A DNA stretch of 54,856 bases, taken from Bacteroidales bacterium. GTDB lineage: Bacteria > Bacteroidota > Bacteroidia > Bacteroidales > UBA932. Of this stretch, positions 1 to 54,856 are shown piece by piece. The first letter of the stretch is position 1. Each line of letters starts with the position of its first letter. Below the pieces are notes generated by a model. That model ran no database searches, had not been told where the DNA came from, and saw nothing but the letters and a program-made list of their open reading frames with translations. The translations under genes were made by a program, and so were the position numbers. The stretch is from positions 1 to 54,856 of the forward strand of contig JAFRVZ010000005.1 in assembly GCA_017438265.1 (NCBI GenBank), in the 5' to 3' direction.

Positions 1-1002
1 CGCGAGCGCGGTACCCTCTCCGAGGGACCCGCGCAGGGCGTCGCGCACGGCGATCAGCGCCTCCGGCGTCTCGCAGCCGTGCTTGCGCATCAACTCGCGG
101 AGCGTTGCCATCCGCGACTCGACCCGCTCCAGCGCATCGCCGGAGAGGTCCGTGCGCGCGTCGAGCGCTTCCAGCTCGGCGAGGATGTCCGCCACCTCGA
201 GGCGGGCGGACGAAAGCCGCTGCTCCCAGTCCGCAGCGGCGGAGACAAAGCGCGCGAGACGGGAGAGGGCCTTGCCGGCCTCCTTGAGGCCTGCATCGAG
301 GTCCGCTTCCGTAACGCGGTAGATTTCTTCCTTGATCTGTTCGGCGTTCGCGAGGCGCGCATGCTCCTGCTCCAGTTCCTCCCACTCCCCTTCCACGAGC
401 TTCGCCGCTTCGAGGCGGGCCAGGGAGGCCCGGGCATACTCGCCCTCCGCCTGCGCCTGCCGCTCCTGCTCCGTCACTTCCGAGAGTTCGCGCTCCAGCT
501 CCTTCACCCGCCGGAACAGCGTCCCGCAGGACTGCAGCAACTCCCCGTTCCCGGCATAGTGGTCCAGGACGGAGAGCTGGTAGCGCTTGTCGCGCAGGAG
601 GAGGGTGTCGTGCTGGGAGTGGATGTCCACGAGGCGGCCGGCGAGTTCCGAAAGGAGCGCGGCCTGGACGGGGCAGTCGTTCACGAAGGCACGGGAGCGG
701 CCGGTCGCGTTCACGACGCGCCGGACCAGCAGGTTCCCGCCGTCCGGTTCGACGTCCGCCGCTGCGAGCAGGGCGTCCACCGCCGGATCCGCGCAGGAGA
801 ACTCACCCTCGACGACGCAGCTGGCGGCCCCTTCCGAAATCACGGAGGCGTCCGCCTTTGCGCCGGTCAGCAGGGAGAGTGCGCCGAGCAGGATCGACTT
901 GCCGGCGCCGGTCTGTCCGGATATGATGACAAGACCCTCCGGAAATTCGACATCCAGAGCGTCTATGAGCACATAATTCCTGACGTGAAGCGCCCGGAGC
1001 AT
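1..1002 (-). CDS. recN: DNA repair protein RecN, N-terminal part (cut by window edge)
   Basis: This is the first 334 codons of RecN, the SMC-like ATPase that acts in recombinational repair of double-strand breaks; the usual length is about 550 residues, so the C-terminal ATPase half lies outside the window. The start ATG is at 1002, giving a protein beginning MLRALHVRNYVLID, and the Walker A motif GQTGAGKS is at residues 29-36, followed by the conserved ILLGALSLLTG stretch. The frame stays open to base 1. A coiled-coil region rich in Glu, Arg and Ala follows. It is the last visible gene of a minus-strand run, 3 bp after the omega-like gene. The truncation comes only from the window edge. Confidence 0.95.
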   Translation of the reverse strand, partial: MLRALHVRNYVLIDALDVEFPEGLVIISGQTGAGKSILLGALSLLTGAKADASVISEGAASCVVEGEFSCADPAVDALLAAADVEPDGGNLLVRRVVNATGRSRAFVNDCPVQAALLSELAGRLVDIHSQHDTLLLRDKRYQLSVLDHYAGNGELLQSCGTLFRRVKELERELSEVTEQERQAQAEGEYARASLARLEAAKLVEGEWEELEQEHARLANAEQIKEEIYRVTEADLDAGLKEAGKALSRLARFVSAAADWEQRLSSARLEVADILAELEALDARTDLSGDALERVESRMATLRELMRKHGCETPEALIAVRDALRGSLGEGTALA

Positions 1003-1005
1003 CGA

Positions 1006-1323
1006 TTACTCGTCCTTGGCCTTGCGGTAGAAGAGCTCGTCGTTTTCGAATTCCGAAATCGCGACGAGGTCCGGTTTCGGCTGGCGTTCGTAGTACTTGG
1101 AGATTTCGATCTGTTCCTTGTTCTCGAATACTTCCTCCATCGTGTCGCGCTCGTTCTTGAAGTCTTCGAGCTTCTTCTGGAGTTCCTTCTTCTCGGCCAG
1201 GGCGATCTGGTTCGCACGCTTGTAGAGGATGACGACGGATTCGTAGATGTTGCCGGTCGGTTCGGCGAGGTACTTGACGTCCCGGGTGATGGTGTTGGTA
1301 GGGACTTTCTTCTTGTTATCCAT
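1006..1323 (-). CDS. rpoZ: RNA polymerase omega-like subunit (Bacteroidota RpoZ/Rpb6 type)
   Basis: This small acidic protein of about 105 residues matches the Bacteroidota version of the RNA polymerase omega subunit. It has the segment PTNTITRDVKYLAEPTGNIY followed by ESVVILYKRANQIA, the helix that in omega/Rpb6 proteins clamps the beta-prime C-terminus. The C-terminal half is lysine- and glutamate-rich. An upstream in-frame ATG at 1341 would add MNNSII; I prefer the ATG at 1323 (MDNKKK) because relatives start at the equivalent point, but this is not certain. It lies between bamD and recN on the same strand. In Bacteroides, coaBC and a DUF4835 gene are commonly near this position, and none is seen here. 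Confidence 0.85.
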   Translation of the reverse strand: MDNKKKVPTNTITRDVKYLAEPTGNIYESVVILYKRANQIALAEKKELQKKLEDFKNERDTMEEVFENKEQIEISKYYERQPKPDLVAISEFENDELFYRKAKDE

Positions 1324-1381
1324 AATAATACTGTTGTTCATAAAAAATACTTCCGGCGCGGGGCCGGAAGTTTCAAAAATT

Positions 1382-2221
1382 TTATTTCTTCTCGAGCTCG
1401 AGCTCCTCGTCGGAGCCCGTGAACTTGCCCAGGGCCTTTTGGGAGCGGTTGTACATGACGTCCAGCTCGTGGCGGTGGGCAGAGTCGGGATACTCGCCGA
1501 TGAAGGTAAAGTAGTCGTCCGCGAAGGTCAGGTAGCGGTCGCGCTGCTTCTCGGGAACGCTCAGATAGGCGTATTTATAGGAAGCCATCGCGGAGTAGTA
1601 GAGGATCTCCTCCCGGTAGATGTTGTCGGCATCCTCCTTCAGGACGTTCTTCAGCGCGACGCGCGCGGCGAGGTAGTCCTCCATCTTGTAATAGAGTTTC
1701 GCCGCCTCGAACGCCTTGCGGTCGAGCCGCTCGGAGAGGTCCGTGATCATATTGAGGCACTCCGTCGCATGGGGCGTGTCCGGGTACTCGTCGACGTAGG
1801 TCGCGATCGCGGCGAGGGCCCTGGTCGTCGGGGTCTGGTCGAGCTCGTAGCGCAGCGTCGAGCGGTACATGCAGTCGAGCCGCATGAACATCGCGTCCGC
1901 GACGAAGGGGCTGAGCGGGTACTTGGTGATGAAATCGGAAAAGTTCGTCTCGGCCGTGTAGTAGTCGCGGAAACGGTAGTTGCTCAGGCCCAGGTAATAG
2001 CGGACCGTGTCGTCACGGGCGGTCCCGTCCGTCATCGCGGCCAGCGACTCGAAAAGCTGGGCGGCCTTCGCGTATTTGCCCTGGTTGAAATAATCGAACG
2101 CCGTCGAATACTTCAGGTCCCCGTCGTTGCCGGCGAGGAGCATCTCGTATTCCGACCGGCAGGACGCGAGCGCGAGCAGGACGGAAAGGAGCGGCAGGAT
2201 GACGATTCTCAGATGCTTCAT
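1382..2221 (-). CDS. bamD: Outer membrane assembly lipoprotein BamD
   Basis: This is a 279-residue lipoprotein of the BAM complex, which inserts beta-barrel proteins into the outer membrane. It has an N-terminal signal with lipobox LASC (lipidated Cys at residue 21), followed by tetratricopeptide-like helices; FDYFNQGKYAKAAQLFESLA and YYTAETNFSDFITKYPLSPF are two of the repeats. The length fits the family. The start lies 3 bp after the trxB stop, so both are probably on one transcript. The partner BamA is encoded in this window at 45115-47697, not next to it. Identification rests on the TPR pattern plus the lipobox and is firm. Confidence 0.93.
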   Translation of the reverse strand: MKHLRIVILPLLSVLLALASCRSEYEMLLAGNDGDLKYSTAFDYFNQGKYAKAAQLFESLAAMTDGTARDDTVRYYLGLSNYRFRDYYTAETNFSDFITKYPLSPFVADAMFMRLDCMYRSTLRYELDQTPTTRALAAIATYVDEYPDTPHATECLNMITDLSERLDRKAFEAAKLYYKMEDYLAARVALKNVLKEDADNIYREEILYYSAMASYKYAYLSVPEKQRDRYLTFADDYFTFIGEYPDSAHRHELDVMYNRSQKALGKFTGSDEELELEKK

Positions 2222-2224
2222 ACT

Positions 2225-3151
2225 TTACTTGTTTTCCAGCAGGAACTTTTCCGCATCCAGCGCGGCGCGGCAGCCGGAGGCTGCAGCCGTGACGGCCTGG
2301 CGGTAGCGGGGGTCCTGGACGTCGCCGGCGGCGAAAACGCCCTCCACGTTCGTGCAGGCGGTCTTGCCGTCCGTGACGATGTAGCCCTCCGCGTCCGTTT
2401 CCACCCAGGGGGCGAAGAGTTCCGCGTTGGGGTGGTGGCCGATGGCGAGGAAAAATCCGTCGATGGAAATATCAAAAACCTCGCCATCCTTGCGGACCAG
2501 CCTTGCGCCGGTCACACCTTCCTCATCGCCGAGGACTTCCTGCGTCTGGCAGTTCCAGAGGACCTCGATGTTGGGGGTTGCGGCTACCCGCTCCTGCATC
2601 GCCTTCGAGGCGCGGAATACATCGCGGCGGACGATCATATAGACCTTGCGGGCCAGGCCGGCCAGGTAGGTCGCCTCCTCGCACGCGGTATCGCCGCCGC
2701 CGACCACGGCGACGACCTTCTTCCGGTAGAAGAAGCCGTCGCAGGTCGCGCAGGCGGACACGCCGCGGCCGCGGTACGCCAGCTCGGAAGGGAGTCCGAG
2801 GTAGCGGGCGGTCGCGCCGGTCGCGATGATGAGCGCGTCGGTCTCGATTTCGTCGCCGTTGTCAACCGTGATCCGGAAAGGGCGGGCGGAGAGGTCGGCC
2901 TTCATCACGACGCCGCGGCGGATATCCGCGCCGAAGCGCAAGGCCTGGGCGCGCATCCCGTCCATCAGCGGCAGGGCCTCGACGCCCTCCGGGAAGCCCG
3001 GGTAGTTCTCGACCACGGTCGTCGTTGTCAGCTGGCCGCCCGGCTCCATCCCCTCGTAGAGGACCGGAGCGAGCGACGCGCGCGACGCATAGATGGCGGC
3101 GGTATAGCCGGCAGGGCCGCCGCCGACGATCAGGAGTCTCGTCTTTTCCAT
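2225..3151 (-). CDS. trxB: Thioredoxin-disulfide reductase
   Basis: This is a 308-residue FAD/NADPH enzyme that reduces thioredoxin. The FAD-binding GGGPAG motif is at residues 10-15, the redox-active CATC at 134-137 (SACATCDGFFY), the NADPH-binding GGGDTACEEA follows, and the C-terminal FAD motif is VFAAGDVQDPRYRQ. Length and domain order match the low-molecular-weight TrxB family exactly. The start ATG overlaps the stop of the upstream carboxyltransferase gene by one base (TAATG), suggesting translational coupling. It probably supplies the cytosolic thiol-reducing pool. No anomaly is seen. Confidence 0.97.
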   Translation of the reverse strand: MEKTRLLIVGGGPAGYTAAIYASRASLAPVLYEGMEPGGQLTTTTVVENYPGFPEGVEALPLMDGMRAQALRFGADIRRGVVMKADLSARPFRITVDNGDEIETDALIIATGATARYLGLPSELAYRGRGVSACATCDGFFYRKKVVAVVGGGDTACEEATYLAGLARKVYMIVRRDVFRASKAMQERVAATPNIEVLWNCQTQEVLGDEEGVTGARLVRKDGEVFDISIDGFFLAIGHHPNAELFAPWVETDAEGYIVTDGKTACTNVEGVFAAGDVQDPRYRQAVTAAASGCRAALDAEKFLLENK

Positions 3152-4935
3152 TATTCCTGGACGAAGGCGACGATTTCGCCCTTGGCGACATCCTCACCCT
3201 GCTTGCCGAGGGTCGCGACGACGCGGCCGCTCACGGCAGGGACGATTTCCTCCATTCCGTAGTAGGCCTGGACATAGCCCATCGGCTTGCCGGCGTCGAC
3301 CTTGGTCCCGGCGACGGGCGCCGCGGAAACGTCGTCGACGTCAACCTGCCAGAGGAGCTTGCCCTTGACGGGCGCCTGGACCGGAACGGCCTTCGGATAC
3401 TTCTTCGTATATTCTTCGACGTCGAACTTCGGCATCTCGACGACCGGACGGACGACCTCGATCGGGGCGCCGGCCTTCGCGCGGAAGTCCTCGAGCTCCT
3501 TGTTGAAGCGTTCCTTCGCGATACCGCTCCGGTAGTCGCGGTACTGACGCTCGTGCATCGCCAGCTCGAAGAGCTCTTCGTCGTCCTCGCCGCAGTCCCA
3601 GCCTTCTTCCTTCATCATCTGACGGAACTTCGGAAGCTCGTCCGGGTAGTTGTCCTGCGGGTTCTCGGTATGGAATTCCATGCCCTTCTCCTTCGCGAGT
3701 TCGACGATCTCCGGCGCGAGCGGGCCGGGGAGGTTGCCCATCTTGCCCTGGATCATGCCCCAGGTATCCTTGTCGATCGTGGAGAAGCGCGGCTTGTCGG
3801 AACTCATCGCCATCAGGTTCATCAGGGCGGTGTTCTTGACATACTGGCTGAACGGGGTCACGAGCGGCGGGTAGCCGAGGCGCGGCCATACGTATTCGAC
3901 CTCGTTGAAGAGGCGGACCATCAGCGTGTCGAGGGAGCTCTCCGGCTTGCCGTGGGCGCGCTCGGCGGCGTTGATCGCAGCCTTGAAGCCCCTCAGGTCG
4001 GCCAGCATCGAACCCATCATGCCGCCCGGCAGGCCGCAGCCCACGAGGAGCGAGGTCATCTGGGAGTTGGTCGGGCTGATCCAGTAGCCGAGGAAGTCGT
4101 CGATGAATTCCTGGGTCAGGCGGCGGACCTCCATGTAGGCGTCCATGTTGATGTCCTTGACGAGGAAGCCGTCCGCTTTCATCATCTGCTGGATCGTGAT
4201 CACGTCCGGGTGGACCTTACCCCAGGAGAGGGGCTCGACGGCGACGTCGAGGTAGTCGGCGCCGGCGCGGGCGACTTCCAGCATCGAAGCAGGCGAGAAG
4301 CCCGGGCCGCTGTGGCCGTGGTACTGGACCTTGATGTGGGGATGGGCCTTCTTGATGCCGGCGACGAGCTGACCGAGCTCGGTCGGACGGCCGACACCGG
4401 CCATATCCTTGAGGCAGATCTCGTCGGTACCGTACTCCACGAGCTTTTCGACCAGCTTGAGGTAGTACTCGACGGTATGGACCGGGGAGTGGGTGATCGA
4501 GAGGGCGGCCTGGGAGATCATTCCGGCCTTCTTCGCGTATTCGATGGAGAGTTTGAGGTTGCGGTGGTCGTTCAGGCCGCAGAAGGAGCGGGCGATGTCC
4601 GTGCCCTGCTTTTTCTTGACCTTGAACATCAGTTCACGCACGTCTGCAGGGACCGGGTACATCCGCAGCGCGTTCAGGCCGCGCTCGAGCATATGGGTCT
4701 GGATACCGGCCTTGTGGAAGGGAGCGGTCCACTTCCGGACGGAAATGTTCGGATTTTCGCCATAAAGGAGGTTCACCTGCTCGAACGCACCGCCGTTGGT
4801 CTCGACGCGGTCGAAGCAACCCATATCCACGATGGCCGGGGCTACCCGGACCAGCTGGTCAACCCGCGGCTGATATTTGCCGGAGGACTGCCACATATCC
4901 CTGTAAACGAGGGAGAATTTAATCTCACGTGCCAT
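3151..4935 (-). CDS. Carboxyltransferase of the OadA / pyruvate carboxylase B family, lacking the biotin lysine
   Basis: This 594-residue protein belongs to the oxaloacetate decarboxylase alpha / pyruvate carboxylase subunit B family. The TIM-barrel carboxyltransferase domain carries YRDMWQS near residue 11, the lysine of LKDMAG at 176 and the metal-binding YHGHSGPG with histidines 206 and 208. After a conserved middle domain, the last ~75 residues form a biotinyl/lipoyl-like barrel. In that barrel the usual MKM biotin site reads YGM (QAYYGMEEIVP), so glycine 560 replaces the acceptor lysine. The protein therefore probably works with a separate biotin carrier. The start is the ATG at 4935, whose N-terminus MAREIKFSLVYRDM matches the family; an upstream in-frame extension into the tRNA region is not credible. 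It heads the operon with trxB and bamD. Confidence 0.88.
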   Translation of the reverse strand: MAREIKFSLVYRDMWQSSGKYQPRVDQLVRVAPAIVDMGCFDRVETNGGAFEQVNLLYGENPNISVRKWTAPFHKAGIQTHMLERGLNALRMYPVPADVRELMFKVKKKQGTDIARSFCGLNDHRNLKLSIEYAKKAGMISQAALSITHSPVHTVEYYLKLVEKLVEYGTDEICLKDMAGVGRPTELGQLVAGIKKAHPHIKVQYHGHSGPGFSPASMLEVARAGADYLDVAVEPLSWGKVHPDVITIQQMMKADGFLVKDINMDAYMEVRRLTQEFIDDFLGYWISPTNSQMTSLLVGCGLPGGMMGSMLADLRGFKAAINAAERAHGKPESSLDTLMVRLFNEVEYVWPRLGYPPLVTPFSQYVKNTALMNLMAMSSDKPRFSTIDKDTWGMIQGKMGNLPGPLAPEIVELAKEKGMEFHTENPQDNYPDELPKFRQMMKEEGWDCGEDDEELFELAMHERQYRDYRSGIAKERFNKELEDFRAKAGAPIEVVRPVVEMPKFDVEEYTKKYPKAVPVQAPVKGKLLWQVDVDDVSAAPVAGTKVDAGKPMGYVQAYYGMEEIVPAVSGRVVATLGKQGEDVAKGEIVAFVQE

Positions 4936-4995
4936 ATTTGTTATGTTAGATTTATTGATTTTCAGGCGTATGCAAAGCTGATTTCGGTAAATCGT

Positions 4996-5003
4996 GTAAA
5001 GAT
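4996..5003 (-). promoter_or_regulatory. Candidate promoter -7 box for the oadA-like operon
   Basis: The minus strand reads TATCTTTA, one base off the Bacteroidota TAnnTTTG consensus, about 60 bp upstream of the carboxyltransferase ATG. No clear -33 TTTG is seen. It lies back to back with the tRNA-His promoter, so the two transcription units diverge from an AT-rich gap of about 120 bp. Confidence 0.4.
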
Positions 5004-5015
5004 ACAAAAGAAATG

Positions 5016-5045
5016 TTGGAAGTAAAAATAAAATTTGTACCTTTG
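5016..5045 (+). promoter_or_regulatory. tRNA-His promoter (-33 TTG, -7 TACCTTTG)
   Basis: A TTG at 5016-5018 is followed after 19 bp by TACCTTTG at 5038-5045, which fits the Bacteroidota primary sigma-factor consensus (TTTG, then TAnnTTTG). The tRNA begins 14 bp after the box. Confidence 0.75.
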
Positions 5046-5059
5046 TACCCTCCAACACG

Positions 5060-5135
5060 GTGCGATTAGTTCAGTTGGTAGAGCACCAGATTGTGGTTCT
5101 GGGTGTCGTGGGTTCGAGCCCCACATCGCACCCCA
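5060..5135 (+). tRNA. tRNA-His (GTG)
   Basis: This folds as a standard cloverleaf: acceptor GTGCGAT (5060-5066) pairs with ATCGCAC (5125-5131), the D arm contains AGTTCAGTTGGTAGAGC, and the anticodon arm CCAGA-TTGTGGT-TCTGG carries anticodon GTG. The T arm has GGTTCGAGCC and the CCA end is encoded (5133-5135). The base before the acceptor is G, as needed for the extra G-1 of histidine tRNAs. Confidence 0.97.
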
Positions 5136-5136
5136 A

Positions 5137-5167
5137 AAAGCTTCCTTACGCAGGGAGCTTTTTTTTT
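5137..5167 (+). terminator. Rho-independent terminator after tRNA-His
   Basis: A 9-bp stem AAAGCTTCC / GGGAGCTTT (one G-T pair) closes a 7-base loop and is followed by a T run to 5167. It sits two bases after the encoded CCA. Confidence 0.85.
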
Positions 5168-5179
5168 GCGACTATTTTG

Positions 5180-5187
5180 TATATTTG
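5180..5187 (+). promoter_or_regulatory. Promoter -7 box of the CarboxypepD_reg gene
   Basis: TATATTTG matches TAnnTTTG exactly and ends 7 bp before the ATG at 5195. Transcription would start almost at the start codon. No good -33 element is visible at the expected distance. Confidence 0.55.
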
Positions 5188-5194
5188 GTGGTGT

Positions 5195-6460
5195 ATGAAA
5201 CGATTGATTGCCATTTCCATAATGCTTCTGGCGTGCTGGGGCGCGCTGGGGCAGACTCGGGACTTCCTCACGCTGAGCGGAAAGGTGACGGACTCCCAGA
5301 CCGGGGAGTCGCTGGCCTTCGTATCCGTGAACCTGAAGGGGACGAATATCTCGATTGTGACGAACTCCGAAGGCGTCTTCAGCCTGAAGGTGCCCGGAAC
5401 GACGGGCGCGGATGCGCGCGTCAGCATCAGCAGCATCGGCTACCTGACCGCCGAATATGCAGTGAATGACTTTTTGCAGCTGCCGGAGGACCGGATGCTC
5501 AGCGTCCACCTGCTTCCGGTCGTGATGCGGCTCGACCCGGCCGTGGTGCGCTCCGTGGACCCGAAGGTCCTCTTCAGCACCGCCTACGCCCGGGTCCGCT
5601 GGAACTACCCGTCCAAGGCCGTCGGCATGACCGCCTTCTACCGGGAAATGATCCGGAAAGGAACGACGAAGTACCTCGTGCTCAACGAGGCGGTCGTCGA
5701 CATCGAAAAGGCTTCCTACTCCGGCTATGCGAACGACAAGGCCGCGATCTACAAGGGCCGCGGCAGCATCAACTACGACGTGACCGACACCCTCTTCGTC
5801 CAGTTCCAGGGCGGCATCACCGCCGCGCTGGACCTCGACATGGTCAAGAGCCCCTTCGTCGGCACGACCCTCCAGGCCGCGACCCACTTCTACGACTTCA
5901 GCCTCGACGGGATCGAGACCCTCGACGGGAAAACCTGCTACGTCGTCGGTTTCCGCCCCAAGGAGGGCGCCCAGCCTTTCCTGTTCATCGGGAAAATGTT
6001 CATCGAGACCGAGTCCTTCGCCATCGCGCGGATGGAGTTCTCGATGGACCTGAAGGGCCGCGAGGAGGCCGCCGCGGGCGAATTCATCATCCGCCGCCCC
6101 GCCGACCGGCGCTTCACCGTCGAGCACGCGGACTATTCGGTCAATTTCAAGGAGTACGACGGCCTGTGGTACTTCGAGTACTCGCGGGTCGACATCAACT
6201 TCACGGCCCGCAAGCGCCGTTCCCTCTTCCGGACGTCCTATACCGTGACCGGCGAGATGGCCGTCACGGACCACAAGAAAGGGGATTTCAAGGTTGTGAG
6301 CGACGAGCGCGTCCGGATGCGCGACATCCTCTCGAACCGCGTGGCGGCCTTCACGGATGAGGATTTCTGGGAAGGTTACAACGTCATCGAACCCGACCAG
6401 TCGATCGACCAGGCGATCCGCCGCATCATCCGGCAGCTCCGCCGCCGGGAGGAGAATTAG
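5195..6460 (+). CDS. Exported protein with CarboxypepD_reg-like domain
   Basis: This is a 421-residue secreted or envelope protein typical of Bacteroidota. A signal peptide (MKRLIAISIMLLACWGALGQ) is followed by a carboxypeptidase-regulatory-like beta-sandwich (about residues 25-110; LSGKVTDSQTGESLAFVSVN and ITSN-type turns), the domain also found at the N-terminus of SusC proteins. The remaining ~300 residues are beta-rich and resemble the non-barrel part of DUF5686-type proteins, but I see no outer-membrane barrel. The start at 5195 was chosen because it gives a clean signal peptide; longer in-frame starts run through the tRNA. Its stop overlaps the convergent Fur-like gene by 4 bp. The specific function is unknown. 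Confidence 0.85.
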   Translation: MKRLIAISIMLLACWGALGQTRDFLTLSGKVTDSQTGESLAFVSVNLKGTNISIVTNSEGVFSLKVPGTTGADARVSISSIGYLTAEYAVNDFLQLPEDRMLSVHLLPVVMRLDPAVVRSVDPKVLFSTAYARVRWNYPSKAVGMTAFYREMIRKGTTKYLVLNEAVVDIEKASYSGYANDKAAIYKGRGSINYDVTDTLFVQFQGGITAALDLDMVKSPFVGTTLQAATHFYDFSLDGIETLDGKTCYVVGFRPKEGAQPFLFIGKMFIETESFAIARMEFSMDLKGREEAAAGEFIIRRPADRRFTVEHADYSVNFKEYDGLWYFEYSRVDINFTARKRRSLFRTSYTVTGEMAVTDHKKGDFKVVSDERVRMRDILSNRVAAFTDEDFWEGYNVIEPDQSIDQAIRRIIRQLRRREEN

Positions 6461-6918
6461 TCCCGGCCGGCCGCGGCTTTCCGCCGCGTCGGATGGCAGA
6501 CGACCTGCAGGTCGATTCCGTCGATCTTGTACCCTTTGAGGCGGCGGCGCTTCAGCCGCTCCTCGACCAGCGCGTACAGTTCCTCGTCGTAGAGGTTCCG
6601 GTACGTATGGTTTACGCTGTCATAGAAATGGATGTGTTTCGACGGGTTGGCGTCGAAGTACATCTTCGCGTCCGCGCTCATCCGGCTGCGGTAGATGCCC
6701 GCTTTCGCGAGCCGCGAGAGGGTGTTGTAGACGGAAGCGACCGTCACGGACGCGGCGCCGTGCTCCGCGAGCCAGGCGGCGACGCTGTCGGCGCCGGCGT
6801 GCTCGAGGGCGAGCATCGCCGCGTGGACGGCAAGCCGCTGCGGCGTCGCCTTGAGGGAGCAGGCCTTGAGGGCCTGGCGAAACTCCTGCTCCGTCAGCAT
6901 GGTGTTGTGCTTGATCAT
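6457..6918 (-). CDS. Fur-family transcriptional regulator lacking the CxxC zinc motifs
   Basis: This 153-residue protein has the Fur/PerR winged-helix domain: LKATPQRLAVHAAM (about residues 22-35) and recognition helix VTVASVYNTLSRLAKAG (58-74). The C-terminal dimerisation domain keeps FDANPSKHIHFYD (88-100), with His95 and His97 as likely metal ligands. The usual structural CxxC pairs are absent: the segment that normally reads CxxCGK is DSVNHTYRN, and the only C-terminal cysteine is Cys141. It is therefore a divergent Fur-like metal or peroxide sensor; which signal it reads cannot be said. A 15-bp palindrome covers its own predicted transcription start, suggesting autoregulation. An alternative start is the ATG at 6900 (MLTEQEF). 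Confidence 0.85.
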   Translation of the reverse strand: MIKHNTMLTEQEFRQALKACSLKATPQRLAVHAAMLALEHAGADSVAAWLAEHGAASVTVASVYNTLSRLAKAGIYRSRMSADAKMYFDANPSKHIHFYDSVNHTYRNLYDEELYALVEERLKRRRLKGYKIDGIDLQVVCHPTRRKAAAGRD

Positions 6919-6923
6919 CGGAA

Positions 6924-6938
6924 TCCTGTTTAACAGGA
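6924..6938. promoter_or_regulatory. Palindromic operator candidate over the Fur-like gene's start site
   Basis: TCCTGTTTAACAGGA is a perfect 7-1-7 palindrome placed between the gene's -7 box (6939-6946) and its ATG (6918), so it covers the predicted transcription start. This is where a self-repressing regulator would bind. The binding itself is inferred. Confidence 0.6.
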
Positions 6939-6967
6939 CAAAGATACGTAATTTTTAAAACTTCAAA
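6939..6967 (-). promoter_or_regulatory. Promoter of the Fur-like gene
   Basis: On the minus strand the -7 box TATCTTTG occupies 6946-6939 and a TTTG occupies 6967-6964, with 17 bp between them. The -7 box matches the consensus fully; the spacing is slightly short. Confidence 0.65.
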
Positions 6968-6976
6968 CTTGGAACT

Positions 6977-7663
6977 ATGAAAATGCTTGATTTGCACGCA
7001 ACTGAGCGCCCGCGGGAGAAACTGCTCGCCCGCGGCGCGGCCGCCCTCAGCGACGGCGAACTGATCGCGATCCTGCTGCGCACCGGGACGGCCGGCGCCA
7101 GCGTCCTGGACCTGGCCCAGACCCTCGTGCGCCGCGTGGACGGCCACCTCATCCGCTTCGCGGACCTGACCCTCGCGGAGCTCTGCTCCGTCCGCGGCAT
7201 CGGCCCCGACAAGGCCGCGACCCTCGTGGCCGCCTTCGAACTCGGGAAGCGCTTCGTCGAGGACCTGTCCCACCTCGACGATGCGCCCGTAACCCACGCG
7301 CGGACGGTGTACCGGCTGATGCTGCCGCGGCTCAAGGGCCTCTCCCACGAGGAGTGCTGGGTCCTCTTCCTCAACGCTTCCTCGCAGCTCGTCGCGACCC
7401 GCCGGCTCTCCTCCGGGGGCACGACGGAGACGGTCGTGGACAACCGGATGGTCCTCGCGGAAGCGCTGGAGCACCGCGCGCGCGGCCTCATCCTCGTCCA
7501 CAACCACCCCAACCTGAATCCCCTCCCCAGCACCGCGGACATCGAAGTGACCCGGCGGCTGCGCGAGGCGGCGCGGTCGCTGGACCTGCAGTTGCTGGAC
7601 CATGTAATTATTTCCGGGAACGGGTTTTACAGCTTCGCGGACGAGCAGGTCTACCGGCCCTAG
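6977..7663 (+). CDS. radC: RadC family JAB/MPN domain protein
   Basis: This is a 228-residue RadC family protein. The N-terminal part has RPREKLLARGAAALSDGELI and the helix-hairpin-helix-like CSVRGIGPDKAATLVAAFEL; the C-terminal part is the JAB1/MPN domain with its zinc site in HNHPNLNPLPSTADIEVTRR (the canonical form is HNHPSGxxxPSxxD) and an upstream catalytic Glu. Despite the historic name, a DNA-repair role is not established for the family. The start at 6977 gives a family-typical N-terminus. It diverges from the Fur-like gene across 58 bp and overlaps the convergent rpoN by 4 bp at the stops. Confidence 0.93.
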   Translation: MKMLDLHATERPREKLLARGAAALSDGELIAILLRTGTAGASVLDLAQTLVRRVDGHLIRFADLTLAELCSVRGIGPDKAATLVAAFELGKRFVEDLSHLDDAPVTHARTVYRLMLPRLKGLSHEECWVLFLNASSQLVATRRLSSGGTTETVVDNRMVLAEALEHRARGLILVHNHPNLNPLPSTADIEVTRRLREAARSLDLQLLDHVIISGNGFYSFADEQVYRP

Positions 7664-9075
7664 AGCTCCTTGCGGAGGCGGGCTTTCGGGATGCCGAGCT
7701 GGTCGCGGTACTTGGCGATCGTGCGGCGGGCGACGTTGTAGCCGCGCTTCCCCATTTCCGTGACGAGCTGGTCGTCGGTCAGGGGGCGGTGCTTGTCCTC
7801 GGCGTCGACGAGCTCCTGGAGGGCCTTCTTGAGCTCGCGGGTCGAGACCTCCTCGCCTTCCTTGTTCTCGAGGCCCTCGGAGAAGAAGTATTTCAGCGGA
7901 TAGATGCCGAAGTGGGTCTCGATGTACTTGCTGTTGACAACGCGGGAGATCGTCGAGATGTCGAAGCCGGTCATCTCGGCGATGTCCTTGAGGACCATCG
8001 GCTTGAGGTTGGCCTCGTCGCCGTCGAGGAAGTAGTCGTGCTGGTATTCGACGATGGCCTTGACCGTGCTCTCGAGGGTGTTGTGGCGCTGCTTGAGGGC
8101 CTCGACGAACCACTTCGCCGAGTCGAGCTTCTGCTTGACGAAGGTCGCGGCCTCGCGCTGGGCGCGTTCGCCGGAGCCCTTGGCCTCGAGGAGCAGGTCC
8201 GCGTATTTCTTGTTGACGCGGAGCTCCGGGATCGAGAAGCGGGGCATCGAGAGCTTCAGCTCGCCGTCCACGAGGTCGAGGACGAAGTCGGGGACGATCT
8301 GCTGGGCCTGCTCCGTATAGGAATCGTCGATCTGGCCGCCGGGGGAAGGATTGAGCTTCAGGATCTTGCCGAGGGCGGCCTTCAGCTCTTCCTGGCTCAT
8401 CCCGCTGCGGCTCAGGATCTTCTGGAAATGCTTGCTGGTAAACTCGTTGAAGTAGTCGCGGAGGATGCGCTCGGCATTTTCGGTATCCGGGGTGCGCTTC
8501 AGGGTCCGGATCTGGAGGAGGAGGCACTCCTGCAGGTCGCGGGCGCCGACGCCGGCGGGGTCGAATTCCTGGATGATCTTCAGCATCCGCAGGACCTCCT
8601 CCCCGTCGGTCTGGATGCCGGCGCGGAAGGCGAGGTCGTCCACGAGGGAATCGATGTCGCGGCGCAGGTAGCCGTCTTCGTCGAGGCTGCCGATGATGAA
8701 GGTCGCGACGTCTTTTTCGTGCTGGGAGAGGTGGCGGAAGCCGAGCTGGTCGAGGAGGCTCTGGGTGAAGCTCTCCTTGACGGAGAAGGTGTTGTATTCG
8801 GGGCGCTCGTCCTTGCCGTAATTGTTGACCTTGAGGCGGTAGGAAGGAATCGGATCGTCCGCGTCGAGCTCGTCGATGGAGATGTCCTTCGGCTCGTCGT
8901 CATCGTCGTCGCGGCTCTCTACGGGGTGGTCGTCGTCAAGCACGGGATTCTCCTCAAGCTCCGTGCGGATGCGCTGTTCCAGTTCCTGGATCGGCAGTTC
9001 GATGAGCTTGATGGTCTGGATCTGAAGCGGAGACAGCTTCTGGGTCTGTTTCAGTTCGAGTCCTTGCTTGATCAT
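7660..9075 (-). CDS. rpoN: RNA polymerase sigma-54 factor RpoN
   Basis: This is a 471-residue sigma-54. The Gln/Leu-rich activator-interaction region I is at the N-terminus (GLELKQTQKLSPLQIQTIKL), followed by an acidic linker (residues ~48-70), the core-binding domain (EFDPAGVGARDLQECLLLQI) and the DNA-binding domain ending in the RpoN box ARRTIAKYRDQLGIP. Length and order are canonical. Sigma-54 needs an AAA+ activator, and none is in the window. The gene is last in a minus-strand set with the LEA2-like and SPOR-like genes (11-bp gap to the latter) and overlaps convergent radC by 4 bp. Confidence 0.97.
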   Translation of the reverse strand: MIKQGLELKQTQKLSPLQIQTIKLIELPIQELEQRIRTELEENPVLDDDHPVESRDDDDDEPKDISIDELDADDPIPSYRLKVNNYGKDERPEYNTFSVKESFTQSLLDQLGFRHLSQHEKDVATFIIGSLDEDGYLRRDIDSLVDDLAFRAGIQTDGEEVLRMLKIIQEFDPAGVGARDLQECLLLQIRTLKRTPDTENAERILRDYFNEFTSKHFQKILSRSGMSQEELKAALGKILKLNPSPGGQIDDSYTEQAQQIVPDFVLDLVDGELKLSMPRFSIPELRVNKKYADLLLEAKGSGERAQREAATFVKQKLDSAKWFVEALKQRHNTLESTVKAIVEYQHDYFLDGDEANLKPMVLKDIAEMTGFDISTISRVVNSKYIETHFGIYPLKYFFSEGLENKEGEEVSTRELKKALQELVDAEDKHRPLTDDQLVTEMGKRGYNVARRTIAKYRDQLGIPKARLRKEL

Positions 9076-9086
9076 TCGTTCCTGTT

Positions 9087-9644
9087 CTATCGCGTTCCCG
9101 TGGGCCTGAGCACCAGGACGGTGTCAACGACGTAGCTGTGCTCCCTGTCCACGGGCGGGTAATCTATATTCTCTTTCACGACGAAGGCGGAGCTGTACTC
9201 GTGGCTGATCTGCTGGAGGAGCTGCATCGCTTCGGATTTCGTCCGGAAATCGCCGACGGTCACCTTGAAGAAGGGACTGGCGAAGCTGCGGTGGGCGACG
9301 ATGCCGGGGTGGGACGCTTCGAAGCTGCGCTGGACCTGCTCCGACATCTGGCGGGCGTTCTGCTTGTTGTCGAAGAAGATACGCACGCGGTAGCCGGTCA
9401 TCGCCTTCGCGCGGTTGTTGGCAATATGGGAGTCCATCGCGGTCGCGACGGACGCGGGCTGGTTCACCTCGACCATCGAGAAGACCGAGCGGCCGACGAG
9501 GGTCGAATCGACCGCCGTCGCGGGCCGGTACACGAGGGAGTCGACGACGTCGAAGCCTTCGGGGATAATCAATTCCTGGGCACGGAGGCCTGCCAGCGGC
9601 AGGGCCAGGACGGCGAGGAGAACGAGGAGTATCTTTCTTTTCAT
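9087..9644 (-). CDS. Exported SPOR-like domain protein
   Basis: This 185-residue protein has a signal peptide (cleavage after GLRA) and a C-terminal SPOR-like fold: GYRVRIFFDNKQNARQM, then FKVTVGDFRTKSEAMQLLQQ, the usual beta-alpha-beta pattern that in SPOR domains binds denuded peptidoglycan. The middle contains RPATAVDSTLVGRSVFSMVE, as in Bacteroidota SPOR proteins of similar length. The start overlaps the stop of the upstream LEA2-like gene by 4 bp, so they are coupled. It probably acts in the periplasm on the cell wall; the exact role is unknown. Confidence 0.8.
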   Translation of the reverse strand: MKRKILLVLLAVLALPLAGLRAQELIIPEGFDVVDSLVYRPATAVDSTLVGRSVFSMVEVNQPASVATAMDSHIANNRAKAMTGYRVRIFFDNKQNARQMSEQVQRSFEASHPGIVAHRSFASPFFKVTVGDFRTKSEAMQLLQQISHEYSSAFVVKENIDYPPVDREHSYVVDTVLVLRPTGTR

Positions 9645-10123
9645 CGAACGATATCGCTGATTTTCAAATTCTTGATCTTAACCTTCCTGCCGGGGGCGTC
9701 GGGCGGTCCGACCCGGAAGGTCACGTCCGCACGGTAGCCGTCGAAGGTACTGTCGCCCAGCAGCTCCAGCAGTTTCAGCACGGAGACGCCTTCCTCCAGC
9801 ATCAGCGCGCAGGGAAGTTCATGGACATCCGCCGACGCGGCACGGAGCAGGACGTCGCCGCCGGTCACCCGTGCAAAGGGTTTGCCATTCTTCTTGACCA
9901 CCCCTTCCAGCCGGCTGACACACAGATCCGGCCCGGGGTTCCGTACGCCGACGGCGAGGACGGCATCCGCGCTCCGCAACCCCCGGGGGGTAAACGAAAG
10001 GACGCGGAAGGAGGTATAGCGGACGCGGCGCAGCTGCCGCATCCCGGCGCAGGAGCTCAGTCCCACCACCACGACGGCCGCCAGCAGGAGCGCGGCGATG
10101 CGCATATATCTTCGTGTTGCCAT
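9641..10123 (-). CDS. LEA type 2-like lipoprotein
   Basis: This is a 160-residue lipoprotein with lipobox LSSC (Cys24 from the ATG at 10123). The mature part reads like the LEA-14/WHy beta-sandwich: FTPRGLRSADAVLAVGVRNP, with the typical VxNP turn, and FARVTGGDVLLRAASADVHE. The -7 box TATCTTTG ends only 5 bp before the ATG at 10123, so either the mRNA is leaderless or the true start is the internal ATG at 10105 (MRIAALLLAAV), which gives a more compact signal peptide. The product is an envelope protein of unknown job, coupled to the SPOR-like gene. Confidence 0.72.
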   Translation of the reverse strand: MATRRYMRIAALLLAAVVVVGLSSCAGMRQLRRVRYTSFRVLSFTPRGLRSADAVLAVGVRNPGPDLCVSRLEGVVKKNGKPFARVTGGDVLLRAASADVHELPCALMLEEGVSVLKLLELLGDSTFDGYRADVTFRVGPPDAPGRKVKIKNLKISDIVR

Positions 10124-10128
10124 TATCG

Positions 10129-10136
10129 CAAAGATA
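10129..10136 (-). promoter_or_regulatory. Promoter -7 box for the LEA2-SPOR-rpoN operon
   Basis: The minus strand reads TATCTTTG, an exact TAnnTTTG match, facing away from the miaB promoter 21 bp further on. Confidence 0.65.
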
Positions 10137-10157
10137 GTCAGATTCGTCGAAAAATCC

Positions 10158-10165
10158 TATCTTTG
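10158..10165 (+). promoter_or_regulatory. Promoter -7 box for miaB
   Basis: TATCTTTG matches the consensus and ends 8 bp before the miaB ATG. With the divergent box at 10129-10136 it forms a compact back-to-back promoter pair. Confidence 0.65.
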
Positions 10166-10173
10166 CGCCAGAA

Positions 10174-11493
10174 ATGGCCAAGCTCTACATCGAAACATAC
10201 GGGTGTCAGATGAACGTCAACGACACCGAAGTCATCTTCTCCATCCTCGCCCGCGAAGGCTATGAGCGGACGGAGGAGATCGGGGAGGCGGACGTCATCC
10301 TCGCCAACACCTGCTCCGTGCGCGACAACGCCGAGCAGCGCATCTGGGGCCGCGTGGAGCAGTTCCACGCCCGCCGCGCCGCGAAGCCCGGCCTGCTGGT
10401 CGGCATCGTCGGGTGCATGGCGGAGCGCCTCAAGGACGCGCTCCTCGACTCCGGGAAGGTCGACCTCGTCGCGGGCCCGGACGCCTACCGGCGCCTGCCG
10501 GCCCTGCTCGAAGCCGCCCGCCCCGGCCATCCCCAGATCGACGTCGAGCTCTCCCGCGAGGAGACCTACGCCGACATCAAGCCCGTCCGCATCGACCGGA
10601 ACGGCGTCTCCGCCTTCATCTCGATCATGCGCGGCTGCAACAACGTCTGCTCCTACTGCGTGGTGCCCTATACCCGCGGCGTCGAGCGGAGCCGCGAACC
10701 TTCGACCATCGTCCGCGAGGCCTGCGACGTGTTCTCCCGGGGTTACCGGGAGGTCACCCTGCTGGGCCAGAACGTCGATTCCTACCGCTGGAAGGACGGG
10801 GAGACGGCCGTCGGTTTCGCGCAGTTGCTGGAGATGGTCGCACAGGTCAGCCCGGAGCTCCGGGTCCGCTTCGCGACCTCGAACCCCCAGGACATCTCCG
10901 ACGAGGTCCTCTACACGATGGCCCGCCACGAAAACATCTGCCGTCACATCCACCTCCCGGTCCAGTCCGGCAGCGACCGGATGCTCGAAAAGATGCGCCG
11001 CCGCTACACGCGCGAGGGCTACCTCGCCCGCGTCGCCCGGATCCGGGAGATCCTCCCCGGCTGCGGGCTCACGACCGACGTGATCGCCGGCTTCTGCTCC
11101 GAGACGGAGGAAGACCACGCGCTGACCCTCAGCCTCTTCGAGGAGGTCGGCTTCGACACCGCCTTCATGTTCCAGTATTCGGAGCGCCCGGGGACGATGG
11201 CCGCGCGCCGCTTCCCCGACGACGTCCCCCCGGAGACGAAGACCCGCCGCCTGAACGAGATCATCGCCCTCCAGAACCGCCTCAGCCTCGAAAGCTACCG
11301 CGCCGACATCGGCAAGCGCTTCACGGTCCTCGTCGAGGGTCCCTCGAAGCGCAACCCCGCCGAACTCTGCGGCCGCGCCTCCAACAACAAGATGTGCGTG
11401 TGGCCCGACACGGTCCACAAGCCCGGCGACTACGTCGACGTCCGTGTCACCGACGCCACCTCCGCGACGCTCCTCTGCACCCTCGCCGACTGA
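10174..11493 (+). CDS. miaB: tRNA-2-methylthio-N6-dimethylallyladenosine synthase MiaB
   Basis: This is a 439-residue radical-SAM methylthiotransferase that adds the 2-methylthio group to i6A37 in tRNAs. The N-terminal UPF0004 domain holds the auxiliary-cluster cysteines 11 (ETYGCQMN), 47 (NTCSVRDNA) and 81 (GCMAERLK). The radical-SAM CxxxCxxC is MRGCNNVCSYCVVPYTRG with Cys155, 159 and 162. A TRAM domain ends the protein (VDVRVTDATSATLL). The NTCSVRDNAEQR and GCNNVCSYC signatures favour MiaB over MtaB or RimO. It has its own promoter and is followed by a convergent esterase; the 58-bp gap 11494-11551 holds only a short GC-rich inverted repeat. Confidence 0.96.
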   Translation: MAKLYIETYGCQMNVNDTEVIFSILAREGYERTEEIGEADVILANTCSVRDNAEQRIWGRVEQFHARRAAKPGLLVGIVGCMAERLKDALLDSGKVDLVAGPDAYRRLPALLEAARPGHPQIDVELSREETYADIKPVRIDRNGVSAFISIMRGCNNVCSYCVVPYTRGVERSREPSTIVREACDVFSRGYREVTLLGQNVDSYRWKDGETAVGFAQLLEMVAQVSPELRVRFATSNPQDISDEVLYTMARHENICRHIHLPVQSGSDRMLEKMRRRYTREGYLARVARIREILPGCGLTTDVIAGFCSETEEDHALTLSLFEEVGFDTAFMFQYSERPGTMAARRFPDDVPPETKTRRLNEIIALQNRLSLESYRADIGKRFTVLVEGPSKRNPAELCGRASNNKMCVWPDTVHKPGDYVDVRVTDATSATLLCTLAD

Positions 11494-11551
11494 CGCCCGC
11501 CGGCGGCCACCTGGGAACCTTCTTCTCCTCCCTCCGGTATTTTCTGCCCGT

Positions 11552-12916
11552 TTAGCGGCGCTGGCCGTTCTGCTGGGGAACGACGGGGTCGGCGAGGACC
11601 TGGGCGTTCATCCATTCGAAGATGTTGGCGTGGCCCTGGGGGGCGACGGAGCCGCCGCCGTTGTTGCTGGGCTTGACGTCGCCGGGGGTCTGCTCCTGCG
11701 AGGCGGTCACGGCATCATTGAAGAGGTAGGTCCAGGAGAAGTGGCCCATCAGCCGCTGGCCGGGGTTGTCGATGCCCTGGACATTCTCGAACATGGACAT
11801 CCAGACGTTCTTGGCGCCTTCCTTCATCAGGCGCTGGAAGGTCGGGATGCAGTGGGTCTTGGGATCGACGGTCGTGTCGTCATAGGACTGGACGATCCAG
11901 ATGTTCTCCTCGGCGAGGGCCTTGATCTCGTTGTCGGAGATGTTGGCGTCGGCGTAGGCCTCGCAGGTCGGATAGGCCGCCGCGAAGTAGCGGGGGTTGC
12001 GGATCAGCATGTGCATCGTCATGTAGCCGCCGTTGGAGCAGCCGCCGAGGTAGATGCGCCTGGGGTCCACGTCGGGGTGGCTGTCGACGAAGGCGTCGAT
12101 GCAGGATTTCAGCACGTCGGCATAGAGGGAGGGGTATTCGCCGTGGCCGAAGCCCTTCGAGGTGCCCATCCACATCGTGGGGCACTGGACGGAGAGGACG
12201 TAGGCACCGCCGGCGCCGCCCTCGGTCGTGAAGTGGGACTGGATCTCCGGGCGGATCAGGGAGACGACCTCGTTGCCGAGGAGGGTGATGGAGACGTCGA
12301 CGCCGCCTTCACCGCCGCCGTGGAGCCAGATCACGAGCGGGTTGGCCTTGCCGTCGCCGCGGAGCGACCAGGGCTCATAGGAGGCGTAGGTGAGGGTGAT
12401 GTCGCCGGCCTTGCCGGTCGCCTTGCCGGTGAAGGTGCCCTTGTTGAAGTAGTCGGCTTCGGAGACGAAGTCCTTGAGGGCCTTGTCGGTCGCGCATGCG
12501 ACGGCGGTGAATTTCTGCTTGCCGGCCTTGAGGGTCTTGCCCTTCTTCAGGCTGACCGTGACGCTGTACTCGTCCCGCCAGACGCCGTTGCCCTTGGCGA
12601 GGCCGAGGCCCCGGCCGGAGGCCTTCTCAAGGCCGAGGGCGAGGTATCCGCCTTCCGGGTTGAAGGCGCCGCGGGCGTCGCAGGGATAGACGGCGATGAC
12701 GTTGCGGTCGGTGCCGTTCGTGTTGACGGCGAAGGCGGCCGGATCCGGGTTGTCGAGCTTGATTTCGGGCTTGACGACGACGAGGTTGACGGCCGTCGAA
12801 GCCTCGTAGGTGGTCACGCCAACGACCTGGGGCGTCATTTTCAGGGTCTGGGCGTTGGCGGACAGGGCGGCCGCACAGAGGGCCGCGGCAGTCGCGAGGA
12901 TGCTGAGTGTCTTCAT
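11552..12916 (-). CDS. Secreted alpha/beta hydrolase (esterase / prolyl-oligopeptidase-like)
   Basis: This 454-residue secreted hydrolase has a signal peptide ending in ANAQ, an N-terminal beta-sandwich (residues ~25-175) and a C-terminal alpha/beta-hydrolase domain. The oxyanion segment is VIWLHGGGEGG (about 195-205), the nucleophile elbow is GCSNG with Ser294, an acidic residue lies in SYDDTTVD and a histidine in GHFSW. The architecture resembles two-domain esterases with an Ig-like N-terminal domain, such as Thermotoga EstA, and feruloyl/acetyl-xylan-esterase-like depolymerases. The substrate is not determined. The operator-like inverted repeat and a TATCTTTA box lie 50-60 bp upstream. Gly- and Asn-rich residues near the C-terminus (SNNGGG) form a linker. 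Confidence 0.85.
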   Translation of the reverse strand: MKTLSILATAAALCAAALSANAQTLKMTPQVVGVTTYEASTAVNLVVVKPEIKLDNPDPAAFAVNTNGTDRNVIAVYPCDARGAFNPEGGYLALGLEKASGRGLGLAKGNGVWRDEYSVTVSLKKGKTLKAGKQKFTAVACATDKALKDFVSEADYFNKGTFTGKATGKAGDITLTYASYEPWSLRGDGKANPLVIWLHGGGEGGVDVSITLLGNEVVSLIRPEIQSHFTTEGGAGGAYVLSVQCPTMWMGTSKGFGHGEYPSLYADVLKSCIDAFVDSHPDVDPRRIYLGGCSNGGYMTMHMLIRNPRYFAAAYPTCEAYADANISDNEIKALAEENIWIVQSYDDTTVDPKTHCIPTFQRLMKEGAKNVWMSMFENVQGIDNPGQRLMGHFSWTYLFNDAVTASQEQTPGDVKPSNNGGGSVAPQGHANIFEWMNAQVLADPVVPQQNGQRR

Positions 12917-12964
12917 TGCGTGGTTGGTTATATTATGTAATCGTTGTTTCCGTTTTGCTTCCGG

Positions 12965-12990
12965 GGTGATAAAGATAATGAATTATCACC
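12965..12990. repeat. Inverted repeat between divergent esterase and HAD genes
   Basis: GGTGATAA (12965-12972) and TTATCACC (12983-12990) are perfect 8-bp inverted arms separated by 10 bp. The left arm and spacer include TATCTTTA on the minus strand (12977-12970), the probable esterase -7 box, so a protein bound here would control that promoter. Confidence 0.5.
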
Positions 12991-13009
12991 AAAACGCACG
13001 GGCTTTTTG

Positions 13010-13017
13010 TATCTTTG
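13010..13017 (+). promoter_or_regulatory. Promoter -7 box of the HAD phosphatase gene
   Basis: TATCTTTG matches the consensus and ends only 4 bp before the ATG at 13022, implying a leaderless transcript. Confidence 0.6.
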
Positions 13018-13021
13018 GGGT

Positions 13022-13666
13022 ATGGAATGGAAAGCGATACTGTTCGATTTCGACGGGACGCTGGCGGACACGGCGCCGGGCATCGTGCTGACGATGCGGC
13101 GCGCGTTCGCGGAAGACGGGCTGCCGCTGCCGGAGGAGGCGGCGATCCGGCAGACCATCGGGCTGCCGCTGCCGCAGGCGATCCGCCTCCTGGGCGGCCT
13201 CGACGAGGCGGCCGCCGCCCGCACGACCGCGACCTACCGCCGCTTCTTCCCGGAATGTGAAATGACCCACATCACCATCTTCCCCGAAGTCGCCGAAACC
13301 CTGCGGGAACTCCGCTCCCGGGGCCTGCGCCTGGCCGTCTGTACCTCCCGCGGCCGCGACTCCCTCGAATCCATCCTCCGCCTGCACGGCCTCCTCGACT
13401 GCTTCGAGACCTTCGTCACCGCGACGGACAACCTCCCCGCGAAGCCCGCCCCGGACATGGTCCTCGCGCTGCTCGACCGTCTCGGGGTGGCCGCCGGCGA
13501 GGCCCTCGTCGTCGGTGACACGACCTTCGACATCGAAATGGGCGCCCGCGCCGGCTGTCCGACCTGCGCCGTGACCTACGGCAACCATTCCGCGGTGCAG
13601 CTGGCTTCCGCCGGCCCCACGTTCACCATCGCGCATTTCTCCGCCCTCCTGTCCCTCCGGCGGTAG
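13022..13666 (+). CDS. HAD-superfamily phosphatase (phosphoglycolate phosphatase / beta-phosphoglucomutase-like)
   Basis: This 214-residue enzyme has HAD motif I FDFDGTLAD (nucleophile Asp9, acid/base Asp11), motif II in LAVCTSRGR, the lysine of AKPAPDMV and motif IV VVGDTTFDIEMG. The alpha-helical cap follows motif I, as in subfamily IA (Gph, PgmB, YcjU types). The start at 13022 places motif I at the usual distance from the N-terminus; an upstream ATG at 12944 would run through the promoter and is rejected. The substrate cannot be assigned from sequence. It is monocistronic and diverges from the esterase. Confidence 0.9.
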   Translation: MEWKAILFDFDGTLADTAPGIVLTMRRAFAEDGLPLPEEAAIRQTIGLPLPQAIRLLGGLDEAAAARTTATYRRFFPECEMTHITIFPEVAETLRELRSRGLRLAVCTSRGRDSLESILRLHGLLDCFETFVTATDNLPAKPAPDMVLALLDRLGVAAGEALVVGDTTFDIEMGARAGCPTCAVTYGNHSAVQLASAGPTFTIAHFSALLSLRR

Positions 13667-13677
13667 CGGGAATCGCC

Positions 13678-13727
13678 TGTCCGCAAGAGGCTGTCAAAAC
13701 GGCCGCGGACATCTGCTGCAACAGCCT
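13678..13727. repeat. Two interleaved inverted repeats (pseudoknot geometry)
   Basis: TGTCCGC (13678-13684) pairs with GCGGACA (13705-13711), and AGGCTGT (13688-13694) pairs with ACAGCCT (13721-13727). The pairs interleave, so as RNA they could form an H-type pseudoknot, though not two nested hairpins. It lies 11 bp after the HAD stop. It may be chance. The rest of the 13667-13970 gap holds tRNA-Asn and its signals. Confidence 0.35.
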
Positions 13728-13734
13728 ATACGAA

Positions 13735-13765
13735 GAAAAGCACCTGCATTCCTGCAAGTGCTTTA
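13735..13765 (-). terminator. Terminator after tRNA-Asn
   Basis: On the minus strand AAAGCACTTGCA and TGCAGGTGCTTT form a stem with one mismatch around a four-base loop, followed by T-rich sequence. It starts 8 bp after the tRNA's encoded CCA. Confidence 0.75.
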
Positions 13766-13772
13766 TTCTTAT

Positions 13773-13849
13773 TGGCTCCCCTTCTAGGACTTGAACCTAG
13801 GACCCCCTGATTAACAGTCAGGTGCTCTAACCAACTGAGCTAAAGAGGA
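13773..13849 (-). tRNA. tRNA-Asn (GTT)
   Basis: On the minus strand the acceptor TCCTCTT pairs with AAGGGGA, the D arm holds AGCTCAGTTGGTTAGAGC, the anticodon arm is CTGAC-TGTTAAT-CAG with anticodon GTT, the T loop is GGTTCAAGTCC, and CCA is encoded (13775-13773). Confidence 0.97.
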
Positions 13850-13881
13850 ATTTATCCCGGGGCATCTCGCCCGTGGGATTG

Positions 13882-13912
13882 CAAAGGTACAACAAAAACA
13901 TAAATACGCAAA
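13882..13912 (-). promoter_or_regulatory. tRNA-Asn promoter
   Basis: TTTG (13912-13909), 19 bp, then TACCTTTG (13889-13882) on the minus strand match the Bacteroidota consensus. A GC-rich hairpin (13854-13879) occupies the short pre-tRNA leader. Confidence 0.8.
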
Positions 13913-13938
13913 GATTACGGCAAAAAAATTTTATTTTT

Positions 13939-13946
13939 TAAATTTG
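13939..13946 (+). promoter_or_regulatory. Promoter -7 box of the HU-NUDIX-SpoIID run
   Basis: TAAATTTG fits TAnnTTTG and lies 24 bp before the ATG at 13971. No -33 TTTG is seen at the expected distance. Confidence 0.45.
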
Positions 13947-13970
13947 TATTCTGGATAACACGCTCAGACA

Positions 13971-14711
13971 ATGGATATCGACCTCCTGTCAAAAATGGTT
14001 CGCGAAATCATCCTGGAAAGCGATGAAGTCACGCTTCCCGGGGTGGGAATGTTCGTCGCTGAGACGGTTCCCGCGACCTTTTCCAATAAGGGATTTACCA
14101 TCAACCCGCCGTACCGGCGCCTGAGTTTCCGGCAGAAGCAGGGCTCCGACACGCTGCTGGCGGATTACTATGCCGCGACGTACGCGGTCCCGCGGGACAA
14201 GGCCGCCGAGGTGCTGGAAGCGTTCCTGTCGGGGATGAAGGATGTCCTGAAGGAGCGGAAGACCATCGTGTTCCCGGGCCTGGGCCGCCTGCGCGCGACG
14301 AAGGAGAACCAGTTCTTCTTCGTGTCGGACGAGGCGATGGACATCTGTCCGCAGGCCTTCGGGCTGGAGGCGGTGTCGCTGAAGTCGCACGGGACGGTGG
14401 AGGCGCCGGCGGTGCCGGCGGTGCCGGATCCGGTGGCGGCCGCGGAAAAAGATTTCTCGACTCCGCTCGAAATGACAGGGAAGGCGGCGCTCGAAATGAC
14501 AGAGAAGGCGGCGCTCGAAATGACAGGGAAGGCGGCGGAAAGAGATTTCTCGACTGCGCTCGAAATGACAGGGAAGGCGGTGCTGTGGACTGTCGCGGTG
14601 GCGGCGGTGCTGCTGGGATTGCTGGCGGTGCTGGGAAGGGTGGCGCCGGACTTCGTGGACCGCTTCCTGTATACGAAGGAGGAGTTGGAGGTTTTGCGGT
14701 ACGTGCTATGA
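13971..14711 (+). CDS. HU-CCDC81-type DNA-binding domain membrane protein without SPOR domain
   Basis: This 246-residue protein starts with two HU-like halves typical of Bacteroidota HU-CCDC81 proteins: MVREIILESDEVTLPGVGMF with GFTINPPYRRLSFR, then FLSGMKDVLKERKTIVFPGL. A linker (about residues 140-200) follows, then one membrane segment (WTVAVAAVLLGLLAVLG, ~203-220) and only ~25 further residues. Family members usually continue into a periplasmic SPOR domain, which is absent here. The linker is built from tandem copies of a dispersed repeat (DFSTPLEMTGKAALEMTEKA and so on). The protein could tether nucleoid DNA to the inner membrane; this is inference. The stop overlaps the NUDIX start by 4 bp (ATGA). 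Confidence 0.82.
   Translation: MDIDLLSKMVREIILESDEVTLPGVGMFVAETVPATFSNKGFTINPPYRRLSFRQKQGSDTLLADYYAATYAVPRDKAAEVLEAFLSGMKDVLKERKTIVFPGLGRLRATKENQFFFVSDEAMDICPQAFGLEAVSLKSHGTVEAPAVPAVPDPVAAAEKDFSTPLEMTGKAALEMTEKAALEMTGKAAERDFSTALEMTGKAVLWTVAVAAVLLGLLAVLGRVAPDFVDRFLYTKEELEVLRYVL
14451..14580 (+). repeat. Dispersed repeat copies forming an in-frame tandem array inside the HU gene
   Basis: A 24-bp unit beginning GCTCGAAATGACAG occurs at 14465, 14489 and 14513, with a fourth copy at 14558. The first and last copies are each preceded by GATTTCTCGACT (14451 and 14544, 93 bp apart). All spacings are multiples of three, so the frame stays open. The unit is related to the CTGTCATTCCGAGCGAAG repeat found at 35811 and 38228. 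Confidence 0.85.
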
Positions 14712-15298
14712 TCGAGCTGATGTATCCGATGCGGCCGGCGCCCGTTCTGCCGGCTCCGCGCGCGGGGGAGGAGGAAAGGGACCGGAAGGTGTCGGAGGAG
14801 ATGCTGCCGGTGGTGGACGTTTCGGGAGAGGTGGTCGGCCAGGCGGCGCGCTCCTATGTCCACGGCGGTTCCCGCCTGCTGCACCCCGTCGTCCACCTCC
14901 ACATCATCGACCGCCTCGGCCGCCTCTACATCCAGAAGCGCTCCGCGTCCAAGGACCTCTACCCCGGGCGCTGGGACACGGCGGTCGGCGGCCATGTCGG
15001 CTACGGCGAGACCGTCGCCGAAGCCCTCGTCCGCGAAGCGTCCGAGGAGCTGAAACTCTTCGACTTCAATCCCGTCTTCCTGGATGCCTATATCCATGAG
15101 AATGAGCGCGAACGCGAACTCGTCAACGTCTTCGCGACCATCGGCTCGTTCCGGCTGCGGCCGGACCCGGACGAGGTCTCCGAAGGCCGCTACTGGACCT
15201 TCCCGGAGATCGAAGCCGCGCTCGGCGGCGAAGTGTTCACCCCGAATTTTGAAAGCGAATTCACCCGCTATGGAAAAACCCTCGAGGCCCTTCTCTAA
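14708..15298 (+). CDS. NUDIX hydrolase (IPP isomerase-like type)
   Basis: This is a 196-residue NUDIX protein. The Nudix box runs from residue 95: GHVGYGE, seven residues, then REASEELKL, matching GX5EX7REUXEEXGU except that Lys-Leu replaces the terminal Gly-U. The lead-in DLYPGRWDTAVGG is typical of the IPP-isomerase-like / YfcD branch, whose members mostly hydrolyse nucleoside diphosphate derivatives of unknown identity. The ATG at 14708 overlaps the HU stop; the ORF extends upstream in frame but only across HU codons. The next gene begins inside its last 29 bp, so it belongs to the same translationally coupled run as the SpoIID fusion and AmpG. Confidence 0.88.
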   Translation: MIELMYPMRPAPVLPAPRAGEEERDRKVSEEMLPVVDVSGEVVGQAARSYVHGGSRLLHPVVHLHIIDRLGRLYIQKRSASKDLYPGRWDTAVGGHVGYGETVAEALVREASEELKLFDFNPVFLDAYIHENERERELVNVFATIGSFRLRPDPDEVSEGRYWTFPEIEAALGGEVFTPNFESEFTRYGKTLEALL

Positions 15299-17378
15299 AT
15301 TCATCGGAGACCAGCTGTCGGTCTGGCCGCTCGCCGCGGCGAACTTCCGCGCGCTCAAGACGGCGCAGACCCGCACCGTCTCCGTCGGAGGGCTCGAAAC
15401 CCGGCTCCAGTTCAACCCGGAACGCATCATCTCCGCGCTCGCGCCGACCGATGCGGACTCCCTCGCCGCCCGCCCGTGCTTCCTCTGCCCGGAAAACCGC
15501 CCCCCGGAGCAGTTCCACGTCAAGTTCGAAGGCCGCAAGGGCCGCTCCTACAACGTCCAGGTCAACCCCTATCCGGTCTTCCCGGACCACCTCGTCCTCG
15601 CCCGCGACACCCACGTCCCGCAGTCCATCTGGCACTGCTATGTCGACATGCTCGATTTCGCGCGCCGCTACCCCGACTGCACGATCTTCTACAACGGTCC
15701 CGCCAGCGGCGCCTCCGCCCCGGACCACATGCACTTCCAGGCCTGTCCGCGCGGCCTGATGCCCCTGGAGCAGGCCGCCGACCGCGCGCTGGACGGCCCC
15801 GCCCCGGGCGCGGCCGACTTCCTCGCCCGGCTCCAGGACGCGGAGGTCTACCGCCTGCATTGCTTCGCCCGCGGCATCTTCCTGCTGCGCGCCCGGACCG
15901 TCAAGTCCCTCGCGAAGCTCTTCTACCGCGTCCTCGACACGGCCCCCGTCCCCGCCGGCGAGAAAGAGCCCCGTTTCAACCTCATCACCTGGGCCGCCGG
16001 CGGCGAGCTCCGCTCCCTCCTCATCTTCCGCACGACCCACCGCTCCCGCCACTTCTTCCTCCCGGAAGACGACCCGGACCACCTGACGATGAGCCCCGGC
16101 TGCGCCGACATGGGCGGCTGGTTCATCGTCCCGCGCCCGGAGGACTACGCCAAACTCGACGCACGCCTGCTGGAGGAAATGGTCGCGGAGGTGACCCTCT
16201 CCGCGGAAGCGGAAAATGAAATCGTCTGGCGCCTGACCCGGACCCAGCGCAAGATTGACGTCGGCATCATGGCCGCCCCGGAAATCGCCTTCGAGATCAT
16301 CTCCGACGGCGCCGGCGTCCAGCATGTCCGCTGGCAGGACGGCCGCATCAACTACAACGGATCCCTCTACGACGAGCTCGTCTTCGAGGCCCAGACGCCC
16401 GATTCGCTCTTCGCCGAGGCCTCCTTCATCCTCTACGGCGTCACGATCGGCATCGACTTCCACTGGGAGCGCCGCGTGGACCAGCGCTTCGCCGGCTCCC
16501 TGAAATTCATCGTCGAAGGCGAAAGCATCCGCGCCGTCAACACCGTCGGCCTCGAGGACTACCTCCTTAGCGTCATCTCCTCCGAGATGAAAGCCACCGC
16601 CGGCCTCGAGCTCCTGAAAGCCCATGCCATCATCTCCCGCTCCTGGGTCCTCACCAACCACCCCCACACGGGCTTCGACATCTGCGCGGACGACCACTGC
16701 CAGCGCTACCAGGGCAAGACGATGGCCGTCGGCGCGAACGTCCGCCGTGCCATCGACGAGACCTGGGGCCAGGTCCTCTGTTACGGCGGCGACATCTGCG
16801 ACACGCGCTACTCCAAGTGCTGCGGCGGCCGCACGGAGCGGTTCAGCACCTGCTGGGAGGACCGCGACTTCCCGTACCTCCAGCCGGTCGACGACATCCC
16901 GGAAGGCGGCGGCGCCCCCTTCTGCGACACCCGTGACCCGGAAATCCTCCGCCAGGTCCTCAACGACTACGACCGCGAGTCGCCCGACTTTTTCGCCTGG
17001 CAGGTCCGCTATACCCGTGCGGAACTCTCCGACCTCGTCCGCAGCCGCACCGGCATCGATTTCGGCGAGATCCGCGAACTGAACCCGCTGGAGCGCGGCG
17101 CCTCCGGCCGCATCAAAACCCTGGAAATCACCGGCACGAAGGAGCGCCGTGTCCTCGGCAAGGAACTCGCCATCCGCCGCGCCCTGAGCCCCTCCCACCT
17201 CAAGAGCTCGAACTTCGAAGCCCGCTGGGAGGGCGACACGCTGGTCCTCGACGGCCGCGGCTGGGGCCACGGCGTCGGCCTCTGCCAGATCGGCGCCGCC
17301 GTGATGGCCCACGAAGGCTATACCTGCCGCCAGATCCTCCGGCATTATTATCCCGGCACCGAAATCGAACGAAGATGA
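15270..17378 (+). CDS. DUF4922 (HIT/GalT-like) and SpoIID domain fusion protein
   Basis: This 702-residue protein has two parts. Residues ~1-320 look like DUF4922, a HIT/GalT-type fold related to GDP-sugar phosphorylases: CFLCPENRPPEQ (Cys70, Cys73), VNPYPVFPDHLVLA and the catalytic-type HMHFQ (153-157, His-x-His-x-Gln). Residues ~325-702 are a SpoIID/LytB domain, in sporulators a glycan-strand lytic transglycosylase and amidase enhancer, with LEDYLLSVISSEM (Glu439 in the catalytic position), AHAIISRSWVL and the C-terminal RGWGHGVGLCQIGAAVMA. The N-terminus MEKPSRPFSKFIGDQ is not a signal peptide, so the protein should be cytosolic. The start at 15270 is the first sensible ATG, and the frame upstream is shadow. 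It lies between a NUDIX gene and ampG, with a 4-bp overlap to the latter. Confidence 0.82.
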   Translation: MEKPSRPFSKFIGDQLSVWPLAAANFRALKTAQTRTVSVGGLETRLQFNPERIISALAPTDADSLAARPCFLCPENRPPEQFHVKFEGRKGRSYNVQVNPYPVFPDHLVLARDTHVPQSIWHCYVDMLDFARRYPDCTIFYNGPASGASAPDHMHFQACPRGLMPLEQAADRALDGPAPGAADFLARLQDAEVYRLHCFARGIFLLRARTVKSLAKLFYRVLDTAPVPAGEKEPRFNLITWAAGGELRSLLIFRTTHRSRHFFLPEDDPDHLTMSPGCADMGGWFIVPRPEDYAKLDARLLEEMVAEVTLSAEAENEIVWRLTRTQRKIDVGIMAAPEIAFEIISDGAGVQHVRWQDGRINYNGSLYDELVFEAQTPDSLFAEASFILYGVTIGIDFHWERRVDQRFAGSLKFIVEGESIRAVNTVGLEDYLLSVISSEMKATAGLELLKAHAIISRSWVLTNHPHTGFDICADDHCQRYQGKTMAVGANVRRAIDETWGQVLCYGGDICDTRYSKCCGGRTERFSTCWEDRDFPYLQPVDDIPEGGGAPFCDTRDPEILRQVLNDYDRESPDFFAWQVRYTRAELSDLVRSRTGIDFGEIRELNPLERGASGRIKTLEITGTKERRVLGKELAIRRALSPSHLKSSNFEARWEGDTLVLDGRGWGHGVGLCQIGAAVMAHEGYTCRQILRHYYPGTEIERR

Positions 17379-18685
17379 AAAGCAACTCCCCCTGGCAATG
17401 GATTCCGACCCTCTATTTCGCGGAGGGCCTCCCCTACTTCATCGTGAACGTCATCTCCGTGACGATGTTCAAGCGGATGGGCATGAGCAACGGCGACCTG
17501 ACCCTCTACACGAGCCTCCTCTACCTCCCCTGGACCATCAAACCCCTCTGGAGCCCCTTCGTCGACATCGTGAAGAGCAAGCGCTGGTGGATCCTGCTGA
17601 TGCAGGCCCTCCTGACGCTGACCTTCCTCGGCCTCGCGTTCAGCCTCCCACACCCGTCCGCCGCGGAAATCGCCGCCGGCGGCATCGGCATCTCCCCCTT
17701 CCTCTGGACGCTCGCCATCTTCTATGTCAGCGCCTTCGCCTCCGCGACCCATGACATCGCCGCCGACGGCTACTACATGCTCGCGCTGGACCAGCACCGC
17801 CAGTCCGCCTTCGTCGGCGTACGCAACACCTTCTACCGCATCGGCTCCGTCTTCGGCCAGGGCGTCATCGTCGTGATCGCCGGCCTGCTCGAGACCCGCT
17901 ACGGCGACATCCCGAAAGCCTGGTCCGCGACCCTCATCCTCAGCGCCCTGATCTTCGCCGCCATCACCCTCTACCACCACTTCTTCCTGCCGCGCCCCGC
18001 GGAGGACGAAACCCGGCAGGTCCAGTCGTCCCGGGAGATTTTCCGGGATTTCGGCCGGACCTTCGTCAGCTTCTTCAGCAAGCCCGGCGTCTGGATCGCC
18101 ATCGTCTTCATGCTCCTCTACCGCCTTCCGGAGGCCTTCTCCGTCAAGCTGCTGACGCCCTTCATGCTGGATCCGGTCGAGAAGGGCGGCCTCGGCCTCA
18201 CGACCGCACAGTCCGGCCTCGTCTACGGGACGGTCGGCGTCGTCGCGCTGCTGCTCGGCGGCATCCTCGGCGGCCTCGCCGCCGCCCGCTGGGGTCTGCG
18301 CAAGATGCTCTGGCCGATGGCCCTCGCCCTCGCGCTCCCCTGCTCCGTCTACCTCTATCTGGCCGCCGCCCAGCCCCACTCCCTCGGCATCATCTACGCC
18401 TGCGTCGCCTTCGACCAGTTCGGCTACGGCTTCGGCTTCACCGCCTATACCCTTTATATGATGTATTTCGCGGACGGCAAGTTCAAGACGGCCCACTACG
18501 CGCTCTGCACGGCCTTCATGGCCCTGAGCATGATGCTGCCGGGCCTGGTCGCCGGCCGCCTGCAGGAATCCCTCGGCTACACAGGCTTCTTCGTGATGGT
18601 GATGGCCTGCTGCCTGCTGACCGTCGCCGTGACCTTCATCGTCCGCCGCCGCATCGACCCGGCCTACGGCCGCAAAACCGCCTAG
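17375..18685 (+). CDS. ampG: AmpG-family muropeptide MFS permease
   Basis: This is a 436-residue polytopic protein with about 12 membrane segments. The N-terminus WIPTLYFAEGLPYFIVNVIS and LYTSLLYLPWTIKPLWSPFV are signatures of AmpG, which imports GlcNAc-anhydroMurNAc peptides from the periplasm. The segment ASATHDIAADGYYMLAL is the conserved TM4 region. The ATG overlaps the stop of the SpoIID fusion by 4 bp, and NamZ follows 4 bp later. The context supports import of wall fragments that the neighbouring enzymes make or use. Substrate specificity is inferred from family and neighbours. Confidence 0.9.
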   Translation: MKSNSPWQWIPTLYFAEGLPYFIVNVISVTMFKRMGMSNGDLTLYTSLLYLPWTIKPLWSPFVDIVKSKRWWILLMQALLTLTFLGLAFSLPHPSAAEIAAGGIGISPFLWTLAIFYVSAFASATHDIAADGYYMLALDQHRQSAFVGVRNTFYRIGSVFGQGVIVVIAGLLETRYGDIPKAWSATLILSALIFAAITLYHHFFLPRPAEDETRQVQSSREIFRDFGRTFVSFFSKPGVWIAIVFMLLYRLPEAFSVKLLTPFMLDPVEKGGLGLTTAQSGLVYGTVGVVALLLGGILGGLAAARWGLRKMLWPMALALALPCSVYLYLAAAQPHSLGIIYACVAFDQFGYGFGFTAYTLYMMYFADGKFKTAHYALCTAFMALSMMLPGLVAGRLQESLGYTGFFVMVMACCLLTVAVTFIVRRRIDPAYGRKTA

Positions 18686-18689
18686 CCTT

Positions 18690-19973
18690 ATGAGAAAAAC
18701 CGCATTCTACGCATTCGCCCTGCTGCTCTGCTGCCTCTCCTGCCGCGGCCAGCAGCCCTCCGCCGCCGTCCAGGTCGCCCCTTCCGCCCCCGTCAAGCCC
18801 GGCATCGAAGTCCTCCGCGAGCGCGGCTTCGAAGGCCTGAAGGGCAAGCGCGTCGGCCTGCTCACGAACCCCTCGGGGGTGGACCGCAACCTGAAGAGCA
18901 CCGTCGACATCCTCTTCGAGGCCCCCGAAGTCAACCTCGTCGCCCTGTTCGCGCCGGAGCACGGCGTCCGCGGCGACGTCTACGCCGGCGGCAAGGTCGA
19001 GAGCGGCCGCGACGAGACGACCGGCCTGCCGGTCCACTCCGTCTACGGCGCGACCCGCAAGCCGACCCCGGAGATGCTCCGCGGCCTCGACATCGTCGTC
19101 TACGACATCCAGGACGTCGGCACCCGCTCCTACACCTTCATCAGCTCCCTCGGCCTGATGATGAGCGCCTGCGCCGAGCTCGGCATCGAGGTGATGGTCC
19201 TCGACCGCCCGAACCCGCTCGGCGGCCGGAAGGTCGAAGGTTCCCTCGTCGAGCCGGGCTTCTACTCCTTCGTCAGCCAGTACCCGATTCCCTACATCTA
19301 CGGCCTCACGGCCGGCGAGGTCGCGACCTTCATCAACGAAGAGGGCGTCAACCTCGGCCAGAAGGGCACGGACCCGTTCCACAAGTGCAAGCTCACGGTC
19401 GTCCCGATGGAAGGCTGGCGCCGCGACATGCGCTTCACCGACACCGGCCTCCCCTGGATCCTCCCCTCCCCGAACATCCCCTACCCCCAGACCGCCATCG
19501 ACTACCCCTGCTCGGGCCTCGTCGGCGAGTGCCCGGGGTTCCTCAACATCGGCATCGGCTACAGCCTCCCCTTCGAGCTCTTCGCCGCCCCCTGGATCGA
19601 CGCGGACAGGCTCAAGGCCCGCCTGGACAGCTACAACCTCCCCGGCATCGCCTTCCGCACCATCCACTACACCCCCTTCTCCGGCAGCATGCGCGGCACC
19701 CTGATCCACGGCGTCCAGTTCTACTTCACCGACTACGAAGTGGCGACCATCACCCTGACCCAGTTCTGGGTCATGCAGGCCATCCACGAGCTCTACCCCG
19801 ACCGCGACCCCTTCGCGACCGGGGACTACGCGATGTTCGACAAGTGCGCCGGGTCGGACTACATCCGCACGACCTTCCGCCGCCGCTACAAGGTCGCCGA
19901 CATCCTCGATTTCTGGAACCGGGACGCGGACGGCTTCCGCGCCCTCAGCTCGAAGTATTACCTTTATGAATAG
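18690..19973 (+). CDS. namZ: NamZ-type exo-beta-N-acetylmuramidase lipoprotein (DUF1343)
   Basis: This 427-residue DUF1343 protein carries a signal with a cysteine-rich lipobox (LLCCLSC, Cys18). Family motifs are KRVGLLTNPSGVDR, LFAPEHGVRGD, VYDIQDVGTRSYTFISSLGL, DRPNPLGG and, later, LPSPNIPYP. Characterised relatives (Bacillus and Tannerella NamZ) release MurNAc from the non-reducing ends of peptidoglycan fragments. The lipoprotein signal puts it outside the inner membrane, where it would trim wall glycans, with AmpG next door importing products. Spacing to ampG is 4 bp and to the K+ channel gene 6 bp, so all are probably one transcript. Confidence 0.9.
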   Translation: MRKTAFYAFALLLCCLSCRGQQPSAAVQVAPSAPVKPGIEVLRERGFEGLKGKRVGLLTNPSGVDRNLKSTVDILFEAPEVNLVALFAPEHGVRGDVYAGGKVESGRDETTGLPVHSVYGATRKPTPEMLRGLDIVVYDIQDVGTRSYTFISSLGLMMSACAELGIEVMVLDRPNPLGGRKVEGSLVEPGFYSFVSQYPIPYIYGLTAGEVATFINEEGVNLGQKGTDPFHKCKLTVVPMEGWRRDMRFTDTGLPWILPSPNIPYPQTAIDYPCSGLVGECPGFLNIGIGYSLPFELFAAPWIDADRLKARLDSYNLPGIAFRTIHYTPFSGSMRGTLIHGVQFYFTDYEVATITLTQFWVMQAIHELYPDRDPFATGDYAMFDKCAGSDYIRTTFRRRYKVADILDFWNRDADGFRALSSKYYLYE

Positions 19974-19979
19974 CAGGCC

Positions 19980-20723
19980 ATGAGAAAGCGCATCTACGAG
20001 ATTATCGAATTCGGACGCCGCGGAGGTACGGCAAGCGTCGTCTACGAGTACCTGATGCTGGTCGCCATCATCGTGAGCATCATCCCGCTGATGTTCTACG
20101 AAACCAATCCCGTCTTCCACATCATCGAAGCCGTGACGGTGAGCCTGTTCATCCTGGACTATCTGCTGCGCTGGCTGACCGCGGATTACCGGCAGAAAAA
20201 AGGGGCCCTGTCGTTTGCCAGGTATCCGTTCACGCCCTGGGCCGTCATCGACCTGCTGTCCATCCTCCCGGGCCTGAGCCTGATCGGCAAGGGATTCAAG
20301 ATCCTCCGTCTGACCCGCCTGCTGCGGATCATCCGCCTGCTGAAGCTCATCCGCTACTCCAGCAAGTTCCGCATCCTCGGCCGCGTCATCCACAAGGAGC
20401 GGAAAGTCCTGCTGGCCGTGATGTGGGTCGCCGTCTTCTACGTCTTCCTGACGGCGCTCATCATGTTCAACGCCGAGCCGCACATCAACCCGGTGACCGG
20501 CGCCGAGACCTTCCACGACTTCTTCGACGCGCTCTACTGGGCGACCGTCACCCTCACGACCGTGGGCTACGGCGACATGATCCCCGTCACGGACATCGGC
20601 CACCTCGTCAGCATGGTTTCCTCGCTGTTCGGCGTCGCCATCATCGCCCTCCCCTCCGGCGTCATCACCGCCAGTTACCTCAACGAACTCCGCAACGAAA
20701 GAAACAACAACGGAAAAAGTTGA
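19980..20723 (+). CDS. Voltage-gated-type potassium channel
   Basis: This is a 247-residue six-helix channel subunit. S1-S4 lie within residues 20-127; S4 is rich in regularly spaced Arg and Lys (KILRLTRLLRIIRLLKLIR, 107-125), as in voltage sensors. The pore loop carries the K+ selectivity filter TTVGYGD (193-199), followed by S6 (ALPSGVITASYLNE). There is no RCK/TrkA domain; the C-terminus is only a short basic tail. It is the last gene of the muropeptide run, 6 bp after namZ. The coupling to wall recycling is unexplained. Confidence 0.93.
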   Translation: MRKRIYEIIEFGRRGGTASVVYEYLMLVAIIVSIIPLMFYETNPVFHIIEAVTVSLFILDYLLRWLTADYRQKKGALSFARYPFTPWAVIDLLSILPGLSLIGKGFKILRLTRLLRIIRLLKLIRYSSKFRILGRVIHKERKVLLAVMWVAVFYVFLTALIMFNAEPHINPVTGAETFHDFFDALYWATVTLTTVGYGDMIPVTDIGHLVSMVSSLFGVAIIALPSGVITASYLNELRNERNNNGKS

Positions 20724-20724
20724 T

Positions 20725-20732
20725 TATCTTTG
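20725..20732 (+). promoter_or_regulatory. Promoter -7 box of the metal-efflux operon
   Basis: TATCTTTG matches the consensus, starts just after the K+ channel stop codon and ends 9 bp before the ATG at 20742. It separates the efflux operon from the upstream run. Confidence 0.65.
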
Positions 20733-20741
20733 CGTCCGGCC

Positions 20742-21104
20742 ATGAGAATCACGGGAAGAATACGGAACCTGCTGACCGCCGCGCTGACCGCGCTGCTGTG
20801 CCTGTCCTACGTCAATTCGACGATGTGCTGGCACTCCCACGTCATCGGCGGCCAGGTCATCGTCCATTCCCACTTCTACGGAAAAGCCCATACCCAGCAG
20901 CAGAACGCCGACGGAGGCCATACTCCGAGCCAGCTGCAGGTCATCCAGGAGTCGAACGCCCTCTCCTTCACGGACCGCATCCTCCCGGAAATCCACCTGG
21001 AAAGGATTGAAGTCCTGACCGCGGTCTACCAGACCCCGGCCGTCGCCGTTCCGGAAACGGCACCGCTCTTCAGCGCCTCGCTGCGCGCCCCTCCGGTTCT
21101 GTAG
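20742..21104 (+). CDS. Small exported His-rich protein heading the metal-efflux operon
   Basis: This 120-residue protein has an N-terminal membrane or signal segment (RNLLTAALTALLCLSYV) and a short metal-ligand-rich stretch: MCWHSHVIGGQVIVHSHFYG, then KAHTQQQ and GGHT, with six histidines and a cysteine in about 35 residues. The rest is unremarkable. Its position directly upstream of an HME-RND efflux system suggests a periplasmic metal-binding or sensing accessory, similar to uncharacterised small proteins (DUF6769-like) at this place in other Bacteroidales. The ATG at 20742 was chosen; a TTG at 20730 overlaps the -7 box and is unlikely. The 58 bp before the next gene contain no obvious signal. 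Confidence 0.7.
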   Translation: MRITGRIRNLLTAALTALLCLSYVNSTMCWHSHVIGGQVIVHSHFYGKAHTQQQNADGGHTPSQLQVIQESNALSFTDRILPEIHLERIEVLTAVYQTPAVAVPETAPLFSASLRAPPVL

Positions 21105-21162
21105 TCCGCCCCGCGACGGGGCCCCCTTTTCCCCATTCCCCGACTACAAAACCGAAACGACA

Positions 21163-22260
21163 ATGAAAAGAATCCTTTGTGTACTGGCAGTCCTGCTGCC
21201 GGTGCTTTCCGGATGCCGGAACCAGGCATCCGATACCACCCGGAAAGACTTTACCTTCACGGGAGACGCCGTCCGCGTCAATCCCGAATCCCCCGTCGCC
21301 TCCGAGCTCGTCGTGGAGACCGTCGCGACGAGCGCGTTCGAGGCCGCCTACCGGGCGACCGGCAGCGTCCAGCCCCGGGCGGGCAGCTACGCCGAAGTCG
21401 CCGTTCCGTTCGACGGCCGGATCACGCGGGCGCTCGTGCGCCTGGGCGACCATGTCCGTGCCGGACAGCCGCTCTTCGAGATGAGCTCCTCCGCCTTCTT
21501 TGAAGCCGTCCGGGAACACTTCGAGAACCAGGTCGCGATGCGCAACGCCGAGGCGAACCTGAAGCGCCGGGAGGCGACCTATGCGGCCGGATACCTCTCC
21601 GAGCGGGAGATCGAGGAGGCGCGCGCCGAGGCGGAGAACGCCCGGAACGCCTGGCAGATGTCCCGGATGGCGCTCTCCGTCTTCAACGTGGATCTGGAAC
21701 ACCTGAAAGTCGGCGAACCGGTCCGCGTCACGGCCCCGATTGCGGGCCGCATCGTCAGCAGCCGGCTGACGCCGGGTCAGTATGTCAAGGAAGACGCCGA
21801 GCCGCTGGCCGCCGTCGCGGAACTCTCGCGGGTCTGGATTTCGGCCCACGTCAGCGAGTGGCAGGCGACCCGCATCGGCGAAGGCAGCCACGCGGAAGTC
21901 CTGACGGACGACGGGGACCTCTGCGAGGCGTCCATCGTCTATGTCGGCGAGATCCTGGATCCGCAGACCCAGACCGCGGAAGTGATGCTGGAGTGCCCCA
22001 ACCCGGACCACCGGCTGATGCCGGGCATGTTCGTCTCCGTGGAGTTCCATACCCCGCAGGCGCAGGCCATCCTGATTCCGGCGACCGCCGTCTTCCAGGG
22101 GGAAGGCAGCAAGTATGTCTATGTCGAACTGGAGCCGCTGCACTTCGAGCGCAGGCCCGTGCGGGTCGAGAGCGCCGGTACGCAGCAGGTCCAAGTCCTG
22201 TCGGGTCTCTCCGCCGGCGAGCGCATCATCGCGGACGGAGGCATTTATCTGAGCGAGTAA
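21163..22260 (+). CDS. RND efflux periplasmic adaptor lipoprotein (CzcB/CusB-like)
   Basis: This is a 365-residue membrane-fusion protein with lipobox LSGC (Cys18). It has the split lipoyl/barrel-sandwich domain (PFDGRITRALVRLGDHVRAG and IAGRIVSSRLTPGQYVKEDA), a short alpha hairpin between them (HFENQVAMRNAEANLKRREA) and beta-barrel and membrane-proximal domains (VWISAHVSEWQATRIGEGSH). It connects the inner-membrane RND pump to the outer-membrane channel. The gene precedes the pump by 1 bp. No CusB-type Met-rich N-terminus is visible, which argues against a silver/copper system. Confidence 0.92.
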   Translation: MKRILCVLAVLLPVLSGCRNQASDTTRKDFTFTGDAVRVNPESPVASELVVETVATSAFEAAYRATGSVQPRAGSYAEVAVPFDGRITRALVRLGDHVRAGQPLFEMSSSAFFEAVREHFENQVAMRNAEANLKRREATYAAGYLSEREIEEARAEAENARNAWQMSRMALSVFNVDLEHLKVGEPVRVTAPIAGRIVSSRLTPGQYVKEDAEPLAAVAELSRVWISAHVSEWQATRIGEGSHAEVLTDDGDLCEASIVYVGEILDPQTQTAEVMLECPNPDHRLMPGMFVSVEFHTPQAQAILIPATAVFQGEGSKYVYVELEPLHFERRPVRVESAGTQQVQVLSGLSAGERIIADGGIYLSE

Positions 22261-22261
22261 C

Positions 22262-25200
22262 ATGCACCGGCTGATTGAACTGACCCTGCGGCGCCGCTGG
22301 CTGGTCGCCGTGGCGTTCCTGCTGATTTCCGCGTTCGGTATCTACAGCTGGACCCGGCTGTCCGTGGATGCGTATCCGGACATCGCCGACGTAACGGTCC
22401 AAGTCGTGACCCAGGTCCCCGGACTGGCCGCCGAGGAGATCGAGCAGCAGATTACCATCCCGCTGGAACGGGCCCTGAACGGCATTCCCTCGCTCAGCAT
22501 GATGCGCAGCAAGAATACCTTCGGGCTTTCCATCATCGTCCTCGTCTTCGAAGACGGGACCGAAGATTACTGGGCGCGCCAGCGCGTGCGCGAATGCATC
22601 GGGGATGTCGACCTTCCCTACGATGCCGTCCCGGAGCTCAACCCGCTGACCTCCCCGACCGGCGAAATCTACCGCTATGTCATTGAAAGCGAGAACCATA
22701 CACTCCGCGAGCTGACCGATCTCAACCACTGGGTCATCATCCCGCGGCTCCAGCAGATCCCGGGCGTCGCCGCCGTCAGCAACTTCGGCGGCCTCACGAC
22801 CCAGTACCAGCTCGAAATCGACCCGAACCGGCTGATCAAGTACGGCCTCTCGCTGGACGACGTCCGGACGGCGATCGAGGAGAACAACGCGAACAGCGGC
22901 GGCAGCATGCTGTCCAGCGGCGACGTGAGTTACGTCGTCCGCGGCGTCGGCCTGATCGAGAACCTGGAGGACATGGGCCGCATCGTCGTGAAGACCGTGG
23001 ACGGCGTGCCCGTCCGCCTCTCCGACCTCGGCGAGCTGAAATACGGCAACCTCGAGCGCAAGGGCGTGCTGGGCTTCGTGGACGACGAAATGTCGATTGA
23101 GGACGGCGTGGAAGGCATCGTCCAGATGCTCCGCTACCAGAACCCCTCCGAGGTTCTGGAAAAGGTCCACGCCGCCGTGGACGAGCTGAATTCGGACGTC
23201 CTGCCGAAGGGCGTGAAGATCCGCCCCTTCATGGACCGCACCGAGCTCGTCGGAACGACCCTCCACACCGTGAAGCATACGCTGCTCTTCGGCATGCTGC
23301 TCGTGATCGGCATCCTGCTGATCTTCCTGGGCAGCCCCCTGAGCGCGCTGATTGTCGCGGCGACCATCCCCATCTCCCTGCTGGTCGCCTTCATCCTGAT
23401 GCACCTGACCGGCATCCCCGCCAACCTGCTGTCGCTCGGCGCCATCGACTTCGGCATCCTCGTGGACGGCGCCATCGTGATGATCGAGCGGCTGCTGAAG
23501 CTGCGCGAGGAAGCGCCGGACAAGCCGCTGGAAAGCCAGACCGTGATCCGGCGCATCGCCGATGTCGCGAAGCCGATCTTCTTCTCCACGGTCATCATCA
23601 TCGTGGCCTACCTGCCGCTCTTCACCTTCGAGCGCATCGAGAAGAAGCTCTTCACGCCGATGGCCTTCACGGTCGGCTACGCCCTGATCGGCGCGCTGTC
23701 CGTGGCCCTGATCCTGATTCCGGGCCTCGCCTACGCGCTCTACCGCAAGCCGCAGCAGGTCCGCCGCAACCGCTTCCTGGAGCGGCTGACCGCGCGTTAC
23801 AAGCAGAGCACGAGCCGCGTGATGGACCGCCCGAAGGGCGTCTTCACGCTGATCGGCGTCATCCTCGCGGCGGTCTGCGTCCTGGCCGTGACCGTCGGAA
23901 AGGACTTCCTGCCGAACCTGGACGAGGGCGGCATCTGGATCCAGATCCAGGGGCCCCCGGGCATTTCCCTGGAGAAATCCACGGAGATGGCCTCGAAGCT
24001 GCGCGCCCGCCTGAAGCAGTTCGACGAGGTGACGTACGTGATGACCCAGGTCGGGCGTGACGACGAGGGCGCGGAGGCCTTCACCTCCTCCCACATCGAA
24101 TGCTGCGTCGGCCTGAAGCCGTATTCCAGCTGGAAATTCGGCAAGGACAAGGAAGACCTCGTGGAGGAAATGTCGGCGGCGATTGCCGCGATGCCGGGCT
24201 TCCGGGCCGGCTTCTCGCAGCCGATCATCGACATGGTCATGGACCAGATCGCCGGTTCCCACAGCGACCTGGCCGTCAAGGTCTACGGGGATGACCTCAC
24301 TGAGGCGCGGCGCATCGCGGAGGACGTGATGGCCGTCGTCTCGGACATCCCGGGCGCGACCGACGTCATCATCGACCAGGAGCCGCCGCTTCCCCAGCTG
24401 AAAGTCAGCGTGGACCGCGAGCGCATCGCCCGCTACGGCCTCAACGCCTCCGACATCGCGAACCTGATCGAGGTGGCGATCGGCGGCAAGGCCGTCTCGG
24501 AAGTCTATATCGGGAGCCGCGTGTACGACGTGGTCTGCCGCTTCAAGGAGGACGCCCGCGACACGCCGGAGAAGATCGCCGCGCTGCGGCTGATGACCCC
24601 GGACGGCGGGCAGATCCCGCTGTCCGCCGTCGCGGAGGTGACCTCCGTCCTCGGCGCGAGCTCGATCACCCGCGAGATGAACCGGCGCCACCTGACCGTG
24701 CGCCTCAACCTCCGCGGCCGCGACCTGACCTCCTACCTCGACGAAGCGCGCAGGCGCATCGCGGAGGAGGTTTCCTATGACCATACCGCCTTCCAGGTGC
24801 GCTGGGACGGCCAGTTCGAGAACCAGCGCCGCGCATACCGCCGCCTGGCGATCATCATCCCGTTCGTCCTGGCCCTGATGTTCCTGCTGCTCTTCGGCGC
24901 CTTCGGACGCTTCCGACAGGCGGGGCTGCTGATCTCGCTGCTGCCGCTGGCGCTGGTCGGCGGCCTGCTGGCGCTGAACGTGCGCGGAATGACCTTCAAC
25001 GTCTCCTCCGCCGTCGGCTTCATCGCCCTGTTCGGCCTGACGATCCAGAACGGCGTCATCATGATTTCGCACATCAACAGCCTGCGCCGGGAAGGGACGC
25101 CGCTGCGCGAGGCGGTCGTCGAAGGCGCGGCCCACCGGCTGCGTCCGGTCCTGATGACCGCGACCGTGGCCATCCTGGGCCTGCTGCCCGCCTCGCTCGC

Positions 25201-25369
25201 GACGGGCATCGGCTCCGACGTCCAGCGCCCCCTCGCGACCGTCATCGTCTACGGCCTCCTGTTCTCGACCGTCATCACCCTGTACATCCTCCCGACCCTC
25301 TACTACCTGATGGAGCGCCGCGCGGAGGCCAAAACCCAGAACCCAGATGAAGAAAGCATTTATCTGTAG
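22262..25369 (+). CDS. Heavy-metal RND efflux permease (CzcA family)
   Basis: This is a 1035-residue RND pump with 12 membrane helices and two large periplasmic loops. The N-terminus (SVDAYPDIADVTVQVVTQVP, GLAAEEIEQQITIPLERAL) is the HME-RND signature. Membrane helix 4 has GAIDFGILVDGAIVMIERL near residue 400, where the DFG...DG pattern is typical of divalent-cation exporters (Zn, Co, Cd, Ni); Cu/Ag pumps such as CusA usually have AIG...DA. The export energy comes from the proton gradient through the aspartates of this helix. The adaptor lies upstream and the outer-membrane factor overlaps its 3' end by 23 bp. The exact metal remains inferred. Confidence 0.93.
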   Translation: MHRLIELTLRRRWLVAVAFLLISAFGIYSWTRLSVDAYPDIADVTVQVVTQVPGLAAEEIEQQITIPLERALNGIPSLSMMRSKNTFGLSIIVLVFEDGTEDYWARQRVRECIGDVDLPYDAVPELNPLTSPTGEIYRYVIESENHTLRELTDLNHWVIIPRLQQIPGVAAVSNFGGLTTQYQLEIDPNRLIKYGLSLDDVRTAIEENNANSGGSMLSSGDVSYVVRGVGLIENLEDMGRIVVKTVDGVPVRLSDLGELKYGNLERKGVLGFVDDEMSIEDGVEGIVQMLRYQNPSEVLEKVHAAVDELNSDVLPKGVKIRPFMDRTELVGTTLHTVKHTLLFGMLLVIGILLIFLGSPLSALIVAATIPISLLVAFILMHLTGIPANLLSLGAIDFGILVDGAIVMIERLLKLREEAPDKPLESQTVIRRIADVAKPIFFSTVIIIVAYLPLFTFERIEKKLFTPMAFTVGYALIGALSVALILIPGLAYALYRKPQQVRRNRFLERLTARYKQSTSRVMDRPKGVFTLIGVILAAVCVLAVTVGKDFLPNLDEGGIWIQIQGPPGISLEKSTEMASKLRARLKQFDEVTYVMTQVGRDDEGAEAFTSSHIECCVGLKPYSSWKFGKDKEDLVEEMSAAIAAMPGFRAGFSQPIIDMVMDQIAGSHSDLAVKVYGDDLTEARRIAEDVMAVVSDIPGATDVIIDQEPPLPQLKVSVDRERIARYGLNASDIANLIEVAIGGKAVSEVYIGSRVYDVVCRFKEDARDTPEKIAALRLMTPDGGQIPLSAVAEVTSVLGASSITREMNRRHLTVRLNLRGRDLTSYLDEARRRIAEEVSYDHTAFQVRWDGQFENQRRAYRRLAIIIPFVLALMFLLLFGAFGRFRQAGLLISLLPLALVGGLLALNVRGMTFNVSSAVGFIALFGLTIQNGVIMISHINSLRREGTPLREAVVEGAAHRLRPVLMTATVAILGLLPASLATGIGSDVQRPLATVIVYGLLFSTVITLYILPTLYYLMERRAEAKTQNPDEESIYL

Positions 25370-26585
25370 CGCGCTCCTGCTGCTCCCGCTCCTGCTCGGG
25401 GCGCAGGCCGTCAGCTATACCACCTATATGCAGGCCGTGGCCCGGGACAACGCAGCCCTGCTCGCCGAACGCTACAACGTCGAAATCAGCGCGGCGAACC
25501 TGCGGGCCGCCCGCGTCTTCAACGACCCGGAACTGTCCCTCGCCTATTCAGACAACCAGGACCGGACCCTGATGATGGGCCGCAGCTACGAGGCGGGCCT
25601 CTCCTACGAGGTCAACCTCGGCGGCCTGCGCCGCGCCCGCATCGGCGTCGCGGCCACGGAGCAGGAACTCTCCGAGGCCGCCCTCGACGACTACCTGCGG
25701 CAGCTCCGCGCGGAGGCGTCCTACGCCTGGAGCGCCGCATGGGCCGCCCGGGAGCACGAGCGCATCCACCGCAACAGCTACGAGATCCTCGCCCGGGTCG
25801 CCCGTGCGGACAGCCTCCGCGCCGGCCTCGGCGAAATCCGCCGGACCGAAGCCGCCCAGTCCGCGCTTGAAGCGCTGACCCAAAAGGGCGAATGGATGCA
25901 GGCCCGCGCCGAATACCAGAATGCCCTCTCGACCCTCTCGCTGATGGCCGGAGGCATGGCCGTCAGCGACCTGGACGCCACGGAACTCCCGGGGACGGCC
26001 GTCCCGTACGGTCCCGGCGAGCTGATGGACATCGCCGAGCTGTCCCGCGCCGACCTGAAGGCCGCGGAACTCTCCCATACCCTCTCGCAGAAGAACCTGG
26101 CCCTGGTCCGCGCCTCCCGCGCGATGGACCTGGGACTGGAACTGGGCTACGCCTACAACACGGAAGTCCGGAACGAAATCGCCCCGGCGCCGATCTACAA
26201 CGCGCTGACCTTCGGCGTGACCATCCCGCTCAAGTTCTCCTCCCTGAACCGCGGAGAGCGTGCGGCGGCCGAAGCCTCCGTCTCGCAGGCGGAGCGCTAC
26301 CTGGAAGCCGCGCGCCAGCTGGTGCGCACCGAGGTCCAGCAGGCCTGGACCGCCTACCAGGCGGCCCGCGACGTCGCGGAGCACTACTCCCGGCAGATGG
26401 TCGGCGACGCCCGCGGCGTCCTGGAAGGGATGGAGTTCTCCTACACGCAGGGGGACGCCACGCTGCTGGAGCTGCTGACCGCCGTGCAGACCTGCAACGA
26501 CGTCGCGCTCGCGGCAGCGGATGCGCAGGCCGCCCTCTTCGATGCGGCCGCAGCCCTGCGCGCAGCCCTGGGCGTATTGGAATAA
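25347..26585 (+). CDS. TolC/CzcC-like outer membrane efflux channel
   Basis: This is a 412-residue outer-membrane factor with a signal peptide (MKKAFICSALLLLPLLLGAQ) and the tandem helical repeats of the OEP family: AARVFNDPELSLAYSDNQD, the duplicated EARQLVRTEVQQAWTAYQAA-like helices, and ATLLELLTAVQTCNDVALAA at the end. It has no lipobox. The start lies 23 bp inside the pump gene, indicating coupled translation. It completes the tripartite efflux system. The stop is 4 bp from the convergent DUF3298 gene, so transcription of the two must meet with no terminator between them. Confidence 0.92.
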   Translation: MKKAFICSALLLLPLLLGAQAVSYTTYMQAVARDNAALLAERYNVEISAANLRAARVFNDPELSLAYSDNQDRTLMMGRSYEAGLSYEVNLGGLRRARIGVAATEQELSEAALDDYLRQLRAEASYAWSAAWAAREHERIHRNSYEILARVARADSLRAGLGEIRRTEAAQSALEALTQKGEWMQARAEYQNALSTLSLMAGGMAVSDLDATELPGTAVPYGPGELMDIAELSRADLKAAELSHTLSQKNLALVRASRAMDLGLELGYAYNTEVRNEIAPAPIYNALTFGVTIPLKFSSLNRGERAAAEASVSQAERYLEAARQLVRTEVQQAWTAYQAARDVAEHYSRQMVGDARGVLEGMEFSYTQGDATLLELLTAVQTCNDVALAAADAQAALFDAAAALRAALGVLE

Positions 26586-26589
26586 GGAA

Positions 26590-27483
26590 TCAGCGGACGA
26601 GCAGCAGCGCCGCCTCGGGCGTCAGGAAAGGCATGATCTCCTCGTACGGAACGACGAAGGAAGGCATCCCGAGCGCATAGGCCGCAATCTCGTACTGCTG
26701 GTAGGTAAAGACGAGGCCTTCCTCCGTCGGGAACGGCTCCCAGGCCGGCAGGGGAATGTCTTCCCCTTCCTCAAGGAAAAGCCACCCGCGGAGTTCCTCC
26801 GGGCTGACCTCCTCGCCGCTGTCGGCGAAATACGCGCAGAGTCCTTTCTCCAGCAGCGGCTGGATCCGGTCCGCGCAGTCCGGATCGACGAGGTGCGCGA
26901 TCCGGCGGCCGGTCTTCCGGTCGAAGGTCAGGGAGCCCTGGCCCGTCACGCCGCCGTGGGCGCCGCCCATATAGACATAGTCCTCCGACAGGAAGACGAC
27001 GTAGCGCGGATGCTCCTCCTCGAGCGTCAGCTGGAAGTCATACTCCCAGTCCGGCGTATTCTCCAGGAAGGATTCCTTCTCCTCCGCGCTCATGTCTTCG
27101 TTCCCGCGGACCGCCTCTTCCCGCAGGTCCGCGTCCTCCTGCGAATAACGGTCGATCAGCGCCAGGCTCTGGCCCCAGTAATAGTCCAGGAACGCCTGCG
27201 CGTCACGCCAGTCCCCTTCAAACGCGGGAAACGAGCGGCCGGACTCGTACTGGAACATCGTGCCGAGCTGGAGGTCCGCCACTTTCAGCAGTTCCTCCCG
27301 GATGGCGGCCCCGGGGCCCCGCTTCGCGGTCGGGAGCTCCACATGGAAGGACAAGGACGCGTGGTCGGTCATATCGGAGTATTCATACATCCTCGTTTCG
27401 AGGGGCTGCTTCGTTCCCTGGCAGGAAGCGGCGAGCAGCAGGAGCGCGGCGGCAAGGCCGGCGACGGACAGTCTTCTCATCAT
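26590..27483 (-). CDS. DUF3298 / DUF4163-type lipoprotein
   Basis: This 297-residue lipoprotein (lipobox LAASC) carries the DUF4163 region (SLSFHVELPTAKRGPGAA and following) and the DUF3298 region with the signature YVYMGGAHGGVTGQGSLTFD, then HLVDPDCADRIQPLLEKGL. The same pair occurs in RsiV-like and PdaC-like envelope proteins; in Bacteroidota the function is unknown, possibly wall-related. Two adjacent ATGs (27483 and 27480) lie right after a TATCTTCG box, implying a leaderless mRNA. A longer in-frame start at 27513 would lie upstream of that box and inside the tRNA-Pro terminator. Confidence 0.8.
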   Translation of the reverse strand: MMRRLSVAGLAAALLLLAASCQGTKQPLETRMYEYSDMTDHASLSFHVELPTAKRGPGAAIREELLKVADLQLGTMFQYESGRSFPAFEGDWRDAQAFLDYYWGQSLALIDRYSQEDADLREEAVRGNEDMSAEEKESFLENTPDWEYDFQLTLEEEHPRYVVFLSEDYVYMGGAHGGVTGQGSLTFDRKTGRRIAHLVDPDCADRIQPLLEKGLCAYFADSGEEVSPEELRGWLFLEEGEDIPLPAWEPFPTEEGLVFTYQQYEIAAYALGMPSFVVPYEEIMPFLTPEAALLLVR

Positions 27484-27489
27484 ACGGTA

Positions 27490-27497
27490 CGAAGATA
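27490..27497 (-). promoter_or_regulatory. Candidate -7 box of the DUF3298 gene
   Basis: The minus strand reads TATCTTCG, one base from TAnnTTTG, ending 6 bp before the first ATG. Confidence 0.4.
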
Positions 27498-27510
27498 GCA
27501 ACAACCCGGG

Positions 27511-27546
27511 CAAAAAGCAAGCAGGACGGCACTGCTGCCGTCCTGC
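27511..27546 (-). terminator. Strong terminator after tRNA-Pro
   Basis: An 11-bp perfect stem, GCAGGACGGCA with TGCCGTCCTGC (27521-27531 and 27536-27546), closes a four-base loop and on the minus strand is followed by TTGCTTTTTG. It begins 2 bp after the tRNA CCA. Confidence 0.9.
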
Positions 27547-27547
27547 C

Positions 27548-27623
27548 TGGTCGAGAAGAGGCGACTCGAACGCCCGACCCCTACGTCCCGAACGTAGTGC
27601 GCTACCAACTGCGCTACTTCTCG
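27548..27623 (-). tRNA. tRNA-Pro (CGG)
   Basis: On the minus strand the acceptor CGAGAAG pairs with CTTCTCG, the D arm holds AGCGCAGTTGGTAGCGC, the anticodon arm is CTACG-TTCGGGA-CGTAG with anticodon CGG, the T loop is GTTCGAGTC, and CCA is encoded. It lies 23 bp after the rpsT stop and is probably cotranscribed with it. Confidence 0.97.
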
Positions 27624-27646
27624 ATTATCTTTCGGGAACTTCCCCG

Positions 27647-27901
27647 CTACGAGAGCTTGTTGATGTAGACCTGGAGGCCGCTCTTGAGGTTGGAAGCCTT
27701 GTTCTTGTGGATCACGCCGATCTTGGCGAGCTTGTCGATCATCGCATAGACCTTCGGAGCGTTCTCCTCGGCGGTCTTCTTGTCGGTCGTGTTACGGAGG
27801 TCGCGGATCGCGTTCCTCGTCGTCTTCGCATAATACTTGTTATGCAATCTGTGCCGTTCGCTCTGGCGAATGCACTTCTCTGCAGAAGGGTTGTTTGCCA
27901 T
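27647..27901 (-). CDS. rpsT: 30S ribosomal protein S20
   Basis: This is an 84-residue, strongly basic protein that binds the 5' domain of 16S rRNA. The N-terminus [20 protein letters not shown] and [16 protein letters not shown] match the S20 family, and the C-terminus [19 protein letters not shown] fits the final helix. The length is normal. It sits between tRNA-Glu (26 bp upstream) and tRNA-Pro (23 bp downstream) on the same strand with no separate promoter visible, so it is likely expressed from the tRNA-Glu promoter and released by tRNA processing. Confidence 0.96.
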
Positions 27902-27927
27902 TATCTTACTTTTTTATATTTTTTTAG

Positions 27928-27999
27928 TAGTGGGTAGGAGAATCGAACTCCTATTGCAGGAATGAAAATCCTGAGTACTAGCCGTTATACGAACCCACC
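27928..27999 (-). tRNA. tRNA-Glu (TTC)
   Basis: On the minus strand the acceptor GGTGGGT pairs with ACCCACT (G-T at the first pair), and the anticodon arm is CAGGA-TTTTCAT-TCCTG with anticodon TTC. The T arm contains GGAGTTCGATTCTCC. After the discriminator base the genome reads CTA, so CCA must be added by tRNA nucleotidyltransferase, unlike the other three tRNAs here. Confidence 0.94.
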
Positions 28000-28010
28000 G
28001 AAACGGACCG

Positions 28011-28042
28011 CAAAGATAGACATTCTTTTCGTGAAGTCCAAA
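28011..28042 (-). promoter_or_regulatory. Promoter of tRNA-Glu / rpsT / tRNA-Pro
   Basis: TTTG (28042-28039), 20 bp, then TATCTTTG (28018-28011) on the minus strand match the consensus; the tRNA starts 11 bp downstream. Confidence 0.8.
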
Positions 28043-28048
28043 TCTTTT

Positions 28049-29038
28049 TTAATCCTTTTTTTCAGCCCACTCGAAGGAGTACAGCAGGGACTCGACCTGG
28101 CGCAGGTACTGGCGCTTGTCATACTTGGGCGCATAGACGAAGGCGTCGAGCACCAGGATGCTCCCGCCGTCCGGGGTATAGAACGCGTGGGAGACGAAAG
28201 GACCGCCCATATAATCGTTGTACACCTCCCAGTAGCCGCGGGTCTGGACGAAGTCGCGGCCCTTGTAGCGCATGGAGGTCAGCGTCGGGGTGATGTAGTC
28301 GGAAGTCGTCATGTAGGTGTTCTCGAACATGCCCGGGACATTGTTCATCAGCGCCTCGTTGCGGTGGGCGATGATGTTCTCGGCCGTGAAGTCCGACGCG
28401 TCGCCGGCGGCGGGGTACTTGTAGATCAGGACGCCCTGCATCGTGTATTGCTTCTCGTCCGCGATCCAGATAAAATCGTCGGTCTTCTTCTTCAGCTTGT
28501 AGCCGGAGGGGAAATGCGGCGAACCGCCCATGATTTCCCGGACCTGCGGGGCGATGTTGCGCTCCTCGTAGAGCAGCGTGTTGTTGATCACGCGGTTGCG
28601 CTCCGCCTGCTCGATGCCGTTCAGGATCACTTCGGAATTCTCCTTCAGGACGGCGACGGCGCTGTCCGCGTCGTGGGCGTTGACCTGCAGCACGACCTGC
28701 GGGCTCGCCCAGACGTCGTTGCGGAGGATGACGCCTTCCTCAACCTGGGGGTTGAACTCGAAGAAGACGATGTTGCGGTGGACCTTGAACAGGTCCACGA
28801 AGTTCGACGGGACGACGTTGACCAGCGAGTACAGCGGCTCGCGCGGCGTCAGCCACGGGCACTCGTCCGCGAGCAGGTCGCGGACCTCGTTCCCGAGGGT
28901 CCCCTCCCAGTCCGCCTTGTCCAGCACGACGATCACTTCCCCCGCCTTGCCGCTCACGTTCGGCAGCAGGACTTTTCCGGAGTTCTTGCAGGACACCAGC
29001 GCCAGGACGGCGGCAATTACGGCAATAAACTTTTTCAT
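28049..29038 (-). CDS. DUF4837 family lipoprotein
   Basis: This is a 329-residue lipoprotein (MKKFIAVIAAVLALVSC, lipidated Cys17) of the DUF4837 family, which is restricted to Bacteroidota. Recognisable stretches are GKAGEVIVVLDKADWEGTLG near the N-terminus, VVPSNFVDLFKVHRNIVFFE, and RGYWEVYNDYMGGPFVSHAF near the C-terminus. The function is unknown. The start at 29038 gives a compact lipoprotein signal; nine codons upstream to 29065 overlap rseP and look spurious. It is the last gene of the M23-dxr-rseP run, 7 bp after rseP, so a role in envelope homeostasis is a reasonable guess. Confidence 0.88.
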   Translation of the reverse strand: MKKFIAVIAAVLALVSCKNSGKVLLPNVSGKAGEVIVVLDKADWEGTLGNEVRDLLADECPWLTPREPLYSLVNVVPSNFVDLFKVHRNIVFFEFNPQVEEGVILRNDVWASPQVVLQVNAHDADSAVAVLKENSEVILNGIEQAERNRVINNTLLYEERNIAPQVREIMGGSPHFPSGYKLKKKTDDFIWIADEKQYTMQGVLIYKYPAAGDASDFTAENIIAHRNEALMNNVPGMFENTYMTTSDYITPTLTSMRYKGRDFVQTRGYWEVYNDYMGGPFVSHAFYTPDGGSILVLDAFVYAPKYDKRQYLRQVESLLYSFEWAEKKD

Positions 29039-29045
29039 ATCCTTG

Positions 29046-30347
29046 TCAGTTGATGAGTCTTCCAATATCGTTTCCGAACGCCAGGAACATCAGCGCGAAT
29101 ATCAGCACCATCCCGATGATCTGCATCACCGCGAGGAAGCGGTCGCCCGGTTTCCGGCCGGTCAGTATCTCGTAGAGCGTAAAGACGATGTGGCCGCCGT
29201 CCAGCGCCGGAATCGGCAGCAGGTTCATCACGCCCAGCATGATCGACAGCAGCGCCAGCAGGGAGCCGAACTGCAGCCAGTCCCAGCGGTTCGGGAACAC
29301 CTGCCCGATCGCGATGAAGCTGCCCACGGACTTGTAGGCGCCCGTGCTCGGCGTCGCGACGAGCCGCAGGTCGCGCACGTAATCCCGGATGGTCTCCCAG
29401 GTATAGGCGCATCCCGCCGGCAGCGCGCGCAGCCCCTTGTAGCGGAGCACCCGGTAGCCCGGCATCTGCATATAGACGCCGATGCGGCCCTGCGTGTCCA
29501 CCTGCAGCGGCACCCGGAGCGTATCGGCCCCGCGGAGCACCGTGGCTTCGACTCCGGCCCCGGCGGCCGCCGCGAGCAGCGGCCGGGCGTCCTGGACGAA
29601 GGCGACCGGCGCACCGTCGAAGGCGACGATGCGGTCGCCGCGCCGCAGACCCGCGGCCCCGTTGGCGGAATCCGCCATCAGCGTGTCGACGACGAACGGC
29701 ACCGCCAGTTCGAACATCCCGGGCGTATTCATCACCTCCCCGATCCGCGAACGGTCGATGTAGATGTCTAGCGTGTCGGTCCCGCGCAGCACGACGGCCT
29801 TGCGGACCATCCGGCGGCCCAGCTCCGCCTGCAGCATGTTGAAGTCCTGCGGGACGTAGTCGTCGAAGCGCAGGATCCGGTCGCCGCTGCGGAAGCCCAT
29901 GTCATAGGCCAGTTCGTTGACGTAGATCACGTTGTCCTCGTTGCTGAGGTAGGAGCGGCCGTTCAGGCCGAGGATCACGGTAAAGACGGCGATCGCGAGG
30001 ATGAAGTTGAAGAGCACGCCGCCGGCCATCACGAGCAGCCGCTGCCACGCCGGCTTCGAGCGGAACTCCCAGGGCTTGGGCGCTTCCTTCAGGCTCTTCA
30101 GGTCCATCGACTCGTCGATCATCCCCGCAATCTTGCAGTAGCCGCCGAGGGGCAGCCAGCCGATGCCGTATTCGGTCTCCCCTTTCCGGAACTTCAGCAG
30201 CGACTTGCCGCCGACGTCGAAGAACAGGTAGAACTTCTCCACCCGGATACCGAAGAGCTTGGCAAACGCAAAGTGGCCCAGTTCGTGGAACAGGATCAGC
30301 ACGGACAGGGCGAGGATTACCTGGAGGGTTTTAATCAGAACCAGCAT
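29046..30347 (-). CDS. rseP: Site-2 protease RseP
   Basis: This is a 433-residue intramembrane zinc metalloprotease. The active-site motif HELGH is at residues 21-25 in the first membrane helix, and the second ligand motif is NLLPIPALDGGHI near the C-terminus. Two periplasmic PDZ domains lie between; VNELAYDMGFRSGDRILRFD and GAAGLRRGDRIVAFDGAPVA are their substrate-binding segments. The family cleaves membrane-bound anti-sigma factors and signal-peptide remnants. It overlaps dxr by 17 bp, the pairing seen in many bacteria. Confidence 0.96.
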   Translation of the reverse strand: MLVLIKTLQVILALSVLILFHELGHFAFAKLFGIRVEKFYLFFDVGGKSLLKFRKGETEYGIGWLPLGGYCKIAGMIDESMDLKSLKEAPKPWEFRSKPAWQRLLVMAGGVLFNFILAIAVFTVILGLNGRSYLSNEDNVIYVNELAYDMGFRSGDRILRFDDYVPQDFNMLQAELGRRMVRKAVVLRGTDTLDIYIDRSRIGEVMNTPGMFELAVPFVVDTLMADSANGAAGLRRGDRIVAFDGAPVAFVQDARPLLAAAAGAGVEATVLRGADTLRVPLQVDTQGRIGVYMQMPGYRVLRYKGLRALPAGCAYTWETIRDYVRDLRLVATPSTGAYKSVGSFIAIGQVFPNRWDWLQFGSLLALLSIMLGVMNLLPIPALDGGHIVFTLYEILTGRKPGDRFLAVMQIIGMVLIFALMFLAFGNDIGRLIN

Positions 30348-31494
30348 CGATCAGCGCGTTGGCCCGGGCGTACACTTCCGCGTTCGTCGCGAGAATGTCG
30401 TCGAGCGAAGGGTTCGCTGCAAAATCCGCACCCAAGACGCATTTCTCGACGATGTCGCTGATGCCGTAGAAGCCGATCCGGCCGGCCAGGAAGGCGGCGA
30501 CGGCGGCTTCGTTCGCGGCATTCAGCGCGCAGGGGATGTTTCCCCCGCGCCGCAGCGCCTCGAACGCCAGCCCGAGCGCCGGGAAGCGCTCCAGGTCCGG
30601 CTGCGCGAAGGTGAGCGCGCCGAGGCGTGCGAAATCGAGCTTCCGGTTGCTGAGCGGATGGCGCTCCGGAAAGCCGAGGGCAAACTGGATCGGCTCGCGC
30701 ATGTCGGGGTGGCCGAGCTGGGCGAGGACGGCGCCGTCCTCGAACTCGACCATCGAGTGGATGATGGATTCGGGGTGGACGACGACGTTGATGCGGTCCG
30801 CGTCCATATCGAAGAGCCAGCGCGCCTCGATGACCTCGAAGCCCTTGTTCATCATCGTCGCGGAGTCGATCGTAATCTTGGCGCCCATGTTCCAGTTGGG
30901 GTGCTTGAGTGCGTCGGCGGCGGTCGCGGCGGCGATCCGTTCCCGGCTCCACTGCCGGAACGGCCCGCCGGAGGCGGTCAGGTGGATCCGCTCGACGGCG
31001 TTCCCCTGCGCGGCGAGGAGGCACTGGAAGATCGCGGAATGCTCCGAATCGACGGGGAGGATGGGCGCATGGTGCTCCTGCGCGAGGGACATCACCAGCG
31101 CGCCGGCGGCGACGAGCGTCTCCTTGTTCGCAAGGGCGATGATCTTGCCGGCCTTGACGGCCGCGAGGGTCGGGAGCAGGCCGCTGAAGCCGACCATCGC
31201 GGCCAGGACGATGTCCACGTTCCCGCCGGCGACCAGCGCGCAGGCGGAATCGGTGCCGCTGAAGGTCTTGACGGAGGTGCCGCCGAGGGCGGAGGCGAGT
31301 TCGTCGTAGCGGTCGGGGTTGCAGATGACGGCGTTGTTGGCGTCGAATTCCGCGGCCTGGCGGGCGAGCAGTTCGACGCTGTTGTTCGCGGTCAGGGTGT
31401 CGACTTCGAAGAGGTCCGGGTGCTGGCGGACGACGTCGAGGGCCTGGCGGCCGATCGAGCCAGTCGATCCGAGGATGGCGATTCTTCTTTTCAT
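30331..31494 (-). CDS. dxr: 1-deoxy-D-xylulose 5-phosphate reductoisomerase
   Basis: This 387-residue enzyme converts DXP to 2-C-methyl-D-erythritol 4-phosphate, the first committed step of the non-mevalonate isoprenoid pathway. The NADPH-binding GSTGSIGRQAL is at residues 9-19, VDSEHSAIFQCL and TASGGPFR are the metal and substrate motifs, and NMGAKITIDSATMMNKGFEV follows. Length and motifs are canonical. Its start overlaps the M23 stop by one base (TGATG). Together with uppS at 47736 it supplies the undecaprenyl lipid carrier. Confidence 0.97.
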   Translation of the reverse strand: MKRRIAILGSTGSIGRQALDVVRQHPDLFEVDTLTANNSVELLARQAAEFDANNAVICNPDRYDELASALGGTSVKTFSGTDSACALVAGGNVDIVLAAMVGFSGLLPTLAAVKAGKIIALANKETLVAAGALVMSLAQEHHAPILPVDSEHSAIFQCLLAAQGNAVERIHLTASGGPFRQWSRERIAAATAADALKHPNWNMGAKITIDSATMMNKGFEVIEARWLFDMDADRINVVVHPESIIHSMVEFEDGAVLAQLGHPDMREPIQFALGFPERHPLSNRKLDFARLGALTFAQPDLERFPALGLAFEALRRGGNIPCALNAANEAAVAAFLAGRIGFYGISDIVEKCVLGADFAANPSLDDILATNAEVYARANALIDAGSD

Positions 31495-32342
31495 CAGAAA
31501 GTTATGTACTTGGTAGGATCGACGGCTTCGCCCTGGTACCAGAGCTCGAAATGGAGGTGGTCGCCGGTCGTGAGGGTGCCGGTGTTGCCGACGATGGCGA
31601 TGGAGGAGCCGGCGGAGACCTTGTCGCCCGTCTTCTTGAGGAGCTTCTGGTTGTGCTTGTAGATCGAGACGAGGCCGCCGGCGTGCTGGATCTGGATCGT
31701 GTAGCCGGCTTCGTCGTTCCAGCCGGCGAAGATGACCGTGCCGTCGAGGACGGACATCACGACCGAGTTGGCGGGGGCGGTGATGTCGATGTAGGGGTGC
31801 AGGACGCTGTCATAGCCCTGGGAGATGACGCCCTTGAGCGGGGGGAAAAAGTGCATCCCCTCGATGGAGAGGTCGCGCCGGCCGCCGCTCAGGTCGAACT
31901 GCTCCTCCTCGCGCACCGTCTGGCGCAGCAGGGAGTCGCGGCGGGCCAGGGCGAGGCGGTCCACCTCCGCCAGCGAGGCCTGCGAGAGGCCCAGCACGAG
32001 GCTGTCGATGCGGACGGGGTCCTCCCCGGAGACGACCCGGGACAGGTTCTCGGCATAGAGTTCCCAGCGGCTCACGATGCTCTCGAGGGAATCGATGCGG
32101 AGCGCGTTCTGGACGGCCATGCGGCGCGCGTGGGCGTCCGGATAGCCCGGGATCGAGGTCCGCAGCGGGGTGAAGGCGATCAGCGCCCAAAAGGCCACGA
32201 GCAGGACGACGACGGCGGTGATGACGGTGATGAGGAAGGTGTTCCGCGTCAGGCGCAGGGCCTTGATCTCACGGTGGGAAGCGTCGTCAATCAGACTGAT
32301 TCTAAAAATCTTGACCCTTTCCCTATTTTTTGCTCTTGCCAT
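31494..32342 (-). CDS. Membrane-anchored M23 family peptidase
   Basis: This is a 282-residue inner-membrane protein with a cytosolic basic N-terminus, one membrane helix (TFLITVITAVVVLLVAFWAL), a coiled-coil stretch (RIDSLESIVSRWELYAENLS) and a C-terminal M23/LytM domain. Zinc-ligand motifs are HPYIDI and DHLHFELW. Similar Bacteroidota proteins act as endopeptidases or as division-amidase activators. The ATG at 32342 is preferred; an in-frame ATG at 32387, inside the divergent ruvX gene, remains possible because a candidate promoter lies further upstream at 32471. The stop overlaps the dxr start. Confidence 0.88.
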   Translation of the reverse strand: MARAKNRERVKIFRISLIDDASHREIKALRLTRNTFLITVITAVVVLLVAFWALIAFTPLRTSIPGYPDAHARRMAVQNALRIDSLESIVSRWELYAENLSRVVSGEDPVRIDSLVLGLSQASLAEVDRLALARRDSLLRQTVREEEQFDLSGGRRDLSIEGMHFFPPLKGVISQGYDSVLHPYIDITAPANSVVMSVLDGTVIFAGWNDEAGYTIQIQHAGGLVSIYKHNQKLLKKTGDKVSAGSSIAIVGNTGTLTTGDHLHFELWYQGEAVDPTKYITF

Positions 32343-32359
32343 ACTTTTCGCTAAATTTG
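32329..32359 (+). promoter_or_regulatory. ruvX promoter, -33 box inside the divergent M23 gene
   Basis: TTTG at 32329-32332, 19 bp, then TAAATTTG at 32352-32359 match the consensus. The -7 box ends 8 bp before the ruvX ATG, and the -33 box lies within the first codons of the minus-strand M23 gene. Confidence 0.75.
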
Positions 32360-32367
32360 CACTTTCA

Positions 32368-32781
32368 ATGGAGAGATTGATCGGCATAGATTACGGAAGA
32401 AAACGGGTCGGCGTCGCAGTCAGCGACCCGCTCGGGATCTTCGCGTCCCCCCTGGAGACAGTGCCCAGTGCAAAGATAATAGATTATCTGAAAAAGTACG
32501 CGGAAAGCGAGTCCGTCGTCCGCTTCGTCGTCGGCTATCCGGTCAACATGAACGGCAAGCCCTCGGAGGCGGCCGCCGACGTGGACATCTTCCTGAAACA
32601 GCTTTCCAGGCACTTCCCCGCGGTCCCGGTCTCGCTCGAGGACGAGCGCTTCACCTCCGTCCTCGCCCACCGCGCGATGATCGACGGCGGGATGAAGTAC
32701 TCCGACCGCCGGGACAAGAATTCCGTGGACCGGATCAGCGCCGCCCTCATCCTCCAGAGCTATTTGGACAAGAAGAAATGA
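32368..32781 (+). CDS. ruvX: Putative pre-16S rRNA nuclease / Holliday junction resolvase YqgF
   Basis: This is a 137-residue RNase-H-fold protein of the YqgF/RuvX family. The N-terminal catalytic stretch is LIGIDYGRKRVGVAVSD, with VVGYPVNMNG in the middle, and LEDERFTSVLAHRAM and KNSVDRISAALILQSYL at the end, covering the acidic active-site residues. In E. coli YqgF matures the 5' end of 16S rRNA. The start at 32368 was chosen because it follows a full promoter and gives the family N-terminus. Its stop overlaps def by 4 bp (ATGA). Confidence 0.94.
   Translation: MERLIGIDYGRKRVGVAVSDPLGIFASPLETVPSAKIIDYLKKYAESESVVRFVVGYPVNMNGKPSEAAADVDIFLKQLSRHFPAVPVSLEDERFTSVLAHRAMIDGGMKYSDRRDKNSVDRISAALILQSYLDKKK
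32471..32478 (-). promoter_or_regulatory. Candidate -7 box of the M23-dxr-rseP operon, inside ruvX
   Basis: The minus strand reads TATCTTTG, an exact consensus match, 128 bp upstream of the M23 ATG and within ruvX codons. No better candidate exists between the two divergent genes. No clear -33 is visible. Confidence 0.5.
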
Positions 32782-33332
32782 TACAACCCATCTACCTGTA
32801 CGGCTCGGAAGTCCTCCGCAAGGTGGCCGCTCCGGCCGACCTCGCGCAGAAAGAGGAACTGACGAAGCTCGTCACCGACCTTTGGGACACCCTCGCCGAA
32901 TCCGAAGGCTGCGGCCTCGCCGCGCCCCAGATCGGCGTCTCGCAGCGCGTGCTCGTCGTGGACGGCGACGTGATGTACGACGTCTATCCCTACCTGAAGG
33001 GCTTCCGCCGCACGATGATCAACCCGGAAATCCTGGAAGAAAGCCCGAAGAAATGCGAGTTCAGCGAAGGCTGCCTCAGCGTCCCCGGCATCTACTGCGA
33101 CGTCACCCGCCCGGAATCGATGACCGTCCGCTACTGGAACGAAAAGTTCGAGCAGGTCGAGGAGACCCTCGACAGGTTCGCCTGCCGGATGGTCCAGCAC
33201 GAAATGTCCCACCTCGACGGGACCCTCTTCGTCGATCTGGTCGCCCCGATCCGCAAGAAGATGATTTCCAAGAAGCTGCAGGGCATCTCCCACGGCAAGG
33301 TATCCACGCACTACAAATCCAAACTGAAATAA
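32778..33332 (+). CDS. def: Peptide deformylase
   Basis: This is a 184-residue metalloenzyme that removes the formyl group from nascent proteins. The three family motifs are present: EGCGLAAPQ (43-51), EGCLS (97-101, Cys as metal ligand) and QHEMSHLDG (HEMSH at 141-145). In motif three Ser replaces the Asp or Tyr-Asp more often seen before the second His (HExDH), a mild variant that keeps both histidines and the glutamate. It is coupled to ruvX by a 4-bp overlap, and the phosphohexomutase gene follows after 4 bp. Confidence 0.96.
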   Translation: MIQPIYLYGSEVLRKVAAPADLAQKEELTKLVTDLWDTLAESEGCGLAAPQIGVSQRVLVVDGDVMYDVYPYLKGFRRTMINPEILEESPKKCEFSEGCLSVPGIYCDVTRPESMTVRYWNEKFEQVEETLDRFACRMVQHEMSHLDGTLFVDLVAPIRKKMISKKLQGISHGKVSTHYKSKLK

Positions 33333-33336
33333 ACGT

Positions 33337-34704
33337 ATGGGAGCATTCCACGCATACGATATCCGCGGTATCTACGGCGTCGATTTCGACAAGGAGACCG
33401 CCTACAAGGTCGGCTATTTCATCCCTGAGCTCCTCGGGGCCCGGCGCGTGCTGGTCGGCCGCGACTGCCGCGTTTCCTCCCCGGAGATCCACGACGCCCT
33501 GCTCGCGGGCATCACCGACGCCGGCGCCGACGTGGACGACATCGGCCTCAGCAGCACGCCGCTGGTCTATTTCGGGACCGCGAACTACGGCTACAAGGCC
33601 TCCGTCCAGATTACCGCCTCCCACAACCCCCGCGAGTACAACGGGATGAAGGTCAGCCGCGAGAACGCGCTTCCCGTCGGCTTCGACACGGGCCTCGGGC
33701 AGATCAAACAGTGGATCGACGAGGGCCGCCCGACCCCGCCCGCGGCGCAGAAAGGCAGCGTGAAGGAAATCGACATCAAGCCCGACTACCTCGCCTTCCT
33801 CCGCCGGTACAAGGGCGACTATTCCAACCTCAGGATCGCCTTCGACCTCTCCAACGGGATGAGCACCCTCTTCGCGAAGGAGATCTTCCGGGGCGAGGAC
33901 GCCGAATTCCTCTTCGACGAGATGGACGGCCGTTTCCCCAACCACGAGCCCAACCCCCTCATCCCCAAGAACGTGGAGCCCCTCCGCACGCTGGTGCGCG
34001 AGAGCGGCGCCGACATCGGCGTCATCTATGACGGCGACGCCGACCGCGTGATGTTCGTGGACGACCGGGCCCGCTTCATCGCCCCCGATCTCATCATCGC
34101 CCTGATGGCCTATTACTTCTGCGACGAGCGCGGCGCGCGGAACCCCCGCGTGCTGCAGGAAATCCGCAGTTCCAAGGCCGTGGGCGAGTTCCTCGCCGGC
34201 TACGGCGCCGAGGTCCATACCTGGCGCGTGGGCCGCGCCTTCGCCGCACCCAAGCTCCGCGAGATCGACGGCCTCTGGGGCGGCGAGCTGGCCGGCCACT
34301 ACTACTTCAAGGACTTCTTCTACAGCGACAGCGGCATGCTCGCCTCGATCATCGTGCTCCGCATCGCTTCCGCCCTGAAGAAGCAGGGCCGCACGCTCAG
34401 CGGCGAGATCGACAGGCTGACCCGCTACCGCAACTCCGGCGAGATCAACTTCCGCGTCGAGGACAAGGCCGGCGCGATGGAAGCCGTGAAGGAGCTGTGG
34501 GCCTCGGAGGAAAAACCGGACCGCGTGATGGACTTCGACGGCTACCGCCTCGAGTTCCCGCAGTGGTGGTTCAACATCCGCCCCTCGAACACGGAGCCCT
34601 ACCTCCGCTTCATCTGCGAGGCCACGACGGACGAGCTCCTCGCGGAGAAGATCGCCCGCACGAAAGCCCTCCTGGAGGAAAAATTCGGCGCCCGGCAGTC
34701 CTAG
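33337..34704 (+). CDS. Phosphomannomutase / phosphoglucomutase
   Basis: This 455-residue alpha-D-phosphohexomutase has all four active-site motifs: catalytic phosphoserine in QITASHNPREYNG (Ser95), metal-binding YDGDADRVM, sugar-binding LWGGELAGHYYF and phosphate-binding RPSNTEPYLRF. The short N-terminus AFHAYDIRGIYG and the length place it in the bacterial PMM/PGM (ManB/AlgC-like) branch, interconverting hexose 6- and 1-phosphates for nucleotide-sugar synthesis. It is third in the ruvX-def run. GlmM is less likely given the motif context. Confidence 0.93.
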   Translation: MGAFHAYDIRGIYGVDFDKETAYKVGYFIPELLGARRVLVGRDCRVSSPEIHDALLAGITDAGADVDDIGLSSTPLVYFGTANYGYKASVQITASHNPREYNGMKVSRENALPVGFDTGLGQIKQWIDEGRPTPPAAQKGSVKEIDIKPDYLAFLRRYKGDYSNLRIAFDLSNGMSTLFAKEIFRGEDAEFLFDEMDGRFPNHEPNPLIPKNVEPLRTLVRESGADIGVIYDGDADRVMFVDDRARFIAPDLIIALMAYYFCDERGARNPRVLQEIRSSKAVGEFLAGYGAEVHTWRVGRAFAAPKLREIDGLWGGELAGHYYFKDFFYSDSGMLASIIVLRIASALKKQGRTLSGEIDRLTRYRNSGEINFRVEDKAGAMEAVKELWASEEKPDRVMDFDGYRLEFPQWWFNIRPSNTEPYLRFICEATTDELLAEKIARTKALLEEKFGARQS

Positions 34705-34757
34705 CGGCTTGACTTTTGCCGACCGACGTTGTCTAAATACCAGTAAACCGACTTTTT

Positions 34758-35807
34758 GTGAGAAAAACCATAGTTACCCTTCTCGTCCTCGCCGCCTGCG
34801 TCCAGGTCTGGGGACAGACCGATTCCGCCGCCCTGCGGCTGACCCGCGGCCGCGCCGAGCTCCTCGTCCCGCGCCCCGCCCTGCACCCCGTCAAATCCCT
34901 GATCCCGCCCGTCTCCGCCGTCGGCGTCGACACGATCGCGACCGAGAATCCGGTCGTCAAGATCGTCCTGCTGAGCGACGGGACCTACAAATACTGGAAA
35001 GACCCCGCCGAGGTCCTGAAGGAGGACACTTTCAACACCTTCTGGGACAACTACGGCTCCGACCCCTACCGGCGCTCCTGGGAGAGCTTCCCGGAGAAGG
35101 CCTACGTCTGGCTCGTCGATGACGCCAGCCAGTACTGCTACCCCGGCGACCTCTCCCGGATCGACATCTCCTCCCGCTACGGCTACCGCCGCACCCGCTA
35201 CCACCGCGGCATCGACATCCGCCTCCCGAAAGGCACCCCCGTCTATGCCTCCTTCGCCGGCAAGGTCCGGATGGCCAAGTACATCAGCGGCTACGGCAAC
35301 GTCGTCGTCATCCGCCACGAGAACGGTCTGGAGACCTTCTACGCCCATCTTTCGAAGATGGAAGCGCAGCGGGACGACTGGGTCGAGGCCGGTCAGGAAA
35401 TCGGCCTCGCCGGCGCGACCGGCCGCGCCTCCGGCTCCCACCTCCACTACGAGGTCCGCTACCTCGGCTATGCGATCGACCCGGAATGGATCATCGACTT
35501 CAGCAACGGCGACCTGCGCCACCAGGTCTTCACTTTCAAGAAGCAGCACCTGGATCCGAATTTCAAGTTTGAGCCCGAGTCCGACGACGAGGAGGAGCTG
35601 ATCGCCCTCGCCGACGAGGAGGACCGCCTCGAAGCCGAGCGGCTCGAGGCCGAGCGCAAGGCCGCGCAGTACTACACCGTCAAGTCCGGCGACACCCTCT
35701 CCCGCATCGCTGTCCGCTACCACACGACCATCAACGCCATCTGCAAGCTCAACAACATCACCGCGAAATCGACCCTCCGCGTCGGCCAGCGCCTCCGCGT
35801 CAAATAA
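34758..35807 (+). CDS. Secreted M23 endopeptidase with C-terminal LysM domain
   Basis: This is a 349-residue secreted wall enzyme starting at a GTG (34758), which gives a clean signal peptide (cleavage after VWGQ). The M23 domain has its zinc ligands in YHRGIDI (His149, Asp153) and SHLHYEV (His230), with His197 in FYAHLSKM. A charged Glu/Arg helix (~287-303) leads to one LysM domain (YYTVKSGDTLSRIAVRYHTT to the C-terminus) that binds glycan. No active-site residue is missing, so it is probably an active endopeptidase. The 53 bp upstream show no clear TAnnTTTG box. A long hairpin repeat follows 3 bp after the stop. Confidence 0.93.
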   Translation: MRKTIVTLLVLAACVQVWGQTDSAALRLTRGRAELLVPRPALHPVKSLIPPVSAVGVDTIATENPVVKIVLLSDGTYKYWKDPAEVLKEDTFNTFWDNYGSDPYRRSWESFPEKAYVWLVDDASQYCYPGDLSRIDISSRYGYRRTRYHRGIDIRLPKGTPVYASFAGKVRMAKYISGYGNVVVIRHENGLETFYAHLSKMEAQRDDWVEAGQEIGLAGATGRASGSHLHYEVRYLGYAIDPEWIIDFSNGDLRHQVFTFKKQHLDPNFKFEPESDDEEELIALADEEDRLEAERLEAERKAAQYYTVKSGDTLSRIAVRYHTTINAICKLNNITAKSTLRVGQRLRVK

Positions 35808-35810
35808 CCC

Positions 35811-35931
35811 CTGTCATTCCGAGCGTACGCCTCCTGTCATTCCGAGCGAAGCGAAGGAATCTATTCGCAGAAAGAACTGTTTTCCTGAGACAGCCGAAAA
35901 AACGTCTGCTCAGAAAAACAGTTCTTTCTGC
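35811..35931. repeat. Dispersed repeat copy A: direct CTGTCATTCCGAGCG motifs plus 65-bp hairpin
   Basis: Two CTGTCATTCCGAGCG motifs (35811 and 35834) are followed by AAGCGAAGGAATCTATTC and a long hairpin (35867-35931) whose 23-bp arms, GCAGAAAGAACTGTTTT... and ...AAAACAGTTCTTTCTGC, differ at one base. Copy B at 38109-38228 is nearly the same in inverted orientation. The hairpin may also serve as terminator for the M23-LysM gene. Confidence 0.85.
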
Positions 35932-35952
35932 ATTCGTGTCAGTAAATTATGG

Positions 35953-35960
35953 TATCTTTG
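35953..35960 (+). promoter_or_regulatory. Promoter -7 box of ridA
   Basis: TATCTTTG matches the consensus and lies 27 bp before the ATG at 35988. No good -33 TTTG is seen. Confidence 0.55.
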
Positions 35961-35987
35961 AGGAAAGGATATCTAATCAATCTGACA

Positions 35988-36365
35988 ATGAAACCTATCA
36001 GCACGGAGAAGGCGCCGGCGGCGATCGGGCCTTACAGCCAGGCCATCGACAGCGGGGCCGGGCTCATTTTCCTTTCGGGGCAGCTTCCCATCGACCCTGC
36101 GACGGGCGCGTTCCCGGAGGGCGGCATCCAGGCACAGACGCGCCAGTCCATCCTGAATGCGGAGGCCATCCTCCGCGCGGCGGGGCTCTCGCTTTCCCAT
36201 GTCGTCAAGACGACGGTCTTCCTCGCCGACATGGGCGATTTCGCGGCGATGAACGAGATCTATGCCCGGTTCTTCCAGCCGCCGTTCCCGGCCCGGAGCG
36301 CCGTGGCCGTAAAGACGCTCCCCAAGGGCGCCCTGGTCGAGATTGAATGTATTGCAGCCAAATAA
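35988..36365 (+). CDS. ridA: RidA family reactive enamine/imine deaminase
   Basis: This is a 125-residue RidA/YjgF protein that speeds hydrolysis of 2-aminoacrylate and related enamines from PLP enzymes. It has the N-terminal EKAPAAIGPYSQAI, the central LIFLSGQLPIDPATG, and the conserved arginine in PFPARSAVAVKTLPKGALVE, whose Arg and Glu bind substrate. The start at 35988 gives the family N-terminus MKPISTEKAP; the upstream ATG at 35949 overlaps the promoter box. The stop overlaps the start of the glycoside hydrolase gene by one base (TAATG). Confidence 0.95.
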   Translation: MKPISTEKAPAAIGPYSQAIDSGAGLIFLSGQLPIDPATGAFPEGGIQAQTRQSILNAEAILRAAGLSLSHVVKTTVFLADMGDFAAMNEIYARFFQPPFPARSAVAVKTLPKGALVEIECIAAK

Positions 36366-38074
36366 TGAAAAGACTGAGACTGATCCTCGCGGCCGCGGGA
36401 TTGCTGCTGGCCGCCGGGGCGGCGGCGCAGCCGGCCCTCGTCACCCGCGACGGGGTTACCCGTTTCGAGATCGACGGAAAACCCTTCGTGATGTTCGGCG
36501 GCGAGCTCCACAATTCCACGAGCTCCAGCGAACAGTATATGGACGACATCGACGTCTGGGAACAGATGAAGGACGCCCATTTCAATTTCGTGATCGCTTC
36601 CGCCTCCTGGGAGCTGGTCGAGCCGCAGGAGGGCCGCTACGATTTTTCCTCCGTGGACCACGTGATCCGGAACGCCCGCAAGCACGGCCTGAAGGTCGTG
36701 ATGATCTGGTTCGCCAGCTGGAAGAACGGCTACTCGACTTACGCGCCCGGTTACGTCAAGCGGGACCCGAAGAAGTATCCCCTCGCGGAGGACAAGGACG
36801 GCAAGACCCTGAACGTGCTCTCGACCTTCGGCAAGGCCTCGCTGGAGGCGGACAAGAAGGCCTACGCCGCGCTGATGCGCCACATCCGGGAAATCGACCC
36901 CGACCACACCGTCATCATGATGCAGGTCGAGAACGAAATCGGCATCCTGGGCGGCCCGAGGGACTATTCCGCCGCGGCCGAAAAAGCCTGGAAAGCGCAG
37001 GTCCCCGCTGACATGACCGCCTACCTGACGGCCCACAAGGGCCACCTGTATCCGGAACTGGAGAAGGTCTGGGCCGCGAACGGCTACAAGACCCGGGGCA
37101 ACTGGGAGGAGGTCTTCGGCAAGAGTTTCGAAAAGGCCGAAGACTGGAAGGAATTCCCGCGCTATACCGAGGAACTCTTCCAGGCCTACCACTATGCGAA
37201 ATATGTCGGTGAGATCGCGGCCGCCGGCAAGGCGGAGCACAACATCCCGATGTACGTCAACAACTGGATCAAGCAGCCGGGCATGGGCGCTCCGGGCCAG
37301 TACCCTTCGGGCAGCCCCCAGCCCTGGGTGCTCGATGTCTGGCGTGCGGCCGCGCCCGCCGTGGACATGATCGCCCCGGATATCTATGCCAACGTCTTCG
37401 AGTGGACGCTCGGCCAGTTCGCGATGGGCGGGAATCCGGTCTTCATCCCGGAATCCCGGGGCGACACCGCCAAGGCCCTCTATGCCTACGGTGAATTCGA
37501 CGCCCTGGGCTTCGCGCCCTTCGGCTTCGACGGCCCGCAGGAAGGCAACTTCTTCGGCGTTTCGGCCGAAGATTTCGCGCGCCTCGGCGCCTGCTACGGC
37601 ATCCTCTCCGAGATGGGGACGCTCCTGCCGGACAACTACGGCAGCGACCGGATGCGCGGCCTGCTGGTCGGAACGGATAACCCGACGCCCAGCGTGACGA
37701 TGGGCGACTACGTCCTGACCCTCCAGTCCTCCGTGCGTGACCGCAGGGCGGTCAACTACGGCCAGGGCGCCGAGCAGATGGCCGCGCAGAACGCCGCCCT
37801 TGCCGCCCGCGCCCAGCAGCAGGCCCAGTCCGGCGCCCTCGTGATCCAGACCGGCGCAGATGAGTTCTACATCGTCGGCTGCAACGCGCGCTTCAGCTTC
37901 CAGTCCACCAGCGCCAAGGACGGCCAGGTCCTCCACGAGGTCATCGAGGAAGGTACCTTCAAGGACGGCGCCTGGGTCCCGCTCCGCCGCCTCAACGGCG
38001 ATGAGGACAACGTCACCATCATGGGTGTCGGCGCCCGCCGCATCGTCCTCTACCGCTCCACCGTCGGAAAATAG
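36365..38074 (+). CDS. Secreted clan-A glycoside hydrolase (beta-galactosidase-like, DUF5597 type)
   Basis: This is a 569-residue secreted enzyme with a signal peptide ending in GAAAQ, a (beta/alpha)8 barrel and a C-terminal beta domain. The barrel has GGELHNSTSSSEQYM and NFVIASASWELVEPQEGRYD near the start, the acid/base in MQVENEIG (Glu191 after Asn190, as in clan GH-A) and a probable nucleophile in VFIPESRGD (Glu363). The pattern resembles GH35/GH42-like beta-galactosidases with the DUF5597 C-terminal domain, common in polysaccharide-using Bacteroidota. No SusC/SusD or regulator is next to it, so it is not in a typical PUL. It is translationally coupled to ridA. Confidence 0.82.
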   Translation: MKRLRLILAAAGLLLAAGAAAQPALVTRDGVTRFEIDGKPFVMFGGELHNSTSSSEQYMDDIDVWEQMKDAHFNFVIASASWELVEPQEGRYDFSSVDHVIRNARKHGLKVVMIWFASWKNGYSTYAPGYVKRDPKKYPLAEDKDGKTLNVLSTFGKASLEADKKAYAALMRHIREIDPDHTVIMMQVENEIGILGGPRDYSAAAEKAWKAQVPADMTAYLTAHKGHLYPELEKVWAANGYKTRGNWEEVFGKSFEKAEDWKEFPRYTEELFQAYHYAKYVGEIAAAGKAEHNIPMYVNNWIKQPGMGAPGQYPSGSPQPWVLDVWRAAAPAVDMIAPDIYANVFEWTLGQFAMGGNPVFIPESRGDTAKALYAYGEFDALGFAPFGFDGPQEGNFFGVSAEDFARLGACYGILSEMGTLLPDNYGSDRMRGLLVGTDNPTPSVTMGDYVLTLQSSVRDRRAVNYGQGAEQMAAQNAALAARAQQQAQSGALVIQTGADEFYIVGCNARFSFQSTSAKDGQVLHEVIEEGTFKDGAWVPLRRLNGDEDNVTIMGVGARRIVLYRSTVGK

Positions 38075-38095
38075 ATGCCCGAACCGGTCGGGCAT
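38075..38095 (+). terminator. Small hairpin after the glycoside hydrolase gene
   Basis: ATGCCCGA and TCGGGCAT are perfect 8-bp arms around ACCGG, immediately after the stop codon. There is no T run, so its role as terminator is uncertain; the longer copy-B hairpin follows 13 bp later. Confidence 0.4.
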
Positions 38096-38108
38096 GACGG
38101 ATTTGACA

Positions 38109-38228
38109 GCTGAAAAGACTGTTTTTCTGAGTAGCCCTTTTTCGGGATATCTCAGGAAAACAGTCTTTTCAGCGTATAGATTCCTTCGCTTCGCTCGGAA
38201 TGACAGGAGGCGTGCGCTCGGAATGACA
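38109..38228. repeat. Dispersed repeat copy B (inverted relative to copy A)
   Basis: A 65-bp hairpin (38109-38173; 23-bp arms GCTGAAAAGACTGTTTT... and ...AAAACAGTCTTTTCAGC, one mismatch) is followed by ATAGATTCCTTCGCTTCGCT and two CGCTCGGAATGACA motifs. The flank is the reverse complement of the copy-A flank with very few differences, while the outer hairpin arms differ by compensating changes. Confidence 0.85.
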
Positions 38229-38234
38229 AATAGT

Positions 38235-39689
38235 TTAGGCGGCGGGGAAGGGGAAGACCTTGGTCAGCCAGAAGAAGGCAAGGACGAAGCCGATGACGCC
38301 GATGATGATGCCGACCTTGGCCATGTCCTTCGTCGAGACGAGGCCCGTCGAACTCGCGATCGCATTCGGCGGCGTACTGATCGGCAGGATCATCGCGATC
38401 GAGGCGCAGGTCGCCACGAAAATGATCATCGCGTTCGAACCGCCCCAGGCGAGGAAGGACGCGTTGTTGGCGGCGGCCGGATCGGCCATACCCATCGCAA
38501 TCACGATCAGGATCGGGATCAGCAGGGCCGCGGTCGCGGAATTGCTGATGAAATTGCTCAGGAAGTAGCAGACGATGCCGCCGATCAGGAACACGGCGAC
38601 GACGGACATCGAACCGAACGGGATCGACTCGATCAGCACCTTCGCCAGGCCGGTCTGCTGGAGGTCGGTACCGAGGGCGAAGCCTCCCGCGACGAGCCAG
38701 AGGACAGTCCAGTTGATTTCCTTGATGTCATCCTTGCCGAAAATGCCGGTCAGCGTGAAGACGGAGAGCGGGATCAGCGCCACGATGTTCGAGGAGATCT
38801 TCGTCAGGCTCTCGGTCGCCCAGAGCAGGATCGTCAGCGCGAACGTGCCCCAGACGACATAGGTCTTCCAGTCCGTCCTGCGCTTGCTCTCCGGAATCTC
38901 GAGCACGAGACGCTCGGTCTTGAACGGGAACATCACCTGCAGGAGCACCCACGCGATCAGGATCATGACCAGCACGTAGGGAATCATATGGATGGCCCAC
39001 TCGGAGAAGGTGATCTCAATGCCGGCTTCGCCGAGGAACTTGATGGCGGTCGCGTTCGGCGGGGTGCCGATCGTCGTGCCGATACCGCCGAGGTTCGAAG
39101 CGACGGGGATCGCGAGCGAAAGGCCGATCTTGCCCTTGTCATCCGACGGCAGCACGGCGAGCACCGGCGCCAGGAAGGCCAGCATCATCGCCGCGGTCGC
39201 GGTGTTGCTCATGAACATCGAGAACACGGCGATCACGACCAGGAAGCCCAGGAGCACCCAGCGCGGCTTGGTACCGAAAGGCTTCAGCAGCACGCGCGCG
39301 AGCGTCACGTCCAGCCCGTATTTCGATGCGACGATGGCCAGCGTAAAGCCGCCGAGGAACAGCATCACGATCGGGTCTGCGAACGCCGCCATGATGCTGG
39401 CATACGGCACCAGCTGGCCCGCTTCGGGCGTACAGAGGAACCCGATGCCCTTGTTGGAGACCGTCAGCAGGGACAGCACGATCACAAGGACGGACGTCGC
39501 CCAGTTCGGAACGATTTCGAACATCCACATCAGCGCCGCGAACACGAAAAGGGCGATGACGCGCTGCTGGACAGGGGTAAGGGCTTCGATCCCGAAGAAA
39601 CCCGTCGGGACAGCCCAAAGGAAGGCCGTGACCAGCAGCACGATCGGCAGCAGGACACAGAACTTCACATTGAATCTTTTGTCAGCCAT
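38235..39689 (-). CDS. DASS/SLC13 family sodium-coupled dicarboxylate (anion) transporter
   Basis: This is a 484-residue polytopic transporter of the divalent anion:Na+ symporter family. Both Ser-Asn-Thr/Ser motifs that bind substrate and sodium are present (FSMFMSNTATAAMM and LSNFISNSATAALL), each half followed by its TPPNA segment (GTTIGTPPNATAI and PISTPPNAIASS). Likely substrates are C4-dicarboxylates such as succinate or fumarate, less probably sulfate or citrate. The ATG at 39689 (MADKRFNVKFC) is preferred over an upstream ATG at 39740 that lies ahead of the promoter box. It follows the nitroreductase gene on the same strand but has its own promoter candidate. Confidence 0.9.
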   Translation of the reverse strand: MADKRFNVKFCVLLPIVLLVTAFLWAVPTGFFGIEALTPVQQRVIALFVFAALMWMFEIVPNWATSVLVIVLSLLTVSNKGIGFLCTPEAGQLVPYASIMAAFADPIVMLFLGGFTLAIVASKYGLDVTLARVLLKPFGTKPRWVLLGFLVVIAVFSMFMSNTATAAMMLAFLAPVLAVLPSDDKGKIGLSLAIPVASNLGGIGTTIGTPPNATAIKFLGEAGIEITFSEWAIHMIPYVLVMILIAWVLLQVMFPFKTERLVLEIPESKRRTDWKTYVVWGTFALTILLWATESLTKISSNIVALIPLSVFTLTGIFGKDDIKEINWTVLWLVAGGFALGTDLQQTGLAKVLIESIPFGSMSVVAVFLIGGIVCYFLSNFISNSATAALLIPILIVIAMGMADPAAANNASFLAWGGSNAMIIFVATCASIAMILPISTPPNAIASSTGLVSTKDMAKVGIIIGVIGFVLAFFWLTKVFPFPAA

Positions 39690-39728
39690 AAAAGAATGCA
39701 CTAAATAAAATTGCCTTGCAAAATCTTG

Positions 39729-39759
39729 CAAAAATAGCAATTCTATCCTTCGTATCCAA
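39729..39759 (-). promoter_or_regulatory. Promoter of the DASS transporter gene
   Basis: TTG (39759-39757), 20 bp, then TATTTTTG (39736-39729) on the minus strand. The -33 element overlaps the end of the nitroreductase gene; the leader to the ATG is about 35 bp. Confidence 0.55.
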
Positions 39760-40216
39760 CAGCAATGACGCAGAGGACGGAATAATCCTCTTTAATGCCC
39801 AGCAGGTCGCGCAGGTAGTCCTCCGCCAGCTGCCTGCTGCCGTCCGGCAGGGTCCGGTCGCGGCCGCGGACCTGCACCCAGCAGGTCCCGAGGCCGTGCG
39901 CCACGGCGGACAGCTGGATGAACGTCGCGCTGATTGCGCTGTTCTCAACCCACATGTCCGACTTGGCGGAGTCGCCGAGCACCACGATGGCGGCCGGCGC
40001 CTGGCTGAGGAAATGGGACCCGCCGTCCCGCATCTGGCCGACGGCGGCAATCAGGTCCGGATCCTCGAGGATCATGAATCCGGAACTCTTGCAGTTCTTG
40101 CTGGAAGGCGCCGTGCGGGCGTCCTCGATCAATTCGTCCAGCAAGAAACGAGGCACAGCCTCTCCGGTAAAAGCCCGGACGCTGTGCCTCTTTTCGATAA
40201 CTTCCAGGAAGTCCAT
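39743..40216 (-). CDS. Nitroreductase family protein (short form)
   Basis: This is a 157-residue FMN-dependent nitroreductase-fold protein. The N-terminal FMN-phosphate motif is IEKRHSVRAFTGE, TAPSSKNCKSSGFMIL is the second flavin segment, and AVAHGLGTCWVQV is the conserved helix near the C-terminus. At 157 residues it is at the short end of the family (usually 170-220) but keeps both termini, so it looks complete. It starts 11 bp after the gdhA stop, at the ATG at 40216; longer in-frame extension runs through gdhA codons and is a shadow. The substrate is unknown. Confidence 0.87.
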   Translation of the reverse strand: MDFLEVIEKRHSVRAFTGEAVPRFLLDELIEDARTAPSSKNCKSSGFMILEDPDLIAAVGQMRDGGSHFLSQAPAAIVVLGDSAKSDMWVENSAISATFIQLSAVAHGLGTCWVQVRGRDRTLPDGSRQLAEDYLRDLLGIKEDYSVLCVIAVGYEG

Positions 40217-40227
40217 AAGGGCAGGAT

Positions 40228-41571
40228 TTAGACGATCCCCTGCTCGAGCATCGCCTGCGCGACCTTCATGAAGCCCGCGACGTTCGCACCCTTCACGTAG
40301 TCGACGCTGCCGTCCGGACGGGTGCCGAACTTGACGCACTGCTCGTGGATCGATTTCATGATGAAATGGAGCTTCTGGTCCACCTCTTCCCCGCTCCAGC
40401 TGATGTGCGAAGCGTTCTGGGTCATCTCCAGGCCCGAAGTGGCCACGCCGCCGGCGTTGACCGCCTTGCCCGGCGCGAAGAGGACACCGTTGTTCTGGAA
40501 GAAATGGATGGCGCCCGGCTGGCATCCCATATTGGACACCTCGCAGCAGCACCAGCAGCCGTTCGCCTTCAGTTCCTTCGCGTCGTCTTCGGACAGCTCG
40601 TTCTGGAAAGCGCACGGGAGGGCGATGTCGCACTTGACGCTCCAGGCCTTCTTGCCCGGGGTGAAGATTGCCTTGCCGGGGAACTTGGTCGCCATATCCT
40701 CGACGCGGTTGCGGTTGGAGGCACGCATCTCGAGCATGTAGTCGATCATTTCCGGGGTGATGCCGTCCGGGATCGCGCAGACGCCGTCCGGGCCGGAGAT
40801 GGCCACGACCTTGGCGCCGAGCTCGACCGCCTTCTTGCTGGCGCCCCAGGCCACGTTGCCGAAGCCGGAGATCGCGAGCGTGAGGCCCTTGATGTCCTTG
40901 CCGATCTTGTGGAGCATGTTCTGGGCGAAGTAGAGGGCGCCGAAGCCGGTCGCCTCCGGACGGAGGATGGAGCCGCCCCAGGTGCTGCCCTTGCCGGTCA
41001 GGACGCCGGTGTTGTACTCGCGCGCGAGCTTCTTGTACATGCCGTACATGTAGCCGATTTCGCGGCCGCCGACGCCTACGTCGCCCGCCGGAATATCCTG
41101 GTCGGGACCGATGCACTGCCAGAGTTCATACATGAAGGCCTGGCAGAAGCGCATGATCTCGTCGTTGCTCTTGCCGACCGGGTCGAAATCGGAACCGCCC
41201 TTGGCGCCGCCCATCGGCAGGGTCGTGAGGGCGTTCTTGAAGGTCTGCTCGAAGCCGAGGAACTTCAGCATCGAAGGGGTCACGGCGCGATGAAAGCGCA
41301 GGCCGCCCTTGTAGGGGCCGATCGCGCTGTTGAACTGCACGCGGTAGCCGGTGTTGGTACGCACCTCGCCGCTGTCATCGACCCAGGTCACGCGGAACGT
41401 GAAGATGCGGTCCGGCTCGACCATCCGCTCGACGATTCTCGCCTTCTCGAACTCGGGATGCTGGTTATAGGTCTCTTCGACAGATTCCAAAACCTCCTGT
41501 ACCGCCTGGAGATATTCGACTTCTCCCGGATACTTGGCCTGGAGGCGGGCCATGATGTCTTGTGCTTTCAT
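40228..41571 (-). CDS. gdhA: Glutamate dehydrogenase (NADP-type hexamer)
   Basis: This 447-residue enzyme forms glutamate from 2-oxoglutarate and ammonia. Substrate-site motifs are NSAIGPYKGGLRFH and LTTLPMGGAKGGSDFDP, the dinucleotide fold is LAISGFGNVAWGA, and the length is that of the 450-residue NADP class. Near residues 339-350 a cysteine cluster replaces the common sequence: NGCWCCCEVSNMGCQPGA where most bacterial GDHs have roughly NG(x)4EGANMPTTxEA. It lies 31 bp after korB, in the order korA-korB-gdhA, which links 2-oxoglutarate production to amination. Confidence 0.95.
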   Translation of the reverse strand: MKAQDIMARLQAKYPGEVEYLQAVQEVLESVEETYNQHPEFEKARIVERMVEPDRIFTFRVTWVDDSGEVRTNTGYRVQFNSAIGPYKGGLRFHRAVTPSMLKFLGFEQTFKNALTTLPMGGAKGGSDFDPVGKSNDEIMRFCQAFMYELWQCIGPDQDIPAGDVGVGGREIGYMYGMYKKLAREYNTGVLTGKGSTWGGSILRPEATGFGALYFAQNMLHKIGKDIKGLTLAISGFGNVAWGASKKAVELGAKVVAISGPDGVCAIPDGITPEMIDYMLEMRASNRNRVEDMATKFPGKAIFTPGKKAWSVKCDIALPCAFQNELSEDDAKELKANGCWCCCEVSNMGCQPGAIHFFQNNGVLFAPGKAVNAGGVATSGLEMTQNASHISWSGEEVDQKLHFIMKSIHEQCVKFGTRPDGSVDYVKGANVAGFMKVAQAMLEQGIV

Positions 41572-41602
41572 TATGTGTATCAGTGTTTAGTTAAAGTGGT
41601 GT

Positions 41603-42622
41603 CTATTCAACTTCCCAGGTCGATCCGCTGTGGAGCAGCTCGTCGACGCTGTGGATCTTCGATTTGGCCATCACGTCCTTGACCTGGTCGCGGACGCCGT
41701 CGTCGTAGGTGATGTCCTTGACGTCGCGGATGACGCCGAGGGCGACCGGCAGGTCCGGTCCCTTCATGTCGGCGAGCATCATGTGGATACCCATGTTGTC
41801 CGTGTGGGCGTCGTGGGTCAGCACGTCGTCGATCGTGAAACCGTCTTCGCCGATGGTCACGGCCTTGATGCCCATGCCGAAGAGGACGAGGCCCTTGTTG
41901 CGGTCCTTGCCGAAGACCATCTTCTCGCCGTGGCGGAGGACGATGGTGCGGTCGGCGCGGACGGCCGGGTCGGAGAGGTTCTTGTGGGCGCCGTCATTGA
42001 AGATCACGCAGTTGGTCAGCATCTCCATCACGGAGGTTCCGTCGTGGAGGGCCGCCGCGGTCATGATCTCCTCGTTCAGCGCCAGCTCGACGTCGAGGCT
42101 GCGGGCGAAGAAGGTGCCCTTCGCGCCCAGCACGAGGGAGCCCGGGTTGAACGGGTGCTCGACCGTGCCGTACGGGGAGGTCTTCGTAATCGCGCCGAAC
42201 TTCGAGGTCGGGGAATACTGGCCCTTCGTCAAGCCGTAGATCTGGTTGTTGAAGAGGATGATGTTGATGTCGATGTTGCGCCGGATGGCATGGATGAAGT
42301 GGTTGCCGCCGATGGCGAGGGCGTCGCCGTCGCCGCAGGCCTGCCAGATGGTCAGCCACGGGTTCGCGACCTTGATGCCGGTCGAGACCGCCGTCGCGCG
42401 GCCGTGGATGCTGTGGAAGCCGTAGGTGTCCATGTAATAAGGAAGGCGGGAGGAGCAGCCGATGCCGGAAACGACGACATAGCGTTCCTTCTCATAGCCG
42501 AGCGCCTGGCTCACCTTCGGGAGGGAGCGCTGGAGCGCCGCCAGCACGGCGTGGTCGCCGCAGCCGGGGCACCAGCGGACTTCCTGGTCGCTCTTGAAAT
42601 CCTTGAATGTCAAATTAGCCAT
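41603..42622 (-). CDS. korB: 2-oxoglutarate (2-oxoacid):ferredoxin oxidoreductase beta subunit
   Basis: This is a 339-residue TPP-binding subunit. It starts with the [4Fe-4S] cysteines in RWCPGCGDHAV (Cys18, Cys21) and has a third conserved cysteine in SGIGCSSRLPYY, the TPP/Mg motif GDGDALAIGG...NNQIYGLTKGQYSPT, and an extended C-terminus typical of KorB. With KorA it interconverts 2-oxoglutarate and succinyl-CoA using ferredoxin; in anaerobic Bacteroidota it often runs reductively. Its start overlaps korA by 8 bp. No separate ferredoxin-like subunit (KorD) is nearby. Confidence 0.93.
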   Translation of the reverse strand: MANLTFKDFKSDQEVRWCPGCGDHAVLAALQRSLPKVSQALGYEKERYVVVSGIGCSSRLPYYMDTYGFHSIHGRATAVSTGIKVANPWLTIWQACGDGDALAIGGNHFIHAIRRNIDINIILFNNQIYGLTKGQYSPTSKFGAITKTSPYGTVEHPFNPGSLVLGAKGTFFARSLDVELALNEEIMTAAALHDGTSVMEMLTNCVIFNDGAHKNLSDPAVRADRTIVLRHGEKMVFGKDRNKGLVLFGMGIKAVTIGEDGFTIDDVLTHDAHTDNMGIHMMLADMKGPDLPVALGVIRDVKDITYDDGVRDQVKDVMAKSKIHSVDELLHSGSTWEVE

Positions 42623-44444
42623 TGTATGCCTCCTTTATTGCTTCGGTCAGTTCCTCGACGAGGAACGGCTGGCCCTGGACCTTGTTGAACTTGATGTAAT
42701 GGAACTCCGGGAACAGATTCCGCAGGTAGGCGGCGAACTGGCCGTTGTTCAGCTCGCAGACGAGGATCTTCTCGTAGCGGGACAGGATCTCGCGGGTGTT
42801 GCGCGGAACCGGGTAGATGTAGTCGAAATGCGCGAACGGGACGTCGCCGATTTCGTGGCACGCCGTCAGGATGTGGCCGAAGGTGCCGCCCCAGCCCACG
42901 ACGAGGACCTTGCCGGACGCAGGTCCGTTCACGGTCAGCTCGGGGATGAAGTCGGCGATCTTCTCGACCTTCGCCTGGCGTTCGGCGACCATCAGGGCGT
43001 GGTTGGCCGGATCGGAGGAGAGGACGCCTTCGTGGTTCTTCTCCAGGCCGCCGACGCGGTGCTCCAGGCCCTTGGTGCCCGGGATCGCCCACTTCGGGAC
43101 CATCGTCTCGGGATCGCGCTCGAACGGGTGGAACGGGTGGCCTTCATACCGGGCGAGCGGCGGGACGATCTCCGGATAGTCCTTCATCGAAGGGATCCGC
43201 CAGGGCTCCGAGCCGTTGCCGATGAAACCTTCGGAGAGCAGGATGACGGGGGTCATGTGCTCCACGGCGATCTTGCAGGCGTTGAAGGCGGCGTCGAAGC
43301 AGTGGGCCGGGGAATGGGCGGCAATGACGGGGATCGGGCATTCGCCGTTGCGTCCGTAAAGCGCCTGGTTCAGGTCGGTCTGCTCGGTCTTCGTCGGGAT
43401 ACCCGTCGAAGGGCCGGCGCGCTGGACGTCCACGACGACGAGCGGGAGCTCCGCCATCACGGCGAGTCCGAGGGCCTCCGTCTTCAGCGAGAGGCCGGGG
43501 CCGGAGGTCGTCGTGACGGCCAGGTTGCCGGCAAAGGAGGCGCCGATGGCCGTGCAGATGCCGGCGATCTCGTCCTCCGCCTGCAGCGTCTTGGCGCCGA
43601 GGCTCTTGTGGATGGCGAGTTCCTCGAGGATGCCCGTTGCGGGCGTGATCGGGTAGGAGCCGCAGAACAGCGGGAGATGGGACTTCTCGGAAGCGGCCAG
43701 CAGTCCCCAGGCGGTCGCCTGGTTGCCGTTGATGTTCCGGTAGGTGCCCTTCTTCATGTGGGCGGGCTTGACTTCGTAGGTGTTCGGGATGGCCTGGATG
43801 TTGGCGGCGTAGTTGAAGCCGTCGTTCAGGACCCGCTTGTTGGGCTCGACGAGTTCCGGGTGCTTCTTCGCGAACTTGGCCTCGATGTAGTTGTAGATGT
43901 ACTCCAGCGGACGGCTGTAGATGAAGCAGGCCATGCCGAGGGTGAACATGTTCTTGCACTTGCGGATGGTCTTCATGTCCAGTCCGGAGTCCTTGAGGCT
44001 CTCCATCGTCAGGGTCGTGATCGGGGTCGGGATGATGGCCCTGTCTTCCACCCGCAGTTCGAGGAACGGATCCTCCGTCTGGAAACCGGCTTTCTTCATG
44101 CCGGCCTCGTCGAAGGCGTCGGTGTCGACCAGGATCATGGCGTTGCGCTTGCACCACTTGGCGTTGGCCTTCAGGGCCGCCGGGTTCATCGCCACGAGCA
44201 GGTCGCAGAAATCGCCCGGGGTAATCACGTCGTCGCCTCCGATATGGACCTGGAAGCCGGACACGCCCGAGACGGTGCCGTGCGGAGCCCGGATTTCAGC
44301 CGGGTAGTCCGGGAAAACGGAAAGCTTGTTTCCGTACACGGCGGACATATCTGCAAAAAGAGATCCGGTGAGCTGCATACCATCTCCCGAATCTCCTGCA
44401 AATCTGATTACAACATCTTTAGCATCAATGACTTTATGTTGCAT
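42615..44444 (-). CDS. korA: 2-oxoglutarate (2-oxoacid):ferredoxin oxidoreductase alpha subunit, gamma-alpha fusion
   Basis: This 609-residue subunit has the gamma domain first (VIRFAGDSGDGMQLTGSLFA, residues ~12-190) and the pyrimidine-binding alpha domain next (GSYPITPATGILEELAIH, then EDEIAGICTAIGASFAGNLA and TSGPGLSLKTEALGLA). The order gamma-alpha in one chain is the usual Bacteroidota/KorA form. The start at 44444 gives MQHKVIDAKDVVIRF. The 80 bp upstream (44445-44524) separate it from ompH and contain no clear TAnnTTTG box, so the promoter is undefined. KorA-KorB specificity for 2-oxoglutarate rather than other 2-oxoacids is inferred from length and the adjacent gdhA. Confidence 0.93.
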   Translation of the reverse strand: MQHKVIDAKDVVIRFAGDSGDGMQLTGSLFADMSAVYGNKLSVFPDYPAEIRAPHGTVSGVSGFQVHIGGDDVITPGDFCDLLVAMNPAALKANAKWCKRNAMILVDTDAFDEAGMKKAGFQTEDPFLELRVEDRAIIPTPITTLTMESLKDSGLDMKTIRKCKNMFTLGMACFIYSRPLEYIYNYIEAKFAKKHPELVEPNKRVLNDGFNYAANIQAIPNTYEVKPAHMKKGTYRNINGNQATAWGLLAASEKSHLPLFCGSYPITPATGILEELAIHKSLGAKTLQAEDEIAGICTAIGASFAGNLAVTTTSGPGLSLKTEALGLAVMAELPLVVVDVQRAGPSTGIPTKTEQTDLNQALYGRNGECPIPVIAAHSPAHCFDAAFNACKIAVEHMTPVILLSEGFIGNGSEPWRIPSMKDYPEIVPPLARYEGHPFHPFERDPETMVPKWAIPGTKGLEHRVGGLEKNHEGVLSSDPANHALMVAERQAKVEKIADFIPELTVNGPASGKVLVVGWGGTFGHILTACHEIGDVPFAHFDYIYPVPRNTREILSRYEKILVCELNNGQFAAYLRNLFPEFHYIKFNKVQGQPFLVEELTEAIKEAYNG

Positions 44445-44524
44445 TGTAGATTTAGTTATGTAAATTGATAGTTTTAGGTCTTTGCGGTTAGTTTTGTCCC
44501 GACATCACGCCGGGGGTCGAAGCG

Positions 44525-45088
44525 CTACTGCTGCGCCTGTTGCTGCTGGGCGGCAAGCTCGGCCTGGAGGCTCTCGAGGGTCCGGCTCTCAGGGATGCCG
44601 AGGGCGCGGCGGGCGGCGGGCGTCAGGTCCACGCTCTGGGCCTCGTCGACATAGAGGAACGTCGCGACGTCCATCACGTAGATGTAACCGCCTTCCTTGG
44701 CCAGCTTCTGGACAGCCTCCTGGGCTTTCTGCTGGATCGGGGCGAGCAGCTCCTGCTGCTGGGCGGCGAGCTCCTGCTGGATGGACTGGTTGAATTCCTC
44801 GATGCGCTGGTTGATCTCGGTCAGCTCCTTCTCCTTGCTCTCGCGGATGGCCTGGGTCCAGGTCGAAGCCTTCTGCTGGTACTGCTGGTACTTGGACTGG
44901 AACTCGTCGACCATGGCCTGGTACGTGTCGGAAGCTTCCTTCTGGGAGGCGTTCATCGTCTCACGGGCGGCGTCCATCTCAGGCATGAGGTAAACAAGCT
45001 CATTGAAGTTCACGTGGGCGAATTTGTTCTGGGCGAAACCGGTCACCGAAACAAAAGCCATAGCGGCAAACAAAACGATCTTTTTCAT
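44525..45088 (-). CDS. OmpH/Skp family periplasmic chaperone
   Basis: This is a 187-residue exported protein with a signal peptide (MKKIVLFAAMAFVSVTGFAQ) and a long coiled coil rich in Gln, Glu and Lys (for example KEKELTEINQRIEEFNQSIQ), the tentacles of Skp that hold unfolded outer-membrane proteins. The conserved start of the mature part, KFAHVNFNELVYLMPEMDAA, and the closing VMDVATFLYVDEAQSVDLTP match the family. The ATG at 45088 was chosen over an upstream TTG at 45094. It is 26 bp after bamA and delivers substrates to it. Confidence 0.93.
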   Translation of the reverse strand: MKKIVLFAAMAFVSVTGFAQNKFAHVNFNELVYLMPEMDAARETMNASQKEASDTYQAMVDEFQSKYQQYQQKASTWTQAIRESKEKELTEINQRIEEFNQSIQQELAAQQQELLAPIQQKAQEAVQKLAKEGGYIYVMDVATFLYVDEAQSVDLTPAARRALGIPESRTLESLQAELAAQQQQAQQ

Positions 45089-45114
45089 ATTCAATGTTTT
45101 TTATAAGATTCAAC

Positions 45115-47697
45115 TTAGAACTGCTGTCCTATCACAAAATGGAATTGGCTTCCGCCGTTTTCCTTATCATCAAATCCATAACCCCAGTCTACACCGAGCA
45201 GGCCCACCATCGGGAGGAAGATGCGCGCGCCGATACCGGCGGAACGCTTGATCTGGAACGGGTTGAAGTTCCGGATGTCGGACCAGCAGTTGCCTCCTTC
45301 CGCGAAAGCGAGGACGAAGATCGTCGACTGCGGCTGGAGGATGACCGGGTAACGGAGCTCGACCGTGAACTTGTCGTAGAGGTTGCCCGCCCAGGACATG
45401 CCTGCCGAGTTGTAGGCCGAAGCCAGCTGCGGTGTAAGCGAGTAGTTCATATAACCGCGCATCGATACAACTTCCGAGCCATACGTGCTGTAGCCCGACA
45501 TTCCGTCGCCGCCGACGAGGAATCCCTCGAACGGGGAATAGCCCCAGTTGCGGTTGTAGAAGCCCAGGTAGCCGAACTGGGCGCGGGTCATCAGGACGAG
45601 GTCGCCGGCCAGCTTGGTATAGACCGCACCGGAGACCTTCCACTTGTGGTACTCGATCCACTTGTAACGGTCGGACGCAGACCAGCGGTCGTAGTTGACT
45701 TCCCGCCAGCTGTTACGCTTGATCACGTTGCCCTCCGCGTCGAAGTCCTTCTTGCGCAGCAGGGAGAACGGCGGGGTCAGCGAGAGGTTGAACGTGAACT
45801 CGGAGCCCTGGCGCGGGTAGATATTCTGGTCGGTCGAGGTACGGTTCAGGGACAGCGAGTAGCTGATGTTGTGGGCTACGCCGTTGTCGAAGATGAAGTA
45901 GCCGGAGTACCAGTCCCGCAGACGGTACGACTGCCAGCTCAGGCCGTTGTAGAGGATGAAGTAGTTGTCAGGCCATTTCAGGCGGTTGCCCAGCGAAGCC
46001 GAGAAACCGTAGATCTCGATCTGCTTGTCGTTGTTCAGGATGCCGTAGTAGAGCAGGGAGTTGGTCTGACGGGTATAATATGTTGAAAGGTTAAGCGAGG
46101 TAGGCTTCTTGCCGAACAGCCAGGGTTCCGTGAAGCTGAGGGTGAAGGCCGTGTAGTAGGTGCCGTTCGTCTGGAAGCGGAGGGCGAGGTTCTGGGCGTC
46201 GCCCAGCGGGACGGGACGCCAGGCGCCCTTCTCGAACAGGCGCCGGGTCGAGAAGTTGTTGAAGCTGACGCCGACGGTCGCGACGAAGGTCCTGGCGCCC
46301 CAGCCGCCGGAAAGCTCGAGCTGGCTAGAAGGCTTCTCCGTCACGTTGTAGACGATGTCGACGGTATTGTTCAGGGAATTCGGAAGGATCGACCATCCCT
46401 TGTTGGGGTCCGCGATGGCCTCCTGGTCGAACTGGCCGAGGGAGGCGATTTCCCGGATCGAGCGCTCGAAGTCGGTCTGGCTGTAGAGGTAGCCCGGGCG
46501 GGTGAAGACCTGGCGGCGGACGATTTTCTCGCTCGTGAGGTCGTTGCCGTTGATGATGATGTTGTTCAGGGTCGCGGGCTTGCCTTCGGCGATGCGGATC
46601 TCCACGTCGACGGAGTCGTCCTGGATCGTCAGCTCGACCGGGGTCACGTTGATGAAGAGGTAGCCGTTGTCGCGGTAGAGCTTCGTTACGTCGTAGTCGG
46701 TCTGCTTGTCGCCGCCGAAGAGGCGCTTCTCCATCGTCACGACGTCGTACACGTCGCCCTTCTCGATGCCGAGGACGGAGTTCAGCACGTCGGTCGCGTA
46801 GAGGGAGTTGCCGGTCCAGGTAATGTTGCGGAAGTAGTATTTGCGGCCCTTGTCGACCTTCAGGTCGATGCCGAGGCGGCCGGGCTCGACGTAGTAGATG
46901 GAGTCCTTGACGAGGCGGGCGTCGCGGTAGCCGGCTTCGTTGAAGGCGCTGATCAGGCTGTTCTTGTCATCCGGGTAGTCCTTTTCGCTGAACTTCTTGC
47001 TGGAGAAGAAGTTGTAGATCTTGTTGGACTTCGTCTTCTTCATCGACTTGGCAAGCTTCCAGTCGGAAATCTCGCCGTCCGCGCCTTCGAAGTTGATCGT
47101 CTTGATGCGGACGCGCTCCTTGCGGTCGACCTTGAAGGTCACGCGGATCGCGTTCTTCACGACGCTGTCCCTGACGACTTCCGGGGTCACTTCCGCGTTC
47201 AGGAAGCCCTTTTCGGCGTAGAAGCGCTTGATGATGTCCGAGGAGGCGGAGGCGATGTATTCGGAATACTCGCCGCCGCGGCGCAGGTTCAGGCGCTCCT
47301 GCAGGTCCTTCTTCTCGCCGGTGCGGACGCCGGTGAAGTCCCAGCGGGAAACGCGCGGGCGCTCCCGGACGATAATCTTGAAGTAGGCGGAGTCGCGGCC
47401 CGCGGTCAGGCTGTCGACGGCGATCGACACGTCTTCGAAATAGCGCTGGGCCCAGAGGCGGCTGATGACGTCGGCGATGTCGTCGCTCGGGACACCGACC
47501 TTGACGCCCTTGCGGAGGCCGGAGACCTGGATGATCTGGTCGGAGCTGAAGACGGTGTTGCCCTCGACCGTGACGCCGGCGACGAAGTATTCCCTCGGAC
47601 GGGCATAATCCACCTCGAAATCCTGCGACTGGGCCCGCAGCAGGAGCGGGACCGCCAGCAGGAGGCAGGGGAGGAACAGCTTCAGGAATCTAGTCAT
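45115..47697 (-). CDS. bamA: Outer membrane assembly factor BamA
   Basis: This is an 860-residue outer-membrane insertase. After a signal peptide (ending LLLRAQ) come POTRA domains with the alternating pattern GVTVEGNTVFSSDQIIQVSG, RNITWTGNSLYATDVLNSVL and NNIIINGNDLTSEKIVRRQV, then a 16-strand barrel beginning near VDIVYNVTEKPSSQLELSGG and ending in the aromatic FHFVIGQQF, the classic C-terminal beta signal. It follows uppS by 38 bp. With BamD (1382-2221) and the OmpH chaperone it forms the core machinery for outer-membrane protein insertion. Confidence 0.96.
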   Translation of the reverse strand: MTRFLKLFLPCLLLAVPLLLRAQSQDFEVDYARPREYFVAGVTVEGNTVFSSDQIIQVSGLRKGVKVGVPSDDIADVISRLWAQRYFEDVSIAVDSLTAGRDSAYFKIIVRERPRVSRWDFTGVRTGEKKDLQERLNLRRGGEYSEYIASASSDIIKRFYAEKGFLNAEVTPEVVRDSVVKNAIRVTFKVDRKERVRIKTINFEGADGEISDWKLAKSMKKTKSNKIYNFFSSKKFSEKDYPDDKNSLISAFNEAGYRDARLVKDSIYYVEPGRLGIDLKVDKGRKYYFRNITWTGNSLYATDVLNSVLGIEKGDVYDVVTMEKRLFGGDKQTDYDVTKLYRDNGYLFINVTPVELTIQDDSVDVEIRIAEGKPATLNNIIINGNDLTSEKIVRRQVFTRPGYLYSQTDFERSIREIASLGQFDQEAIADPNKGWSILPNSLNNTVDIVYNVTEKPSSQLELSGGWGARTFVATVGVSFNNFSTRRLFEKGAWRPVPLGDAQNLALRFQTNGTYYTAFTLSFTEPWLFGKKPTSLNLSTYYTRQTNSLLYYGILNNDKQIEIYGFSASLGNRLKWPDNYFILYNGLSWQSYRLRDWYSGYFIFDNGVAHNISYSLSLNRTSTDQNIYPRQGSEFTFNLSLTPPFSLLRKKDFDAEGNVIKRNSWREVNYDRWSASDRYKWIEYHKWKVSGAVYTKLAGDLVLMTRAQFGYLGFYNRNWGYSPFEGFLVGGDGMSGYSTYGSEVVSMRGYMNYSLTPQLASAYNSAGMSWAGNLYDKFTVELRYPVILQPQSTIFVLAFAEGGNCWSDIRNFNPFQIKRSAGIGARIFLPMVGLLGVDWGYGFDDKENGGSQFHFVIGQQF

Positions 47698-47735
47698 CGG
47701 GCCGGTTTCTTAAAAAGTTTGCAAATATAAGGTAT

Positions 47736-48416
47736 TTATTTGACTTTTCCATAACGGCGGTCCCGTTTGGCGAATTCCTCCAGCGCGGCGCGGAAATCCG
47801 CCTCGCGGAAGTCGGGCCAGTACTTGTCGACGAAGAGCAGTTCCGCATAGGCGGCCTGCCAGAGGAGGAAGTTGCTGAGGCGCTGCTCGCCGGAGGTCCG
47901 GATGATGAGGTCCGGGTCCGGGACGCCGGCGGTGACGAGGTATTTTTCGAGGTCGTCGTCCCCGGCCGCGGCCATCCGGCGGGCGGCCTGGAGGAGGTCC
48001 CACTTGCCGCTGTAGCTGAGGAAGACGACGAGGGTCGTGCCGGTGTTGGCGGCGGTTTTCTCTTCGAGCGCGCGGATGGCGGCCTCGAGCCCGGCGGAGA
48101 GCCGCGCCCGGTTGCCCAGGACGAGGAAACGCATGTTGTTGTCCATCAGCGTTTTCTCTTCATCGCAGACGGATTTCCCCATCAGCTCCATCAAGGCGCC
48201 GACCTCCGCGCCGGGGCGGTTCCAGTTCTCTTCGGAGAAGGCGAACAGGGAGAGGTAGCGGATGCCCTGGCGGGCCGCTTCCTCGGCGCAGGCGCGCACG
48301 CTGGCAACACCTTCAAAATGGCCGTGGATGCGCTCCTGGCCGCGTTCTTTGGCCCAGCGGCCGTTGCCGTCCATAATGATGGAGACGTGTACGGGCAGTT
48401 TCTTTTCTTCTTCCAT
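47736..48416 (-). CDS. uppS: Undecaprenyl diphosphate synthase
   Basis: This is a 226-residue cis-prenyltransferase making the C55 lipid carrier for wall and polysaccharide synthesis. It has the catalytic IIMDGNGRWAKERG near the N-terminus, the flexible-loop FSEENWNRP, and DLIIRTSGEQRLSNFLLWQA near the C-terminus. Every family motif is intact. It starts 6 bp after the nadK stop. The upstream isoprenoid enzyme Dxr is also encoded in this window. Confidence 0.96.
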   Translation of the reverse strand: MEEEKKLPVHVSIIMDGNGRWAKERGQERIHGHFEGVASVRACAEEAARQGIRYLSLFAFSEENWNRPGAEVGALMELMGKSVCDEEKTLMDNNMRFLVLGNRARLSAGLEAAIRALEEKTAANTGTTLVVFLSYSGKWDLLQAARRMAAAGDDDLEKYLVTAGVPDPDLIIRTSGEQRLSNFLLWQAAYAELLFVDKYWPDFREADFRAALEEFAKRDRRYGKVK

Positions 48417-48422
48417 AAGGGA

Positions 48423-49235
48423 TCAGTCTGCTTCGTTCCGGACGTCCTCGCCCCAGAAGAGTTTTTCCTGCAGGGCACCGATGAAATTGGACTTCGGGAA
48501 CCGGACCCTCTTGAGCGAAAAACGTGCCACCGAGACTTCGATCGCGGCATCCTTGTCCAAAAGAAGGTTGCGGTTGTCGAGCGTGCAGCTGACCTTCCGG
48601 TCGCGGGAGCGGAAGGAGATGCGGATACGGGCGTCCGAGGGGACGATGAGGGGGCGGAGGTTCAGGTTGTGGGGGGCAATCGGAGCCAGGATCATCACCT
48701 TCGCGCCCGGCAGGCAGATCGGGCCGCCGACGCTGAGCGAATAGGCGGTCGAGCCGGAGCCGGTCGCGACCAGCAGGCCGTCGGCCCAGTAGGTCGGCAG
48801 CGGCTCCCCGTCGACGGAGACGTCGACGCCGAGCATCGCCGCGCCGCTGCGGTGGACGGAGATCTCGTTCAGCGCGAAAGGCTTGGCGGGCTGCAGGCCG
48901 TCCGGGTCCGTCCGGACCTCGAGCAGGTCCCGGTCCTCCAGGGTGTACTCCCCGCGCAGCAGGGGGGCGGCGATGTCGCCGGGGCTGTATTCGGACAGGA
49001 AGCCGAGGCGGCCGAGGTTCACGCCGAGGACGGGGACGTCCGTCCCGGCGACGAGCGTCGCGGCGCTCAGGAACGTACCGTCGCCGCCCACGCTCAGGAG
49101 CATGTCCGTCCCGGGAAGGAGTGCGTCGGCGGCCTCATACAGTTCGCATCCGGCGGCCTCCAGCTCCGCTTTCAGGGAGAGGAAAGCCTTGTCCCGGCGC
49201 AGCCGGGCCTGCTTGAAAAATACGGCGAGTCTCAA
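48423..49235 (-). CDS. nadK: NAD kinase
   Basis: This 270-residue ATP-NAD kinase makes NADP. The GGDGT motif is at residues 50-54 with Asp52 as the catalytic base; the NE motif is FALNEISVHR and the glycine-rich TGSGSTAYSLSVGGPI follows. The start codon is TTG at 49235 (MRLAVFFKQARL); no suitable ATG is present nearby. It is first in the nadK-uppS-bamA-ompH operon and diverges from pdxJ, an arrangement found widely in Bacteroidota. Confidence 0.95.
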   Translation of the reverse strand: MRLAVFFKQARLRRDKAFLSLKAELEAAGCELYEAADALLPGTDMLLSVGGDGTFLSAATLVAGTDVPVLGVNLGRLGFLSEYSPGDIAAPLLRGEYTLEDRDLLEVRTDPDGLQPAKPFALNEISVHRSGAAMLGVDVSVDGEPLPTYWADGLLVATGSGSTAYSLSVGGPICLPGAKVMILAPIAPHNLNLRPLIVPSDARIRISFRSRDRKVSCTLDNRNLLLDKDAAIEVSVARFSLKRVRFPKSNFIGALQEKLFWGEDVRNEAD

Positions 49236-49261
49236 AACGCGTGCGTTTCACATTTAGCCTT

Positions 49262-49269
49262 CAAAAATA
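49262..49269 (-). promoter_or_regulatory. Promoter -7 box of the nadK-uppS-bamA-ompH operon
   Basis: The minus strand reads TATTTTTG, matching TAnnTTTG, 26 bp before the TTG start. No clear -33 is visible. Confidence 0.55.
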
Positions 49270-49291
49270 ATCATTATTTCCCTAAAATCCT

Positions 49292-49299
49292 TACTTTTG
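49292..49299 (+). promoter_or_regulatory. Promoter -7 box of pdxJ
   Basis: TACTTTTG matches the consensus and ends 4 bp before the ATG, implying a leaderless message. Confidence 0.55.
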
Positions 49300-49303
49300 C
49301 GGT

Positions 49304-50023
49304 ATGACTACACTCAGCGTCAACATCAACAAGATCGCAACCCTGCGCAACTCGCGGGGAGGCAACGTGCCGGACGTGGAGAAGGCCGCCGTCGACATCG
49401 AATCCTTCGGCGCCCAGGGCATCACGGTCCACCCCCGCCCCGACGGACGCCACATCCGCTATGACGACGTCCGCGCGCTCCGCCCGCTCGTCAAGACCGA
49501 ATTCAACATCGAGGGCAACCCGACCCAGAGTTTCATCGACCTCGTCTGCGAGGTCAGGCCCGACCAGGTGACCCTGGTCCCCGACGGCTACGACGCCCTG
49601 ACCTCCAACGCCGGCTGGGACGTGATGGCCAACAAGCAGTTCCTGCGGGACGTCTGCCATACTTTCATGGCCCACGGCATCCGCACCTCGATCTTCATCG
49701 ACCCCAACCCGGTCATGGCTTACGCCGCCAGCGAGTGCATGGCGGACCGGATCGAGATGTACACGGCCGCCTACGCGGCGGGCTACGCCGCGGACCCGGA
49801 GGAAGCGGTCCGGCCCTACGTCGCGACCGCCGACGCCGCCCGGACCTGCGCCCTCGGCGTGAACGCCGGCCACGACCTGAACCTCGACAACCTCGCCTTC
49901 TTCGTCCGCAGCATCCCCTGGCTCGACGAAGTCTCGATCGGCCACGCCCTGATCAGCGATGCGCTGTACCTGGGCCTCGAGGAAACTATCGCCCGCTATC
50001 TGGGAGAGATTCAGAAAAAATAG
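49304..50023 (+). CDS. pdxJ: Pyridoxine 5'-phosphate synthase
   Basis: This is a 239-residue TIM-barrel enzyme that condenses 3-amino-2-oxopropyl phosphate with DXP to give pyridoxine phosphate. It has the N-terminal [34 protein letters not shown] with its phosphate-binding and catalytic residues, PDQVTLVPD, and [11 protein letters not shown] followed by [17 protein letters not shown] at the C-terminus. The length is typical. DXP is also the substrate of Dxr (30331-31494), so the two enzymes compete for one metabolite. It diverges from nadK. Confidence 0.97.
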
Positions 50024-50024
50024 T

Positions 50025-50032
50025 TACCTTTG
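50025..50032 (+). promoter_or_regulatory. Promoter -7 box of the OmpH-like lipoprotein gene
   Basis: TACCTTTG matches the consensus and begins right after the pdxJ stop, 26 bp before the next ATG. Confidence 0.6.
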
Positions 50033-50058
50033 CCAAAATATAAGACAGCCAAAAAGTA

Positions 50059-50655
50059 ATGAAAAGAATTTCCACCATTCTCGGCCTGGCCGCCATCGCG
50101 ATGATGGCCGTTTCCTGCAACCAGACTGCACCCGCCGCCACTGCCGAGACCGCCGAACCCGTCGCCCACAAAGGTGCGGTCGTCTACTTCAACCTCGACA
50201 CCGTAATCAAGGAATACGACATGGCGAACGACCTCAGCAGCGTCGTCGAGACCAAGGTCCAGGGTATCAACCAGGAAGTGACCCGCCGCCAGAACAAGCT
50301 CCAGAGCGACGTGAACTCCTTCCAGGAGAAGGTCAACAAGGGCCTCCTGACGAGCTCCGTCGCCGAAGCCCAGTACCAGAAGCTCCAGCAGCAGGACCAG
50401 GAATTCCAGCAGTACGCCGCCCAGAAGCAGCAGGAAATCTACGAAGAGCAGACCGTGATGCAGAACCAGATCGCCGACGCCATCAAGACCTTCATCGACG
50501 CCTTCAACGCCGAGAAGCAGTATGCGATGATCATCGCGACCCAGGGAGACATCCTTCCGCTGCCCGTCGTCGCCGGTGACGCCGACCTCGACATCACGGA
50601 AGAAATCGTGGCCGGACTGAACGCCGAATACATCAAGACCAAAGACAAGAAGTAG
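50059..50655 (+). CDS. OmpH/Skp-like lipoprotein
   Basis: This 198-residue lipoprotein (lipobox MAVSC, Cys20) has the OmpH/Skp pattern: VVYFNLDTVIKEYDMANDLS after an Ala/Glu-rich linker, then a coiled coil heavy in Gln (LQQQDQEFQQYAAQKQQEIY), and the closing AMIIATQGDILPLPVVAGDA. It is a second Skp-like chaperone, distinct from the soluble one at 44525, and would be tethered to a membrane by its lipid. The glycosyltransferase gene starts 1 bp after its stop. Confidence 0.88.
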   Translation: MKRISTILGLAAIAMMAVSCNQTAPAATAETAEPVAHKGAVVYFNLDTVIKEYDMANDLSSVVETKVQGINQEVTRRQNKLQSDVNSFQEKVNKGLLTSSVAEAQYQKLQQQDQEFQQYAAQKQQEIYEEQTVMQNQIADAIKTFIDAFNAEKQYAMIIATQGDILPLPVVAGDADLDITEEIVAGLNAEYIKTKDKK

Positions 50656-50656
50656 T

Positions 50657-51778
50657 TTGAGAATCGCGATACTGTCCTGCTTCTACCCCTACCGGGGCGG
50701 AATCGCCCAGTTCAACGCGGCCATTTACCAGGAACTGGGGAAGGCCCACGACGTAGCGGCCTTCAATTTCAAGCGGCAGTATCCCGGCTTCCTCTTCCCC
50801 GGCAAGACGCAGTACGTGACCCCGGAGGACGAAGCCTTTCCGGTCCCCTCGCAGGCCCTGCTGGATTCCGTGAATCCGCTGAGCTGGCTGCGGACGGCCC
50901 GGACCATCGAAGCCTGGAATCCGGACCTTGTCATTGTCCGCTACTGGATGCCTTTCTTCGGACCTTCCCTCGGGTATGTGACCCGGAGGCTCCGGAAGCG
51001 CTGCAAGGTCATTTCGATCCTGGACAACGTGATTCCCCACGAACGACGGTTCTTTGACAAACCTTTTTCGAAGTATTTCCTCCGGGGCAGCAGCGGCAGC
51101 ATCGTGATGTGCTCCGAAGTGGCCTCCGACCTGCGCGCCCTGCAGCCGGACGCCCGCTGCCGTATCCTCCCCCACCCGCTCTACTCCCATTTTGGGGAGA
51201 AGCTCCCGCGGGAGGAGGCCGAACGGATGCTCGGCCTCCGGCCCGGAAAGAAGAACCTCCTGTTCTTCGGCCTGATCCGGGAGTACAAGGGGCTGGACAT
51301 CCTTCTGGAAGCCTTCCGGGACCTCGGGGACGATTACCAGCTGGTCGTCGCGGGCGAGCCCTACGGCTCCTTCGCGAAGTATCAGGCCCTGGTTGACGCC
51401 TGCCCGGGCAAGGACCGGATCCGGCTCTTCCCGGAATACATCCGGGATTCGGAGGTGAAGAAGTACTTCTCGGCGGCGGACGTGACGGTCCTGCCCTATC
51501 GGAGCGCGACGCAGAGCGGCATCAGCTCCGTGTCCTACCACTTCGAGGTGCCGATGATCACGACCGGGGTCGGCGGACTCCGCGAGGCGGTCGAAGGTGC
51601 CGGGACGGGGCTCGTCGCGGAGGAAGTGTCCCCGGCGGCCGTGAAAAGGGAGATTGAACGCTATTTTGCGGACCCGCAGCTCCGGGCCCGCTGCGTGGAA
51701 AACATACGGAAAGAGAAAGAACGGCTTTCCTGGAACAGATTCTGCAGGGAACTGCTCGGATTCGCCGATACATTGTGA
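50657..51778 (+). CDS. Glycosyltransferase family 4 protein
   Basis: This is a 373-residue GT-B-fold glycosyltransferase. The N-terminal acceptor domain begins IAILSCFYPYRGGIAQFN; the C-terminal donor domain has LLFFGLIREYKGLDILLEAF and VTVLPYRSATQSGISSVSYH, with VPMITTGVGGLREAVEGAGT supplying the EX7E-type region. The start is a TTG at 50657, one base after the preceding stop; no ATG gives a complete N-terminus. The acceptor is unknown, and no capsule or O-antigen cluster surrounds it, so it may act on an envelope glycan or glycoprotein. Confidence 0.9.
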   Translation: MRIAILSCFYPYRGGIAQFNAAIYQELGKAHDVAAFNFKRQYPGFLFPGKTQYVTPEDEAFPVPSQALLDSVNPLSWLRTARTIEAWNPDLVIVRYWMPFFGPSLGYVTRRLRKRCKVISILDNVIPHERRFFDKPFSKYFLRGSSGSIVMCSEVASDLRALQPDARCRILPHPLYSHFGEKLPREEAERMLGLRPGKKNLLFFGLIREYKGLDILLEAFRDLGDDYQLVVAGEPYGSFAKYQALVDACPGKDRIRLFPEYIRDSEVKKYFSAADVTVLPYRSATQSGISSVSYHFEVPMITTGVGGLREAVEGAGTGLVAEEVSPAAVKREIERYFADPQLRARCVENIRKEKERLSWNRFCRELLGFADTL

Positions 51779-51779
51779 T

Positions 51780-53495
51780 ATGAGAACAAGACTGCTCGTC
51801 ATCCTCCTGGCCCTGTGCCTCGCCCCCGGCGCGGTCCTTTCCGCGCAGGACTACCAGAATACGCCCGTGACCGTTTCGAAGGAAAAGGTCCGCAGCGGCG
51901 GCAAGGTCTATTATTCCCATATCGTCCTCGAGCGGCAGACCCTGTTCTCCATCAGCAAGGCCTACGGCGTCGCCGTCCAGGACATCTACGACGCGAACCC
52001 GACCCTCGACCTGAAGAACAACGGCCTGAAGAAGAACCAGATCATCCTGATCCCGGCGACCGGCACGATCCCGCCGGCGGAGGAGGCCGCGGCGGAGCCG
52101 CAGGCGGAGGCTGCGCAGTCAGCCCCGGAAGCGGCGCAGCCCGCGCAGGCCCGCCCGGAGCCGGATCCGTCCGAGTATACGGTCCATACCGTGAAATGGT
52201 ATGAAGACCTGGGCTCCATCGCCCGCAAATACGGCACGACCGAAGACATCCTGATCGCCTACAACGGCCTGGAGAGCCGGAAGGTCTCGCGCCGCCAGAA
52301 AATCCGCATCCCGAAGAATCCTTCCGCCGTCGCCGTCGTGACGCCCGCGCCCGGGCAGGCCGACGTCCCCGCGGAGCCGGAGGATCCCGAAGCGCAGGCC
52401 CCCGAGGAGGGCAAGACCCTGCTGGAAGAGCTGCGCGACCGGGCCGAGGACATGATGAACGTCCGCTTCCGGGATTACATCCGTACCGCGCTGGTCCTCC
52501 CGCTCGGCACCCGCGGCTCGAACGCCATCAACGAAAACAATTTCGACTTCTACAGCGGCGTACTCCTCGCCGTCAGCGACCTCAAGAGCGAAGGCATCAA
52601 CGTCGAACTCAATGTCTATGACGCCTCCGGCGGCGTCCCGACCGACCGGGAAATCTACCGCCACAACGACCTCGTCATCGGCCCCGTTTCCCCCGCCGAC
52701 ATCCGGACCGTCCTGGAATCCTGCCCGGAAAACCGGAGCGTCATCTCCCCGCTCGACCCGCGGGCCGGCGTGCTCGCCGATTCGCTCTCCAACGTGATCC
52801 AGGCGCCCAGCTCGACGGATGCGCAGTATGCGGACATGGTCCGCTGGATCCGGAGCGACCGCGGCGCCGGCGACCGCATCCTCCTCATTACGGAGAAGAA
52901 CGCCCGGGCGACGGCCGTCGCCGATTACCTGCAGGCTTCCGGCCTGCCGTACGAGACCCTGAACTACGGCATCCTCGAAGGCCGTGACGTGACCGCCTCC
53001 CTGACCCGCTTGATGACCGACCGCGCCGTGAACCGCGTCGTCATCGCCTCCGACAGCGAAGCGTTCGTCAACGACGTGGTCCGCAACCTCGGCCTGATGG
53101 TCTTCCAGAAGTACGACGTCGTGCTCTATGCGCCGTCCCGCTTCCGGAACTTCGAGACCATCGAAGTCGACAACTACCACAACGTGAAACTCCACGTCTC
53201 GATGTCCTATTATGTGGATTACGACAAGGCCGCCGTCAAGCACTTCCTGCTGAGCTACCGCGCCCTCTTCGGCGCCGAGCCCACGCCCTTCGCCTACCAG
53301 GGCTATGACACGGCCTACTACTTCCTGAGCCGTTGCGCCCGCGGCGGCAATTTCTGGGAGAATACGCTGGAGGACAACCCGTTCCAGGGCCTCCAGTCCG
53401 ATTTCGTGATGCGCCGCAACCCGGCCGGCGGCTACACCAACACCGCCGTCCGCCGCATCGTCTACGGCGACAACTACGCCATCACCGCCTACTAG
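51780..53495 (+). CDS. Secreted LysM protein with periplasmic-binding-protein-like domain
   Basis: This is a 571-residue exported protein with a signal peptide (ending VLSAQ) and two LysM domains (RQTLFSISKAYGVAVQDIYD around residue 45-90 and YTVHTVKWYEDLGSIARKYG around 140-185), separated by an Ala/Pro/Glu-rich linker. The C-terminal ~320 residues resemble a type I periplasmic binding protein (LVLPLGTRGSNAINENNFDF, DLVIGPVSPADIRTVLE, PTPFAYQGYDTAYYFLSRCA). Bacteroidota carry many such LysM/ABC-binding-like proteins; a scaffold or sensor role at the cell wall is possible. It begins 1 bp after the glycosyltransferase stop. Confidence 0.85.
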   Translation: MRTRLLVILLALCLAPGAVLSAQDYQNTPVTVSKEKVRSGGKVYYSHIVLERQTLFSISKAYGVAVQDIYDANPTLDLKNNGLKKNQIILIPATGTIPPAEEAAAEPQAEAAQSAPEAAQPAQARPEPDPSEYTVHTVKWYEDLGSIARKYGTTEDILIAYNGLESRKVSRRQKIRIPKNPSAVAVVTPAPGQADVPAEPEDPEAQAPEEGKTLLEELRDRAEDMMNVRFRDYIRTALVLPLGTRGSNAINENNFDFYSGVLLAVSDLKSEGINVELNVYDASGGVPTDREIYRHNDLVIGPVSPADIRTVLESCPENRSVISPLDPRAGVLADSLSNVIQAPSSTDAQYADMVRWIRSDRGAGDRILLITEKNARATAVADYLQASGLPYETLNYGILEGRDVTASLTRLMTDRAVNRVVIASDSEAFVNDVVRNLGLMVFQKYDVVLYAPSRFRNFETIEVDNYHNVKLHVSMSYYVDYDKAAVKHFLLSYRALFGAEPTPFAYQGYDTAYYFLSRCARGGNFWENTLEDNPFQGLQSDFVMRRNPAGGYTNTAVRRIVYGDNYAITAY

Positions 53496-53549
53496 CCCCG
53501 CCTCCCGCATCTCCCTCCCTGCGCCCCCACCCCCGCGCCGGTCCTCATA

Positions 53550-53689
53550 GCAGGAAGGAGGCTGCTGTTTCCGGAACCTATGGCCGCCCGCGGCCGTATG
53601 AGCGGGAGGGGCCCGCAAGCGCAGCGCAGTGGGAGGGACGAGCAGTCGAAGACTGCGAAGGGTTCCGGAAACAGCAGCCTCCTTTCTGC
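53550..53689. repeat. 140-bp structured element with 29-bp inverted arms and nested hairpins
   Basis: GCAG...TTTCCGGAACC (53550-53578) and GGTTCCGGAAA...CTGC (53661-53689) are 29-bp inverted arms differing at one position. The 82-bp interior contains further hairpins: ATGGCCGC/GCGGCCGT (from 53580) and GCAGTC-GAA-GACTGC (53642-53656). AGCGGGAGGGGC occurs directly at 53601 inside and at 53700 just outside. It fills most of the 215-bp convergent gap and could be a bidirectional terminator, a structured RNA or a miniature mobile repeat. Confidence 0.7.
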
Positions 53690-53710
53690 CGGAGAGCGGA
53701 GCGGGAGGGG

Positions 53711-54856
53711 CTATATCTGTTCGAGGTCGGTGCGGCGGAGCCAGCCCTGGCGGCCGTCGGCGAGCTCGATGTTGTTCCAGTCGCCGACCTGGTCCAGGAT
53801 GCGGACCTTCGTGCCCTCGTGGAGGACGAAGAGGTCCTTGGCGGACTCGGCGGAGGGGGAACTCTTGACGTTGGCCACGGCGCGGACGACGATCGCCGCC
53901 TGGTCGTGGACGTAGTCGGATTTCTGCCAGGAGGCAAAGCCCAGGCACATCAGGGCGAGGAGCAGGGCCGCGACGCCCGAGAAGAAGGCCGCGCGGGAGG
54001 CCGCGCCGCCGCGGGAGCGGCCGAGGAAGAAGACGACCGCGAGGGCCAGGGCGGCGGCCAGCAGGACCAGGAACAGGACCGCCCAGGCATTGGACGGGAG
54101 TTTCCGGCAGAGGGCGCGGGCCCAGGTCACGAGGAAGAATTCGGGCACTTCCTCGATGCGGTCCTGGATCATTTCATTCGCGAAAGCCAGGTTGTGGGCG
54201 ACGTCCCGGTCGGACGGGTCGAGCCGGCGGGCGCGCTCATAACTCAGGATGGCGTGGGCCCAGTCGCCCGTCTTGGCGTAGGCGTTGCCGATGTTGTAAT
54301 ACAGCTCGCAGGACTCCAGTCCGAGGGCGGCAATGCCGTTCCAGGCATCCAGGGACACATCCCAGCGGCCGTCGGTATAGGCCGCGACGCCGGCGTTCCA
54401 GAGGCTGTCCGGGTAGGCGGTCTTATCAGCGGCGCGGCCGAGGGCGGCCGGAGCGAGGGTCAGGAGGAGGGCCAGGAGGGCGGCGGGGCCGCCGGAACGG
54501 GTATGACGCGCAGGTTTCATGGAGGAGTCGATGGCGGTGATGACGGAAAGGGCGGACCGGTAGTGGGCGTCCATGGCCTCATGGCCGGAGGACGGGGAGT
54601 AGCGGGCGTATTCGCAGGCGTCCAGCAGGGAGGTGAATTCGTCGGCGACGCTGTCGGAGACGCCGTTCTCCCGCAGGGCGGCGGCGATGTTCTCCCGGTT
54701 CATGGAGGCGAGATCCATCGTCAACTTGTCGGCGATGAAGCCCTGGAGGGCTTTGTGGAGCTCTTCGTAGAAGGCCGTGTAGAGGTTCTTCGAGAGGAAG
54801 TCGCCGGCCTGGGCGAGGCGGCGGCGCGCCATCTTCGTGGCGGCGCGGTTGCGCGC
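53711..54856 (-). CDS. BatD C-terminus fused in frame to BatE (partial at window edge)
   Basis: The visible 381 codons join two proteins of the Bacteroides aerotolerance (Bat) operon. The first part, from the right edge to about 54521, matches the cytosolic C-terminal tail of BatD (AARNRAATK-type basic start, FYEELHKALQGFIADKLTMD, CEYARYSPSSGHEAMDAHYR). Without any stop it continues at Met 54518-54520 into BatE: a hydrophobic segment (PAALLALLLTLAPAALG), TPR repeats (YYNIGNAYAKTGDWAHAILS), two membrane helices and a C-terminal bacterial SH3 domain (VRILDQVGDWNNIELADGRQ). BatE's former signal peptide would act as an internal membrane anchor. The N-terminus lies beyond the window. An ATG at 54832 is not a true start. 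Confidence 0.82.
   Translation of the reverse strand, partial: ARNRAATKMARRRLAQAGDFLSKNLYTAFYEELHKALQGFIADKLTMDLASMNRENIAAALRENGVSDSVADEFTSLLDACEYARYSPSSGHEAMDAHYRSALSVITAIDSSMKPARHTRSGGPAALLALLLTLAPAALGRAADKTAYPDSLWNAGVAAYTDGRWDVSLDAWNGIAALGLESCELYYNIGNAYAKTGDWAHAILSYERARRLDPSDRDVAHNLAFANEMIQDRIEEVPEFFLVTWARALCRKLPSNAWAVLFLVLLAAALALAVVFFLGRSRGGAASRAAFFSGVAALLLALMCLGFASWQKSDYVHDQAAIVVRAVANVKSSPSAESAKDLFVLHEGTKVRILDQVGDWNNIELADGRQGWLRRTDLEQI

Follow-up and report, generated by a model that had tools for sequence, protein, structure and literature searches.

Gene content and organization of the locus

The window, that is, the whole stretch of 54,856 nucleotides of Bacteroidales DNA analysed here, contains a run of closely spaced genes whose coordinates are listed in Table 1. 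The HU-CCDC81 and NUDIX genes overlap by 4 bp, the NUDIX and fusion genes by 29 bp, and the fusion and AmpG genes by 4 bp, while AmpG and NamZ are separated by a gap of 4 bp. This confirms the coupling of four genes (NUDIX, fusion, AmpG, and NamZ; 14708-19973, overlaps or gap of 4-29 bp) proposed in a preliminary description of the same DNA. The HU-CCDC81 gene also lies 5′ of the locus in several loci of the same genus. Because the order DUF4922, SpoIID, AmpG, often followed by NamZ, was found repeatedly across the Bacteroidales, the grouping is more than chance.

Table 1. Genes, domains, and motifs of the locus (window coordinates; residues are those of the fusion protein)
Feature	Position	Strand	Basis or remark
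HU-CCDC81 DNA-binding-like protein	13971..14711	+	PF18175, PF18174, PF00216; opens the overlapping run
NUDIX hydrolase-like protein	14708..15298	+	PF00293
DUF4922-SpoIID fusion, 702 aa, without export signal	15270..17378	+	ATG at 15270
DUF4922 domain, Ap4A-phosphorylase/GalT type II-like	15300..15746	+	PF16269 (residues 11-159, E 4.4e-52); family profile against yeast Apa2; CFLC, HMHFQ
CFLC	15477-15488		residues 70-73
HMHFQ	15726-15740		residues 153-157
SpoIID/LytB region	16248..17375	+	PF08486, TIGR02669; SSEM Glu column aligned with solved SpoIIDs
SSEM, holding the catalytic Glu	16578-16589		residues 437-440
H-x5-C-x3-HC metal motif	16665-16700		residues 466-477
WGHGVG	17262-17279		residues 665-670
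AmpG-type muropeptide importer	17375..18685	+	PF07690 (MFS_1); TIGR00901 below cut-off; identity to T. forsythia AmpG
NamZ exo-N-acetylmuramidase, lipoprotein-like signal LLLCCLSCRG (by eye)	18690..19973	+	PF07075, PF20732
Ion-channel gene	19980-20723	+	6-bp gap after NamZ

The SpoIID part and its predicted location

The second half of the fusion belongs to the SpoIID/LytB family, with both models scoring above their curated cut-offs: PF08486 at residues 417-505 (E 2.6e-24; 86 bits, cut-off 23) and TIGR02669 at residues 422-701 (189 bits, cut-off 83). The HMHFQ, CFLC, SSEM, and WGHGVG motifs claimed beforehand are all present. The window protein shares the SpoIID domain and the catalytic Glu with the SpoIID/LytB lytic transglycosylases of B. 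subtilis, C. difficile, and Waddlia, and its H/C/H/C metal motif is as in C. difficile SpoIID; the Waddlia enzyme, which is reported to hydrolyse (PMC6635528), provides a hydrolytic precedent. The catalytic Glu was found in all 80 named loci (79 SSE, one ASE), as was the metal motif, a count that is partly by design of the scan (CADDHCQ or GWGHGVGL).

In contrast to those lytic transglycosylases, the clade to which the window protein belongs is without an export signal, tied to AmpG, and fused in some genomes to DUF4922 or to GT2-DUF4922. The export signal is a hallmark of the extracytoplasmic SpoIID class, and it was absent from the window protein and from its clade. In the fusion, the DUF4922 domain starts at residue 11, leaving no space for a signal peptide, which bears out the earlier description of a fusion lacking one. 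A hand-made hydrophobicity test found a hydrophobic N-terminus in 0 of 59 unfused homologues, so that the secreted homologues regarded beforehand as a possible refutation did not appear; a wrongly assigned start codon masking a signal peptide was rejected for the clade on the same count. Both distant SpoIIDs examined (n = 2) have clear signal peptides. The SpoIID of the module is thus predicted with high confidence to stay in the cytosol. None of the papers searched describes a cytosolic SpoIID. The exportless SpoIID forms a wide Bacteroidales clade, and the DUF4922 fusion is lineage-specific; fusion as the defining feature was therefore rejected in favour of one among several gene arrangements. 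Regarding the question of whether the genes are unlinked elsewhere, they are separate in most other families, yet usually adjacent.

Link between SpoIID and AmpG

Across 198 Bacteroidales genomes, an operon-type AmpG was found in 43/43 genomes carrying the SpoIID clade, hand-picked as strong matches (E below about 1e-38), and in 0/155 genomes without it; all six independent pairs agreed (6/6, p 0.03). The window AmpG scores 175.8 bits with TIGR00901, below the cut-off of 350, and is 52% identical to the T. forsythia AmpG (L095), which occupies the same operon position and whose function has been tested (PMC5388701); as judged from this identity and position, the two are orthologous. Within the window genus, the SpoIID Glu and WGHG were retained in 21/21 genomes with AmpG and gone in 4/4 genomes that lack AmpG and still carry the gene. 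The losses of AmpG and of the SpoIID site occurred twice, independently: in both lineages concerned, the catalytic Glu and the C-terminal half are gone, and DUF4922 is intact. The loss of the Glu in close relatives, named in the preliminary description as a possible refutation, thus holds for 4 of 25 same-genus genomes. The SpoIID part is kept or lost together with AmpG, and the cytosolic SpoIID probably acts on AmpG cargo. The sequence places SpoIID in the cytosol, and its distribution ties it to AmpG import; the original proposal that imported wall fragments are handled inside the cell is therefore the best reading, with the reaction and the partners revised.

DUF4922 and neighbouring genes

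DUF4922 shares the HxHxQ motif with the Apa2/GalT type II group, and its family profile matches yeast Apa2 weakly but clearly (E 1.5e-8). It differs from GalT in an extra CxxC pair and in scores far below GalT cut-offs (galT_2, 18.7 bits; cut-off 650). The HxHFQ form is invariant across a 24-row DUF4922 alignment, and all 62 named loci that carry DUF4922 have HxHxQ, with F/Y before the Q in 57 and L in the other 5 (HxHLQ). The domain occurs in 42/43 SpoIID-positive genomes and, among the matches listed for the 198 Bacteroidales, only in genomes with both SpoIID and AmpG. At a finer scale, it is intact in 4/4 genomes whose SpoIID part is dead, and the reverse case, in which DUF4922 is gone and an intact SpoIID and AmpG are kept, was seen in one genome (G589). 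Elsewhere in the phylum sample, many families have a DUF4922 with no SpoIID within 1.5 kb. The idea that DUF4922 processes the SpoIID product therefore probably does not hold in the simple form of a next step, as each persists without the other; likewise, the survival of DUF4922 after loss of both AmpG and the SpoIID site, and of SpoIID after loss of DUF4922 in G589, shows that the parts do not form a single tightly coupled pathway.

The NUDIX protein, to which the preliminary description assigned an enzymatic step, is closest among NCBIfam models to IPP isomerase and YfcD, both below cut-off. It adjoins the fusion in most same-genus loci and was found in 0/80 wider loci, some with incomplete flanks; it is better regarded as a genus-level neighbour, and its place as a core part was rejected outside the window genus. 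A GT2 gene lies within 3.5 kb upstream in 58/68 loci, and GT2, DUF4922, and SpoIID share a single reading frame in several Prevotella-type loci. In the window genome, GT2 is located away from the operon. A full GT2 was present in 16/20 AmpG-positive and 0/5 AmpG-negative genomes of the window genus; the 4/20 AmpG-positive genomes in which it was not found are 74-81% (three) and 95% (one) complete. A strict requirement for GT2 beside DUF4922 is weakened by these four genomes and by its separate location in the window genome. NamZ lies within 3.5 kb downstream in 30/64 loci; the window NamZ has NamZ_N and NamZ_C domains and a hydrophobic N-terminus, the features of an exported exo-N-acetylmuramidase.

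Comparison with the Tannerella forsythia ampG operon

The operon itself has already been described, in T. forsythia, as Tanf_08345-08385, with AmpG, NamZ (ybbC), MurT, MurK, and MurQ on one transcript (PMC5388701). As in the window, DUF4922, SpoIID, AmpG, and NamZ follow one another in this order, the first being annotated there as gtf and the second as lytB (amidase enhancer precursor). Unlike the T. forsythia operon, where GT2 precedes DUF4922, the window has DUF4922 and SpoIID fused, GT2 elsewhere in the genome, and NUDIX and HU genes upstream; no MurQ was found in the window assembly. The passages describing the operon make no mention of SpoIID being exportless (PMC5388701). According to the transport study (PMC7670621), T. 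forsythia AmpG imports GlcNAc-MurNAc and GlcNAc-anhydroMurNAc, its cargo being mainly disaccharide, and the authors do not exclude muropeptide uptake. The organism, reported to be without AnmK, grows on GlcNAc-anhydroMurNAc through AmpG and poorly on anhydroMurNAc alone, which the authors attribute possibly to just poor import; they call the use of anhydro fragments open (PMC7670621). GlcNAc-anhydroMurNAc accumulated over 20 h in T. forsythia whole-cell extract (PMC7670621), a build-up that hardly fits a strong ring-opening enzyme and that counts against ring opening.

Proposed role of the module and alternative explanations

The window locus may be the variant, in this lineage, of a module for salvaging wall sugars in the Bacteroidales, arranged around a cytosolic SpoIID that opens the anhydro ring, a reading to which we assign a probability of about 0.4. 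AmpG would bring GlcNAc-MurNAc and GlcNAc-anhydroMurNAc into the cell, and SpoIID, acting on this cargo in the cytosol, would be a ring-opening hydrolase converting GlcNAc-anhydroMurNAc to GlcNAc-MurNAc, thereby taking the place of AnmK, the standard enzyme returning anhydroMurNAc to use. The preliminary description had SpoIID cut the imported fragments; action on AmpG cargo remains the best reading of it, and the bond has changed. Because the imported disaccharides contain no MurNAc-GlcNAc bond, SpoIID would most likely attack the 1,6-anhydro C1-O6 bond, the sole bond in GlcNAc-anhydroMurNAc equivalent to that made by a lytic transglycosylase. Opening of this bond as the SpoIID reaction is itself tentative, and we know of no SpoIID that opens an anhydro ring. 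A SpoIID acting on the disaccharide itself would explain why T. forsythia grows on GlcNAc-anhydroMurNAc but barely on anhydroMurNAc. With less weight, DUF4922 might be a nucleotide-dependent phosphorylase or transferase for the same sugar pool, and GT2 might handle the GlcNAc-MurNAc product. It is doubtful, though conceivable, that the lytic-transglycosylase fold is run backwards in the cytosol as an ATP-free, disaccharide-level replacement of AnmK, with a reversed GT2 and DUF4922 (as an NDP-sugar phosphorylase) splitting GlcNAc-MurNAc phosphorolytically. If ring opening is correct, it would close a gap in how a major gut order recycles its wall, give SpoIID both a new location and a new direction of action, and account for the GT2-DUF4922-SpoIID block, whose T. 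forsythia annotations are two glycosyltransferases and an amidase enhancer. The module occurs in many gut and mouth Bacteroidales and may supply the missing enzyme for reusing wall fragments.

Several alternatives were weighed against this reading. DUF4922 could be a phosphorylase of dinucleotides or NDP-sugars with a housekeeping role outside wall salvage, joined to SpoIID by fusion; this would fit either reading of SpoIID and is given less than even odds. Its survival beside dead SpoIID parts, its absence from G589, its occurrence away from SpoIID in other families, and the Apa2 match argue for this, whereas across the order it is present or absent together with the module. Alternatively, SpoIID could be a cytosolic muramidase or lytic transglycosylase that cuts the MurNAc-GlcNAc bonds of longer or MurNAc-ended fragments, imported via AmpG or another route, leaving the anhydro ring to another enzyme. 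The conserved catalytic Glu and metal site, the dependence on AmpG, and the nearby NamZ, which acts on the same bond type outside the cell, are consistent with such an activity, but it is rather unlikely, as the mainly disaccharide cargo of T. forsythia AmpG is without that bond (PMC7670621) and the use of anhydroMurNAc without AnmK would stay unexplained.

Less probable still is a synthetic or transglycosylating role, in which GT2, DUF4922, and SpoIID build or transfer a MurNAc-containing sugar, the anhydro bond serving as activated donor for a non-water acceptor. The single reading frame of the three domains, the frequency of GT2 upstream, and the lack of a full GT2 from AmpG-negative genomes of the genus point towards it; the off-operon GT2 of the window genome, the AmpG-positive genomes in which GT2 was not found, and the survival of DUF4922 and SpoIID without each other point away. 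Export by an unrecognised route, followed by periplasmic action, would agree with the SpoIIDs described in PMC6635528 and PMC6221140, which act outside the cytoplasm, and is nevertheless very improbable given the N-termini of all 59 unfused members and the fusion of SpoIID to nucleotide-type DUF4922 and GT2 domains.

AnmK, MurQ, and NagZ in the genomes

When compared to the E. coli AmpG-NagZ-AmpD-AnmK-MurQ route, the window shares the AmpG-type importer but has a predicted cytosolic SpoIID, and the window assembly, which is 88% complete, yielded neither AnmK nor MurQ. The same assembly has six GH3 matches, none with KHF(P/A)G(H/D/Y)G, which we take to be the NagZ motif, in any frame; a GH3 and motif search likewise recognised no cytosolic NagZ in T. 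forsythia. The distinctness from the MurQ route proposed in the preliminary description does not hold in simple form, as the T. forsythia operon continues into murT-murK-murQ.

AnmK was absent from 38/43 SpoIID-positive genomes and present in 130/155 SpoIID-negative ones; five genomes have both and 25/198 have neither. On an rpoB tree of 110/198 genomes (30 loci and 80 fetched stretches; rpoB matches in 186/198), 0-1 independent pairs went the same way, 2-3 the opposite way, and the others showed no difference (median p 0.5). Fifteen SpoIID-positive genomes lie outside this tree, and the window assembly has no rpoB match. The contrast is not significant once phylogeny is considered and comes mostly from one clade, and the anticorrelation was downgraded as proof accordingly. 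Within the window genus, AnmK was not found in 23 of the 24 other genomes either; the sole carrier among the 25 (G607) is without AmpG and the SpoIID site. This genome is listed at 5% contamination, and its AnmK lies on a contig of similar composition.

Organization of the locus

The models of Pfam and NCBIfam confirmed the NUDIX, DUF4922, and SpoIID domains, an MFS permease of the AmpG type, and the two domains of NamZ in the window, bearing out the four genes of the preliminary description. Its claim that the fusion lacks a signal peptide also held, as DUF4922 begins at residue 11 and the chain therefore cannot open with one. In the window assembly (1.74 Mb, 88% complete), the SpoIID domain of the fusion was the only one found. 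No NUDIX gene was found in the 80 loci examined (the best 80 of at least 562 named-genome relatives, some on short contigs). The upstream position of the HU-CCDC81-like gene recurs in several relatives.

Features of the ampG locus in the window and the AnmK gene of genome G607
Feature	Position	Strand	Remark
HU-CCDC81-like gene	13971-14711		overlaps the NUDIX gene by 4 bp on its upstream side
NUDIX gene	14708-15298	+	
DUF4922-SpoIID fusion	15270-17378	+	702 aa
AmpG	17375-18685	+	
NamZ	18690-19973	+	
Ion-channel gene, PF00520	19980-20723		begins 6 bp downstream of NamZ
AnmK (L341)	G607:C22:26345-27376		only AnmK among 25 genus genomes

A predicted cytosolic SpoIID clade tied to AmpG

With the fusion as query, 116 of 198 Bacteroidales genomes gave a match: 43 carried a strong, close SpoIID (SpoIID+; outside the genus of the window mostly 50–63% identical over the best SpoIID segment), and 73 carried distant SpoIIDs only, with approximately 30% identity across the core. 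An operon-type AmpG (E under 1e-70, identity at least 42%) was present in all 43 SpoIID+ genomes and in none of the 155 others, among which G480 and G534 had only a 38–39% AmpG paralogue. On an rpoB tree covering 110 of the 198 genomes, SpoIID and AmpG agreed in six of six well-supported independent pairs (p 0.03). DUF4922 was among the matches listed for 42 of the 43 SpoIID+ genomes (the exception being G489) and for 0/155 others. A second AmpG paralogue (37–40% identity) lies elsewhere in genomes G238, G513, G486, G557, G230, G422, G435, G501, and G453.

Named genomes were scanned as well, and the best 80 of at least 562 confirmed relatives were analysed as loci; these came from Tannerella, Bacteroides, Phocaeicola, Prevotella, Parabacteroides, and Dysgonomonas, together with Muribaculaceae, Marinifilum, and MAGs labelled Cytophagales or Cyclobacteriaceae. 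Counting only those of the 80 with sufficient flank, SpoIID was preceded by DUF4922 within 600 bp in 58 of 75 and by a family 2 glycosyltransferase (GT2, PF00535) within 3.5 kb in 58 of 68, and followed by AmpG within 700 bp in 58 of 67 and by NamZ within 3.5 kb in 30 of 64. GT2 and DUF4922 were fused in 17 of these 80 loci, and a Golvesin_C protein of roughly 1050–1150 aa belonged to a neighbour cluster seen in 29/80. SpoIID was fused to DUF4922 in 21 of the 80 and unfused in 59, while in the genus the two were fused in nearly all genomes having both. The coupling put forward in the preliminary description was therefore upheld in part: the genes are separate in most other families, yet often neighbours. 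Since L005 and L031, loci from genomes classed only as the same phylum, bear a SpoIID homologue within 1.5 kb of DUF4922, the pairing may predate Bacteroidales.

The absence of a secretion signal extended to the homologues, as none of the 59 unfused SpoIIDs was hydrophobic N-terminally in a hand-made test (not SignalP). In 36, the first in-frame Met lies fewer than 12 residues from the start of the conserved domain; in the remaining 23, the highest 12-residue Kyte-Doolittle mean was 1.09, against 2.5–2.7 for three exported controls. Both distant SpoIIDs inspected (L087, L088) had obvious signal peptides. The catalytic Glu, the metal motif, and WGHGVG were retained in a 16-member alignment, in which the Glu column aligns with the solved SpoIIDs 4RWR and 5I1T; the residues named in the part of PMC6221140 consulted for C. 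difficile SpoIID are E101, H134, C140, H145, and C146.

Single frames of approximately 1250–1330 codons in Prevotella-type genomes (L134, L137, L142, L148, L152, L153, L154, L158, L160, and L168) comprise an N-terminal part, DUF4922, and SpoIID. The N-terminal part is GT2-like, as read in the sequence for L134 and L168 and counted by similarity for the others, and HxHLQ replaces HxHFQ in five of the ten.

Losses within the genus

AmpG was missing in 5 of the 25 genus genomes searched, the window's own included among the 25. In one, G598 (63% complete), the fusion search gave no match; in the other four, the fusion stops early, SSEM and the half bearing WGHGVG are missing, and the metal motif has either disappeared or changed (a changed copy persists in G593), while HxHxQ and CxxC of DUF4922 are kept. 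Of the two motifs expected to persist in close relatives, these four kept HxHxQ and lost the SpoIID glutamate. The truncated fusions (L077, L081, L082, L083) keep the N-terminal part of SpoIID and end at or just past a TWGQ/TWGE motif, as if this part were structural for DUF4922. All 21 AmpG+ members (20 and G402) kept the Glu, the metal motif, and WGHG, and the DUF4922 tree indicated two independent losses. A full GT2 was present in 0/5 AmpG- and 16/20 AmpG+ genomes (Fisher 0.0024, or 0.0066 leaving out G598, where GT2 appears only as a fragment of 90 residues (41%) on the edge of a contig; genomes were counted singly though there are two loss events). Genome G589 (74% complete, locus L084) is the reverse case: an unfused SpoIID comes immediately after NUDIX, with AmpG next, and a search for DUF4922 in this genome found none. 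Together with the AmpG- truncations, this case indicates that GT2 and the predicted catalysis by SpoIID track AmpG, and that retention or loss of DUF4922 can occur separately from them.

Distribution of AnmK, MurQ, and NagZ

AnmK was present in 5 and absent from 38 SpoIID+ genomes, and present in 130 and absent from 25 of the others (198 genomes; Fisher p 1e-18); genomes with a distant SpoIID showed no such contrast (AnmK in 69/73). This contrast is only suggestive, because the rpoB tree places it mostly in one large, predominantly SpoIID+/AnmK- clade, plus scattered events, and independent pairs lent no support (0–1 same, 2–3 opposite, the rest tied; median p 0.5). Local SpoIID/AnmK swaps were seen in G465/G567 and G449/G411. 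Genome G607, bearer of the AnmK in the table, belongs to the four that have lost the SpoIID active site as well as AmpG; it is listed with 5% contamination, and the tetranucleotide profile of its AnmK contig resembles that of the fusion contig (r 0.94). In the window assembly (88% complete), searches found neither AnmK nor MurQ, and none of six GH3 matches had a NagZ-type motif in any frame. By hand count, MurQ (E under 1e-40) occurred in 23/43 SpoIID+ and 20/155 SpoIID- genomes. Among the 130 AnmK+ genomes that lack a SpoIID of this clade, only 13 gave a strong MurQ match (hand count).

The Tannerella forsythia operon and a possible function

The operon is already known, and its SpoIID has been called an amidase enhancer. 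Locus L095 is that of T. forsythia ATCC 43037 (contig NZ_JUET01000082), where Tanf_08345 to 08385 form a single transcript under GppX in the order xanthan lyase, gtf, gtf, lytB, ampG, ybbC, murT, murK, murQ, lytB being annotated as an amidase enhancer precursor (PMC5388701, in part). Gene order identifies the second gtf with DUF4922 and lytB with the cytosolic-clade SpoIID. Full-text searches on SpoIID, DUF4922, NamZ/AmpG, and AnmK, with subscription papers mostly outside their scope, showed no account of a cytosolic SpoIID; one paper calls MltD cytoplasmic in passing.

According to the sections of PMC7670621 consulted, growth of T. forsythia on GlcNAc-MurNAc and GlcNAc-anhydroMurNAc requires AmpG, and the wild type reached an OD of about 0.8 and 0.6 with GlcNAc-anhydroMurNAc-containing supernatants and only about 0.28 on anhydroMurNAc. 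Its authors regard disaccharides as the major AmpG substrates without excluding muropeptides, predict no AnmK in this organism, and call the metabolic route open. Among the GH3 matches of T. forsythia, only one had a NagZ-type motif, and its N-terminus is hydrophobic.

SpoIIDs cut the MurNAc-GlcNAc bond, which neither disaccharide contains; the C1-O6 bond of anhydroMurNAc, made by SpoIID-type enzymes, is present only in GlcNAc-anhydroMurNAc. Given a SpoIID fold in the cytosol, tied to AmpG, in organisms mostly without AnmK, our best reading, held tentatively (probability roughly 0.4), is that the cytosolic SpoIID is a putative hydrolase of this C1-O6 bond. AmpG of T. forsythia is reported to import mainly disaccharides; GlcNAc-anhydroMurNAc would reach the cytosol, and SpoIID would hydrolyse the C1-O6 bond of the imported anhydroMurNAc unit. 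A Waddlia SpoIID hydrolysed denuded glycan (PMC6635528, in part), so water can serve as acceptor. A neighbouring subsite taking GlcNAc would explain the poor use of free anhydroMurNAc. Against ring opening counts the accumulation of GlcNAc-anhydroMurNAc across 20 h in T. forsythia whole-cell extract (PMC7670621, in part). The nearest relative of DUF4922 was the yeast Ap4A phosphorylase Apa2 (E 1.5e-8), and its match to GalT type II models fell far below the cut-off; from these similarities, DUF4922 probably works as a nucleotide-dependent phosphorylase or transferase.
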